A DNA stretch of 48,096 bases, taken from Candidatus Jorgensenbacteria bacterium RIFCSPLOWO2_01_FULL_45_25b. GTDB lineage: Bacteria; Patescibacteriota; Minisyncoccia; UBA6257; GWB1-50-10. Positions 1-48,096 of this stretch are shown piece after piece; within the stretch, counting starts at the first letter, position 1; each line of letters opens with the position of its first letter. Both the position numbers and the translations under genes were made by a program. The stretch covers positions 1 through 48,096 of the forward strand of contig MFKK01000013.1 of NCBI GenBank assembly GCA_001781035.1. Direction: 5' to 3'. The notes beneath the pieces were generated by a model. That model had not been told where the DNA came from, made no database searches, and was given only the letters and a program-made list of their open reading frames with translations.

Positions 1-160
1 AAGATATAAAAATTGCGGTAGGGTGAGGGGCCCGACAACTTTGGATTTTTGCTCAATAAATTGAGGAACTTGGAAGGTGGACATAACAAATAGTAATATG
101 TAAGCTCTAAATCCTAATCTCTAAGCTCTAAACAATCTTCAAATTCAAATATCAAAACTG

Positions 161-520
161 CTATTTTGATTTTTCTATAATTGAACCAAAAATTTTCATA
201 AGTTCCGTTGCTTCAATTATAAGGCATTTCTGTTCTTTTTCCTGCGTCTCACTTGATTCAGAAAGCCGTAGCCAATAAATAGTTTCTTTAGCCTCCTTAC
301 GACAGATTTTTATTCTTAGTACAAAATCCTTTCGGCTTAATGCCTCGTTTGCTTCAATAAAGTTTGCTCCCACAGAACCTGACGACCGAATCCCTTGTCG
401 GCTAATTTCAGCATTGGGGAGAGAGCGAGAAAGAAACTTAAAATATACAATAGAGCGTTTAGCAAAAAGAAATGTTCGTTCCTCTAAATCGTAAGGTTTC
501 TCCTTTTGATTTTCTAACAT
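161..520 (-). CDS. four-helix-bundle protein (23S rRNA intervening-sequence/S23-like family)
   Basis: ORF 119 aa; SRSLPNAEISRQGIRSSGSVGANFIEANEALSRKDF resembles the IVS/four-helix-bundle family (R..SVG.NI.E......). Confidence 0.85.
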   Translation of the reverse strand: MLENQKEKPYDLEERTFLFAKRSIVYFKFLSRSLPNAEISRQGIRSSGSVGANFIEANEALSRKDFVLRIKICRKEAKETIYWLRLSESSETQEKEQKCLIIEATELMKIFGSIIEKSK

Positions 521-565
521 TTGAGATTGTTTAGAGATTAGGGCTTAGAGATTAGGATTTATGAT

Positions 566-1816
566 TTATAGGTGTACCGTATTCCCATCTATTATAACCC
601 TATCCAAATCTTTTTGTTCGCCGGAGGGGGGTGGCTTTGGGAAGGAAAAAGGATTTTTGGTAATTTTAACCTCTCCATGTTCTTCCTGCGTAATCTCATG
701 CGTGGGAGAAACAAGCTTTTCCTTAAGGTTCGCCGGTTTGAGTTGTTCGTTCGTCGTCTTTGTAGGCCTGTGGTGAGCCTGCCGAATCCATTCGGATGTA
801 TTCGTAGTTTCGGATCGCTTTATGGTAAACAACTCCTCCTCTTTTTGAAAAGGAGTAACCTGCGTCCGAAGCCCGCTATAATGGACAATTCTTGGAACTT
901 CTTTCTTTCCTCCTCCAGAAACAATATTTCTGACGGGGTTAATTTTTCCTAATATGCTTGCGGTGGAACTTGTTTGCGGTGAGTCCGCCGGCTGGCGGAG
1001 CGAATCCGCCCGTGGCGAGCTTGCCCCGTTAGAAGCAAGGTTTCTAACGGGGCTTGCCGAATCCACGCCCCCAGAAACTTTTGCTTGTGGAACGGAACCT
1101 GAAACAGGAGGTGTCGGAGACGAGGGTTTTCCAAAGAATCCAAAAGGCAAAGAAAAGCCTCTGCTCGGACGCTTGGAGGCTGTGTCCGCGGAAGTTTCCT
1201 CGTGATAAAGAACGAACGGCTTTTCGGAATAGACCTCCTTCGTATTCGCAGATTGGTAGTCATTTGTAGATTCGGATAATTTGTAGTTTGGCGGGTTTGC
1301 GTCGGCTTCTTTTCTAAAGAAGTGTTTATCCCACGCCTCCTCGCGCGTCATGCCGGAAACTTGCGGTTTCTTTTGCAAGCCAAGAAGCGTCGTGTTGATA
1401 GCAACCCCCTCCTCTTTCTTTGGAAGAGCGTCGGAAAATACGGGAAGAGGAGAGGGATTTTTTATAGGAGAAGGAGCGGAAACGCCCGGAACATAAGGCT
1501 TATAATTTCTAATAATATCCTGCGAAACAGGCTCAAAAATCTTTAGGTTAATTTCTTCGCTGATAGCATGCGCGATAGCATCGTCAATGTTCGTAACTGC
1601 GCGAGCCTCCTTCTCAAAATCATGAGGATGAAGAAAACCAAGAATAACGTCTCCTGAAAGGACGGCAAACAATTTTGTCTGCTCTTCAGAAAGTTTCTTT
1701 CCCTCGCAAATACTCCACACCGTATCTCCCGTTTCAAACGCGAAAAACCTCTCTTTCAAAATCTTTGGAAGAGAATCAATTCGTTCGGAATAATATTCTA
1801 ATGGAACCTGTTGCAT
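566..1816 (-). CDS. hypothetical Pro/Ser-rich protein downstream of the TrbL-like gene; contains several in-frame repeat insertions
   Basis: ORF; start reassigned to MQQVPLEYYSERI (1816) to avoid overlap with the upstream gene; C-terminal half is low complexity and repeat-derived. Confidence 0.65.
   Translation of the reverse strand: MQQVPLEYYSERIDSLPKILKERFFAFETGDTVWSICEGKKLSEEQTKLFAVLSGDVILGFLHPHDFEKEARAVTNIDDAIAHAISEEINLKIFEPVSQDIIRNYKPYVPGVSAPSPIKNPSPLPVFSDALPKKEEGVAINTTLLGLQKKPQVSGMTREEAWDKHFFRKEADANPPNYKLSESTNDYQSANTKEVYSEKPFVLYHEETSADTASKRPSRGFSLPFGFFGKPSSPTPPVSGSVPQAKVSGGVDSASPVRNLASNGASSPRADSLRQPADSPQTSSTASILGKINPVRNIVSGGGKKEVPRIVHYSGLRTQVTPFQKEEELFTIKRSETTNTSEWIRQAHHRPTKTTNEQLKPANLKEKLVSPTHEITQEEHGEVKITKNPFSFPKPPPSGEQKDLDRVIIDGNTVHL
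1024..1052. repeat. palindromic repeat nested in another repeat
   Basis: CCCCGTTAGAAGCAAGGTTTCTAACGGGG flanked on both sides by CTTG. Confidence 0.7.
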
Positions 1817-1820
1817 ATTT

Positions 1821-3854
1821 TTAGTGCGGCATATTGTTGGGCTGTTGTGGAGGCGGCTGTGGAGGTTGCTGCTGCCGCTGTCTCCCTTCACTGCCAAAAG
1901 AAGGGTCAAATTCGGGATTAATCCCCGCGAGACGGCGGTCAACCGTACGTTTAAGAACATCTTCTATTCTATTTTTCAAGGCTTTTTCATCATTAGGCAA
2001 CGTGTCAGCAACTCCTTTAACAGCCTCTTGAACGACATCAAAATTTTTCTGCTTTACGCCCATAAGAAGTTTTGAAATATCGCCGGTATTATTTTTTACA
2101 ATACCATAAGCTTGAGCCTCTTGTATCTGTTTTGCGATAGCATCATTTTGCATGCCAAAAGGATTTTTCCCGAAAGCGTCATTAATTTGAAACTTCCCCC
2201 AATCAGCTGAAGACCAGCTGGAAAAAAACTCCAAAGATTTTTGTTTCAGTTCGCCACTTAATTTTTCAAGATCAGCGGCATATTCCGCGCTTTTTTCATC
2301 TAACTTCTCAATTTGACGCGAAAGTTCCGCCATCTCCGTGTTTAGTCCACGCGTCTTCTCCATATCTTTAAATGCCTGTCCCTTTCCCATGCGAGCAAAC
2401 AAGTTTTTGTAAGGGTCATCAATATACTTATCCGAGTTCGGAATCATATCAATATTTTTATTCTTAGAAAGCTTCTCAAGCGCGTAAACCAAATCCGAAC
2501 CCCCAAGAGTACTAACAAGGTTGGCAAGCCTCTCGTCGCTAAGCCCTCCAAGCTTCTTGTTTGATGCCGCGGCAAGCTGTGCTTCACCATGCCCCCCAAC
2601 ACGATTTGCAAGCCCCCCTAAAGATTTGATTCCAAGAGCGGTTTTGGCAAAATTGCCAAAAGGGGTTTTTCCATCTTTCTGCATTGAATTGGTAAGCTTT
2701 TTCCCCAAAGCACTTCTCGGAAAAGCGGTTCCAGCCTGAAGCCCCTTTCCAAGAGCCCACTTCTGCCCCGTCTTCTGCCCCTTCTTCGCGAGCCCGATTG
2801 CTCCCGCCGCTCCCGCGATTCCCAGCCTCTTTGCTATAACAAGCGCGCCAAAAAGAAAGCCGGTAAGAACAACCATTTTCACTCCCTGTCCGATAATGAG
2901 AGCCATGGGCCCGTTTCCTTGGAAAAACCCGTCGGCGGACTTCTCTGACCCGGAACTTATCTTCTGTACGCTTAAGAGGGCAAGATAAATAAAGAAGGCG
3001 GATGCGGGAGCAAAAAACGCCCAGCTTAAAAACTTATCCCACCACTCCTTAAAATAGCCCTGCAACGAAGGGACGACCCAGAAAAGCCACGTAAGAGGGG
3101 CAAGAACAAGAAGAAAAGATAAAACAATAAAACGAAACAAAAACATAAGCGCGAGAGCGAATAGGACAAACGCCGCGACATAGGTAAACAAAATGGAAAA
3201 TAATTGTTGCGTAAGAAAACCGACAGCATAGTCAGTAATGCCCGGATTTGGAGCCTCTAAATCAAAAGGAGAGGGCTCTCCCGGGTCGCCAAGAAGTTTT
3301 TGGGGGTTAAACGCGCCGGAGATGGTTTCGACAACCTCCTGAAAACGAAAATTGCCATCGGGGGAAGAGATGCCTGCGACGGGAGCAAAAAAGAAACGGG
3401 TCATGGTGTGCGAAAAATCAAGCACGACTCCGGAAATTGTAAGGCTGAAATTTACGAGAATAGCCGCGGCAATAAGTTTTGGTAAAAGCGCCTGCGCTCC
3501 ATACTTGCTTCCGCTTCGCAAGATGGTGCCGATTGCGATAACAATCATAACAAGAACAAAGCCGAGGTTCGCGAGATCTCTCGTAATTCCCCAGCCGGTC
3601 AGAATAAGCTGGTTGGACCCCGCGTCAAGAATCCTAAAATTCAATTCCAAAAAGAAGTTGGTAAAATATCCGCCGACGACAAAAAGCATTCCGCCAACAT
3701 ATTTAATAATGACGAAAATTAAAAAATATTTGGTAATCTCTCCCACAGCGCCTAGAACCAACGGCAAAAAAGCAAAAGCCGGAGAGGGGAAAAGAAGAAC
3801 AATTCCCAGAAGAGGCAATAATCCGATTAAATATGTGCGAAAACGTTTGAACAT
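1821..3854 (-). CDS. TrbL/VirB6-like polytopic membrane protein (type IV secretion-like)
   Basis: ORF 677 aa; signal-like N terminus, multiple TM helices, LILTGWGITRDLANLGFVLVMIVIAIGTILR style, hydrophilic C-terminal tail. Confidence 0.65.
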   Translation of the reverse strand: MFKRFRTYLIGLLPLLGIVLLFPSPAFAFLPLVLGAVGEITKYFLIFVIIKYVGGMLFVVGGYFTNFFLELNFRILDAGSNQLILTGWGITRDLANLGFVLVMIVIAIGTILRSGSKYGAQALLPKLIAAAILVNFSLTISGVVLDFSHTMTRFFFAPVAGISSPDGNFRFQEVVETISGAFNPQKLLGDPGEPSPFDLEAPNPGITDYAVGFLTQQLFSILFTYVAAFVLFALALMFLFRFIVLSFLLVLAPLTWLFWVVPSLQGYFKEWWDKFLSWAFFAPASAFFIYLALLSVQKISSGSEKSADGFFQGNGPMALIIGQGVKMVVLTGFLFGALVIAKRLGIAGAAGAIGLAKKGQKTGQKWALGKGLQAGTAFPRSALGKKLTNSMQKDGKTPFGNFAKTALGIKSLGGLANRVGGHGEAQLAAASNKKLGGLSDERLANLVSTLGGSDLVYALEKLSKNKNIDMIPNSDKYIDDPYKNLFARMGKGQAFKDMEKTRGLNTEMAELSRQIEKLDEKSAEYAADLEKLSGELKQKSLEFFSSWSSADWGKFQINDAFGKNPFGMQNDAIAKQIQEAQAYGIVKNNTGDISKLLMGVKQKNFDVVQEAVKGVADTLPNDEKALKNRIEDVLKRTVDRRLAGINPEFDPSFGSEGRQRQQQPPQPPPQQPNNMPH

Positions 3855-3978
3855 GCGTTCTGTTTTTCTCCTTCAGTTTATCGTAACTTACCAACTTATA
3901 AACTTGTTAACTTATCATAACTCGTCGTAACTTACCAACTTAAAACTTACAACTTATAACTTACAACTCATTCGCTCT

Positions 3979-6024
3979 CTACTCCACCTCATCAATCAGA
4001 ACCGTGGAACAGACATACGGCGGGCTGTTTATTGTACACTCACTCAATCTCTTCTTCGCCTCCTTCAGTCGCGCGGCAAGCGTCTTTGTCCACGTTTCAT
4101 ATATTTGAAGAAGCCGACCTGCCTCGCTCCCAACGGAGGTGAGTTGGGAAAGAAGCCGTGTAAGCTCCCCCTCCGACTTACTATCTTTAGCCTTTTCCTG
4201 AATTTCTTTAATGTTTTCAATGAAGCCTTGCGCGGCATCCGTGTGGGTTTTATAAAGCTGACTAAGAGGGCCCGGGCCAAGGTCGGTAATGTCTTGCAAA
4301 GACTGTTGAAGCTCCTCCGTTGCCGAACAGGTTGCGGCTCCCTTAACCCGCTTTTCGCAGGCAAACAAACCCTCAACCTTAGCCCCGTCTCCCTGAAGGG
4401 TTACAAGAAGCGACTTATTATCATCCTCAAGTTGTTTGATAAGCGCGGGCAGTCTTTCTAATGAAGCTATCGCGTCTGCCGAGCCGGTCATAATAGAAGC
4501 CTTAAGAGGCTCGGTAAAATCTTTCGCCGCCTCATATTCATCCGCCTGTGTTTGTTGGATAGTAAGAGCGTCAATTTTTTTCTGCGCCCCCTCTCTTTCT
4601 TCAGAAGAAAGGGTTGTGTCTTTTTTCTTTTCTTCTTCTTCCGCGATCTGTCCCTCGCGGGATTTCGGCCCAAGCCCTCGTCCGCTCCTGCTCGTCCTTA
4701 TATCCGCAATTTTTCCCTGCGCCTCCGTAACAACTCTGCTAATCGCGGCATCAAATATTCCATTCACATACAAGCTCATGTCGTCCGTGCCGGAGAGAAG
4801 ATGAAAATCAGCCTCAAGCGCGGTATCAAGTTGCGCTCCAACCGTCTTGCCCGGCCATGTAATCTTCTCCTCCGTGCACACAAGCGCATACTGGCTCCTG
4901 TCATAATTAACCGCCATTTCTGCCGTAATATCTCTGTTAATCGTCCTGCCGGTATCAAGACTGTCCGCCCTCCAAAGCACGCACTCTTTTACGGGCTCAA
5001 AGCCCTGACTCGCGATAGCCTCCAAAGTGGCGGCATCCTTCTTCTCTTGGGTCGCGCGCGCGATCTCGTCAAAAATAAGGAGAGAGAGCCCAAGTTGGTT
5101 GTTTTGGGGTCTCAAGAGCTCCATGTATCCCTTCCATCCCCCCTGGGAAAAGTCATTGTAAAAACCCTTCACGTTGCCAACCACGTCCGAGAGCGTGCAG
5201 GAAATCTGGTCTGAAAAGTGGGGAGGCTTAAGCGTTAGTTGAGAGCCCAGTCCCGGCGGAATTTGAAGAGGAGAGCAGAGGTCGGCAAACCCAAGCTCGG
5301 AAACCACATCTCCAACAGCGGCATTAGCGGCATTTTTTAGCGTGTCTCCAAAGTTTTGAATAAAGCGCGGTCTTCCTCCATTTTGAATCCAGCTGATTGT
5401 TTCATCCACAAGCGAATCAAGCATCCGCTTCTTAAATGTCGCGAGAGACTTTTCTTTCGCGTAATCCTGCAAAGCCTGAATGCACGACTGCCATAAAACG
5501 GTAGTTGAATTCACCTCCTCCACTAATTGCGGCTCTTCTCCTAAAATATCGCCCCCGACCTCCTCTGCCATCTCTCCTCCCTGCCCTCCCGTAACAAAAT
5601 TAACGCCAGCCTTAAGCCCCTCCTTCGCCTTACCCTTTACCCACCCCGTGAGCCTGTCCCAACCATGTTTTACTAACCGCGTCGCCTCTTGAGTAGCCCA
5701 ATCCTTCGCGATATCAAGCCCGCACTCCTTCTTCAAATCAACATTGCTGACACTCTGTTTAGGCGCGCACTTAACGGTATAAGGCGGGGAAGGATACCTA
5801 TTTTCCGGATACAGCTCTCTAAACTCTGCCTCGCTTCCCCCGTTCCGTCCCGCGTCAATAAGCTTCTCACTCACCCCCTTCTGCCCCACATAGATTCCCC
5901 ATCGGGATTGGGAACAAACATCTGCCGCCTCCGCAACGGGCAAAAGTGGTAAAGAAAAAGAAAGAAAAGAGAATAAAAGCAACGCCCCGCCTGCCCGATA
6001 AATATGTCTGATAAAAAACCTCAT
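3979..6024 (-). CDS. large secreted/envelope protein of unknown function, associated with the TrbL-like gene
   Basis: ORF 681 aa; N-terminal signal peptide (ALLLFSFLSFSLPLLPVAEAAD), several Cys, coiled-coil C-terminal part. Confidence 0.6.
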   Translation of the reverse strand: MRFFIRHIYRAGGALLLFSFLSFSLPLLPVAEAADVCSQSRWGIYVGQKGVSEKLIDAGRNGGSEAEFRELYPENRYPSPPYTVKCAPKQSVSNVDLKKECGLDIAKDWATQEATRLVKHGWDRLTGWVKGKAKEGLKAGVNFVTGGQGGEMAEEVGGDILGEEPQLVEEVNSTTVLWQSCIQALQDYAKEKSLATFKKRMLDSLVDETISWIQNGGRPRFIQNFGDTLKNAANAAVGDVVSELGFADLCSPLQIPPGLGSQLTLKPPHFSDQISCTLSDVVGNVKGFYNDFSQGGWKGYMELLRPQNNQLGLSLLIFDEIARATQEKKDAATLEAIASQGFEPVKECVLWRADSLDTGRTINRDITAEMAVNYDRSQYALVCTEEKITWPGKTVGAQLDTALEADFHLLSGTDDMSLYVNGIFDAAISRVVTEAQGKIADIRTSRSGRGLGPKSREGQIAEEEEKKKDTTLSSEEREGAQKKIDALTIQQTQADEYEAAKDFTEPLKASIMTGSADAIASLERLPALIKQLEDDNKSLLVTLQGDGAKVEGLFACEKRVKGAATCSATEELQQSLQDITDLGPGPLSQLYKTHTDAAQGFIENIKEIQEKAKDSKSEGELTRLLSQLTSVGSEAGRLLQIYETWTKTLAARLKEAKKRLSECTINSPPYVCSTVLIDEVE

Positions 6025-6031
6025 ATAAAAA

Positions 6032-6820
6032 CTACCTCGTCATCTCCTCCAAAGATGCTTGAAGCTTCGCCTCCTCTTGAACTAAGTCCGATAAACTATT
6101 CAAGGCGAGGGGAATTTTGAGTGAATCGTCTTTTCCGAGCTCAAGCGTAGCTCCAATCATAAGCCTTCTCTGCCACACATTAAGAAGTTGAAGATGCAGG
6201 CCGGCAAGCGACCGTGGAACCTGAAGCGCGAGCAGTTCCTCCACCTCCGCGCGATATGCCGCGAGATGGTCCTGAAGAGAAGATGTGTTGGAATCGGAAA
6301 CAAATTGGGAAACTGCCGTAAGAAAATGAGTGTTTAACTTCCCAACATATTTTGTGGAAATGTCCTGATAAGAATCCGCCCATCTCTGCGCGCTCTCGGG
6401 TGAGCTAGTTGAAATAGTATGAACATCCTCAAGCGTAAAGAGGGAAAGACGAAGAGGAATCTCCACGCTCTTGTTTATAATCCCCTCCAAAAACGCGTCG
6501 TCCGGCATCGTAAGCGAGGCGAGCGCCTCCCTTCCCTTTCCCGCCTTGTCTTCATTTAAACGAAAAAACTCCTTCCCATACTCGCCGATTAGGTTCTCGG
6601 TAACATTTTCTTTAAGAGGGTCAATCCCAGGCTCTGCCCGCGGAGCTGTGTCCAAAAGGTCTTTATATGTTGAAAAAGAAATGGCTTGGCGAGAGGGTGA
6701 AAAAGCTATTCGGGAAGAAGCCCGAAGAAAATAAATCGCGGTGAGCGCTCCAAAGAAAAGCACGAGAAAAGAAAACAAAAATCGTTTTTGTTTTGAAAAC
6801 AACGTATGATTCTCCATCAA
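6032..6820 (-). CDS. hypothetical membrane-anchored protein
   Basis: ORF 262 aa with one N-terminal TM; same operon as 3979..6024. Confidence 0.6.
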   Translation of the reverse strand: MMENHTLFSKQKRFLFSFLVLFFGALTAIYFLRASSRIAFSPSRQAISFSTYKDLLDTAPRAEPGIDPLKENVTENLIGEYGKEFFRLNEDKAGKGREALASLTMPDDAFLEGIINKSVEIPLRLSLFTLEDVHTISTSSPESAQRWADSYQDISTKYVGKLNTHFLTAVSQFVSDSNTSSLQDHLAAYRAEVEELLALQVPRSLAGLHLQLLNVWQRRLMIGATLELGKDDSLKIPLALNSLSDLVQEEAKLQASLEEMTR

Positions 6821-6828
6821 TCATTATT

Positions 6829-7740
6829 CTACAACATCTCGGACAACTTGATAATAAGAGGAACAGAAAGATTCTGTGGACGAAGGGATGGATTAATTCC
6901 AGCTTTCTGAAGCTTCTTTATAATCCTCTCCTTGTCCATTTCGGATTTCAAATTTCGTGCTTCGGATTTTCTGCTTAAGAGCAGATTATTCAGTATCGTC
7001 TTTCTCGGCTGTTTAAAAAGCACGTTCACAAGTTTATAATATTTATCATTAATCTTTAGTCCTTGATCTTTAATCTTTAGTCGTATCACTGCAGAAGCCA
7101 CCTTTGGCGGAGGCTGAAACTCCTGTTTTGAAACAGAAAAAAGATATTCCGCGTCCGCCCAGTACTGCACGCACGCGGCAAGAAGGTTCATCCCGTTAAA
7201 AGCGGATTGCTTGAGCGTAACCATAGTCTCTATCGTCTGCAAAGAACGGCTTCTGGCGGGATTCATAAAAGGAGGCTTGGCGCAAACGCGCTCCGCCACC
7301 TCCTTCTGCGTCATAAGAACGGTAAGCGTTGGCTTGTGCTCTAATTCTCCGATGGTTCTAAGAAGCTTCCCCGTAATATAGTAAGGGATATTTCCAACGA
7401 GCTTGTAGCTTATAGCTTTCAACTTGTAGTCTTTTGAAATCTCGGGGAGAACTTTGAGCGCGTCGCCCTCAATAATAATGTGTTGCGCGTTTGAAAATTG
7501 ATGTTTGGAAATTGATTGAAAACTACTCGCAAGAGCTCTTGCGAGCCTCTCATCTTTTTCAATTGCCACAAATTTTGCAATCTTGAAATTTTGCAATCTT
7601 GCAATAATTTCTCGCGTCAAAGCCCCCCTCCCCGGCCCAATCTCAATAACAAAATCTCCTTCGGCAAGCTGAAGCGCGGAAATAATACGTTCTATAACCG
7701 TGGGATTCTTCAAAAAATGTTGTCCTAATCTTGCGCCCAT
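6829..7740 (-). CDS. rsmA: 16S rRNA (adenine1518-N6/adenine1519-N6)-dimethyltransferase KsgA/RsmA
   Basis: LGQHFLKNPTVIERI, VIEIGPGRGALT, LVGNIPYYITGKLL, MTQKEVAERV motifs; interrupted by a repeat-derived insertion. Confidence 0.93.
   Translation of the reverse strand: MGARLGQHFLKNPTVIERIISALQLAEGDFVIEIGPGRGALTREIIARLQNFKIAKFVAIEKDERLARALASSFQSISKHQFSNAQHIIIEGDALKVLPEISKDYKLKAISYKLVGNIPYYITGKLLRTIGELEHKPTLTVLMTQKEVAERVCAKPPFMNPARSRSLQTIETMVTLKQSAFNGMNLLAACVQYWADAEYLFSVSKQEFQPPPKVASAVIRLKIKDQGLKINDKYYKLVNVLFKQPRKTILNNLLLSRKSEARNLKSEMDKERIIKKLQKAGINPSLRPQNLSVPLIIKLSEML
7187..7266. mobile_element. 75-bp in-frame palindromic insertion within ksgA
   Basis: TTCAT at 7187-7191 and 7262-7266; ends ATCCCGTTAAAAGC / GCTTCTGGCGGGAT. 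Confidence 0.7.
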
Positions 7741-7835
7741 AGCAAAAAAGCTCTAAATCAACCGAGATTCTAATATTAACCGACTCTATTAAAAGCTTCC
7801 AAACCCCTCAATAACGTGATATGCTATCCCCACGT

Positions 7836-8489
7836 ATGGTAGCAGAACCTTGGCGTACTCTAAAGAGAAATCTGAATTCGGCAAACATCTGGTCTCTTGT
7901 TCTCATTTGCGGTGTTGTTATAGGCGGTAAAACAACCCTCGATAATAATCGGGGATTTTCGTTATATAACGGAACACAGACGGAAAAAGCGAAAGAAACA
8001 CTCGCGGGGAAAACGTTTTTTGAAGACGCGGGAGCGGTAAAAAGTATTTCGTCAGACGAAGAAAAGGAAAATAAAAGAATAAACACGGAAAAAGACGGAA
8101 CAATTGTCGGATATGGAGCGCCGGAAGGAGAGGAAGAAAGCGGAATAAGGATATATAAAAGCAAAAAAGGAGATACGATTTCAGAAATCGCGGCTCGGTT
8201 TGGAGTCTCAAAAGAAACAATATTATGGGCAAATCCGGAATTAAAAACCCTCCTACATTCAGGAGAAAAGCTTTTCATTCTTCCGGTGGAAGGAATTTTA
8301 TATGAAACAAAAGAAGAAGACTCAATAGAATTGATTGCGAGCCGGCACAAAACAACGGCAAGCGCGATAAAAGCCTATAATCAAAACTATCAAAAACTTA
8401 TTGAAAATCCCGGAAGCAGGCTAATCCTTCCGTATGCCTCCCCGAGCGTGAATGGAAACGAGCCTTCTATTCGGGAGTCTACGTTCTAG
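7836..8489 (+). CDS. LysM-domain protein with N-terminal TM segment
   Basis: ORF 7821..8489; KKGDTISEIAARFGVSKETILWANPEL is a LysM repeat; a second, degenerate one follows. Confidence 0.8.
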   Translation: MVAEPWRTLKRNLNSANIWSLVLICGVVIGGKTTLDNNRGFSLYNGTQTEKAKETLAGKTFFEDAGAVKSISSDEEKENKRINTEKDGTIVGYGAPEGEEESGIRIYKSKKGDTISEIAARFGVSKETILWANPELKTLLHSGEKLFILPVEGILYETKEEDSIELIASRHKTTASAIKAYNQNYQKLIENPGSRLILPYASPSVNGNEPSIRESTF

Positions 8490-10023
8490 CTTCTTTTAGT
8501 CGGTACTGAAAAGCCTCTAAAATATGTCCTTGTTTAATAAGAGGAGCTTCTTCCATGTCGGCAATAGTTTGCGCGAGTTTTAGCATTCGGTAATATCCTC
8601 TCGCCGAAATAAGGGATTTTTCAAGAATTTGTTTCAGAGCAGTCTCCGCCTCCGAATCAAGTTGAATGATGGAATCAACATCTTTTGACCTCATCTCCGA
8701 GTTTGTATGAATCGCGATGCCGGCGCGAGAAAAACGTTTGGCGGCAACAAGGCGGGCTGATTGTACTCTTCGGCGAAGCTCCTCGTCCTCTTCCTCGTCT
8801 CCGCGCGAAATCATTCGTAACTCTTCAATAGGAATGCGCGGAATCGTAAGCTGAATGTCAATTCGGTCAAGAAGAGGCCCCGACAATTTTTTTTGATACC
8901 TGATAATTTCATGCGCCGAACAACGGCACTCGCGGGAAGAATCCTCAAAATATCCGCAAGGACAGGGGTTCATGGCGATAACCAGCATAAATCGCGCGGG
9001 AAAAGAAAGGGATTTTTTCGCGCGCGCGATATGAACCTCTCCGCTCTCAATAGGTTGTCGCAATCCCTCAAGAACGTCTCTGCGAAATTCCGGAGCCTCG
9101 TCAAGAAAAAGAAGTCCGCGATGAGCGAGGCTGATTTCCCCGGGACGTGGCTCCTGCCCCCCTCCGATAATGGAAACAAAAGACGCGCTGTGATGGGGAG
9201 ACCGAAACGGACGATAAGAAACGCAGGGAGCTTGCTTGTTAAGTCCGTTCGCGCTGTAAATTTTGGTAATCTCAATAGTTTCGGAAAGCGAGGGAGGGGG
9301 AAGAAGAGAAGCGAGGGCTTGCGCGAGCATTGTTTTTCCGGTTCCGGGAGGTCCCGAAAGCAAAACATGGTGTCCGCCCGAAGCCGCGACAAGAAGCGCC
9401 CTCTTCGCGAACTCCTGCCCCTTAATTTCGGAAATGCGCAAGGCGGAAGGATGGTAGGTTGGTTGTGTTTCGGTGAGGGGCTGGGGAGAAACAAGAGAGC
9501 TTCCTTCCAGATGAGAAACAAGCTCTTGAAGCGTGCTGATTGGAAAAACAGTAACTCCCTCAACAATCGCCGCCTCCATCGCGTTCGCGACAGGGACGAA
9601 GACATTTTGAATGCCAAGCTCTCGCGCGAGAAGCGAAGTATTCAAAGCTCCTGGAATGGGGCGAAGCGACCCGTCAAGAGAAAGCTCCCCCGCGAACATC
9701 TTGTCTTGTGTTTCAAAAGGCCTCATCTGTTCGCTCGCGAGAAGATACGTAAGAGCGATAGGAAGATCAAATCGGGAACCGGTTTTTTTAACGTCAGCCG
9801 GAGCGAGATTGATTGTAATCTTCCGATTCTCTTTTGAGGGAGGTCGGATACCACAATTCTTCAGGGCGGAATTAACGCGTTCCTTCGCTTCGGTTACCGC
9901 CTTATCGGCAAGCCCGACAATATGAAACGAATGAAGGCCGACATTAAGGTCGGCCTCCACCTCAATCAAATGAGCGTTAATACCGTCAATATCGGCGGAA
10001 AAAAGTTTCGGTATAGTCCGCAT
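8479..10023 (-). CDS. comM: YifB/ComM-family Mg-chelatase-like AAA+ ATPase
   Basis: GLADKAVTEAKERVNSALKNCG, LLSGPPGTGKTMLAQALASLLPP, HRGLLFLDEAPEF, MNPCPCGY motifs. Confidence 0.93.
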   Translation of the reverse strand: MRTIPKLFSADIDGINAHLIEVEADLNVGLHSFHIVGLADKAVTEAKERVNSALKNCGIRPPSKENRKITINLAPADVKKTGSRFDLPIALTYLLASEQMRPFETQDKMFAGELSLDGSLRPIPGALNTSLLARELGIQNVFVPVANAMEAAIVEGVTVFPISTLQELVSHLEGSSLVSPQPLTETQPTYHPSALRISEIKGQEFAKRALLVAASGGHHVLLSGPPGTGKTMLAQALASLLPPPSLSETIEITKIYSANGLNKQAPCVSYRPFRSPHHSASFVSIIGGGQEPRPGEISLAHRGLLFLDEAPEFRRDVLEGLRQPIESGEVHIARAKKSLSFPARFMLVIAMNPCPCGYFEDSSRECRCSAHEIIRYQKKLSGPLLDRIDIQLTIPRIPIEELRMISRGDEEEDEELRRRVQSARLVAAKRFSRAGIAIHTNSEMRSKDVDSIIQLDSEAETALKQILEKSLISARGYYRMLKLAQTIADMEEAPLIKQGHILEAFQYRLKEART

Positions 10024-10036
10024 GAAACAAACGTAT

Positions 10037-10360
10037 CTAGAGGGATTTACACGACTTGCAAAGAGATGATTCTGGCTCCGCGTCCAAAACCGCTCCTCCT
10101 ATTTCTCCTCCGCACTTTTCACAAGTTCCGTAGACTCCTTCTTCAATGCGGGCAAGAGCCTTTTTAATATGCGTAATCTTGTTGTGCAACGCCTCCTGAA
10201 GCCCAAGATACGTAGCGGTCTCTTCCGCTTCGTCTGCCTCCTCATCTTCCTCCTTCCCCGCACCGTCTCGGAAACGCAATCCCTTCGCGTACGTGGAAAG
10301 CTCCTCCTCAATTTTTTTCTTCTCGGAGAGGAGTTTTTCTTTGTATGTGTCAGTATTCAT
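10037..10360 (-). CDS. TraR/DksA-type C4 zinc-finger protein
   Basis: GVYGTCEKCGGEI...PESSLCKSC zinc finger with N-terminal coiled coil. Confidence 0.85.
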   Translation of the reverse strand: MNTDTYKEKLLSEKKKIEEELSTYAKGLRFRDGAGKEEDEEADEAEETATYLGLQEALHNKITHIKKALARIEEGVYGTCEKCGGEIGGAVLDAEPESSLCKSCKSL

Positions 10361-10390
10361 AAGCTAATGCTATCATGCTAAACTACAAAA

Positions 10391-10422
10391 GAAAATAGAA
10401 GCGCCATTAGCTTCTATTTTTT
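10391..10422. terminator. hairpin GAAAATAGAAGC..GCTTCTATTTTTT
   Basis: perfect inverted repeat with flanking A/T run between convergently read units. Confidence 0.5.
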
Positions 10423-10476
10423 AGATTCTAGATTCTAGCTTCTAGATTCTAGCTTCTAGATTCTAGCTTCTAGTCG

Positions 10477-11841
10477 TCAGCTCCCCAACTTCTTCGCGGT
10501 CTCCTGAATCGCGGAATAATTTGTGCCAATAAGAAGATACGAGTCAAACCAAACATAATTTAAGGCGGCGCCCGACTGGGTAAATGTGGTGTATCTCCCG
10601 GAAGTTCCAATCACCTTTCCGTCCTGCCACATTCCGGTGCCTCCCGGAGAGGTAAGAAAGAAATTACCAAGCGTCGCGGCGTTTACAGTTTCAATGCGGG
10701 ACACGTCTTGTTTGGCGAGGACGGAATCTCCCGCGGAAAGCGCTTTCAACACATAAACAGGCCAGCTTCCTTGAGCGTTTGTGTAAATCGCGAGCGTAAA
10801 ATCCGTTTCAAAGTAAGAAAGCAACTCCTCCGTAAACAGTTCGGGAGAAATAAGCTTCGCGAGGCTGGGAAAAAGCACGGATCCCTGCGAAGTTTGTAGA
10901 AGAACCTCCTTTAAACTTGGAGTGGAGGCCGTCCCAAATCCAAGCGCGCTTCGGATTGAATTCAAACTAAGAGACCCGAGTGTAACTGGCGTACCAGCTC
11001 CGAGAGAACTTATCAGATAGGAAACGTGAGAAGGGCGAGTGGGAAGAGAGGGCTGTTGAGCAGAAGTTGGCGCGGGTTGAGAAGAGGTTGGAGTGATTGC
11101 GGGAACCAATCCATTAGCGGGCTGACCGTCCAAAGGAACCTCTTCTTGAACTTCAAGAGCCGGAGCTTCTGGGGGCGTAGGAGTTGTGTTTTCGGAAACA
11201 TCCGGAGGAGGCGTGCCATAAAAAAGAGGGAAAACAAAGAAATATCCAAGCGCGCCGGCGCCCACAACAACAATAATAGAAATAATAAGAGCAAAGAGCC
11301 CGCTCTTTTTAGTTCTCACCCCCTTAGTTTTAGAAGATAAAGGCGTTGTGGGAAGAGAGGCGGGTCCTGCTCCATTAGAATTTTGAGCGGAGGAAGACAA
11401 GGGAGAAGAAGTGGGCGGAACAGAAGAACCTCCCGGAGTTACAGGCTCTTCCGGAGTAAGAAACGAAGCGGGAAAGGGAGAAGAAGATGAGGAAGCTGGA
11501 ATAGTGGGCGCGGGAGGCGAAAAAGAAGGAACAGGAGGAGTGCTTGGCGTATATGGCTTCGGTGCGCCACCGCCACTTGTTTGCATTGAGCTAACATCTG
11601 AACCCATTGTACGAATTTCAACTTTCGGAGTGGACGAAGAAGCGCCTGCCGGAGAGAAAGGAGAGGCGGACGGAGTAAAAGAATTTGGTGAAAAAGATGG
11701 CTTGGGAGGGGTTGGTGCTAGTGGAGTTGGGGAAGAAACAGAAGAAGAAGGAGAGGTGGGAGGAGTAAATGGTGAGGGCGGGGTGGAAGAACCGCCTAAA
11801 TTAGTGCCGAAGCTCATTGGCTTATCGTTTGGTGTGTCCAT
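10477..11841 (-). CDS. Pro/Ser-rich N terminus, single TM, extracellular domain protein (unknown)
   Basis: ORF 454 aa; low-complexity P/S/T N terminus, TM ALIISIIVVVGAGALGYFFVFPLF, globular C terminus. Confidence 0.65.
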   Translation of the reverse strand: MDTPNDKPMSFGTNLGGSSTPPSPFTPPTSPSSSVSSPTPLAPTPPKPSFSPNSFTPSASPFSPAGASSSTPKVEIRTMGSDVSSMQTSGGGAPKPYTPSTPPVPSFSPPAPTIPASSSSSPFPASFLTPEEPVTPGGSSVPPTSSPLSSSAQNSNGAGPASLPTTPLSSKTKGVRTKKSGLFALIISIIVVVGAGALGYFFVFPLFYGTPPPDVSENTTPTPPEAPALEVQEEVPLDGQPANGLVPAITPTSSQPAPTSAQQPSLPTRPSHVSYLISSLGAGTPVTLGSLSLNSIRSALGFGTASTPSLKEVLLQTSQGSVLFPSLAKLISPELFTEELLSYFETDFTLAIYTNAQGSWPVYVLKALSAGDSVLAKQDVSRIETVNAATLGNFFLTSPGGTGMWQDGKVIGTSGRYTTFTQSGAALNYVWFDSYLLIGTNYSAIQETAKKLGS

Positions 11842-11910
11842 AGAAATAGTAAATTAATAATTAACGATTAAATTAAAGAAACTATATAACGCAAAGCGAC
11901 CTTACGATAT

Positions 11911-12378
11911 TTAATCAGACTTTACCTTAATATTTTTTGACCTTCTTCTATCAAACTTAGGCATTTTAATAGTAAGAACGCCATTTTTTAATGAGGCAAC
12001 GGCCCTATCGGGGTCAACTTCTTGAGGGAGCACGACAGAACGGGAAAAGCCTCCCCAAAAACACTCTTGGTAGAAAAAATCCTGGGAGGAAACCTTATGT
12101 GTGCGCTCTCTCTTTCCGCGAACCGTAACGGCCTCTTTAGTAATGTTAATTTCTAAATCATCAGGGCTGACACCCGCGACGGCAGACTGAACATAAACGT
12201 TATCCTCGTCTTGAAACACGTCAATCGTAAGCTGTCCCTCCGCCTCGTCGTCAAAGTCGGAACGAATACTTTTCTTCTCGCTTGGTTCATCGGTATCAAT
12301 CTGAAGAGTCATGGGAGAAGCTTTCGCTTTCGCAAGCTCGGCGAAAATATCATGCTCGTATGTTATCTCATCATCCAT
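11911..12378 (-). CDS. Hsp20/alpha-crystallin family small heat-shock protein
   Basis: DVFQDEDNVYVQSAVAGVSPDDLEINITKEAVTVRGKRE...GVLTIKMPK. Confidence 0.9.
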   Translation of the reverse strand: MDDEITYEHDIFAELAKAKASPMTLQIDTDEPSEKKSIRSDFDDEAEGQLTIDVFQDEDNVYVQSAVAGVSPDDLEINITKEAVTVRGKRERTHKVSSQDFFYQECFWGGFSRSVVLPQEVDPDRAVASLKNGVLTIKMPKFDRRRSKNIKVKSD

Positions 12379-12388
12379 AATACAAACA

Positions 12389-13849
12389 TTATATCATATT
12401 AAAATATATTCGCGCGAGCTTTGTAAATCTCTCTCCCCTATCAAACTCGTTCAAGAATGTTTCAAAGCTCGCCGCCCCGGGAGAAAAAAGAACAATCGAG
12501 TCGCGGCCAACACGCTCTTTTACCGAACGAATAAGAGGTTCAAGTTCTGAAAATTCTTGAACATGAGCAAGTCCGACCTTACGGAGCGAAGCCTTCATGT
12601 GTTCGGTCGCGCTTCCTTTAAGGAGAAAAAGTCGGTCGGAAGGAATATGCTTGGCAACAACTCTCGCCCAGTTATCATAAGAAAGGTTTTTATCGGTGCC
12701 TCCGCAAATCAGGAAAAGGTTTAAGGGAGAAAGAGAAGCGAATCTACGAATAGCGGCGCTCGTCGCTTCGGGAGAGGTCGCGGTCGAATCGTTAATAACA
12801 AGAAGCCCCCCTTTTTTCAAAACAATCTTCTGCCGATATGGAATGGAGGGCAGAGAAGGAACAAGTTCTCTCATAACGTTCCACGGGATTCCCTGAAGAA
12901 AAGAAACAAGCATCGCGGCAAGGAGATTTAAAATATTATGCTTCCCTAGCGGAAGAACATGCTCTTCAAAAAATTCTTTGGAAAGAACCCTCCTCTCCAC
13001 GCCATCCTGTCGGAACACAAAACCGTCCCGCAAAAAAAGTCCGTTTAATTTTTTAGGAAATGAATAAAGAGAAAAAAAATATATACTCGCTTTTGGTTTC
13101 TTCGCGAGAAAATAAGGAGTCCACTTATCCTCGTAAGAAAGGAGCAAAAGCTGGGAAGGGGTTTGACGGGAAAAAACTTCCGCCTTCGCGTTCGCGTATG
13201 CTTCCATAGAGTCATAACGGTTCAAATGGTCTTCATATATATTGGTAATCAAAGCGAGGTCGGGCGCCTTCCGCGCTGAAGGAAGAAGCTCTAATTGCCA
13301 AGAAGAAAGTTCAAGCACTACAGGCATACAATCTGTATTCCCTGAGCGAAGTCGAAGGGCTTCAATTCTCTCCAACTCTTTCAATAGTGGATTCTCCGGT
13401 GTATTTCCCGCGGCTTTTATGTGAGACCATCGGGATTTCAAAAGATGCGCGATCCATGTCGTCGTTGTTGTCTTTCCCTTGGTGCCGGTAATGGCGACAG
13501 TCGGATTCCGCGCGAAATCAAAAAACACAACCGCGTCGTTTATGATTTCCAAGCCCGCCTCTCGGGCAATCTGAAGAAAAGGACTTGTTCGGGGAACTCC
13601 GGGATTTACAACAACAATATCATGCGTCCGAAAATCCTCCTCTTTGTGTCCACCCAACACAAAGCGAACCTTTCGCGCGACAGCGCCAAGGGATTTGATG
13701 GAAGACGCAAGCTCCTTCCTCGTCTTCAAATCGGTAATGGTAACCCGCGCTCCATGCTTAACAAGCCACTTCGTCGTCGCGACTCCCCCGTGAAGAAGCC
13801 CAAGCCCCATAACCAAAACCTTTTTTCCCTTAACATCCACCATAAACAT
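12389..13849 (-). CDS. murD: UDP-N-acetylmuramoylalanine--D-glutamate ligase MurD
   Basis: VAITGTKGKTTTTTWIAHLL, VLELSSWQLE, NIYEDHLNRYDSMEAYANAKAEVF, LICGGTDKN. Confidence 0.9.
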   Translation of the reverse strand: MFMVDVKGKKVLVMGLGLLHGGVATTKWLVKHGARVTITDLKTRKELASSIKSLGAVARKVRFVLGGHKEEDFRTHDIVVVNPGVPRTSPFLQIAREAGLEIINDAVVFFDFARNPTVAITGTKGKTTTTTWIAHLLKSRWSHIKAAGNTPENPLLKELERIEALRLRSGNTDCMPVVLELSSWQLELLPSARKAPDLALITNIYEDHLNRYDSMEAYANAKAEVFSRQTPSQLLLLSYEDKWTPYFLAKKPKASIYFFSLYSFPKKLNGLFLRDGFVFRQDGVERRVLSKEFFEEHVLPLGKHNILNLLAAMLVSFLQGIPWNVMRELVPSLPSIPYRQKIVLKKGGLLVINDSTATSPEATSAAIRRFASLSPLNLFLICGGTDKNLSYDNWARVVAKHIPSDRLFLLKGSATEHMKASLRKVGLAHVQEFSELEPLIRSVKERVGRDSIVLFSPGAASFETFLNEFDRGERFTKLARIYFNMI

Positions 13850-13913
13850 ATCAAATCATACCTCAAGCCCCTCATTTCTATCAATCTCACTAAACGGCTG
13901 TTCACAACCTGTG

Positions 13914-14062
13914 GAAAACACCATGCCTATCCCTTGACAGTGTAAACCATGTTATTGCCTGAGCGAAGTCGAAGGCATACCTTGAGATAATGTATCCCCT
14001 CGACAAGCTCGGGGAATAAAATATTAAAGATTACCCCATGAGGGGATAGGCATGGAAAACAC
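13914..14062. mobile_element. MITE-like element with terminal inverted repeats and flanking direct repeat
   Basis: CATGCCTATCCC (13922-13933) / GGGATAGGCATG (14043-14054), flanked by GAAAACAC (13914-13921) and GAAAACAC (14055-14062). Confidence 0.65.
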
Positions 14063-14075
14063 GTCTAAGAAACAA

Positions 14076-14097
14076 AAACCCGCCTTCCGGCGAGTTT
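14076..14097 (-). terminator. intrinsic terminator downstream of hppA (one stem mismatch)
   Basis: AAACCCGCC TTCC GGCGAGTTT with flanking A/T tracts. Confidence 0.6.
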
Positions 14098-14117
14098 TTT
14101 GTTTGCGCACATCTTCT

Positions 14118-16088
14118 TTATAAGAAAGGAACAATTAAGAGAGCTACTATATTAATCACCTTAATAAGAGGATTGATAGCGGGTCCAGCGGTATCCTTGT
14201 ATACATCCCCAACCGTGTCTCCGGTAACCGCCGCCTTGTGCGGGTCAGATTTCTTTCCGCCAAAGTTCCCCGCCTCAATATACTTCTTCGCGTTATCCCA
14301 CGCCGCGCCACCGGAAGTCATGGAAATCGCGATAAAGAGTCCGGAAATAATAGACCCGATAAGGAATCCTCCTAAAGCCGCCGCCCCAAGAAAGAAGCCG
14401 ACAATAAGCACGGAAACAATAGGAAGAAGCGAAGGGATAATCATTTCTTTAAGAGCCGCGCTCGTAACAATATCAATGGCGCGTCCGTATTCCGGCTTAG
14501 CGGTTCCCTCCATAATGCCTTTAATCTCGCGAAACTGTCGGCGCACCTCCTCAACTACCGCGCCTGCCGTCTTCCCCACCGACCGCATGGCAAATGAAGC
14601 GAAAAGGTAAGGAACGGCGGCCCCTAAAAGAAGTCCGGCGATAACATACGGGTCAATAAGCTGAAAAGAGACCGACTTGGAAGAGGTCGCGAGCTCCGCC
14701 GTATATCCGGCAAAAAGCACAAGCGCCGCGAGTCCCGCGGAAGCAATAGCGTATCCCTTGGTAATTGCTTTTGTTGTATTTCCAACCGCGTCAAGCGCGT
14801 CTGTTATTTCCCTCACGTCTTCGGGCGCTCCGGACATTTCGGCAATCCCTCCGGCGTTATCGGTAATAGGACCGAAAGAATCAATAGAAACAATAATGCC
14901 GACAACCGAAAGCATGGAAGTAACGGCGATCGCGATGCCGTAAACTCCGGCAAGAAAAAAGCTAAGAATCATGGCCGCGACAATCGCGATAACAGGAAGC
15001 ATGGTTGCCTCAAGTCCGACGGCGAGTCCGATAATAACATTTGGCCCGTGTCCCGATTTTGAGGCTTCCGCGATAGACCGTACAGGACGAAATTTTTTCG
15101 CGGTGTAGTAATCGGTGAGAAGAACCATAAGAACCGTAACCGCGAGCCCGACAAGAGCGGAAAGATAAACGGGAAGAACGTTATTGGGAAAGAAAAGCTT
15201 TGTAACGGGAAAGAAAAGAATCCCCGCGGAAATAATCGCGACAGCGAGCCCCTGATAAAGAGACCCCATGATTGTTTTACGGTACCAAACAGCGAAACAT
15301 CCCAAAAGAGAAGCAATGATGGCGACGCCTCCAAGCGCGAGAGGAAAAACCACGGCATTGGGAACCTTCAAAAGATGTCCGAGGAGAATGGAAGCGGTAA
15401 GCGTTACGGCATACGTTTCAAAGAGGTCAGCCGCCATGCCCGCGCAATCCCCTACGTTATCACCCACGTTGTCGGCGATAACAGCGGGATTTCTCGGGTC
15501 ATCCTCCGGAATATCCGCCTCAACCTTCCCTACCAAGTCTGCTCCCACATCAGCGGCTTTGGTAAAAATTCCTCCGCCAAGCCGCGCGAAAATGGAAATC
15601 AAACTTGCTCCAAATCCAAGCCCAATAAGCCCGCCAATATCCTTTGTAATAAAGTAAAAACCGGAGACCGCGAGAAGAGCGAGCGCGACAACGAGAAGTC
15701 CGGTAACCGAACCGGCTCGGAAGGCGAGCGAAAGCGCGGAAGATATTCCGCTCCTCGCGGCTTCCGCCGTTTTACTGTTTGAACGAACGGCAACATTCAT
15801 GCCGATGTATCCGGCAACGGCGGAAAAAACAGCGCCTACGAGGAATCCAAGCGCGGTAACCCACTGAAGAAAAAACACGATAAGCCCGAATACGACAATC
15901 CCGACAGCCGCGACTGTTTTGTATTGGCGGTTCATGTATGCCTGCGAGCCTGTTTGAATTGCCTTGGAAATTTCAACCATCTTCTCGTTTCCGGAAGAGC
16001 ACTTTGAAAGCCCTTTTATAAGATACAAGGTATAAAGAATCGCGAGCGCGATAGGAACAAATACAATATAGTAGATGATATTAGTCAT
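14118..16088 (-). CDS. hppA: membrane-bound proton-translocating pyrophosphatase (K+-independent type)
   Basis: [62 protein letters not shown]; start set at MTNIIYY. Confidence 0.93.
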
Positions 16089-16107
16089 ATATAGTAGTAA
16101 GTTATAA

Positions 16108-17421
16108 TTATTTTTCTTGAGAGTCTTCACTCTCTTCGTCAGAACTTCCCGCGTTTTCTTTAGAATCGCCTGCGTTTGTCTGCGTTTCGTCCGCGCCTGC
16201 CCCGTGTCCCGCTAAGGCGGGGTCTACGAGGTCAATCTGCGCTTGAGCGATGCCTCCTTCCAGCACCTCATCGGGGCGGGATTGCGAACGCACGTCAATT
16301 TTCCATCCCGTAAGTTTCGCGGCAAGTCGCACATTCTGTCCGAACTTTCCGATTGCGAGGCTAAGCTGGTCTTCCGCGACAAGCACGCGCGCTTCGCGTC
16401 GGGGGAGAATCTCAACCAGCTTCACCTTTGCCGGAGAAATCGCGTTGCCTACAAACTTCGCGGGCTCCTCCGACCACTGGATAACATCGACCTTCTCATT
16501 TCCAAGTTCGTTGGTAACTGCCATAACTCGCGTACCCCGTTGTCCGACAACGGCGCCAATAGGGTCAACTCCCTCCTGATTTGATGAGACGGCAATCTTT
16601 GTTCTGTTACCGGGCTCTCTCGCGACAAATTTAATTTCAACAATTCCTTCCGCGACCTCCGGCACCTCCATTTCAAAAAGTTTCTGTACAAAATTCGGAT
16701 GGGCGCGGGAAAGAATAATCCCAGGCCTCTTTCTGTCCTCGTCCTGCACCGCGAGTACGAGAAAACGCATTCTTTGCCCAACCTTATAATGTTCTCCGAG
16801 AATACTCTCATTATGAAACATAACTCCGATAACGCGTCCGAGGTCGGCATAAACCGAGCCCCTCTCAAAACGCTGAACAACACCGCTTACAACCTCTCCC
16901 TCCTTACCCGCGAACTCTTTTCGGATGGAATCCTTCTCTGCTTCGCGGAGCGCCTGCAAAATAACCTGCTTCGCGGTTTGCGCCGCTATTCTCCCAAAGT
17001 CTTCATGCGATTCAAGCGGAAACTCAATCTCGTCTCCCGAAACGGCGTCTTTTTTAAACTCTTTCGCGTCCTCAACAAAAATATGGCGGTCGGAATTATA
17101 TCGCGGAAGAACACCCTCTCCCTCTTCTCCGGACATATCAATTTCAGGCGTCTGTTTTTTCTGCCCCTCCACTCCCGCTTCTTCGGGAACGTCTTCCACG
17201 ACGCGAACCTCGCTTGGGTCAACGACTGTCTTAACGAGAGAAAATTTTAACTCCCCGTTTTTTTGATTAAGCCGCGCGCGAACAACCTCCGATCTCTTTC
17301 GGTATTCTTTTTTATATGCCGCGGCAAGCGCCTGTTCAACCGCCTCCACTGCCCGCTTCGTCTCAATCCCCTTCTCTTCGGCAACTTGGTGTACTGCTGA
17401 AATAAGTTCTTTTAAGTTCAT
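16108..17421 (-). CDS. nusA: transcription termination/antitermination protein NusA
   Basis: [16 protein letters not shown]1 region, [34 protein letters not shown] domains. Confidence 0.92.
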
Positions 17422-17645
17422 AAGCCTTTTAACATTAGTTTAGAATAAATTACAAAATTAAGTTATTGCTTGAGCTTGCTTACCCCGTGGCGAAGCTCTA
17501 CGGGATCAAAGGCATACACAAGATAAATATGTTTCGCGCATCAATACCCTTATAGCAAAACGTCCGCTATACCAGCGGACAATACAACCTAATAATCAAA
17601 GTATACCCCCGCACAAACAGAAGTCAAGAAAATGTAAAAATAAAA

Positions 17646-17673
17646 GCGCCTTCCGATTGGTTTCGGAAGACGC
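17646..17673 (-). terminator. intrinsic terminator of purB-like gene
   Basis: GCGCCTTCCGA / TCGGAAGACGC stem; T-rich tract on the minus strand. Confidence 0.6.
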
Positions 17674-17708
17674 AAGAGACCATTGAACGGCCTCTTTGAA
17701 CGGCTAGT

Positions 17709-19151
17709 TTAGAACGAGGTACGCAGATAATTGTCTGCGTCGCGACAGACCTGAAGGGTCTTTTCCGTGGCGCGCCCGACGTACAGACGCGGGTCACGAA
17801 GAACATCCATCGTTGCTTGAGGAATTTTGTTCCACGCCATTCCAACCCCCGCATCTGTATAGGCAATCTGTTCAATTGCCGTGAAAAGAGAAACGCCTTC
17901 GCGTTGCGCAAGCTTGACCGCTCCGTGATTTACGAGTTCGTGGGCGTCACCCACAAACCCAGCAATCTGAAGAGCAATATAGAATAGCTCGGCAAGCACG
18001 ATATCGCCACGCGCGGCGAGGTTGCGGTCACACGCTTCCTTGTCAACCACAACCCGCTCGAGGAACGGAACCCCCTCATTGTCAGGACGCAACAGCACAT
18101 CAAGCTGTTGTACCAACCTGATCACAATGGTGGGCAGGTCCCTCATCAGGGAACTCCCAACGAGATCACGTTGGTGTTCACTTATGAGAAGCGAAAGCAC
18201 CTTCCCCATCTCGGCTTGCACCCCCTCCCACATCCCTTGAAGGATTTCAAAGTTAAAGGGATTTCGTTTGTGGGCCATGGTTGACGAACCAACCTGGCCA
18301 GGCAAGAAAGGCTCGGCAATCTCGCCTATCTCCGTGCGCGTAAGCTGTCGAGAGTCAGCTCCAAACTGACCGAGCGTTGCCGAAAGTCCCGCCACCGCAA
18401 AGAGATAGTAGGCAAGGGGCTCGGGCGGAAGAATCTGCGTAGAGATGGGAGGGGTTCGAAGCCCCTCTCCTAGATGACCAAGGAGAGTTTCCTCAAAAAT
18501 TTCTGTTTCCTCTCCCGCTTTAAACTCATAGACCCCCGTGGCGATCTGAGAATTGTATGCTCCGACCGCGCCCGAGACTTTGCCACATAGTCTGTCGGCA
18601 AAACAATCCATTTCTTTGGCATTGTGAAGTACCCGACTTAAAATCGTAGCCAGCCAGAAACCGACGGTAATCGGGAGAGCGTGTTGCCCATGCGTTCTCC
18701 CAATTTGAAGCGTACTCGCGTACCTCTCGGCTAGAATCCGAAAGACGTAAACGAGATGCTGAATCATTGGCCGAACAACCCTCTTGTGCGCACGCTTGAA
18801 CTGGAGGGCGCGCGCCGTATCAACGACATCGTAACTTGTAAGGAGAAGATGAGTCCATCTTCTAAGAGGTTCAGGGAGAATCTCCTGCATGATGCGCACA
18901 AGCGCGCGCACATCATGCTTAGTAATCCTTTCAACCTCATCCACCTCTGTGGTTGTGATTGAAAGCAGGCGCTTCCGAACCTCCGGAGTCAAGAGCTTTA
19001 TGTCCTCCCATGGGACAAGTCCCGCTTCGGCGAGAGTTGTTAACAAAGCGAGCTCAACCTCAACCATGAAACCGACGAGGTTGTCATACCCGAAAAAAGG
19101 AACGAGAGAATTCGGTTGATACCGAGGGTTCCCAGGCATCGCGAGATTCAT
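17709..19151 (-). CDS. purB: adenylosuccinate lyase-like protein (fumarase/aspartase superfamily)
   Basis: QIGRTHGQHALPITVGFWLA and GQVGSSTMAHKRNPFNFE signatures; start placed at MNLAMPGN after GAGGGGGC. Confidence 0.8.
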   Translation of the reverse strand: MNLAMPGNPRYQPNSLVPFFGYDNLVGFMVEVELALLTTLAEAGLVPWEDIKLLTPEVRKRLLSITTTEVDEVERITKHDVRALVRIMQEILPEPLRRWTHLLLTSYDVVDTARALQFKRAHKRVVRPMIQHLVYVFRILAERYASTLQIGRTHGQHALPITVGFWLATILSRVLHNAKEMDCFADRLCGKVSGAVGAYNSQIATGVYEFKAGEETEIFEETLLGHLGEGLRTPPISTQILPPEPLAYYLFAVAGLSATLGQFGADSRQLTRTEIGEIAEPFLPGQVGSSTMAHKRNPFNFEILQGMWEGVQAEMGKVLSLLISEHQRDLVGSSLMRDLPTIVIRLVQQLDVLLRPDNEGVPFLERVVVDKEACDRNLAARGDIVLAELFYIALQIAGFVGDAHELVNHGAVKLAQREGVSLFTAIEQIAYTDAGVGMAWNKIPQATMDVLRDPRLYVGRATEKTLQVCRDADNYLRTSF

Positions 19152-19373
19152 TGCCGCCCCCTCATTCACGGTGAAAGGTTTACAAAGAACTGTCTAAAAA
19201 CATCTTCACTGAAAAACATAAAATATACAACTCACAAAGAAAGCATTCACAGCATTGCGTTCAACAAAAATAAAAAGCTAAAAAATCCCATCGGACTAAT
19301 TCAAATTAGTTCAAGAAATTTTTTTAATTCCCCCTTCGTAAAGTAAGCACAACCCCCCCCTCATCCATCATCT

Positions 19374-19403
19374 ATGTATCACCGTACTAGTACAGTGATA
19401 CAT
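19374..19403. promoter_or_regulatory. GTACTAGTAC-centred near-perfect palindrome upstream of purB-like gene
   Basis: ATGTATCACCGTACTAGTACAGTGATACAT, one mismatched pair in 30 bp; same core as 36298..36313 and 36851..36890. Confidence 0.65.
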
Positions 19404-19507
19404 TGCCTATTTATTATTTCTTAAGTTTCGCCTTATGGATGAGGTCATTTATTTTGTCCTAATAACCGTAAACTTAAAACTCATAACTCATAACTTTCAA
19501 CTTTCCG

Positions 19508-19891
19508 CTACTCCCCCACCGCATTCTCATAATGCCTCACCTCATGCCGTCCGTCAGGAAAAAGGTCAATCGCGAGAACATCAAGCTGAAACCCCTTGTC
19601 GTCGCGCACAAGTTGAGAATGAGACGCGACATAAGCAAGCGCCACTCGCCGAAACTTTTTTTGTTTGGCGGCAGTCATCTGGTCTTCCGGCTTAAGACTA
19701 TTGACAAAAGACAAACAATTCATTGTTTTAACTTCAACAAAAACAAGCGTCTTATTTTTATGTTGAGCGATAATATCAATCTCTCCAAAAGGAAAGCGGA
19801 CATTTCGTTCAAGAACCTTGTATCCACAAGAACGAAGATAATTGCAGGCAATATCCTCGCCAAGCATGCCAACATCAAATTTTTCGGTCAT
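19508..19891 (-). CDS. YraN-family (UPF0102) nuclease-like protein
   Basis: GEDIACNYLRSCGYKVLERNVRFPFGEIDIIAQHKNKTLVFVEVKT. Confidence 0.9.
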   Translation of the reverse strand: MTEKFDVGMLGEDIACNYLRSCGYKVLERNVRFPFGEIDIIAQHKNKTLVFVEVKTMNCLSFVNSLKPEDQMTAAKQKKFRRVALAYVASHSQLVRDDKGFQLDVLAIDLFPDGRHEVRHYENAVGE

Positions 19892-19914
19892 TGATACCAA
19901 TATAACAAAAAAAA

Positions 19915-20117
19915 TGTTTCGTGTGAAACACTAAAAACACAAAAAGATACAATTATGTTTCTTGAAAAACAATAAAAACCAAAAAGTGTAAAACACTTGA
20001 ATGTTTTACACCATAAGTGTTTCGTGTAAAACATTAAATACAAAAAAATGACACAAAGTGTTTCGTGTAAAACATTTTAAACCAAAAAAATCTGCACAAA
20101 GTGTTTCACGTGAAACA
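19915..20117. promoter_or_regulatory. cluster of parS-like 16-mers
   Basis: TGTTTCGTGTGAAACA 19915-19930; TGTTTCTTGAAAAACA 19956-19971; TGTTTCGTGTAAAACA 20018-20033 and 20059-20074; TGTTTCACGTGAAACA 20102-20117, a perfect palindrome matching the known ParB parS consensus. Confidence 0.75.
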
Positions 20118-20502
20118 TACAAAACAGACAAAAAAGAAAAAATGTAGCATTTAAGGCATTTTTTAACACTTTTTAAGAAAAAATAAAAAACAGTGTTTCA
20201 CACTGTTTAACACTAATTGTAAATAGACAAAAATGTTTCACAATGATAAACAATTATGTCAATAATATAAGGTTATCAGGAACATAGTCATCTTTGTCTT
20301 GTAACACTTTTAAAGTCTTTTGCCACACTCCTTTCGCTCGTGAGCTCGGGAGTGTCAGTCCAAATCTCATCCTCGTTAAAGAAACATGGCGAAGAGACTT
20401 AAGCCTATCAATCAAACATAAAAAAATGTTACAATTTACGAATTAAGATAATAAGAAAAAGGATATTAAAGTATTCGGCAAAGCCTTGCTGGTATAAAAA
20501 TT

Positions 20503-21822
20503 ATGCAAAGACATATTTTTCGCTCATATGATATTCGTGGAATTTACCCGACTGATTTTGATACGAAGACTGCCTACGATATAGGAAGAGCGCTTGCGCG
20601 CAAGGAGAGGTGGGGGAGAGTAGTTGTGGGAAGAGACATGCGTCTTGGAGCAAAAGACATTCATGATGGGTTAGTAAGAGGATTGATAGATGAGGGGGTG
20701 AGCGTGGAAGATGTCGGGCTTACGCCGATTGACGGAATATATTTCGCGGTTGGAAAACAAAAATATGATGGGGGAGTGATGGTAACGGCATCGCATAATC
20801 CAAAAGAATATATTGGATTAAAAATGATTCACGGAAACATGACGGCGGTTCGCGGCGCGGACGTTCTGAAGTTTTTGGAAAACAACTTACAACCGGAAGA
20901 AAAAAAAGAAGGGGGAAGCGTAATAGAAAAAGATATTCTTGAAGACCACGTTTCTCATATTCTCTCGTTCGTTGACGGTAAAAAATTGAAACCGTTTAAT
21001 ATCGTGGTGGATGCCGGAAACGGCATGGCGGGAAAAATGATTCCCGCGCTCTCAAAACATCTGCCGTTTATGGTAACGCCTCTTTTTTTTGATCTTGACG
21101 GAAATTTTCCAAATCATCCTTCAGACCCTCTAAAACCGGAATCACAAACGGCGCTTGTAAAAAAAGTGCGGGAAACAAATGCCGACCTGGGAGTTATATT
21201 TGACGGCGACACCGACCGCATGTTTTTTGTGGATGAGACGGGAACATTTATTCGCGCGGACTATACGCTTCTTTTACTCGCGAAGATGATGCTGGAAACG
21301 CATCCGGGAGAGGCGATTGTCTACACCGTTGAATGTAGCAAAATTGTTCCCGAAAAAATTAAAGAGATGGGCGGGCGAGCGATTCGTACGCCGGTTGGAT
21401 ACGCGAATGTCTGGGACGCGATGAGAAGAGAGGGAGCAATTCTGGGAGGGGAGATGTCCGCGCACTACGCCTTCAAAGAAAATTTTTGTACCGATTCAGG
21501 TTTCATTGCTCTTCTTTTTGTTCTTGAACTCTTATCCAAGTCCGGTAAAAAGCTTTCAAGCCTCATTCAAGAGTTTAATGTTTATTTCCAGCATCCGCAG
21601 ATAAACATAGAAGTAAAAGATATTCCGAAAGCATTGCAAAAATTAAAAGAACGCTACAAAGATGGCAACCTTGATGAGATGGACGGCCTTTCTATTGAAT
21701 ATCCGGACTGGTGGTGCGTCATTCGCGCCTCAAACACCGAACCTCTTCTGCGGATAAACATTGAGGGAAAAACAAAAGAAGCAGTGGAAGAAAAAAAAGA
21801 AGAACTTTTGAGCTTTATATAA
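20503..21822 (+). CDS. phosphomannomutase/phosphoglucomutase
   Basis: FRSYDIRGIYPTDFD, VMVTASHNPKEYIGLKM, FDGDTDRMFFVDE, RASNTEPLLRINIEG. Confidence 0.93.
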   Translation: MQRHIFRSYDIRGIYPTDFDTKTAYDIGRALARKERWGRVVVGRDMRLGAKDIHDGLVRGLIDEGVSVEDVGLTPIDGIYFAVGKQKYDGGVMVTASHNPKEYIGLKMIHGNMTAVRGADVLKFLENNLQPEEKKEGGSVIEKDILEDHVSHILSFVDGKKLKPFNIVVDAGNGMAGKMIPALSKHLPFMVTPLFFDLDGNFPNHPSDPLKPESQTALVKKVRETNADLGVIFDGDTDRMFFVDETGTFIRADYTLLLLAKMMLETHPGEAIVYTVECSKIVPEKIKEMGGRAIRTPVGYANVWDAMRREGAILGGEMSAHYAFKENFCTDSGFIALLFVLELLSKSGKKLSSLIQEFNVYFQHPQINIEVKDIPKALQKLKERYKDGNLDEMDGLSIEYPDWWCVIRASNTEPLLRINIEGKTKEAVEEKKEELLSFI

Positions 21823-21903
21823 AGAGGTATTGGACAAATAGTCCTTCCGCGCAAAAAAAATCTCCTTGCATGTTCATCTTCTTTGCGGTTGAATGTATAT
21901 GGT

Positions 21904-24027
21904 ATGGCAAAAAAGAAACAGCTAAAAAAGAAACAAAAAGAAAAAGAGATTGTTCGGGAAAAAGAAACAATCATTGAAAAAATACATCCCGAAATTAAGC
22001 GCGCCATTTTTATTATCGCGCTCGCGGGCCTTGCGATACTTCTCGTTCTTGCCGCCATAGGCAAGGCGGGGCCTCTTGGTGATTACGCGTATAAGGGGCT
22101 TCATAAGCTCTTTGGCATCGGATACTATCTGTTGCCGACCGTCTCTCTCCTTTTTGCCCTGACCCTTATTGTTTCTGAAGGAAAAAAAATATTCGGCACA
22201 ACCGCAATCGGAGGATTGATATTTATTCTCTCCGGGCTTGGATTTTTGGATATCATAGCCGAAGGGAGAGGAGGATTAACTGGTTCTCTGGTAGGAACAA
22301 TTGAAAAACCGTTTGGAACAATAGCCTCCCTTATCATTATGGGAGTCGCGCTCGTCTCATCTCTTCTTATTATTGTAAACAAGCCAATCTCAATAAGAGC
22401 GTTAATAAGGAAGAGGGAAGAGGAAGAAGAGAAGCCGGAACAGCAAAAGAAAGAAAAAGAACTTGAGATAAAACTTCCTCTTATTCCTGAAGAGGTAAGA
22501 GGAGAAACCGAAAAGAAAGATAAAAAAGGAGAAAAAGAACTTGAAATTATAGAACCGAAAAACATGCCGAAGAAGGGAGAAATAAAGCAGGCAGAAGTAA
22601 GAAACTACGTTCCGCCACCCCTCTCGCTTCTCGTCTCTTCCGTTGAAAAGCCAACGATAGGGGATTTGCGCGCGAACGCGAATATCATCAAACGCACGCT
22701 GGAAAGTTTTGGAATCGTGGTGGAGATGGGAGAAATCAATGTCGGTCCAACCGTAACGCGGTATACGCTAAAACCCGCCGAGGGAGTAAAGCTTACCCGT
22801 CTCACATCATTGAATCAGGATCTCGCGCTCGCGCTCGCGGCGCACCCGATTCGTATTGAGGCTCCGATTCCCGGAAAATCTCTAGTTGGTATTGAGGTGC
22901 CGAATAAGTCCGCGGCAACCGTGCGGTTGGGAAGCCTTCTTCTCTATCCCGAATTTCATACCGCGCCCCCGCTTACATTCGCGCTTGGAAGGGACGTAAA
23001 TGGCGACCCCGTCTTCGGAGACATAAGCAAGATGCCCCACATGCTTATCGCGGGAGCGACCGGAAGCGGAAAGTCTATCATGATTCAGGGAATGATTATC
23101 TCTCTGCTTTACAAAAATTCGCCGGAGATGCTCCGGATGATTATGGTGGATCCAAAACGGGTGGAACTCTCCATATACAACGATATTCCCCACCTCCTTA
23201 CTCCCGTCATCACGGAAAACAAAAAATCCATAGGAGCTCTTCGATGGGCGATTCAGGAAATGGAACGGAGGTATCAGATTCTTATGGAAGCAGGTTCACG
23301 GGATATTAAAAGCTACAACAACAAAATAGAAGAGAAGCTTCCATATATAGTGATTGTGATAGACGAGCTTGCCGACCTTATGGTTTCCTACGGAAAGGAA
23401 GTGGAAGGTTCAATCATCCGCCTTGCGCAGATGGCGCGGGCGACGGGGATTCACCTCGTAGTTTCAACACAGCGCCCGTCGGTAGAGGTGATAACGGGTC
23501 TCATTAAAGCGAATATTCCTTCCCGCATCGCGCTCCAGGTCGCGAGCCAGGTGGATTCAAGAACGATTCTTGATTCAGCGGGAGCGGAAAAGCTTTTGGG
23601 AAACGGAGACCTTCTCTTTACGAGCGCGGAGCTTTCCAAGCCTCGCCGCGTACAGGGCAGTTTCATAAGCGAAGAGGAGTTGAAAAAAGTGATTACCTTC
23701 ATCAAGAAAAACAATCGGTCGGCGCCGGAAGAAAAAGAAGAAGCGGAAGAAGCCGAAGAAACGATAGAAACATTGGGAGAAAAAGGAGGAACGGGATTGG
23801 GAAACATTGATTTTAAAAGCTTCAACAAGGCGCCGGATGAGGACGATGATAAGTTATATGAAGAAGCTTTGGAAATCGCGCGCCAAGCGGGAAAAATTTC
23901 CGCCTCGTTTCTTCAGCGAAGGCTTCGCGTGGGTTACGCAAGGGCGGCGCGTCTTTTGGATATGATGGAAGAAAGAGGTGTTATCGGGCAGGCGGATGGA
24001 GCCAAGCCGAGAGAGGTGTTTATGTAA
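21904..24027 (+). CDS. ftsK: DNA translocase FtsK/SpoIIIE
   Basis: N-terminal TM segments, MLIAGATGSGKSIMIQGMI, VIDELADLMVSYGKEVE, C-terminal gamma winged helix; start set at MAKKKQ. Confidence 0.93.
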   Translation: MAKKKQLKKKQKEKEIVREKETIIEKIHPEIKRAIFIIALAGLAILLVLAAIGKAGPLGDYAYKGLHKLFGIGYYLLPTVSLLFALTLIVSEGKKIFGTTAIGGLIFILSGLGFLDIIAEGRGGLTGSLVGTIEKPFGTIASLIIMGVALVSSLLIIVNKPISIRALIRKREEEEEKPEQQKKEKELEIKLPLIPEEVRGETEKKDKKGEKELEIIEPKNMPKKGEIKQAEVRNYVPPPLSLLVSSVEKPTIGDLRANANIIKRTLESFGIVVEMGEINVGPTVTRYTLKPAEGVKLTRLTSLNQDLALALAAHPIRIEAPIPGKSLVGIEVPNKSAATVRLGSLLLYPEFHTAPPLTFALGRDVNGDPVFGDISKMPHMLIAGATGSGKSIMIQGMIISLLYKNSPEMLRMIMVDPKRVELSIYNDIPHLLTPVITENKKSIGALRWAIQEMERRYQILMEAGSRDIKSYNNKIEEKLPYIVIVIDELADLMVSYGKEVEGSIIRLAQMARATGIHLVVSTQRPSVEVITGLIKANIPSRIALQVASQVDSRTILDSAGAEKLLGNGDLLFTSAELSKPRRVQGSFISEEELKKVITFIKKNNRSAPEEKEEAEEAEETIETLGEKGGTGLGNIDFKSFNKAPDEDDDKLYEEALEIARQAGKISASFLQRRLRVGYARAARLLDMMEERGVIGQADGAKPREVFM

Positions 24028-24112
24028 AGAACCTTTAAAATGATGCATCAAAAACGCGCCTCTTTCTCGCGTTTCTTGCCGTTTTTGCCCGCACAGCCTA
24101 CACTTCTTCTAT

Positions 24113-24895
24113 ATGGACGAAATGAAACGGCTCTCCCTTGTTTTGCGGGAAGCGGTAAAACAGAAGGGAATGACGCTGGAAAAACTGGAGCATCAGACGG
24201 GAGTTTCCGAAAAACACCTCGCTCTTCTTTTGGAAGACAAGCTGGAAAAGCTTCCGGCGGCGCCCTATGTGCGGGGCTATCTTCTTCGCGTCGGAGAAGC
24301 GCTTGATTTGGATGGAGAAAAGCTTTGGCTGGAATATCTGAAAAATAATGAAACGATTCGCAAATCCGGCAAAGCGGACAAACTTCCGGAAAATCGCTTT
24401 ATCTCAAAAATAACGATAAATAAGAACCCGATTATCGGAGCAACGGTTCTTATCATAGTCGGCCTGATTATCTTCCGCTTCCTTTCTCTTGATAATCCAA
24501 AACTTAAATTTAACAATCTTGAGGGGGAAACAACCAACGTAGAAACATCCCCCCTTACGATAGAAGGAACAATCAATCAGGGATACAAACTCACATTGGG
24601 AGGAGAGGAGCTGTTTGTAAACGAAAAAGGGGAGTTCAAAAAAGAAGTATTTTTAGAGCCGGGATTCAACTCGCTTGTCTTCAAAGCGAAAAAAGTGCTT
24701 GGAAAAGAACACACGCTTCCCAAACAGGTTTTTTATGAACAAAAAATTGACGGCATGGAAGAAAAAACACAAATAAAAACAGAATATGTTCCGCCCCTCG
24801 TTCCTGTTTTCAAGCTTCCTGAAATACCAAAAAGCGTAAACGCTTCAACGAGTATTCCGCAGAAAGACATACAGCAACAAGAAGGAGTACAATAA
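24113..24895 (+). CDS. RodZ-like HTH/TM protein
   Basis: N-terminal XRE-like HTH ([33 protein letters not shown]), a TM, extracytoplasmic domain. Confidence 0.75.
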
Positions 24896-24900
24896 ACAAT

Positions 24901-25950
24901 ATGCCGAAAAAAACAAAAGAAACAAAATCGGAAGAAAAAGAAAGCCTTTCCACTCTCATGGAAAATCTCCAATCAAGATTCGGGGAGGGGGCGGTCATGC
25001 TGTTGGGAGACAAACATCACATAAAAATAGAAGCGATATCAACAGGCTCCTTCTCTCTAGATATTGCGCTTGGAGTTGGAGGCTTCCCGAAAGGAAGAGT
25101 GGTAGAAATTTATGGGCCTGAATCAAGCGGAAAAACAACTCTCGCCCTTCACGCGGTCGCCGAAGTGCAAAGGAAGGGAGGGAAGGCGGCGTTCATTGAC
25201 GCGGAGCACGCGCTTGACCCGGAATATGCGGCGCGAATCGGCGTAAAAATAAAAGATTTAATAATCTCCCAACCTGACAACGGAGAAGAAGCATTAAACA
25301 TTCTGGAGGCAATCGTCCGGTCGGAGATGATTGATGTTGTGGTTGTGGATTCCGTCGCGGCGCTTACTCCCCGGGCGGAAATAGAAGGGGAGATGGGGGC
25401 AAGTCACATGGGGCTTCAGGCGCGCCTCATGTCCCAGGCGCTTCGGAAAATAACCGCGATTGCCGACAAGGCAAAAACCATTATCATCTTCATCAACCAG
25501 ACGCGCATGAAAATCGGCATCGTGTTTGGAAATCCGGAAACAACTCCCGGCGGAATGGCGCTGAAATTCTACGCCTCCGTCCGCGTGGATATTCGCCGCA
25601 TCGCGCAGATTAAAAAAGGGGAGGAGATTGTTGGAAATCGCACAAGAGCAAAGGTGGTAAAAAACAAGGTCGCTCCGCCCTTCAAGGTCGCCGAGTTTGA
25701 CATTATGTACGGCGAAGGAATCTCATACGAAGCGGACGTGCTGACAACGGGCATGAAATACGGCGTGATTCAAAAAGCCGGCGCGACCCTTTCTTTTGAG
25801 GGAGAAAAAATTGCCGTAGGGTTTGACGCGAGCCGTTTGAAGCTAAAGGAAGACAAAAAACTCCTTGAGGCGATAAAAAAGAAAACACTCGCGAGTATCG
25901 TCAAAACCGAAACAGAAGAAGAAAAAAAAGAACAAAAAAAGGAAGTTTAG
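24901..25950 (+). CDS. recA: recombinase RecA
   Basis: [57 protein letters not shown]. Confidence 0.97.
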
Positions 25951-25979
25951 TTAAAAATCAAACATAAATTAATATAAAC

Positions 25980-27404
25980 ATGAAAAAAATCTCTTTTTTT
26001 GTCCCGGTCATTCTCGTCGCGGGCATTATTACAACTATTTGGCAAACAAACTCACTTCTGCAAAATCGCGGACAATCTTTGCGGGGGCAACTCGTCTCTT
26101 TCGGCGAGCCTGCTTCGTTTTGTCTTCTCGCGGACATGAATAATGACGGGAGTATAAACATTGTTGATCTGGTACACGTAGGCAGAGCGTTTGGAATGTC
26201 CGTTCCAATCGCATCAAAAGGAGATCTGAATAAAGATGGAACATTAAATATCGTTGATTTGGCGCTTATGGCAAGATATTTTGGCGAAAAATGCGCTGAC
26301 ATAATAAATGGGCCAATTTCAGTTAATAAAGCATCGGACGATCACGAGGGTATTGTGATTGCTGGAGAGGAAGAGACGCTTGGAACATTTGACTTCACAA
26401 ACGGCGGACCTGATATAGTGATGATTGATACGTTGAATTTCCAGCTTCTTGATTCATCCTCGTCCATTTCTTCAAGCACGACAGACAATATTTCACTGCT
26501 GAAACTGTATACCAAGGATAAAACTTCGGTAGGAAACCCGGAGGGATATTCGGTAGAAATTGTTTCGGGAAGAGCTTATGCGGAGAATGTTCGTTTTCAG
26601 ATACCAGCATCCAGCACAATAAATCTTACGGTGAAAGGAGTTATGAGAACCATTGCTGAAGGCGCCGACTCTGGTGATGCTTTCTCACTTTTTCTATCGG
26701 GAGAAGCAACGAAAGAAGGAGAAACTTTAAGGGAGGCTTGGGGAAGTTTTTCTGCGCGAGGAAGTGAAAAGGTGGTATACAAAACAAAACCAATCGTCAG
26801 CGTAACAAGTGTGCCGGGAGCAAGGCTTGCGACGAGCATAATACCGGTTATGCGTTTTAGCATTACCGCGGACCCGGCGGGAAACATGTCTTGGAAAAAA
26901 ATCCAATTAAAAATTTCTACGACTGGCGCAAGGATGGACGCTCCAATGCCCTCTCCTCTTCTCCTGGGGCCGGAAAATATGAGAATTATATCACTTGATA
27001 CAAGCGCTATTCTTAGTATGTCTGATGCCTATTCCGCGTCGAGCGTCATCTCCGCATCATTGGAAGATCCAATTGAGAGGGGGAAGACGGGATATCTCAC
27101 GCTCATTCTTAAAACCTCCGAAATTGTCACGGCGGGAAGCGTTAAAACATACGAGATAAACCTTCCCTTCTCGGACATAAATCCCGTTCCAGGAACGGCG
27201 ATCGCAAATGTGAGTTTATATCTCAATGAAACAAAAACAAAAATCGGCTCTGCTACGCGGGACGAAATTATCTCAAACAGAAGAACAGATTCTTTTGTTT
27301 GGTCTGATATGTCAAATATTGGGCATTCTGAAGCAAGCAAGGATTGGCAAAACGGCAGATATGTTCTGGGCTTGCCGTCAAACTCTATCGTAATAGGAAA
27401 TTAA
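25980..27404 (+). CDS. secreted protein with dockerin type I-like repeats
   Basis: N-terminal signal/TM; MNNDGSINIVDLVHVGRAFG and GDLNKDGTLNIVDLALMARYFG dockerin-type calcium loops. Confidence 0.75.
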   Translation: MKKISFFVPVILVAGIITTIWQTNSLLQNRGQSLRGQLVSFGEPASFCLLADMNNDGSINIVDLVHVGRAFGMSVPIASKGDLNKDGTLNIVDLALMARYFGEKCADIINGPISVNKASDDHEGIVIAGEEETLGTFDFTNGGPDIVMIDTLNFQLLDSSSSISSSTTDNISLLKLYTKDKTSVGNPEGYSVEIVSGRAYAENVRFQIPASSTINLTVKGVMRTIAEGADSGDAFSLFLSGEATKEGETLREAWGSFSARGSEKVVYKTKPIVSVTSVPGARLATSIIPVMRFSITADPAGNMSWKKIQLKISTTGARMDAPMPSPLLLGPENMRIISLDTSAILSMSDAYSASSVISASLEDPIERGKTGYLTLILKTSEIVTAGSVKTYEINLPFSDINPVPGTAIANVSLYLNETKTKIGSATRDEIISNRRTDSFVWSDMSNIGHSEASKDWQNGRYVLGLPSNSIVIGN

Positions 27405-27429
27405 ACATAGTCTAGTAAAACAAAGAAAA

Positions 27430-27452
27430 GGGCGCGACGGAATCGCGCCCCC
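27430..27452. terminator. hairpin GGGCGCGA..TCGCGCCC, putative bidirectional terminator
   Basis: perfect 8-bp inverted repeat between the dockerin gene and the convergent small ORF. Confidence 0.6.
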
Positions 27453-27474
27453 TTTGGTTCTTGGAATCACTCCA

Positions 27475-27627
27475 TTAGCGGGGAGGATTCCAAGTCTCGT
27501 AGTCTTTTGAATAGCTTTTTTCCTCACGACGTTCGTCTTGCCATCTCCTAAAAAAGCGAACGCCTTTCCAAAACAAGAAGCAGACGACGGTTCCAAAGAA
27601 AAAAAGCAAGTCTTCTGACCAGTCCAT
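27475..27627 (-). CDS. small 50-aa single-TM protein (not in supplied ORF track)
   Basis: MDWSEDLLFFFGTVVCFLFWKGVRFFRRWQDERREEKSYSKDYETWNPPR; preceded by a purine-rich GGGGGAGAGC. Confidence 0.5.
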   Translation of the reverse strand: MDWSEDLLFFFGTVVCFLFWKGVRFFRRWQDERREEKSYSKDYETWNPPR

Positions 27628-27644
27628 GCTCTCCCCCCCCCAAT

Positions 27645-28550
27645 CTAAGAACTCAAACCGTTCAAAGTATAAAAGTTCTCCATAAGTTGTGCAACCAAGA
27701 TGGGTCCCGTTCCTCCCGGAGTGGGAGTATAGAAGGCGAGTTTATAAGTTGATAAGTTTGTAAGTTCCGAAGCGTCAAAATCCCCAGCTATACTTTCCCC
27801 ATGCTCGTCATATCCGAAATCAATAATTCCCGCCCCGTTAGAGGAGGGCCGCCCCTCGGCGACCGCAACCCTTCCGCTAAAAACGGAAGGGCGACCTCTA
27901 ACGGGGCTCGCGTTTTTCTTTAACATGGAAGGCTTGATAAGTCCTGCCTTCCCGACGCCGGAAATAACTAAATCAGCCTCTTTTAATATTGAAAGGTCGC
28001 TTGAAGAATCTAAAAGATAAAGTTCTTTTACTCTGCCCATAAGCCAAACGGAAATAGGCTTACCCACAAGAAGTCCAAGACCAACAACAGCAACCCTTGA
28101 AGTTGAAAGTTGAAAGTTGAAAGTTGAAAGTATTTTTTGAGTCGTGCCGACGGCGGGCGGCAAAACAAGGTTCCGTCCGGCATAAAACGCGCCAAGCGCG
28201 CGTTCTCCCAAAACATCAACATCCTTCTCCCGTGGAATCACGTTCAAGATGTAATGCCGATTCAAATGAGAGGAGAGGGGGAGTTGAACAAGCGCTCCTC
28301 CACACCGTTTTGAAAGCGCGACGCGTGAAATTTCTTTTCGCAGTTTGTCGTTCGTGATTTCTTTGGGATATGAATAAATCCGAAAATCAATACCGAGTGC
28401 CTTCGCGGTCTTTTCTTTCTGTCGGACAAAACTCGCGGAGGTCGAATCATTCCCGACCAAAAATACGGCAAAAAACCGCTTCGGCACGGGCTTTTGCTTT
28501 AGTTCCGCAATAATCTCTTCCGCAATTTTTTTACCGTTTATTATCATCAA
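27645..28550 (-). CDS. folD: bifunctional methylenetetrahydrofolate dehydrogenase/cyclohydrolase FolD
   Basis: GGALVQLPLSSHLN, IPREKDVDVL, PPAVGTTQKIL, VAVVGLGLLVGKPISVWL, YTPTPGGTGPILVAQL; contains repeat-derived insertions. Confidence 0.9.
   Translation of the reverse strand: MMIINGKKIAEEIIAELKQKPVPKRFFAVFLVGNDSTSASFVRQKEKTAKALGIDFRIYSYPKEITNDKLRKEISRVALSKRCGGALVQLPLSSHLNRHYILNVIPREKDVDVLGERALGAFYAGRNLVLPPAVGTTQKILSTFNFQLSTSRVAVVGLGLLVGKPISVWLMGRVKELYLLDSSSDLSILKEADLVISGVGKAGLIKPSMLKKNASPVRGRPSVFSGRVAVAEGRPSSNGAGIIDFGYDEHGESIAGDFDASELTNLSTYKLAFYTPTPGGTGPILVAQLMENFYTLNGLSS
27833..27906. repeat. palindromic element in-frame within folD
   Basis: CCCCGTTAGAGG .. CCTCTAACGGGG with inner CCCTTCCG ctaaaaa CGGAAGGG. 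Confidence 0.75.
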
Positions 28551-28551
28551 G

Positions 28552-28683
28552 TTAGCGTAGATTTTTTAGAGAACATAAAACCCTGCCTTTATCTTGGGCG
28601 ATTTCTTTGCGACTTTCGTAAAATTCACGCAAGGCCTGAGCAGTTTTCGATGAGGTTTTTTTGATATTCGGCTTGTTTCGCAT
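28552..28683 (-). CDS. small basic protein (43 aa), possibly translationally coupled to folD
   Basis: MRNKPNIKKTSSKTAQALREFYESRKEIAQDKGRVLCSLKNLR; stop lies a few nt upstream of the folD start. Confidence 0.4.
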   Translation of the reverse strand: MRNKPNIKKTSSKTAQALREFYESRKEIAQDKGRVLCSLKNLR

Positions 28684-28720
28684 AATAAGAATATGACCCA
28701 ATGTGACAAAAAACAAATTT

Positions 28721-29401
28721 TTAAGAGTTTGAGGGCCGAAGCGCGTCAAGGGCGTCCTTCGCGTGAAGAGAAACCGCCGTAAGCAAAAGCGCGGTCTCGC
28801 TAGGGTCGTCTCGTTCCATATCCATACGCGAGAGCCGGTCTACGCATTCTATAAGAAAAGGGGCAACCGTATCCCATCCCTCAATCCGGTCAATGGTTTG
28901 GTACGATTCGGCAGTGTTTCGAATATGGGTTTCATGTGTTGGAAACGTGTCTACCATATGAAGAGCGCTTCCTTTGCGCCCGACGATGGTGTCAAGAATT
29001 CCTTCAATCATCAGACGAAGATCCGAAAGGGAGTATTTGTAATGTCCGGTTACGCGCTCTTCGCGAGCAAGTTCGCCCCACCGCGAAATCGCGTTCACGG
29101 CGTCCTCCTTATACGTATAGGTATTGTATGTATCGCCATCGCGTTCTTCCTGATGAAAAAATCGTGAAAAAATTTTATAGAGTGCTCCATATGGCCCGTC
29201 TTCGCCGGAGGAAAGAATGCTGTTGCGCGCGGCAAGAATTGTATCTCTCATTTTTTTTGCCTCTGCCGGACTGCCGTGGCGCACTCCGACATCCCGTCCA
29301 ACAGCAAGGTCATTTCGACCAAAAAGCGTCTTCAACTGTTGAAAAGCCGGGGACTCATGCGCCGCCTCGGGCGAAGAAGGCAGTCGTTCTTGGGGTGGCA
29401 T
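28721..29401 (-). CDS. hypothetical protein
   Basis: ORF 226 aa, no recognised family. Confidence 0.6.
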   Translation of the reverse strand: MPPQERLPSSPEAAHESPAFQQLKTLFGRNDLAVGRDVGVRHGSPAEAKKMRDTILAARNSILSSGEDGPYGALYKIFSRFFHQEERDGDTYNTYTYKEDAVNAISRWGELAREERVTGHYKYSLSDLRLMIEGILDTIVGRKGSALHMVDTFPTHETHIRNTAESYQTIDRIEGWDTVAPFLIECVDRLSRMDMERDDPSETALLLTAVSLHAKDALDALRPSNS

Positions 29402-29439
29402 AAGAGAATAATACCTTATAAAATCGTAATTCGTAAATG

Positions 29440-29985
29440 TTATATCACCTTATCTACAACAAGGTGGGTGGCATACCCAATGGCGCCGAAAAGCATGAAG
29501 AAAAAGGCCTTAAAAAGAGAAGCATAAAGAATGAGACCAAGGACAAAAAGAAAAAAGGCGTATAAAAAAAAGGCCCTCAAGCGGTGAAATGGCTTGTATT
29601 CGTTTGAAAACACCGGCCGCATTTTTTTCGTCGCGATAAGGTAGAGGTAAAAAGGCGCGAAAAAGAGAATAAAATATTTTTCATATGGCTTGGCAACACG
29701 CCCTCTTCGTGCGAGGAATCCTTTTGGAGTAAGCATCAAGTCCGCTTCAGGCAGAAAACTACTGTAAAAAGAAATGAAAAGGGCAAAAAGCGCGGCCCCG
29801 CCGGAATATTCACCCACAAAAATCCCCATGCCGAAATAAAAAAAGAGTAAAGGACCGAGGACGTAAAAAATCATCTGTTTATAAGACGAAAGATGCTCCG
29901 AAACCTCTTCTATAATTTTTTCCGGCCGGGCGTGTTTTGGAAGAAGTTTCCCAATTTTTTTGTGATACAACTCGTCAAAACTCAT
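29440..29985 (-). CDS. polytopic membrane protein (metal-dependent hydrolase/YdjM-like)
   Basis: ORF trimmed to MSFDELYHKK; several TM segments, GYATHLVVD C terminus. Confidence 0.5.
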   Translation of the reverse strand: MSFDELYHKKIGKLLPKHARPEKIIEEVSEHLSSYKQMIFYVLGPLLFFYFGMGIFVGEYSGGAALFALFISFYSSFLPEADLMLTPKGFLARRGRVAKPYEKYFILFFAPFYLYLIATKKMRPVFSNEYKPFHRLRAFFLYAFFLFVLGLILYASLFKAFFFMLFGAIGYATHLVVDKVI

Positions 29986-30096
29986 ATTTTCCAAACAAAA
30001 AACAATCAAAAAATGATTGCTTTCTGCTATATATTTAATTATACTCATAATATCACATTTTTCGTAAATCACAAGGCGTAACACGCATAAAAAACC

Positions 30097-31814
30097 ATGT
30101 CCGAAGAACAAAAACAATGTGTAGAGTGCAAAAAGGAGTTCGTAATAAACGAAGGGGACAGGGAAATGCTAAATCTCCTAAAAGTCCCGTCTCCAACTTT
30201 GTGTCCCGAATGCCGCATGATTCGGCGGCTCCTTTTCCGTAATGAACGGACATGGTACCGAAGAAAGTGTGATGCCACAGGCGAGCAGATGCTCGCGATG
30301 TTTTCTCCTGAAACGCCTCTCAAAGTTTATAAAAACGAATACTGGAAAAGCGATGCCTGGGACCCACTTGAATACGGCCGCGAATATGATTTCTCGCGCC
30401 CGTTTTTTGAGCAGTTTGGGGAGCTTTTCAAAAGCATACCGCATCCAAACTTGATCCAAAAAAATCTCGTGAATTCGGAATACACGAACTATAGTTTGAA
30501 TTCAAAAATTGCTATTTCTGCGTGAGCATAGACGGGGGAGAGGACTGCATGTATTCGTTTGGCGCGATCTTGGGAGCAAGAGAGTGTGCGGACACGCACC
30601 AATCGCGCGAAATAGAACTTTGCTATGAAACAATTGATTCCGCGAACTCTTCAAAACTCCGTTTTTGCGAGGCGTGTGTAAGCTGTACCGACTCATGGCT
30701 TCTCTACAACTGCATTAACTGCCAGGACTCTGTGGGGTGCGTGGGTTTGCGGAATAAAAGCAACTGCATATTTAACGAGCAGTATTCAAAAGAGGAATAT
30801 AAAAAACGGCTGCAAGAGATGCGCCTTGGAACTTTTTCCGGACTGAAAAAAGCAAAAGAAACATTTGAGGAATTAAAAAAGCGCACTCCGAGAAAATTTG
30901 CGGCAATCTTGAAGTCCGAAAATGTAACAGGCGATGACATCACAAACAGCAGGAACTTGCATTGCTGTTTTAACGCGAGAAACGAGGTGGAAAACTGCCG
31001 GTACGGATTTCGCCTGCACGAGCGGGTAAAAGACGGAATGGATGCGTTTATTGTTTGGAACGGAAGTGAACTCTTCTACGAAGCCGTAAGCGTAACCGGG
31101 CAAAACGTAAAGTGCTCTGCATTCATTTGGGGCGGGTTTAATGTGCAATACTCCTACAACTGCTTCGACTCAAACCATATATTCGGATGTGTTGGCTTGC
31201 GAAAAAAAGAATACTGCATTTTGAACAAGCAATATTCGAAAGAGGAATATGAAGTCCTTGCCCCGAAAATTATTGAAGCAATGAAGGCGAAAGGGGAGTA
31301 CGGAGAATTTTTTCCGGCTGACATGAGCACCTTCGCCTATAACGAAACGCTTGCGCAGGACTATTGTCCGAAAACAAAAGAAGAGGCGGAACACATTGGT
31401 TTCAAATGGCGCGCGCCGGAGAAAAAAGAATACAGCATTACTTTAAAAACAGAAGCAATACCGGAAAACATTGCTGACGTAGAAGAATCTATTATAAAAG
31501 AAATACTTGAGTGTGCACACAAAGGAATATGTAAAGAGCAGTGCGCAACCGCGTTCAAAATTTTGCCGCAGGAACTTATGTTGTATATGCGTCTCGGCGT
31601 GCCGCTTCCGCGCCTCTGCCCCCAATGCCGCCACATGGAGCGCATTCGCCTAAAAAACCCGATACAATTATGGACCCGCGAATGCCAATGCGCCGGGGCT
31701 CCAAGTCATCGCCACGGAGAAAATAAATGTAAGGAGTCGTTTCAAACCCCCCACGCCCCGGAGCGCCCAGAAATCATCTATTGTGAATCCTGTTATCAGC
31801 AGGAAGTGGCATAG
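30097..31814 (+). pseudogene. Cys-rich (zinc-ribbon-like) protein split by a frameshift at about 30505
   Basis: ORFs 30097..30525 and 30522..31814; restoring one A at TCAAAAATTGC gives NSKNCYFCVSIDGGEDC and joins both into one reading frame. Confidence 0.7.
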
Positions 31815-31916
31815 GATCCTTGTAATCATAAAAGTCCCGTTGTATAATATGTCCATAGAAAATTTAGTAGACTTTCTATAATAAATTCACAAGTTAATTC
31901 TTAAGAAAGAAAAAAT

Positions 31917-32408
31917 ATGTCTATAGAAAAAATAGGAATGGGAAGCATTGATTCTGATTCCGAAGAGAGTCGCAAAGAGCTTATTGCTATAAAAGGCTTG
32001 CCTGAAGACACAACTTTGGAAGACATTCGTAAATATGATTTAGAAGAGAATCGCAAAGAGTTAGAAGAGTCTAATAAAAGATTAGAAGAGCATCGCAAAA
32101 GGCTTGCTGTTAGAAAAGGCTTGCCTGAAGACACAACTTTGGAAGACATCAATAAATATATTTCCGAAGAGAGGCGCGGAAAGCATGCTGCTGAAAAAGG
32201 TTTGCCCGAAGACGCAACTATGTCTAATGAGAATTTAAAATTAGAGGAAGGTGTGGTTGCACTCATGCGCTCAAGTAAAAGTAAAAAAGAATGGAATGCT
32301 AACTGTGATAAAGTAAGAGCGGCTAATCAGGGCTATCCCGATTTTTGGTTTCAAGCCATAATTGCTTCTGAAGTTAAAACAGAAACTCAAAGGAATTGGA
32401 GCGATTAG
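31917..32408 (+). CDS. hypothetical protein with internal KGLPEDTTLEDI repeats
   Basis: three copies: AIKGLPEDTTLEDIRKY, AVRKGLPEDTTLEDINKY, AEKGLPEDATMSNEN. Confidence 0.6.
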   Translation: MSIEKIGMGSIDSDSEESRKELIAIKGLPEDTTLEDIRKYDLEENRKELEESNKRLEEHRKRLAVRKGLPEDTTLEDINKYISEERRGKHAAEKGLPEDATMSNENLKLEEGVVALMRSSKSKKEWNANCDKVRAANQGYPDFWFQAIIASEVKTETQRNWSD

Positions 32409-32685
32409 ATCTAGTAAAAATAAAGTGGTTGGGTTTAATAGAGTTAGGTTTTTTAAATTCATAAAATTTTTTTTGAATCAGTTTTGTATTCGTTTTGCGA
32501 ATTCTTGGATTTAATGCCGCCAAAGAAAAACTTGAAATTGTCAGCGGTGCGGCTCCGCCGCCTTTCCGAATTTTCGCGGGGGGACTTCCTCGCCGCCGCA
32601 GGCGGCGAAATGCGTTCGGACTAATTCAAGAATACTGCACAGATATTTGATTTTAAGATATGAACGTATGATATTGTAGTGTGTT

Positions 32686-32759
32686 GCGGGCGTAGTTCAG
32701 TTGGTTAGAGCGATTCCCTGTCACGGCAGAGGTCGCCGGTTCGAGTCCGGTCGCCCGCG
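32686..32759 (+). tRNA. tRNA-Asp (anticodon GTC)
   Basis: GCGGGCG..CGCCCGC acceptor, GTTC..GAGC D stem, CTGTCAC anticodon loop, GCCGG TTCGAGT CCGGT T arm. Confidence 0.88.
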
Positions 32760-32915
32760 CACTCGTTTTGTTGAGTTTGTTTATGAATATTGAAATTGTC
32801 TCCAAGGAGGAGGAAATATAATTTATGAATGAAGATGGAGAAATAGAAGATGGTCCCGAAGAAGAAGTTAAGCAATTGAGCTAGCTGACGAAATGTAGCC
32901 ATATCTTGAAGTAAC

Positions 32916-32931
32916 ATACATCATGATGTAT
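32916..32931. promoter_or_regulatory. 16-bp palindrome, candidate RHH antitoxin operator
   Basis: ATACATCATGATGTAT, perfect palindrome just upstream of the antitoxin start. Confidence 0.65.
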
Positions 32932-32940
32932 CATACAACT

Positions 32941-33213
32941 ATGACAAGAACACAAATATATCTTCCGCAAAGCCAGCTGCAACGACTAAAGAGAAAAGCC
33001 GCAAAGCACAGTACAAGTGTTTCCGAGCTCATACGGCAGACCCTCCGCGCCCAGGAAGAAGTAGAAAGACGGCAAAGCAACGCAACGGAGAAACGGACAA
33101 AATCTGCGGGAGAATCCCTGTTGGAGTTGGCGGACAAACTGAGTAAAATGGGAATAAAAGGACCAAAAGACCTCTCTGAAAATATGGATAAGTATCTCTA
33201 TGGAAACATCTGA
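32941..33213 (+). CDS. ribbon-helix-helix antitoxin (CopG/Arc-like)
   Basis: MTRTQIYLPQSQLQRLKRKAAKHSTSVSELIRQTLR; overlaps the downstream PIN gene. Confidence 0.85.
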   Translation: MTRTQIYLPQSQLQRLKRKAAKHSTSVSELIRQTLRAQEEVERRQSNATEKRTKSAGESLLELADKLSKMGIKGPKDLSENMDKYLYGNI

Positions 33214-33634
33214 CTCCGTATTTGTTGATTCAAATTATTTTATCGCGCTCGCAAATCCAGAGGATTCGCAATATGAAAAAGCCCGGAAAGTTACAGAAGA
33301 GCTGAAAAAGAACGACAATACTTTAGTTATTTCAAATCTAATTTTCGCGGAAGTGGTTACCGTGGTTTCACAACGCAGAGGAAGGGGATCGGCGGTGGTA
33401 ACGGGAGAATTTTTAAATTCCGACCCCAGCGCTCGTGTCGTACATGTATCTCCGGCAATTCAAACGGAATCCTGGCGCCTGTTCAAAGAAATCAAAAATA
33501 AAGACATAAGTTTCGTGGACGCAAGCATTATCGCGACCATGAGGGCGGAAGGCATACAAACACTCCTCACATTTGATGTAACGCATTTTAAGCCGCTCGC
33601 GAAAGAGTATCGCCTGAAACTATTTAAAAGCTAA
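33200..33634 (+). CDS. PIN-domain (VapC-like) toxin
   Basis: VFVDSNYFIALANPED, NLIFAEVVTV, ISFVDASIIATMRAEGIQTLLTFDVTHF. Confidence 0.87.
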   Translation: METSDSVFVDSNYFIALANPEDSQYEKARKVTEELKKNDNTLVISNLIFAEVVTVVSQRRGRGSAVVTGEFLNSDPSARVVHVSPAIQTESWRLFKEIKNKDISFVDASIIATMRAEGIQTLLTFDVTHFKPLAKEYRLKLFKS

Positions 33635-34893
33635 TACAAAAGCGGAAACTTTTTACAAAGCGCGAGCACGTCTTTTTGAACTTCCTCGGGAGTTCGTGTT
33701 TTGAGTAAGACTGCATTAATATATTCCGCAACCAACCCAATCTCTTTTTCCTTCATTCCGCGCGTGGTGCATGAGGGAGTCCCCAAACGAAGACCCGAGG
33801 GATTCATGGGCGGCTGGGGGTCAAAAGGAATTGTGTTCATATTCGTAACAATATTTGCCTTCTCAAGTTCTATTGCCGCGTCCTTACCGCCGATATTTTT
33901 GCTCATGGTATCAACAAGAAGCAGATGAGAATCGGTTCCGCCTGAAACAATCCTCCACCCTAATTCCGAAAGCGCTTCCGCGAGCGCTCGCGCGTTTTTC
34001 ACAATCTGCGCCGCGTATATTTTGAACTCCGGCGTGCTTGCCTCAAAAAATGTTTGCGCGATTCCCGCGATTTGATTTAAGTGCGGCCCGCCCTGAAGTC
34101 CGGGGAAAACCGCTTTATCAATTGCCTCCGCGATAGTAAACAGTTTTTTTCCTTGATCCTTAATCTTTAATCCTTGTTTCCTGGTAAATATAATCGCCGA
34201 CCGCGGCCCCCGAAGCGTCTTGTGTGTTGTGGTTGTTACAACATCCGCGTATTGAAAGGGGGAGGGGTAGGAGTCTCCTGCAACAAGCCCTGCCAGGTGT
34301 GACATATCAACGAATAAATATGCGCCCACAGCATCCGCAATTTCACGAAACTTTTTCCAGTCAATAACACGCGGATACGCGGTGTATCCCGCGATAATCA
34401 TTTTTGGCATCTCCCGCTTCGCGGTTTCCATGAGTTCGTTATAGTCAAGCATCTCCGTGTCTTTTGAAACGCCATAGGGAACTTGGTTCCAGATAATCCC
34501 TGTCGCGCTTACCTTGTGCCCGTGCGTTAAGTGTCCGCCCATGGAAAGTTGCATGCCCATAACTTTCTCTCCTGGAGCAAGAAGCGCGAGATACACGGCA
34601 AGGTTCGCGGGAGAGCCGGAATAGGGCTGGACATTCAGCGACCACTCCTCGGATGAAAGTCCAAAAAGAGTTAGTCCGCGCGAAATCGCGAGCTCTTCTA
34701 ATTCATCGGCAACTGCGTTTCCTTGATAGTATCTTTTTCGCGGATACCCCTCCGCGTACTTATTGGAAAAAACCGACCCAACAGCCTGAAGAACCTCTGG
34801 TGAGGTATAGTTCTCCGAAGCGATAAGGTCCATGGTTTCGCTCTGCCTTATCGTTTCCCGTTGAATAAGTGAATGTAATAGGTCATCTTTCAT
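33631..34893 (-). CDS. glyA: serine hydroxymethyltransferase
   Basis: ETMDLIASENYTSPEVLQAVGSVFSNKYAEGYPRKRYY, THKTLRGPRSAIIF, VFPGLQGGPH. Confidence 0.95.
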   Translation of the reverse strand: MKDDLLHSLIQRETIRQSETMDLIASENYTSPEVLQAVGSVFSNKYAEGYPRKRYYQGNAVADELEELAISRGLTLFGLSSEEWSLNVQPYSGSPANLAVYLALLAPGEKVMGMQLSMGGHLTHGHKVSATGIIWNQVPYGVSKDTEMLDYNELMETAKREMPKMIIAGYTAYPRVIDWKKFREIADAVGAYLFVDMSHLAGLVAGDSYPSPFQYADVVTTTTHKTLRGPRSAIIFTRKQGLKIKDQGKKLFTIAEAIDKAVFPGLQGGPHLNQIAGIAQTFFEASTPEFKIYAAQIVKNARALAEALSELGWRIVSGGTDSHLLLVDTMSKNIGGKDAAIELEKANIVTNMNTIPFDPQPPMNPSGLRLGTPSCTTRGMKEKEIGLVAEYINAVLLKTRTPEEVQKDVLALCKKFPLLY

Positions 34894-34919
34894 ATTTTTT
34901 TGTAGCGCCTGCGCGCGAT

Positions 34920-35024
34920 CTAAGCGAAAAGCAAAGGAATGTAGGCGGCGATGAGTCCAATAATAACAAGTGAAACGATGACAATTTTAACAATTTCTTT
35001 CAAACAACCTCTTTTTCTGCTCAT
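34920..35024 (-). CDS. small 34-aa single-TM peptide (not in supplied ORF track)
   Basis: MSRKRGCLKEIVKIVIVSLVIIGLIAAYIPLLFA; no clear Shine-Dalgarno. Confidence 0.35.
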   Translation of the reverse strand: MSRKRGCLKEIVKIVIVSLVIIGLIAAYIPLLFA

Positions 35025-35084
35025 AGTGTTTTTCACGAAACATCTAGCCGACTCATGTAAAACATTGTAAAACATTCCTTCTCG

Positions 35085-35657
35085 CTAAAAAAGAGAGGCT
35101 TGCGGAGGAGCTTTCGGCTCGGTAAACACAATCGGAAGCTTAATCATCTGGGGCATGTTTCGTTGAGGAATCCATAAATATTCCTGCTTTCGGATAAGGT
35201 CAAATATCTCTTTTGTAACTTTCACGTCCTGCAGGCAGTATTCTTTGAGTAAATCCAACTGACCCTCGCGGTAGAACCGGACGGCATCTAGCCCGGAGGC
35301 CGTCTTCCCCCCGTTATCTCCAAGATTAGCTTTCGCGAGAACATCCAGGCTAACGCGTCGTCCAAGTGAATTTTCAATCTCATCCAAAATATCAAAATGA
35401 GGAAGGGCGGAAATGTTAAAGGCATAATGCTTCTCTAAAATCAAAGCGTCAAAGCGCTTACTGCTAAATCCGACAAGAAGAGACCTTCTCGCCATCTCTC
35501 CGAACGCCTCAAGCTCGTTCTCAAAAAACGAAAAGTATTTGTTCTGGTCGTAGGAATAAGCGCAGACAATGGAAACATCAAGGTCTTTCAGGTGGTCTCT
35601 CCCGCCGACATCATCAAACGTATTCTTCGTCTCAATATCAAAAACAAGTTTATCCAC
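35085..35657 (-). CDS. DEDD-type 3'-5' exonuclease/RNase H-like protein
   Basis: LVFDIETKNTFDDVG, LLVGFSSKRFDALIL, YCLQDVKVTKEIFDLI. Confidence 0.75.
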   Translation of the reverse strand: MDKLVFDIETKNTFDDVGGRDHLKDLDVSIVCAYSYDQNKYFSFFENELEAFGEMARRSLLVGFSSKRFDALILEKHYAFNISALPHFDILDEIENSLGRRVSLDVLAKANLGDNGGKTASGLDAVRFYREGQLDLLKEYCLQDVKVTKEIFDLIRKQEYLWIPQRNMPQMIKLPIVFTEPKAPPQASLF

Positions 35658-35726
35658 AAAAAGAAAATAGAAAATAGAAAATAGAAAATAGAAGTGTCCC
35701 GGATTCTATTTTCTAGATTCTAGTTT

Positions 35727-36218
35727 CTAAACATAACGATCCGCTACCTTTGACGCGGCAAAACTCTCCGGCTTCGTTTTCGCCTCAAAGTCATTCGCGC
35801 GAATCATGCCGACCACCTCCTGAATCAGTACTTTTGTATTTCCGTTTGAGCCAACATCCGCGTGAATCTCAAAGTCCCAGTTGGTGGTATTGGTGGCGCG
35901 AAGCTCGGTTAAGATGATTTTCGCGGTATCAAGCGAAGCGACAACTTCCTGAATAATTCGGTCGCGAAGCGTATAGAATTTTCCGAAATCCATCCTCCTC
36001 CAAAAATACCGCCCGCCGTTTCCAACGCGATGCACAACGAGTGCGGTAACAAAATCCGCGCGATGCTCGTCAAGCGCCTGTGAATCGGTGCCGATAATAA
36101 CTTTGTATGAGTGTTTCGGATTCTCCTCAATAAAACGGACAATCTCTTGGATAATTTGACCAACTCCAAGCTCTATGCCAAACGGAGTGAGGAAGCGTAA
36201 TTCTTGAACCTGTTCCAT
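35727..36218 (-). CDS. YkuK-like (DUF458) RNase H-fold protein
   Basis: YKVIIGTDSQALDEHRADFVTALVVHRVGNGGRYFWRR...IHADVGSNGNTKVLIQEVVGMI. Confidence 0.8.
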   Translation of the reverse strand: MEQVQELRFLTPFGIELGVGQIIQEIVRFIEENPKHSYKVIIGTDSQALDEHRADFVTALVVHRVGNGGRYFWRRMDFGKFYTLRDRIIQEVVASLDTAKIILTELRATNTTNWDFEIHADVGSNGNTKVLIQEVVGMIRANDFEAKTKPESFAASKVADRYV

Positions 36219-36297
36219 AATGCTTCAACATAAACCGGAACCGAATCAATGTCAAAAAAAGATAACATACGCGTTGATGTGAAAAAAGAAATATGAT

Positions 36298-36313
36298 ACC
36301 GTACTAGTACGGT
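36298..36313. promoter_or_regulatory. operator-like palindrome ACCGTACTAGTACGGT upstream of the YerC/TrpR-like gene
   Basis: perfect 16-bp palindrome ending 15 nt before the ATG; core shared with two other sites. Confidence 0.75.
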
Positions 36314-36328
36314 GAAATCATAATTAAT

Positions 36329-36652
36329 ATGACACTCACGAAAGAAGAAAAACGATGCGCGGAAGAACTTTTGGAACTGATTCAAAAGACCGCAAAAAAT
36401 AAAGAGCTTTTAGATAAGTTTTTGTGGGACCTTCTTGCGCCAAGGGAATATAGGGAAATTATAAAACGCTGGCAGATTGTAAAAATGTTGAACAAGGGTG
36501 TCTCACAGAGAGAAATCATGCGGGAGCTGAAAGTAGCCGCCGTAACCATAACCCGTGGCTCACGAATGCTCTTGAACGAAAACGGGGGATTCAACGCGGT
36601 GATTCAGAGATTCGGCTACGGAAAAAAGAAAGAAAAGAAGGGAGAGAAATAA
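36329..36652 (+). CDS. YerC/YecD (TrpR superfamily) DNA-binding regulator
   Basis: FLWDLLAPREYREIIKRWQIVKMLNKGVSQREIMRELKVAAVTITRGSRML. Confidence 0.88.
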   Translation: MTLTKEEKRCAEELLELIQKTAKNKELLDKFLWDLLAPREYREIIKRWQIVKMLNKGVSQREIMRELKVAAVTITRGSRMLLNENGGFNAVIQRFGYGKKKEKKGEK

Positions 36653-36764
36653 AAAAAATCGTTGCGTTAACCGTTTTATTTATAAAGTTCGTCTCATCTC
36701 GGGAGAGAGAGCGAGCAAGACAGGCAGACCGCTAGCTGGGAAATTGTCGGAAGCTTTATATTTA

Positions 36765-36795
36765 TTAAAACTACTGTTTGGAGGCTCTACCTCCA
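36765..36795. repeat. hairpin TTTGGAGG CTCTA CCTCCAAA
   Basis: perfect inverted repeat between the YerC-like gene and the leader operator. Confidence 0.6.
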
Positions 36796-36829
36796 AACAA
36801 GTGTTCCAAATAAGCTCACAGAACAGCGC

Positions 36830-36890
36830 TTGACAAACAAAAACCCTATATGCTAGTGTATCACTGTACTAGTACAGTGATACACTAGCA
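36830..36890 (+). promoter_or_regulatory. promoter-like TTGACA (36830-36835) overlapping a perfect 40-bp palindrome (36851-36890)
   Basis: TGCTAGTGTATCACTGTACTAGTACAGTGATACACTAGCA is perfectly self-complementary; TGCTAGTGT may be an extended -10. Confidence 0.75.
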
Positions 36891-36919
36891 GGACGAGGAA
36901 AGGGCTAAAAGAAAAGCTT

Positions 36920-37042
36920 ATGAAAACGAAAACAAAGATGGAAACAAAAAACATCAGGCAGTATTCAACAAAAGCGTGGTGGCGCTCCTTCGCATACTCA
37001 AGGATCGAGCTTTGTGTTGAATTGAAATTGAATAAGAAATAA
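36920..37042 (+). CDS. 40-aa leader-like ORF with tandem Trp codons
   Basis: MKTKTKMETKNIRQYSTKAWWRSFAYSRIELCVELKLNKK, between operator and terminator. Confidence 0.5.
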   Translation: MKTKTKMETKNIRQYSTKAWWRSFAYSRIELCVELKLNKK

Positions 37043-37077
37043 GATTATATTCTTCATATTTTAATACATGAACCCAG

Positions 37078-37103
37078 CGCCCGCTCCTTGAAGCGGGCGT
37101 TTT
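37078..37103 (+). terminator. intrinsic terminator/attenuator-like hairpin
   Basis: CGCCCGCT CCTTGA AGCGGGCG TTTT. Confidence 0.75.
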
Positions 37104-37144
37104 GCGTGGGCAAAGCGCGGTTCTTTGAAAAAAGAGGAACACCA

Positions 37145-37453
37145 ATGTGGGAAAAGGAAGCGGAGAAACTGCCTCAAACAACCTGTGATAAGTGCGGACG
37201 CGTCGTCTATCTTTTGGACGATGTGCATCCAAACTGGATGCGCGTTTGCATGTGCGGGCGCGTTGTTTGCGTGTCCGGTTGTACGAAGTGTGGCAAACCT
37301 CTTACAGAAAAGGCGTCGTGCAAAATCTGTAAGCGCGTTTGCCCGACATGCGGGCAGTGTGGGCTAGCGCACTGCCGTTTCCATGGGGCAAAGCGCCCCA
37401 CAAATCCGCGCGACATTCGTCGTGGAAAACATTACGACTGGATGCCGGAGTAA
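37145..37453 (+). CDS. Cys-rich zinc-ribbon protein
   Basis: start set at MWEKEAEKL after GAGGAA; many CxxC motifs (CDKCG, CMCGRVVCVSGCTKCG, CKICKRVCPTCGQC). Confidence 0.65.
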   Translation: MWEKEAEKLPQTTCDKCGRVVYLLDDVHPNWMRVCMCGRVVCVSGCTKCGKPLTEKASCKICKRVCPTCGQCGLAHCRFHGAKRPTNPRDIRRGKHYDWMPE

Positions 37454-37459
37454 GAATAA

Positions 37460-37485
37460 GCGGGACGAGAGAAATCTCGTCCCGC
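37460..37485. terminator. strong hairpin GCGGGACGAGA GAAA TCTCGTCCCGC
   Basis: 11-bp perfect stem with GAAA loop after the zinc-ribbon gene. Confidence 0.75.
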
Positions 37486-37585
37486 GCCTCATTTTGGAAA
37501 GAATAAAAAAAGTTGCGGAAAAAAGAAGAAGGGAGTACAATCGCCGCCAGACGTACACTCACACCACTCCAAAAGGAGAAACATC

Positions 37586-37783
37586 GTGGGAGATTGGCGT
37601 GATACAGAGGAAATGATTCCTCTGGTATCAAAAGAAGCTGACGGTGTCGGTCGCGCCATTGAGTTCTTTAAACGGGGAAACTTCAAAGACGCGACAACGT
37701 TAGTGGAACAAGCTCTCCGGATTAATCCGGAGGACCGTGAGGCTAAAGACCTCATGAAGAAGTTGCGCAAGCAACAACGTTGA
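37586..37783 (+). CDS. small TPR-like protein
   Basis: GRAIEFFKRGNFKDATTLVEQALRINPEDREAKDLMKKL. Confidence 0.65.
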   Translation: MGDWRDTEEMIPLVSKEADGVGRAIEFFKRGNFKDATTLVEQALRINPEDREAKDLMKKLRKQQR

Positions 37784-37802
37784 GGGGTTTTTAGCCTCTT
37801 TC

Positions 37803-37837
37803 CCCCTCGCGCCGAGCGCGCGAGGGGACACTTTTTT
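37803..37837 (+). terminator. intrinsic terminator
   Basis: CCCCTCGCG..CGCGAGGGG followed by T6. Confidence 0.8.
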
Positions 37838-37838
37838 G

Positions 37839-37912
37839 TGGGCGATGAGGGATTCGAACCCCCGGCCTACTCGGTGTAAACGAGTCGCTCTAACCAACTG
37901 AGCTAATCGCCC
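37839..37912 (-). tRNA. tRNA-Val (anticodon TAC)
   Basis: GGGCGATTAGCTCAGTTGGTTAGAGCGACTCGTTTACACCGAGTAGGCCGGGGGTTCGAATCCCTCATCGCCCA. Confidence 0.93.
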
Positions 37913-37913
37913 T

Positions 37914-37988
37914 TGGTGCGCTCGGCAGGGATCGAACCTGCGACTACCGTCTTATAAGGGCGGTGCTCTACCACTGAGCTACGAGCGC
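37914..37988 (-). tRNA. tRNA-Ile (anticodon TAT), CCA encoded
   Basis: GCGCTCGTAGCTCAGTGGTAGAGCACCGCCCTTATAAGACGGTAGTCGCAGGTTCGATCCCTGCCGAGCGCACCA. Confidence 0.88.
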
Positions 37989-38027
37989 AAAATATACTAT
38001 GAATATAACGAGAGAAAGAGCAAAAAA

Positions 38028-38052
38028 CAAGACGCGCCCTCGGCGCGTCTTG
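38028..38052 (-). terminator. intrinsic terminator of ftsH
   Basis: CAAGACGCGC CCTCG GCGCGTCTTG; T-run on the minus strand. Confidence 0.75.
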
Positions 38053-38096
38053 TAAATTTATAAATTTTCAACTTAAAACTTACAACCAAGAACTAA

Positions 38097-39938
38097 TCAC
38101 TTTATTTTCGTCGGCTTCAGATTAAATGTTTTAATAAGCGCGTAAAACTCCTCATGCTCAATAGATTCTTTTTCCATAAGATGTTTCGCGATTGCCTCAA
38201 GCGCGTCCTTGTGCGTTGAAACGATTTTCTTCGCGGCAAGAAATGCCTTTTGAATAAATACATTCACCTCCGCGTCAATCTGGGTCGCGACCGATTCTGA
38301 ATAATCTCGGTCATGGGTAATTTCTCTCCCAAGAAAAATCATCTCCTGATTTCGTCCGTACGAACGGGGACCCAGTTTGTCGCTCATGCCGTATTTCGTA
38401 ACAAGCTTTTGAGCGAGAGAAGTTGCCTGCTTAATATCACTTGATGAACCAGTTGTAATGTCCTGAAATTTAAAAAACTCCGCGACATATCCGCCGAACG
38501 CGACCGCGAGCTCCGCCAAAAATTCAGACCTTGTTTTTAATCGCCGTTCTTCAAACGGAAGCTTAATAGTGTATCCTCCGGCAAATCCGCGGCTAACAAC
38601 GGAAACCTTCTGAACGGGGTCCGCGTCTTTCAAAGCGGCAGAAACAAGCGCGTGTCCCGCCTCGTGATACGCCGTTACCTTCTTCTCATGGTCGGTAATC
38701 TTTCGGGAGGTTCGGGTTGGTCCCAAAAGAACCTTCTCAATGGAATTCATAATATCGTGCTGGCTAATCTCCTTCTTCCCGTGGCGCGCGGCAAGAATCG
38801 CCGCCTCATTCAAAAGATTCGCGAGGTCGGCTCCGGCAAAACCAGGCGTGCGAACGGCGACAGCGTGAAGACTAACCTCTTTGGCAAGCGGTTTGCCTTT
38901 CGCGTGAATCTGTAAAATCTCATCTCTGTCCTGAATGTCCGGCATATCCATAACAATACGACGGTCAAACCGTCCGGGGCGAAGAAGCGCGGAGTCTAAA
39001 ACATCCGGTCTGTTTGTGGCGGCAATCACAATCACATTCGTCTCTCGTTCAAAGCCGTCCATCTCAACCAAAATCTGGTTCAGCGTCTGCTCTCTCTCGT
39101 CGTGCCCTCCTCCCAAGCCGGCGCCCCTCTCTCTTCCGACGGCATCAATCTCATCAATGAAAACAAGCGAGGGCGCCGCGCGTTTTGCCACCTGAAACAA
39201 ATCCCGCACGCGGCTCGCCCCGACTCCCACAAACATCTCCACAAATTCCGAGGCTGACATGTGAAAAAAAGGAACATTACTTTCTCCGGCAATTGCTCTC
39301 GCCATCAATGTTTTTCCGGTGCCCGGCTGGCCAACCAAAAGAACTCCGCGAGGAATCCGCGCCCCCATATCCAAAAACTTATTCGGGTTTTTTAAGAAGT
39401 CTACGATCTCCTCAAGTTCTTCCTTCGGTTCTTTTAACCCCGCGACATCCTTAAATGAAACGCGTCCCTTATGAGCGGAAAAAAGTTTTAAGTTTGCCTT
39501 CCCAAACGTAAACGCCTGATTCATTCCGCCCTTCGCCTGCCGAAAAAACCAGCCAAAGAGAAGGATAAGAAGAAGCACGGGAAGAAGAGAGGGGATAATA
39601 ATGCCCATCCAATAACGAAAGCCACTCTCATCTTGGATAGAAATTTGAACGGCGGAAAGCTTTTCCGGCAATACCCCATAGTTAAAAAGAGTTTGGGTAA
39701 GACCCGCCTCTGCTTCTTTTTTCGCGACTGCCTTTGCCTCATCTTTTAAGACAATATTAAGCGTGTCGCCTAAAACAGCGATGCTTTTAATCCCACCCTC
39801 GTTGATGCTTGAAACAAGCTCATTTAAGCTAAGTTTTTTTGGTTTGGACGCCTGTTCTCCAAAAAAAGCGGAGAAGACAAGCGCGATTGAAATCAAAGAA
39901 ACGACAGCCCAAAGAATATGTTTTGAAAGATGTTTCAT
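38097..39938 (-). CDS. ftsH: ATP-dependent zinc metalloprotease FtsH
   Basis: [56 protein letters not shown]. Confidence 0.97.
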
Positions 39939-40088
39939 AAACGTTTTTATTATGAGTAATTTATTAACGAAATCTATTCTAGCTCAAGGAACAAAAAAAG
40001 ACAAACAAAAAAATCTCACCGAACAACGAATCTATGCGAACAAATAAATTTGATTATTCGCAACTTATTCGCTATTCGGCAAGATGGT

Positions 40089-41177
40089 TTATTTCTTCAG
40101 CTTAAGATATATTCTTCTCTCCTCGAGCTTAACCGTCTGAATAATAAACCCATACTCCTTGTCGCGCAGAAGAGCGTCTTTCATCTCCTGTACTCCTCCA
40201 AATTCAGTAACGTGAATCTGTCCTTGCACGCCACCGAGATCAATAATCGCGCCAAACGGGTGAAAGGCGTATACACGCCCGCGAACCTCCGCGCCCTCCT
40301 TGAAAAGTTCAGACGTCTTCTCCCAAGGATCAGCCTTCAAGGCTTTGAGGGAAAGGTATATTTTTCCGTCTTTAATTTCAATAATTTTTGCCGTTACCTG
40401 CTCGTCAATGGAAACGACCTCTTTTGGATTCTCAATCAAGCGGTAATCAAGCTCGGAAATGTGAATAAGCCCCTCAACTGCCGGATTATCGGTAAATCGG
40501 ATAAACGCTCCAAAGCTCGCGACTCCGGAAATAACGCCCTCAATAATCTGTCCAACGCTATACTGCTCCGCGAATCGCTTCATGCTATCTTCGGTTGCCG
40601 CGCGCTCGGAAATAATAAGCTTATCGCTCTTGGAATTCACGTCAATGATTTTCACGGAGAAATCCTCCTTCAAAAGACGCTGAAGTTCCTGAACAATTTT
40701 TGCCTTGTCTCCGTCCTGTACCTTTGGATAGTGCTCGGGAGAAAGCTGGGAAAGAGGCAAAAATGCCTTTAGTCCCGCGATATCGGCAATAAGCCCGCCC
40801 TTATTAAAACCGCTTGGTCGAATAGTAAACGCCTCATCTTTCTCTCTAAGTTCGTTGACCTCCTCCCACGCCTTCTGCTTGCCGGCATCCGCGATAGAAA
40901 GCTCCACAAACCCCTCCTCGTTGTCGGGACTGATAACCTTTCCAAAAACAATACTTCCTGCCTGAAGCCCGCGAACCATCTCGCGCGCGTGAACAAGCTC
41001 TCCGCCATACACCGCTCCGGTTCCATTCTTTCCCAAATCAACAAGCATAAGCTTTGAGCCCTTATGAAGAACCGTTCCCGAAACAACATCTCCGGGTTTT
41101 AGGGAGGCAAAGAGGGCGGGAAAGTCGTGAAGCACCTGATGCAACAACGATTGGGGTTTTGGTTTTAGAATAGTTTG
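40089..41177 (-). CDS. rpsA: S1-domain RNA-binding protein (ribosomal protein S1-like)
   Basis: four S1-type repeats, e.g. GQIIEGVISGVASFGAFIRFTDNPAVEGLIHISELD. Confidence 0.85.
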   Translation of the reverse strand, partial: QTILKPKPQSLLHQVLHDFPALFASLKPGDVVSGTVLHKGSKLMLVDLGKNGTGAVYGGELVHAREMVRGLQAGSIVFGKVISPDNEEGFVELSIADAGKQKAWEEVNELREKDEAFTIRPSGFNKGGLIADIAGLKAFLPLSQLSPEHYPKVQDGDKAKIVQELQRLLKEDFSVKIIDVNSKSDKLIISERAATEDSMKRFAEQYSVGQIIEGVISGVASFGAFIRFTDNPAVEGLIHISELDYRLIENPKEVVSIDEQVTAKIIEIKDGKIYLSLKALKADPWEKTSELFKEGAEVRGRVYAFHPFGAIIDLGGVQGQIHVTEFGGVQEMKDALLRDKEYGFIIQTVKLEERRIYLKLKK

Positions 41178-41293
41178 CATAACGCTCATCAGAATACATA
41201 TAGAAAGGAGGCGTGTCAAACAACTGGAGCAGATTTATTTCCATTGAAAAAAATTTCTATAAGCTATAAGCTATAAGCTATAAGCTAAAAAAT

Positions 41294-41881
41294 ATGGTTA
41301 TCACATATCAAGGAGAAAACTACTTTCGTATTCAGTCGGGGAGCTTTACCGTTCTTATAGACCCGATAAATTCCCGCTCGTTCAAGGGAGCGAATATTAT
41401 TCTAAACACCCTAAAACCTCCGCTTGTGGAACACGGCGAGGAAGAAAAAGAAGAATATCTCTGGATAGAAAATGGGGGAGAATACGAAACGGATGGGATG
41501 CGAATTTATGGCTGGGGAGCGGACAATGAAAACAAAAAAACAGTAACGGCATATCTCTTTGAGTTGGAAGATATTCGGGTAGGAGTGTTGGGGCATCTTC
41601 ATCATGAACCAACTCCCGAACTGATAAGTAAGCTGGAAGAAATTGACATATTAATTCTGCCCGGAGGAGGGTCTCCGTATATAAGCGAGGCGAACGCCGC
41701 AAAACTGGTTCGTGAGATTGAGCCGGGCATTGTTATTCCCTCTCTCTTCACCAAAGAACCGAAGAAATTTTTTGCCGAGCTAAGCCAGTCGCCGAAAGAA
41801 GAAGAAAAGCTGGTGGTTAAGAAAAAGGATATTAAGGAAGAAGGCATGGTAATTGCCTACCTTGCGAATCCAAAACCCTAA
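41294..41881 (+). CDS. MBL-fold metal-dependent hydrolase-like protein
   Basis: MVITYQGENYFRIQSGSFTVLIDPI...VGVLGHLHHEPTPELISKLEEIDILILPGGG. Confidence 0.75.
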   Translation: MVITYQGENYFRIQSGSFTVLIDPINSRSFKGANIILNTLKPPLVEHGEEEKEEYLWIENGGEYETDGMRIYGWGADNENKKTVTAYLFELEDIRVGVLGHLHHEPTPELISKLEEIDILILPGGGSPYISEANAAKLVREIEPGIVIPSLFTKEPKKFFAELSQSPKEEEKLVVKKKDIKEEGMVIAYLANPKP

Positions 41882-41892
41882 ACTGGTTATAA

Positions 41893-42351
41893 ATGGGATA
41901 TTTTGAAAACATAGACAAAAAACTCAAAGAGATACAGCGGTCAGACGAGAAGACAAAACAAAGATGGCTCATTTTCCTCTCGAGCGTTTCTATGGCGCTT
42001 GTGATACTCCTTTGGGTTCTATATCTTAAGGCGAGCCTGCCAACATTAAACAAAAAAACAGAAAAAGTGGATAATCCGAAAGAAGAATCAATTTGGATTA
42101 TTTTCGGAGAAGGACTCAAAGTCATCATGAAAAACATGGAGAAGGATATCGGGGAAGCAACTCGGAAAACCCAAGAGACTGTGGAAAAAATAAAAGAACA
42201 AACAAACAAAGAAAACTCCCCCGCTCTTGAAACACAGACGGAAAAACAGGAAGAAAAAAAGGTTAACTCTTCAACGCCTTTAGCGTCGCAAGCGACAAGC
42301 ACAACGGAAGAAGAAAAATCAACATCAACAAATAACAAAGAGACGCAATAA
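41893..42351 (+). CDS. hypothetical single-TM protein
   Basis: ORF 152 aa, TM WLIFLSSVSMALVILLWVLYL, charged C terminus. Confidence 0.6.
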   Translation: MGYFENIDKKLKEIQRSDEKTKQRWLIFLSSVSMALVILLWVLYLKASLPTLNKKTEKVDNPKEESIWIIFGEGLKVIMKNMEKDIGEATRKTQETVEKIKEQTNKENSPALETQTEKQEEKKVNSSTPLASQATSTTEEEKSTSTNNKETQ

Positions 42352-42360
42352 GTAAGAAGT

Positions 42361-44850
42361 ATGCCAAAAGCAAAAACACAAGAATCGGAACCAGAACCGA
42401 TAAAACGGGACGCGATTGAAACTCGTGAAATTACCGAAGAACTCAAGGAGTCGTATCTGGACTACGCGATGTCGGTTATCGTCGCGCGGGCGCTTCCCGA
42501 CGTCCGCGACGGCTTAAAGCCGGTACACCGAAGAATCCTCTGGGCGATGTGGGACATGGGGCTTACTTCGGGCACGAAGTTTGTCAAATCCGCCCGCGTG
42601 GTTGGAGAAGTATTGGGAAAATATCACCCGCACGGAGATATGGCGGTGTACGATTCCATGGTGCGAATGGCGCAGGACTTCTCGCTTCGGTATCCCCTAA
42701 TACAAGGCCAGGGAAATTTTGGAAGCGTTGACGGTGATGGAGCGGCCGCCCAGCGGTACACGGAATGTCGTCTCTCAAAAATCTCCTCCGAAATGCTCGC
42801 GGATATTGAAAAAGAAACCGTAAAGTGGAATCCAAACTACGACGCTTCGCGGGAAGAACCAAACGTCCTCCCCGCGAAACTTCCCAACCTTCTCCTAAAC
42901 GGCACAATGGGAATCGCGGTCGGAATGGCAACCTCAATTCCTCCGCACAACCTGGGAGAGCTCGTGGACGGCATCGCTTATCTGATTGATAATCCGGAGG
43001 CGACAATCGCGGATATTATGGAGCACATTCCGGGTCCCGATTTTCCAACCGGAGGGATTATGTATGACAGAAAAGCAATCGCGGAAGCGTACGCGACCGG
43101 ACGCGGAAGCATCGTGGTTCGGGCAGTCTCCGAGATTGAGGAAAAAAAGCAAAATAATTATCAAATCATCATCACGGAAATTCCGTATCAGGTAAACAAA
43201 TCCGACCTTATCATCAAAATGGCGGAGCTGGTAACGGATAAAAAAATTGAAGGGGTAAAAGATCTTCGCGACGAATCCGACAGAGAGGGTATGCGAATCG
43301 TGATTGAGACAAAAGCCGACGCGGAACCGCAAAAAATTTTAAACCAGTTTTATCAACATACCGACCTTCAGAAAAGCTTTCATTTGAATATGATTGCCCT
43401 TGTAGACGGCATCCAGCCACGCCTCCTCTCCCTGAAGGATATTCTTGCCGAATATATTAAACACAGAAAAGTTGTCGTGAAGCGCAGAACCGAATTTGAC
43501 CTGAAGAAGGCGGAAGATAGGGCGCATATTTTGGAGGGGCTTGTAAAAGCGCTGGATGTTATTGATAGGGTAATAGCGACGATTAGAAAATCAAAAGATC
43601 GCGACGAGGCGAAAGTAAACCTTGTAAAAACCTTCGCTTTCACCGAAATACAGGCGGTGGCAATTTTAGAAATGCGCCTTTCCACGCTTGCCGCTCTGGA
43701 ACGCGAGAAGCTGGAGGATGAGCTGAAGGAGAAGAAAAAACTGATTGCCGAACTCCAGCTTATCTTAAAGGAACCAAAACGAATTCTCGGAATCATCAAG
43801 CAGGAGCTCTCGGATGTTCAAAAACAGTTTGGCGACGAGAGAAGGACAAAAATAATAAAAAGCGGATTAAAAGAGTTTCGGGAAGAAGATCTTGTTCCCG
43901 AAGAAGATGTCATCATCACGCTCACAAGAAGCGGCTACATTAAGCGCATGCCCCCGGGAACCTTTAAGGCGCAAAGAAGAGGAGGGAAGGGATTAATTGG
44001 CTCGGAACTCAAGGAAGAAGACGTGATAGAGCATTTCACTTCGGCGTCCACTCACGACAATCTCCTCTTTTTCACGGATCGCGGGAAGGTCTTTCAAACA
44101 AAAGTATACGAAGTTCCGGTCGCGACTCGCACTTCCAAGGGCAAGATGATTTTCAACTTTTTGGACATCCCGCAGGGAGAGAGCGTAAGCGCGATTATTT
44201 CTTATTCCGGCAAAGAGGGTGATGAGAACAAAAAAAACAAATTCCTTGTGATGCTCACCAAACATGGTCTGATTAAAAAAACCGCCCTGGAAGAGTTTGG
44301 AAATGTCCGAAAAACGGGCATCATAGCGATTAATCTGAAATCCGAAGACGCCCTTCGCTGGGTCATGCCGTCCGGCGGAAAAGACGAGCTGGTAACCGTA
44401 ACCGCGAAAGGACAATCCATCCGATTCAAAGAATCCGACGTGCGTCCGATGGGAAGAACGGCCTCTGGTGTAACCGCGATTAAGCTGAAAAAAGAAGACG
44501 AGGTCGCGGGACTTGGTATAATAAAAGGAAATACAAAAGCGGAAGGAGAAAGGCGCCTGCTCATCGTAACGTCAAACGGATTCGCGAAACAGACGAAAAT
44601 TAAAGAATACAAAATTCAGAATCGCGGAGGGTCGGGAATCAAAACGGCAAAGGTAACTCCAAAAACGGGAATCGTCATCGCCGCGAGAATTCTTGGCGAG
44701 GAAGACGAGGAGATGATTGCCTTCTCCTCAAAAGGGCAGGCAATCAGAACCGAATTGAAAAATATCCGAGTCGCGGGGCGCGACACGCAAGGCGTCCGCG
44801 TCATGAATCTGAAGTCAGGAGACAAACTAGTGGGAACAGTTTGCTTATAA
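42361..44850 (+). CDS. gyrA: DNA gyrase subunit A
   Basis: [46 protein letters not shown]-terminal GyrA beta-pinwheel repeats incl. QRRGGKG. Confidence 0.94.
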
Positions 44851-44880
44851 GATTAAAGAGAAAGGATTAAGGATTAAAGA

Positions 44881-45285
44881 ATGCAACACGAAAAACAAGG
44901 AGAACGGGGACAAAAAGAAACATTGCACTCTTATAGAAATTTGCTCATTTGGCAAAAAGCATTTTTAATAGCAAAAGAAATTTATAAATTAACGGAGTTA
45001 TTTCCAAAAGAAGAAAGATACGGATTAATAAGTCAATTACGAAGAGCGGGAGTTTCGGTTGTATCAAACATTGCGGAAGGATTTAGTAGAAAAACAGAAA
45101 AAGAAAAAATACAATTTGCGGTAATTGCTTTTGGTTCGGCGGCAGAAATAGAAACACAGCTTCTTTTGGCGAAAGAGCTACAATTTGCCACAAAGGAAGA
45201 ATTTGAAAAAACAGAACATTTAGTATTAGAAGTAAGAAAAATACTAAACAGCTATTTATTAAAACAAAGACAAGTAAAACAATAA
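44881..45285 (+). CDS. four-helix-bundle protein (23S rRNA intervening-sequence/S23-like family)
   Basis: YRNLLIWQKAFLIAKEIYKLTELFPKEERYGLISQLRRAGVSVVSNIAEGFSRKTEKEKIQF. Confidence 0.93.
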   Translation: MQHEKQGERGQKETLHSYRNLLIWQKAFLIAKEIYKLTELFPKEERYGLISQLRRAGVSVVSNIAEGFSRKTEKEKIQFAVIAFGSAAEIETQLLLAKELQFATKEEFEKTEHLVLEVRKILNSYLLKQRQVKQ

Positions 45286-45323
45286 AACTCATTAATCCTT
45301 AATCTTTAATCCTTAGTCCTCGT

Positions 45324-46577
45324 ATGTCTCTGACAAAAACTCAATTCATTATCATAACCGCAGTCGGTGTTCTCGCGATTATTTTCTTTCTTATCTTCAA
45401 AGGTTTCATTCCCGGCCGTCAAATAATCCAAAAAGAGAAGCCGTCGGACGAAGAACAACAAATACAATTTTGGGGAGTATTTGATTCCGAAAAAGATTAT
45501 GAAACGGCAATCCGCGCTTTTGAGGAATACTACAAAAACGTACGGATTGAATATCGTGAGTTTAACGACCAGGCCTCCTACAACTCAACTCTCTTAGACG
45601 CCCTGGCAAGCGGAACCGGCCCCGACATCTTCATGGTTCGGAGCGATGATGTCGCGAGGAATCAAAATAAAATTGCTCCCTTTCCCGACGCCTCCTTGGC
45701 GGGAGTTGTCCGAAGCGCCTTCCCCCGCACCGTGGAAAGAGATTTTACAAGAGGCGGACAGGTATATGCCCTGTCTCTAAGCATTGATACGCTCGCTCTC
45801 ATATATAATCGGGCGCTTTTGAATCAGGCGGGCATTGTGTTTCCGCCAAAAACATGGGAGGAGCTGAAAAAAATAGCATCCTCTCTCACCCGATACAACA
45901 GCAAGGGAGAAATATCTCAAGCCGGAATTGCTCTGGGAGGCACCTCAAAAACGGTTTACGCGAATGGAGATATTGTAAGCACGCTCGCTCTTCAGGACGA
46001 AGTATCATCCGGCGGAGAACCGGAAACGGAAAAAGTGTTTGGAAGCAAGGGAGAGACAGCGATAAACACGTACAAGGAGTTCTCAAAGAATTGGAGCGAG
46101 GACATGCCCTACTCGCCGGACGCCTTTCGGGATGGGAGGGTGGCGATGATGCTTGGCTATGCTTCGGTTTTGAAAAACATGAAAGAAAAAAGCGTCTTTG
46201 TAGACCCGCAAATCGCCGCCATTCCTCAAATAGACGAAAAAAAAGCCGTTACGTATACAAAGTACTGGGGATATGCCGTTTCAAATCAAAGCGCGAAAAA
46301 AAATCTCGCGTGGGAATTTTTAACAAACCTTACGACAAACCAGTCTTTTTCGGAGAGTTATATGAAAGCTACCGGAAAACCGCCCGCCCTAAACTCGCTT
46401 ATTGAAGCTTACAAAAACGATGAAACCTTCGGAGTATTCGTAAAGCAGGCGCTTATCGCCTTCTCGCTTCCAAGCGGAAATGCCCTTCGTCTTGAGGAAA
46501 AAATAACGCAAAGCGTAGACGAGGCGATTTTAGGAAATATCTCTTCCAAGCAGGCGATTGAAGAGATACTAAGATAA
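45324..46577 (+). CDS. extracellular solute-binding protein (ABC transporter family 1-like)
   Basis: N-terminal TM; IQFWGVFDSEKDYETAIRAFEEYYKNVRIEYREF, SGTGPDIFMVRSDD, AWEFLTNLTT. Confidence 0.85.
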   Translation: MSLTKTQFIIITAVGVLAIIFFLIFKGFIPGRQIIQKEKPSDEEQQIQFWGVFDSEKDYETAIRAFEEYYKNVRIEYREFNDQASYNSTLLDALASGTGPDIFMVRSDDVARNQNKIAPFPDASLAGVVRSAFPRTVERDFTRGGQVYALSLSIDTLALIYNRALLNQAGIVFPPKTWEELKKIASSLTRYNSKGEISQAGIALGGTSKTVYANGDIVSTLALQDEVSSGGEPETEKVFGSKGETAINTYKEFSKNWSEDMPYSPDAFRDGRVAMMLGYASVLKNMKEKSVFVDPQIAAIPQIDEKKAVTYTKYWGYAVSNQSAKKNLAWEFLTNLTTNQSFSESYMKATGKPPALNSLIEAYKNDETFGVFVKQALIAFSLPSGNALRLEEKITQSVDEAILGNISSKQAIEEILR

Positions 46578-46653
46578 ATAAAAGTCATACGCAGGACGTC
46601 GTTCATCCTTAAGGATGTGCGACATCTTAAACATTAAAGTTGTTATTTCAAGC

Positions 46654-47025
46654 ATGAAACGCATAATTCTTATTTCTCTTCTTCTTCCCCTCCTCACTCA
46701 CGCGAAACTGAACATAGACGAAAACTTCACGAATATCTGGACAGGAACGGGGGACTGCAACCTCTCAACCTCCAAAGTGGGCTGTACGCTCACGGATGGA
46801 TACGTGGTTGGCGCGAACATTCTGAAATTTCTTTTTGCTCTCGCGATTCCGATTACGGTGGGAATGTTTGTCTGGGGAGGGATTCAGCTTATGACCTCGG
46901 GCGCCTCGGGTGGCGACACGAAGAAGGCGAAAGAAACCATGAAAAACGCTATAATAGGGCTTGTGATAGCGCTCGCGGCAGTCCTCATTGTTAATCTCGT
47001 CAAAAAAATATTAACCGGAAGCTAA
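46654..47025 (+). CDS. VirB2/TrbC-like pilin-type membrane protein (copy 1)
   Basis: signal peptide plus two TM; GMFVWGGIQLMTSGASGGDTKKAKETMKNAIIGLVIALAAVLIVNLV. Confidence 0.7.
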   Translation: MKRIILISLLLPLLTHAKLNIDENFTNIWTGTGDCNLSTSKVGCTLTDGYVVGANILKFLFALAIPITVGMFVWGGIQLMTSGASGGDTKKAKETMKNAIIGLVIALAAVLIVNLVKKILTGS

Positions 47026-47065
47026 ACAGGATGTCCGTCCTTCTCGTGGAGGCCGGACATTCCAA

Positions 47066-47464
47066 ATGTTGAGTATGTATAAAAAAATTCTGATGATAAT
47101 GTTCTTGGTGACGGTTATGATTTCAAAAACGGAATCAATTGCGCGATCGGAGGGCACAAATACAGGCGGACCGGAAACAAGAGTAGACACAAGAGTTCCG
47201 GGAGCCTCAATAGAACTCCCCGACCCTCTGGGAGGCGGTACAATCATAGACCTGCTCCGCAAGATAGTTGATTGGCTTCAAAAAATCGCAAACCCAATCG
47301 CGGCAATTATGATTATCTACGGCGCCTATCAGATTCTTTTCGCGGGAGGAGAGGCGGAAAAGGTAAAAACAGGAAGAAACACCATTATCTATGCCGCGGT
47401 CGGATATGGTATAATTCTAATCGGATGGGGGCTGACAAGCATCATCAGCGAATTCTTCGGTTAA
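47066..47464 (+). CDS. VirB2/TrbC-like membrane protein (copy 2)
   Basis: IIDLLRKIVDWLQKIANPIAAIMIIYGAYQILFAGGEAEKVKTGRNTIIYAAVGYGIILIGWGL. Confidence 0.7.
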   Translation: MLSMYKKILMIMFLVTVMISKTESIARSEGTNTGGPETRVDTRVPGASIELPDPLGGGTIIDLLRKIVDWLQKIANPIAAIMIIYGAYQILFAGGEAEKVKTGRNTIIYAAVGYGIILIGWGLTSIISEFFG

Positions 47465-47574
47465 ATTAAATTAGAGAAATAAAAGGATGTCCGTCAATTG
47501 TACGGCGGTACGGCGGAGGTTCGACCTCCTAGAGGAGGTCGAACCTCCCAAACATTGAGTTCGTTAAAAAAAAC

Positions 47575-47892
47575 ATGCAAAAAAAAATAAAAAACCTCTC
47601 CATTTTTACAACGGCGCTTCTCGCCTCCATATACAAAAAAGCAGACGCCGCGACAGACAGCCTGGCCGATATTATAGGAATTCTTCAGAACGTCGTGGAC
47701 TGGGCGCAGGTATTTTTTTATGTCATCGCGGTGCTCTATATCATTTTAGGAGCCTGGGACTATCTTAATTCCGGTGGAGACGAGGGAAAGGTAAAGGACG
47801 CGAAAAACAAACTCCTCTATTCTCTGGTGGCAATCGCGATAGCGGTCATAGCCGGAGGAGTTGTAAATATAGTGGTAACTTTTGTAAACTAA
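47575..47892 (+). CDS. VirB2/TrbC-like membrane protein (copy 3)
   Basis: IIGILQNVVDWAQVFFYVIAVLYIILGAWDYLNSGGDEGKVKDAKNKLLYSLVAIAIAVIAGGVVNIV. Confidence 0.7.
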   Translation: MQKKIKNLSIFTTALLASIYKKADAATDSLADIIGILQNVVDWAQVFFYVIAVLYIILGAWDYLNSGGDEGKVKDAKNKLLYSLVAIAIAVIAGGVVNIVVTFVN

Positions 47893-47897
47893 ATAGT

Positions 47898-48096
47898 ATG
47901 AAACAAGAAACATTACGAAAATTGAGGGCGGGCGCGGTCTGCCTCCTCGCCTCCTTCCCCGTAATAGGCTTCGCGGCAAGAACGCCAAAAGGACCAACCC
48001 CAAGTGAAGTGACCGATGCTCTTACTAATACAGGTATAAAAACCAGCGTAAACAGCATAGGTAGCGTACAGCAGGTTATCCAGGATATCATCGGCT
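47898..48096 (+). CDS. VirB2/TrbC-like protein, N-terminal part (copy 4, truncated by window end)
   Basis: MKQETLRKLRAGAVCLLASFPVIGFAARTPKGPTPSEVTDALTNTGIKTSVNSIGSVQQVIQDIIG; open to window end. Confidence 0.5.
   Translation, partial: MKQETLRKLRAGAVCLLASFPVIGFAARTPKGPTPSEVTDALTNTGIKTSVNSIGSVQQVIQDIIG

Follow-up and report, generated by a model that had tools for sequence, protein, structure and literature searches.

The closest described systems are the IVS of 23S rRNA genes in Coxiella burnetii and Leptospira, which encode a protein of the same family (S23) as the locus considered here and likewise have a terminal inverted stem. The Coxiella IVS is 428-444 nt long, carries tandem heptamers (GACAGAT) of strain-variable copy number upstream of its ORF, and has been demonstrated to be excised by RNase III (PMC4990558). 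IVP ORFs also occur in 16S and 23S insertions of CPR rRNA genes, as set out in the available part of a study that was confined to rRNA genes and that, in that part, reports neither heptamer arms nor non-rRNA copies (PMC11270868). rRNA IVS and the S23/IVP protein have been on record for decades, yet neither their function nor the way they spread is settled.

Heptameric repeats, in turn, are more frequent in many bacterial genomes than expected, and no explanation for this excess has been accepted. Published excerpts on the cyanobacterial STRR, the Beggiatoaceae TAACTGA repeat and the Xanthomonas and Nostoc repeats GGGAATC and GGGGA(C/T)T describe intergenic 7-nt arrays near stop or start codons, sometimes inverted and in Xanthomonas mostly of four units, and make no link to IVP genes (PMC4679880, PMC2670836, PMC4692102). 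One repeat-flanked gene with many gene-less inverted derivatives per genome is also the arrangement of REP/REPIN sequences with RAYT and of MITEs with an autonomous parent; the elements described below differ in that the IVP is not a Y1 transposase, the ends consist of word arrays, not of one fixed hairpin, and the word varies between elements. Eukaryotic foldback transposons have long inverted ends built of short tandem repeats, a likeness that spans different hosts, and we know of no protein common to them and IVP elements.

A unit with inverted heptamer arms downstream of gyrA

The window analyzed here is a 48,096-nt stretch of the Candidatus Jorgensenbacteria bacterium RIFCSPLOWO2_01_FULL_45_25b genome (contig MFKK01000013.1). 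The gap between gyrA and the gene for an extracellular solute-binding protein (SBP) is 473 nt and is filled by a unit, here unit B, whose 5' arm abuts the gyrA stop codon (TAA, 44848-44850; Table 1). A preliminary description had reported inverted flanks around an ORF filling the interval at this position; the unit is real, and the coordinates given there were correct to within a few bases. The arms are inverted over 30 nt with 80% complementarity, including an 18-nt core at 94%, and the heptamer pattern GGATTAAGGATTAA, with one mismatch allowed, has five occurrences in the window, where 0.03 would be expected, and four of them lie inside unit B. Within the window, such arms would hardly arise by chance. 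Beyond the SBP gene, a row of three small genes for T4SS pilin-like proteins occupies 46615-47892.

Table 1. Window coordinates of unit B, its operon neighbors, unit A and two gene-less arrays with unit B or similar words
Feature	Start	End	Strand	Description
Unit A arm	101	140		Word CTAATCT/CTAAGCT
Unit A IVP gene	164	520	-	119 aa; same protein family, distant clade
Unit A arm	521	565		Inverted copy
Gene-less array	7045	7084	+	Unit-B-like word (TTAATCT)
Gene-less array	34146	34180	+	Unit B word (TTAATCC), single arm
gyrA	42361	44850	+	Upstream operon neighbor of unit B; final sense codons and stop align with relatives
Unit B 5' arm	44851	44880	+	GATTAAAGAGAAAGGATTAAGGATTAAAGA; 30 nt, degenerate array of heptamer GGATTAA
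Unit B IVP gene	44881	45285	+	134 aa plus stop; 23S_rRNA_IVP / S23 / TIGR02436, four-helix-bundle family
Unit B 3' arm	45289	45320	+	TCATTAATCCTTAATCTTTAATCCTTAGTCCT; inverted array of the same heptamer (TTAATCC)
SBP gene	45324	46577	+	Downstream neighbor of unit B; adjoins gyrA in the family

The ORF is a member of PF05635 23S_rRNA_IVP (E 6e-38, 129.7 bits, cut-off 33.8) and of TIGR02436 "four helix bundle protein" (121 bits, cut-off 24). Its solved homologues, 2gsc and 2rld, each have five chains per entry, which suggests a pentamer without proving it. Unit B encodes no transposase or nuclease, the IVP has no known catalytic domain, and phages gave no match for this protein. Weak matches to the bAvd and diversity-generating retroelement (DGR) Avd models, which represent the same protein superfamily, raise the idea that unit B is the relic of a DGR and its protein an Avd, a reading to which we give almost no credence. 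Both scores fall below their cut-offs (NF033474, 21.7 vs 80; bAvd, 28 vs 40), no reverse transcriptase is adjacent, and the reverse transcriptase (RT) matches of the source genome are on other contigs; the true Avd genes of the family adjoin RT genes, group apart in the tree and have no arms. Avd/DGR membership was rejected on the scores and the missing neighbor, and the armless Avd proteins beside reverse transcriptases serve as a natural negative control for the arm survey below.

Compared with an IVS, unit B has terminal inverted repeats able to form a long stem and lies between gyrA and the SBP gene instead of inside an rRNA gene. Members of its class lie mostly between genes, several to a genome, and have gene-less derivatives. 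Our search of open-access journal papers found no account of IVP/TIGR02436 genes outside rRNA with heptamer arms; the class is a variant of the IVS element, placed outside rRNA and far more widespread than in the papers found.

Empty sites in relatives and between strains

The preliminary description held that unit B was inserted exactly at the gyrA stop codon and proposed comparing the downstream junction in sister genomes. In 19 of the 29 other family genomes where both genes are readable together, the gyrA/SBP gap is at most 18 nt or the genes overlap, as against 473 nt here, and insertion at the gene boundary, directly after the gyrA stop, is borne out. Unit C, between ftsE and ftsX, gives a similar picture, with a gap of 467 nt here vs at most 22 nt in 24 of 29 relatives. 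The flanks are not the same in all relatives, as vertical inheritance alone would have it, and therefore unit B is not simply inherited in place; mobility is supported, an empty site in relatives being one mark of a mobile element. Unit B is thus no constant part of the gyrA/SBP operon. No target-site duplication is recognizable for it, because the relatives are only ~34-46% identical in the SBP protein. Other inserts, including gene-less inverted arrays, occupy the gyrA/SBP junction of L037, L054 and L055, and gene-less arrays occupy the ftsE/ftsX gap in a few relatives. At the gyrA/SBP junction of L048, L056 and L060 there is a different insert, a hairpin of the CCYGTTAGAA...TTCTAACGG type (108-143 bp).

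We consider it likely that unit B is a copy of a small mobile element, composed of one IVP gene and, as part of the element itself, inverted arrays of a 7-nt word, and acquired after the lineage split. Insertion at the gyrA/SBP junction would have taken place in the sense orientation, after this lineage separated from the rest of the family.

Cyanobacterial plasmids offer comparisons at the level of strains. A unit is present in Trichormus variabilis and Scytonema plasmids and absent from ~97% identical plasmids of Aulosira, Nostoc linckia and Fremyella; here, the empty site reads AAAAAGTAATTAACAAATAA and the filled site AAAAAGTAAT, element, GTAATTAACAAATAA, with GTAAT on both sides of the unit and once in the empty site. 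Similarly, TTCTA is repeated around the unit of Nostoc C052 and ATCC 53789 and single in empty plasmids. Both of these 5-bp sequences overlap the upstream stop codon, and such repeats are clear at these two strain-level sites only. In two other strain-level comparisons (Aulosira; Picosynechococcus cmr2/cmr3), the insertion lies at the end of the upstream gene and the array provides a new stop, with no clean duplication, with sequence replaced and with a junction that is not resolvable. At cas6/cas4, comparison of Anabaena 90 with Dolichospermum gave no clean empty site, other inserted sequence being present in Dolichospermum.

These comparisons bear on the view that nothing moves, in which the IVP gene belongs to the normal complement of its host and the arms form a regulatory or terminator structure of local effect, comparable to the cyanobacterial heptamer STRR hairpins. 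Heptamer hairpins of no assigned function are indeed known in operons (PMC2670836), and in Cyclobacteriaceae and Mucilaginibacter orthologous units have retained both site and word, meaning that some copies have long been inherited in place. We nonetheless judge this view improbable, because most relatives and some near-identical plasmids have empty sites, two of them with 5-bp flanking repeats on the filled counterpart, because related IVPs have related arms at unrelated loci, and because units have inserted in 16S rRNA as well as in operons of cas, cmr and acc genes. Among ten orthologous Cyclobacteriaceae units, arms fit their own partner no better than the arms of other species, and no arm-arm coevolution was seen at that scale.

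Arm words, array period and the IVP clade

More than 170 IVP loci were examined, and most have inverted arms of roughly 7-nt period with their own word. Arms were scored by aligning the upstream flank with the reverse-complemented downstream flank. Mean scores at 63 loci of the family were 17.1 for the inverted comparison, 10.9 for the direct one and 9.1 for arms of separate units. A set of 81 loci from across bacteria (Bacteroidota, Planctomycetes, Chloroflexi, Nitrospira, Halomonas and others) gave 19.0, 11.8 and 8.9, respectively, and a further 29 loci, some already in the earlier set, gave 18.3, 8.4 and 8.5. Autocorrelation is dominated by period 7, with harmonics at 14 and 21, in both arms and is absent in control stretches, and arm words agree at 5.7 of 7 positions within one unit vs 3.7 of 7 between units. 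Within operons, the units are mainly sense-oriented: both neighbors are on the same strand as the IVP gene in 99 of 133 units and both antisense in two. One IVP unit (L075) lies inside a 16S rRNA gene. Units also occur in CRISPR operons, at cas6/cas4 of Pseudanabaena and Anabaena 90 and at cas10/cmr3 of Picosynechococcus PCC 7003 (L311, L322, L324). Stop codons in all frames were rejected as the cause of period 7; the effect is weak in the 5' arm (1.87 vs 1.68 frames with permuted words) and nil in the 3' arm.

Four IVP genes are present in the 803-kb source genome, each between inverted arrays of a short word, and the words are CTAATCT-type in unit A, GGATTAA in unit B, TAGGC-type in unit C and one of 10-nt period in unit D. 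The contrast drawn in the preliminary description between the words of units A and B (CTAATCT/CTAAGCT-type heptamers vs GGATTAA) is therefore accurate, and the repeated architecture it noted extends to four units with four words. From this contrast, it had suggested a system in which each copy carries, or generates, its own word-array. The first part stands, as the arms belong to the element, and the second, that the word is made anew for each copy, does not. For units at unrelated loci, arm similarity drops smoothly with rising IVP protein distance, from 17.3 through 14.5, 12.1 and 10.5 to a baseline of ~8 (r = -0.40; none of 1000 permutations as strong), and the word therefore moves along with the gene and changes gradually within a lineage. 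Units A and B differ in word because their IVPs belong to distant clades. Nor is a word private to one unit, since tens of gene-less arrays in other parts of the genome are made of A-, B- and C-type words. By these measures, arms and gene are one traveling unit.

The same data make it very improbable that a new word is created at the target with every insertion, through templated slippage or terminal synthesis. Four words in four units of one genome would fit such a process, and between the near-identical Trichormus and Scytonema copies the length of the 5' arm varies by exactly two heptamers, a loss or gain which indicates that arrays expand and contract. However, related IVPs have words in common even where their loci are unrelated, and no words are shared by distant IVPs whose junctions are homologous (arm similarity 9.5 vs background 8.4), so that creation at the target is largely refuted by the arm-similarity test. 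Several junctions are occupied by IVPs of unrelated clades, as would be expected if tolerated sites receive insertions repeatedly. At one junction, which follows a cupredoxin-like gene, the IVP units present in different genera belong to several unrelated clades (L008, L012, L013, L020, L031, L076, L079, L085, L092).

Array period also varies with the protein. Period 8 is found mostly in one well-supported IVP clade (L016-L021, L067) and period 10-11 mostly in another, which contains unit D (L003) with L026-L028 and L072; most other arrays have period 7. On the family IVP tree, which was built from few columns and is unsure in its individual branches, the period requires six changes, vs at least nine in 2000 shuffles. 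That period follows clade is the strongest hint of a possible interaction between protein and array.

Gene-less arrays and a proposed mechanism

Gene-less arrays are far more numerous than IVP genes in the source genome, where, with genome-wide counts being samples or pattern counts, sampled heptamer array density is ~32 per 100 kb, compared with 6.8 in other IVP-positive members of the family and 2.3 in IVP-negative relatives. IVP-bearing genomes have 30 arrays in 440 kb vs seven in 298 kb in IVP-negative ones (p = 0.005), arrays thus being present, though rarer, in genomes without an IVP gene. Inverted elements of unit A type, among the tens of gene-less matches to its word, are ~100-200 bp long in those read and have the subterminal sequence CTAAACAATCTCAAATATCAAA ... 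TTTGATATTTGAGATTGTTTAG in common with unit A. They sit between ribosomal-protein genes and in the ATP synthase operon, and two (L226 and L232, on contigs C8 and C34 of the source genome) lie inside 16S- and 23S-like rRNA sequence identified by eye. Arrays of the B word are mostly single arms. Copy numbers for this word are based on sequences actually read rather than on the pattern count, as the reversed-pattern control gave more matches than the forward pattern, a result that probably reflects the likeness of the reversed pattern to the unit A word.

Some B-word arrays are apparently in frame within genes; GGATTAA arrays in apparent reading frames of asparagine synthetase, a Mur ligase-like gene and others (L255, L256, L258, L264, L265) seemingly add residues and recall the palindromic elements in Rickettsia genes. 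Elsewhere in the window, heptamer arrays of other words without an IVP gene lie at 3883-3973, 7400-7430, 10408-10477, 28095-28136, 35655-35732 and 41252-41297; a few of these are 8-nt arrays, and that at 35655-35732 is an inverted pair around a short spacer.

The abundance of gene-less arrays could mean that the arms are the mobile part, moved by a RAYT/Y1 transposase, a reverse transcriptase or replication slippage, with the IVP a passenger or non-catalytic helper. Such an arrangement would suit an IVP without a known catalytic domain in a source genome that has Y1 and RT genes, and solo elements are polymorphic between Nostoc plasmids, one of them inside an IVP gene. (This gene, in a Nostoc plasmid at L332 1031-1404, is interrupted by a gene-less element of the same word.) We find it rather unlikely all the same, since IVP-bearing genomes such as G010 (six matches) and G012 (three) have neither RT nor Y1, arrays are denser where an IVP gene is present, period follows IVP clade, and the subterminal sequence of solo elements matches that of IVP units. 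RT and Y1 transposase were each rejected as an obligatory same-genome partner, being missing from several IVP-bearing genomes.

At the level of sequence comparison, our survey shows that the elements are mobile, that the arms belong to the unit, that insertion is biased toward the sense orientation, that units of this class have entered rRNA genes and many junctions between cistrons, and that gene-less derivatives exist. Under the mobile-element reading of unit B, it would be a selfish element riding in operon transcripts. By analogy with RNase III in the known rRNA IVS, the arms may fold back in the operon transcript into a stem at which a double-strand RNase would cut the element out, and such excision would make insertions in operons and rRNA tolerable. 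The one line of support here for fold-back and RNase III trimming is the class-wide excess of predicted arm-arm RNA pairing (19.1 vs 11.7 with shuffled arms); unit B itself has 23 predicted pairs, within a shuffled-arm range that reaches 31, and so does not exceed all shuffles. The IVP protein, for its part, may bind the words of an array at intervals that its geometry dictates, which would explain why the period follows the protein clade while the word drifts.

It is possible, and we propose it tentatively, that these elements form a foldback-type class found throughout bacteria, whose sole gene encodes a non-enzymatic four-helix-bundle protein, whose period is set by the geometry of that oligomer, whose debris makes up much of the heptamer excess, and whose route of movement is an undescribed one, possibly through excised folded RNA or single-stranded DNA. 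If a protein-set period and an unknown joining route both hold, this would be a new kind of mobile element. Strain-level empty sites, a clade-dependent period and a protein family with two crystal structures provide handles for testing.

IVP elements appear to be a source of the unexplained heptamer repeats of many bacterial genomes, and the two puzzles would then be connected: at least in the genomes studied here, heptamer repeats are the ends, or end-only derivatives, of IVP elements, mostly between operon genes. A gammaproteobacterial genome with Xanthomonas-type (GGGAATC)n contains one IVP gene, apparently frameshifted, with GGGAATC arms, located between two genes named by eye as accB and accC. 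In the same genome, a solo inverted element of this word has the subterminal sequence GTTCAAGC in common with this IVP unit, and arm word and subterminal sequence together tie the heptamer repeats of Rehm et al. 2015 (PMC4692102) to IVP elements.
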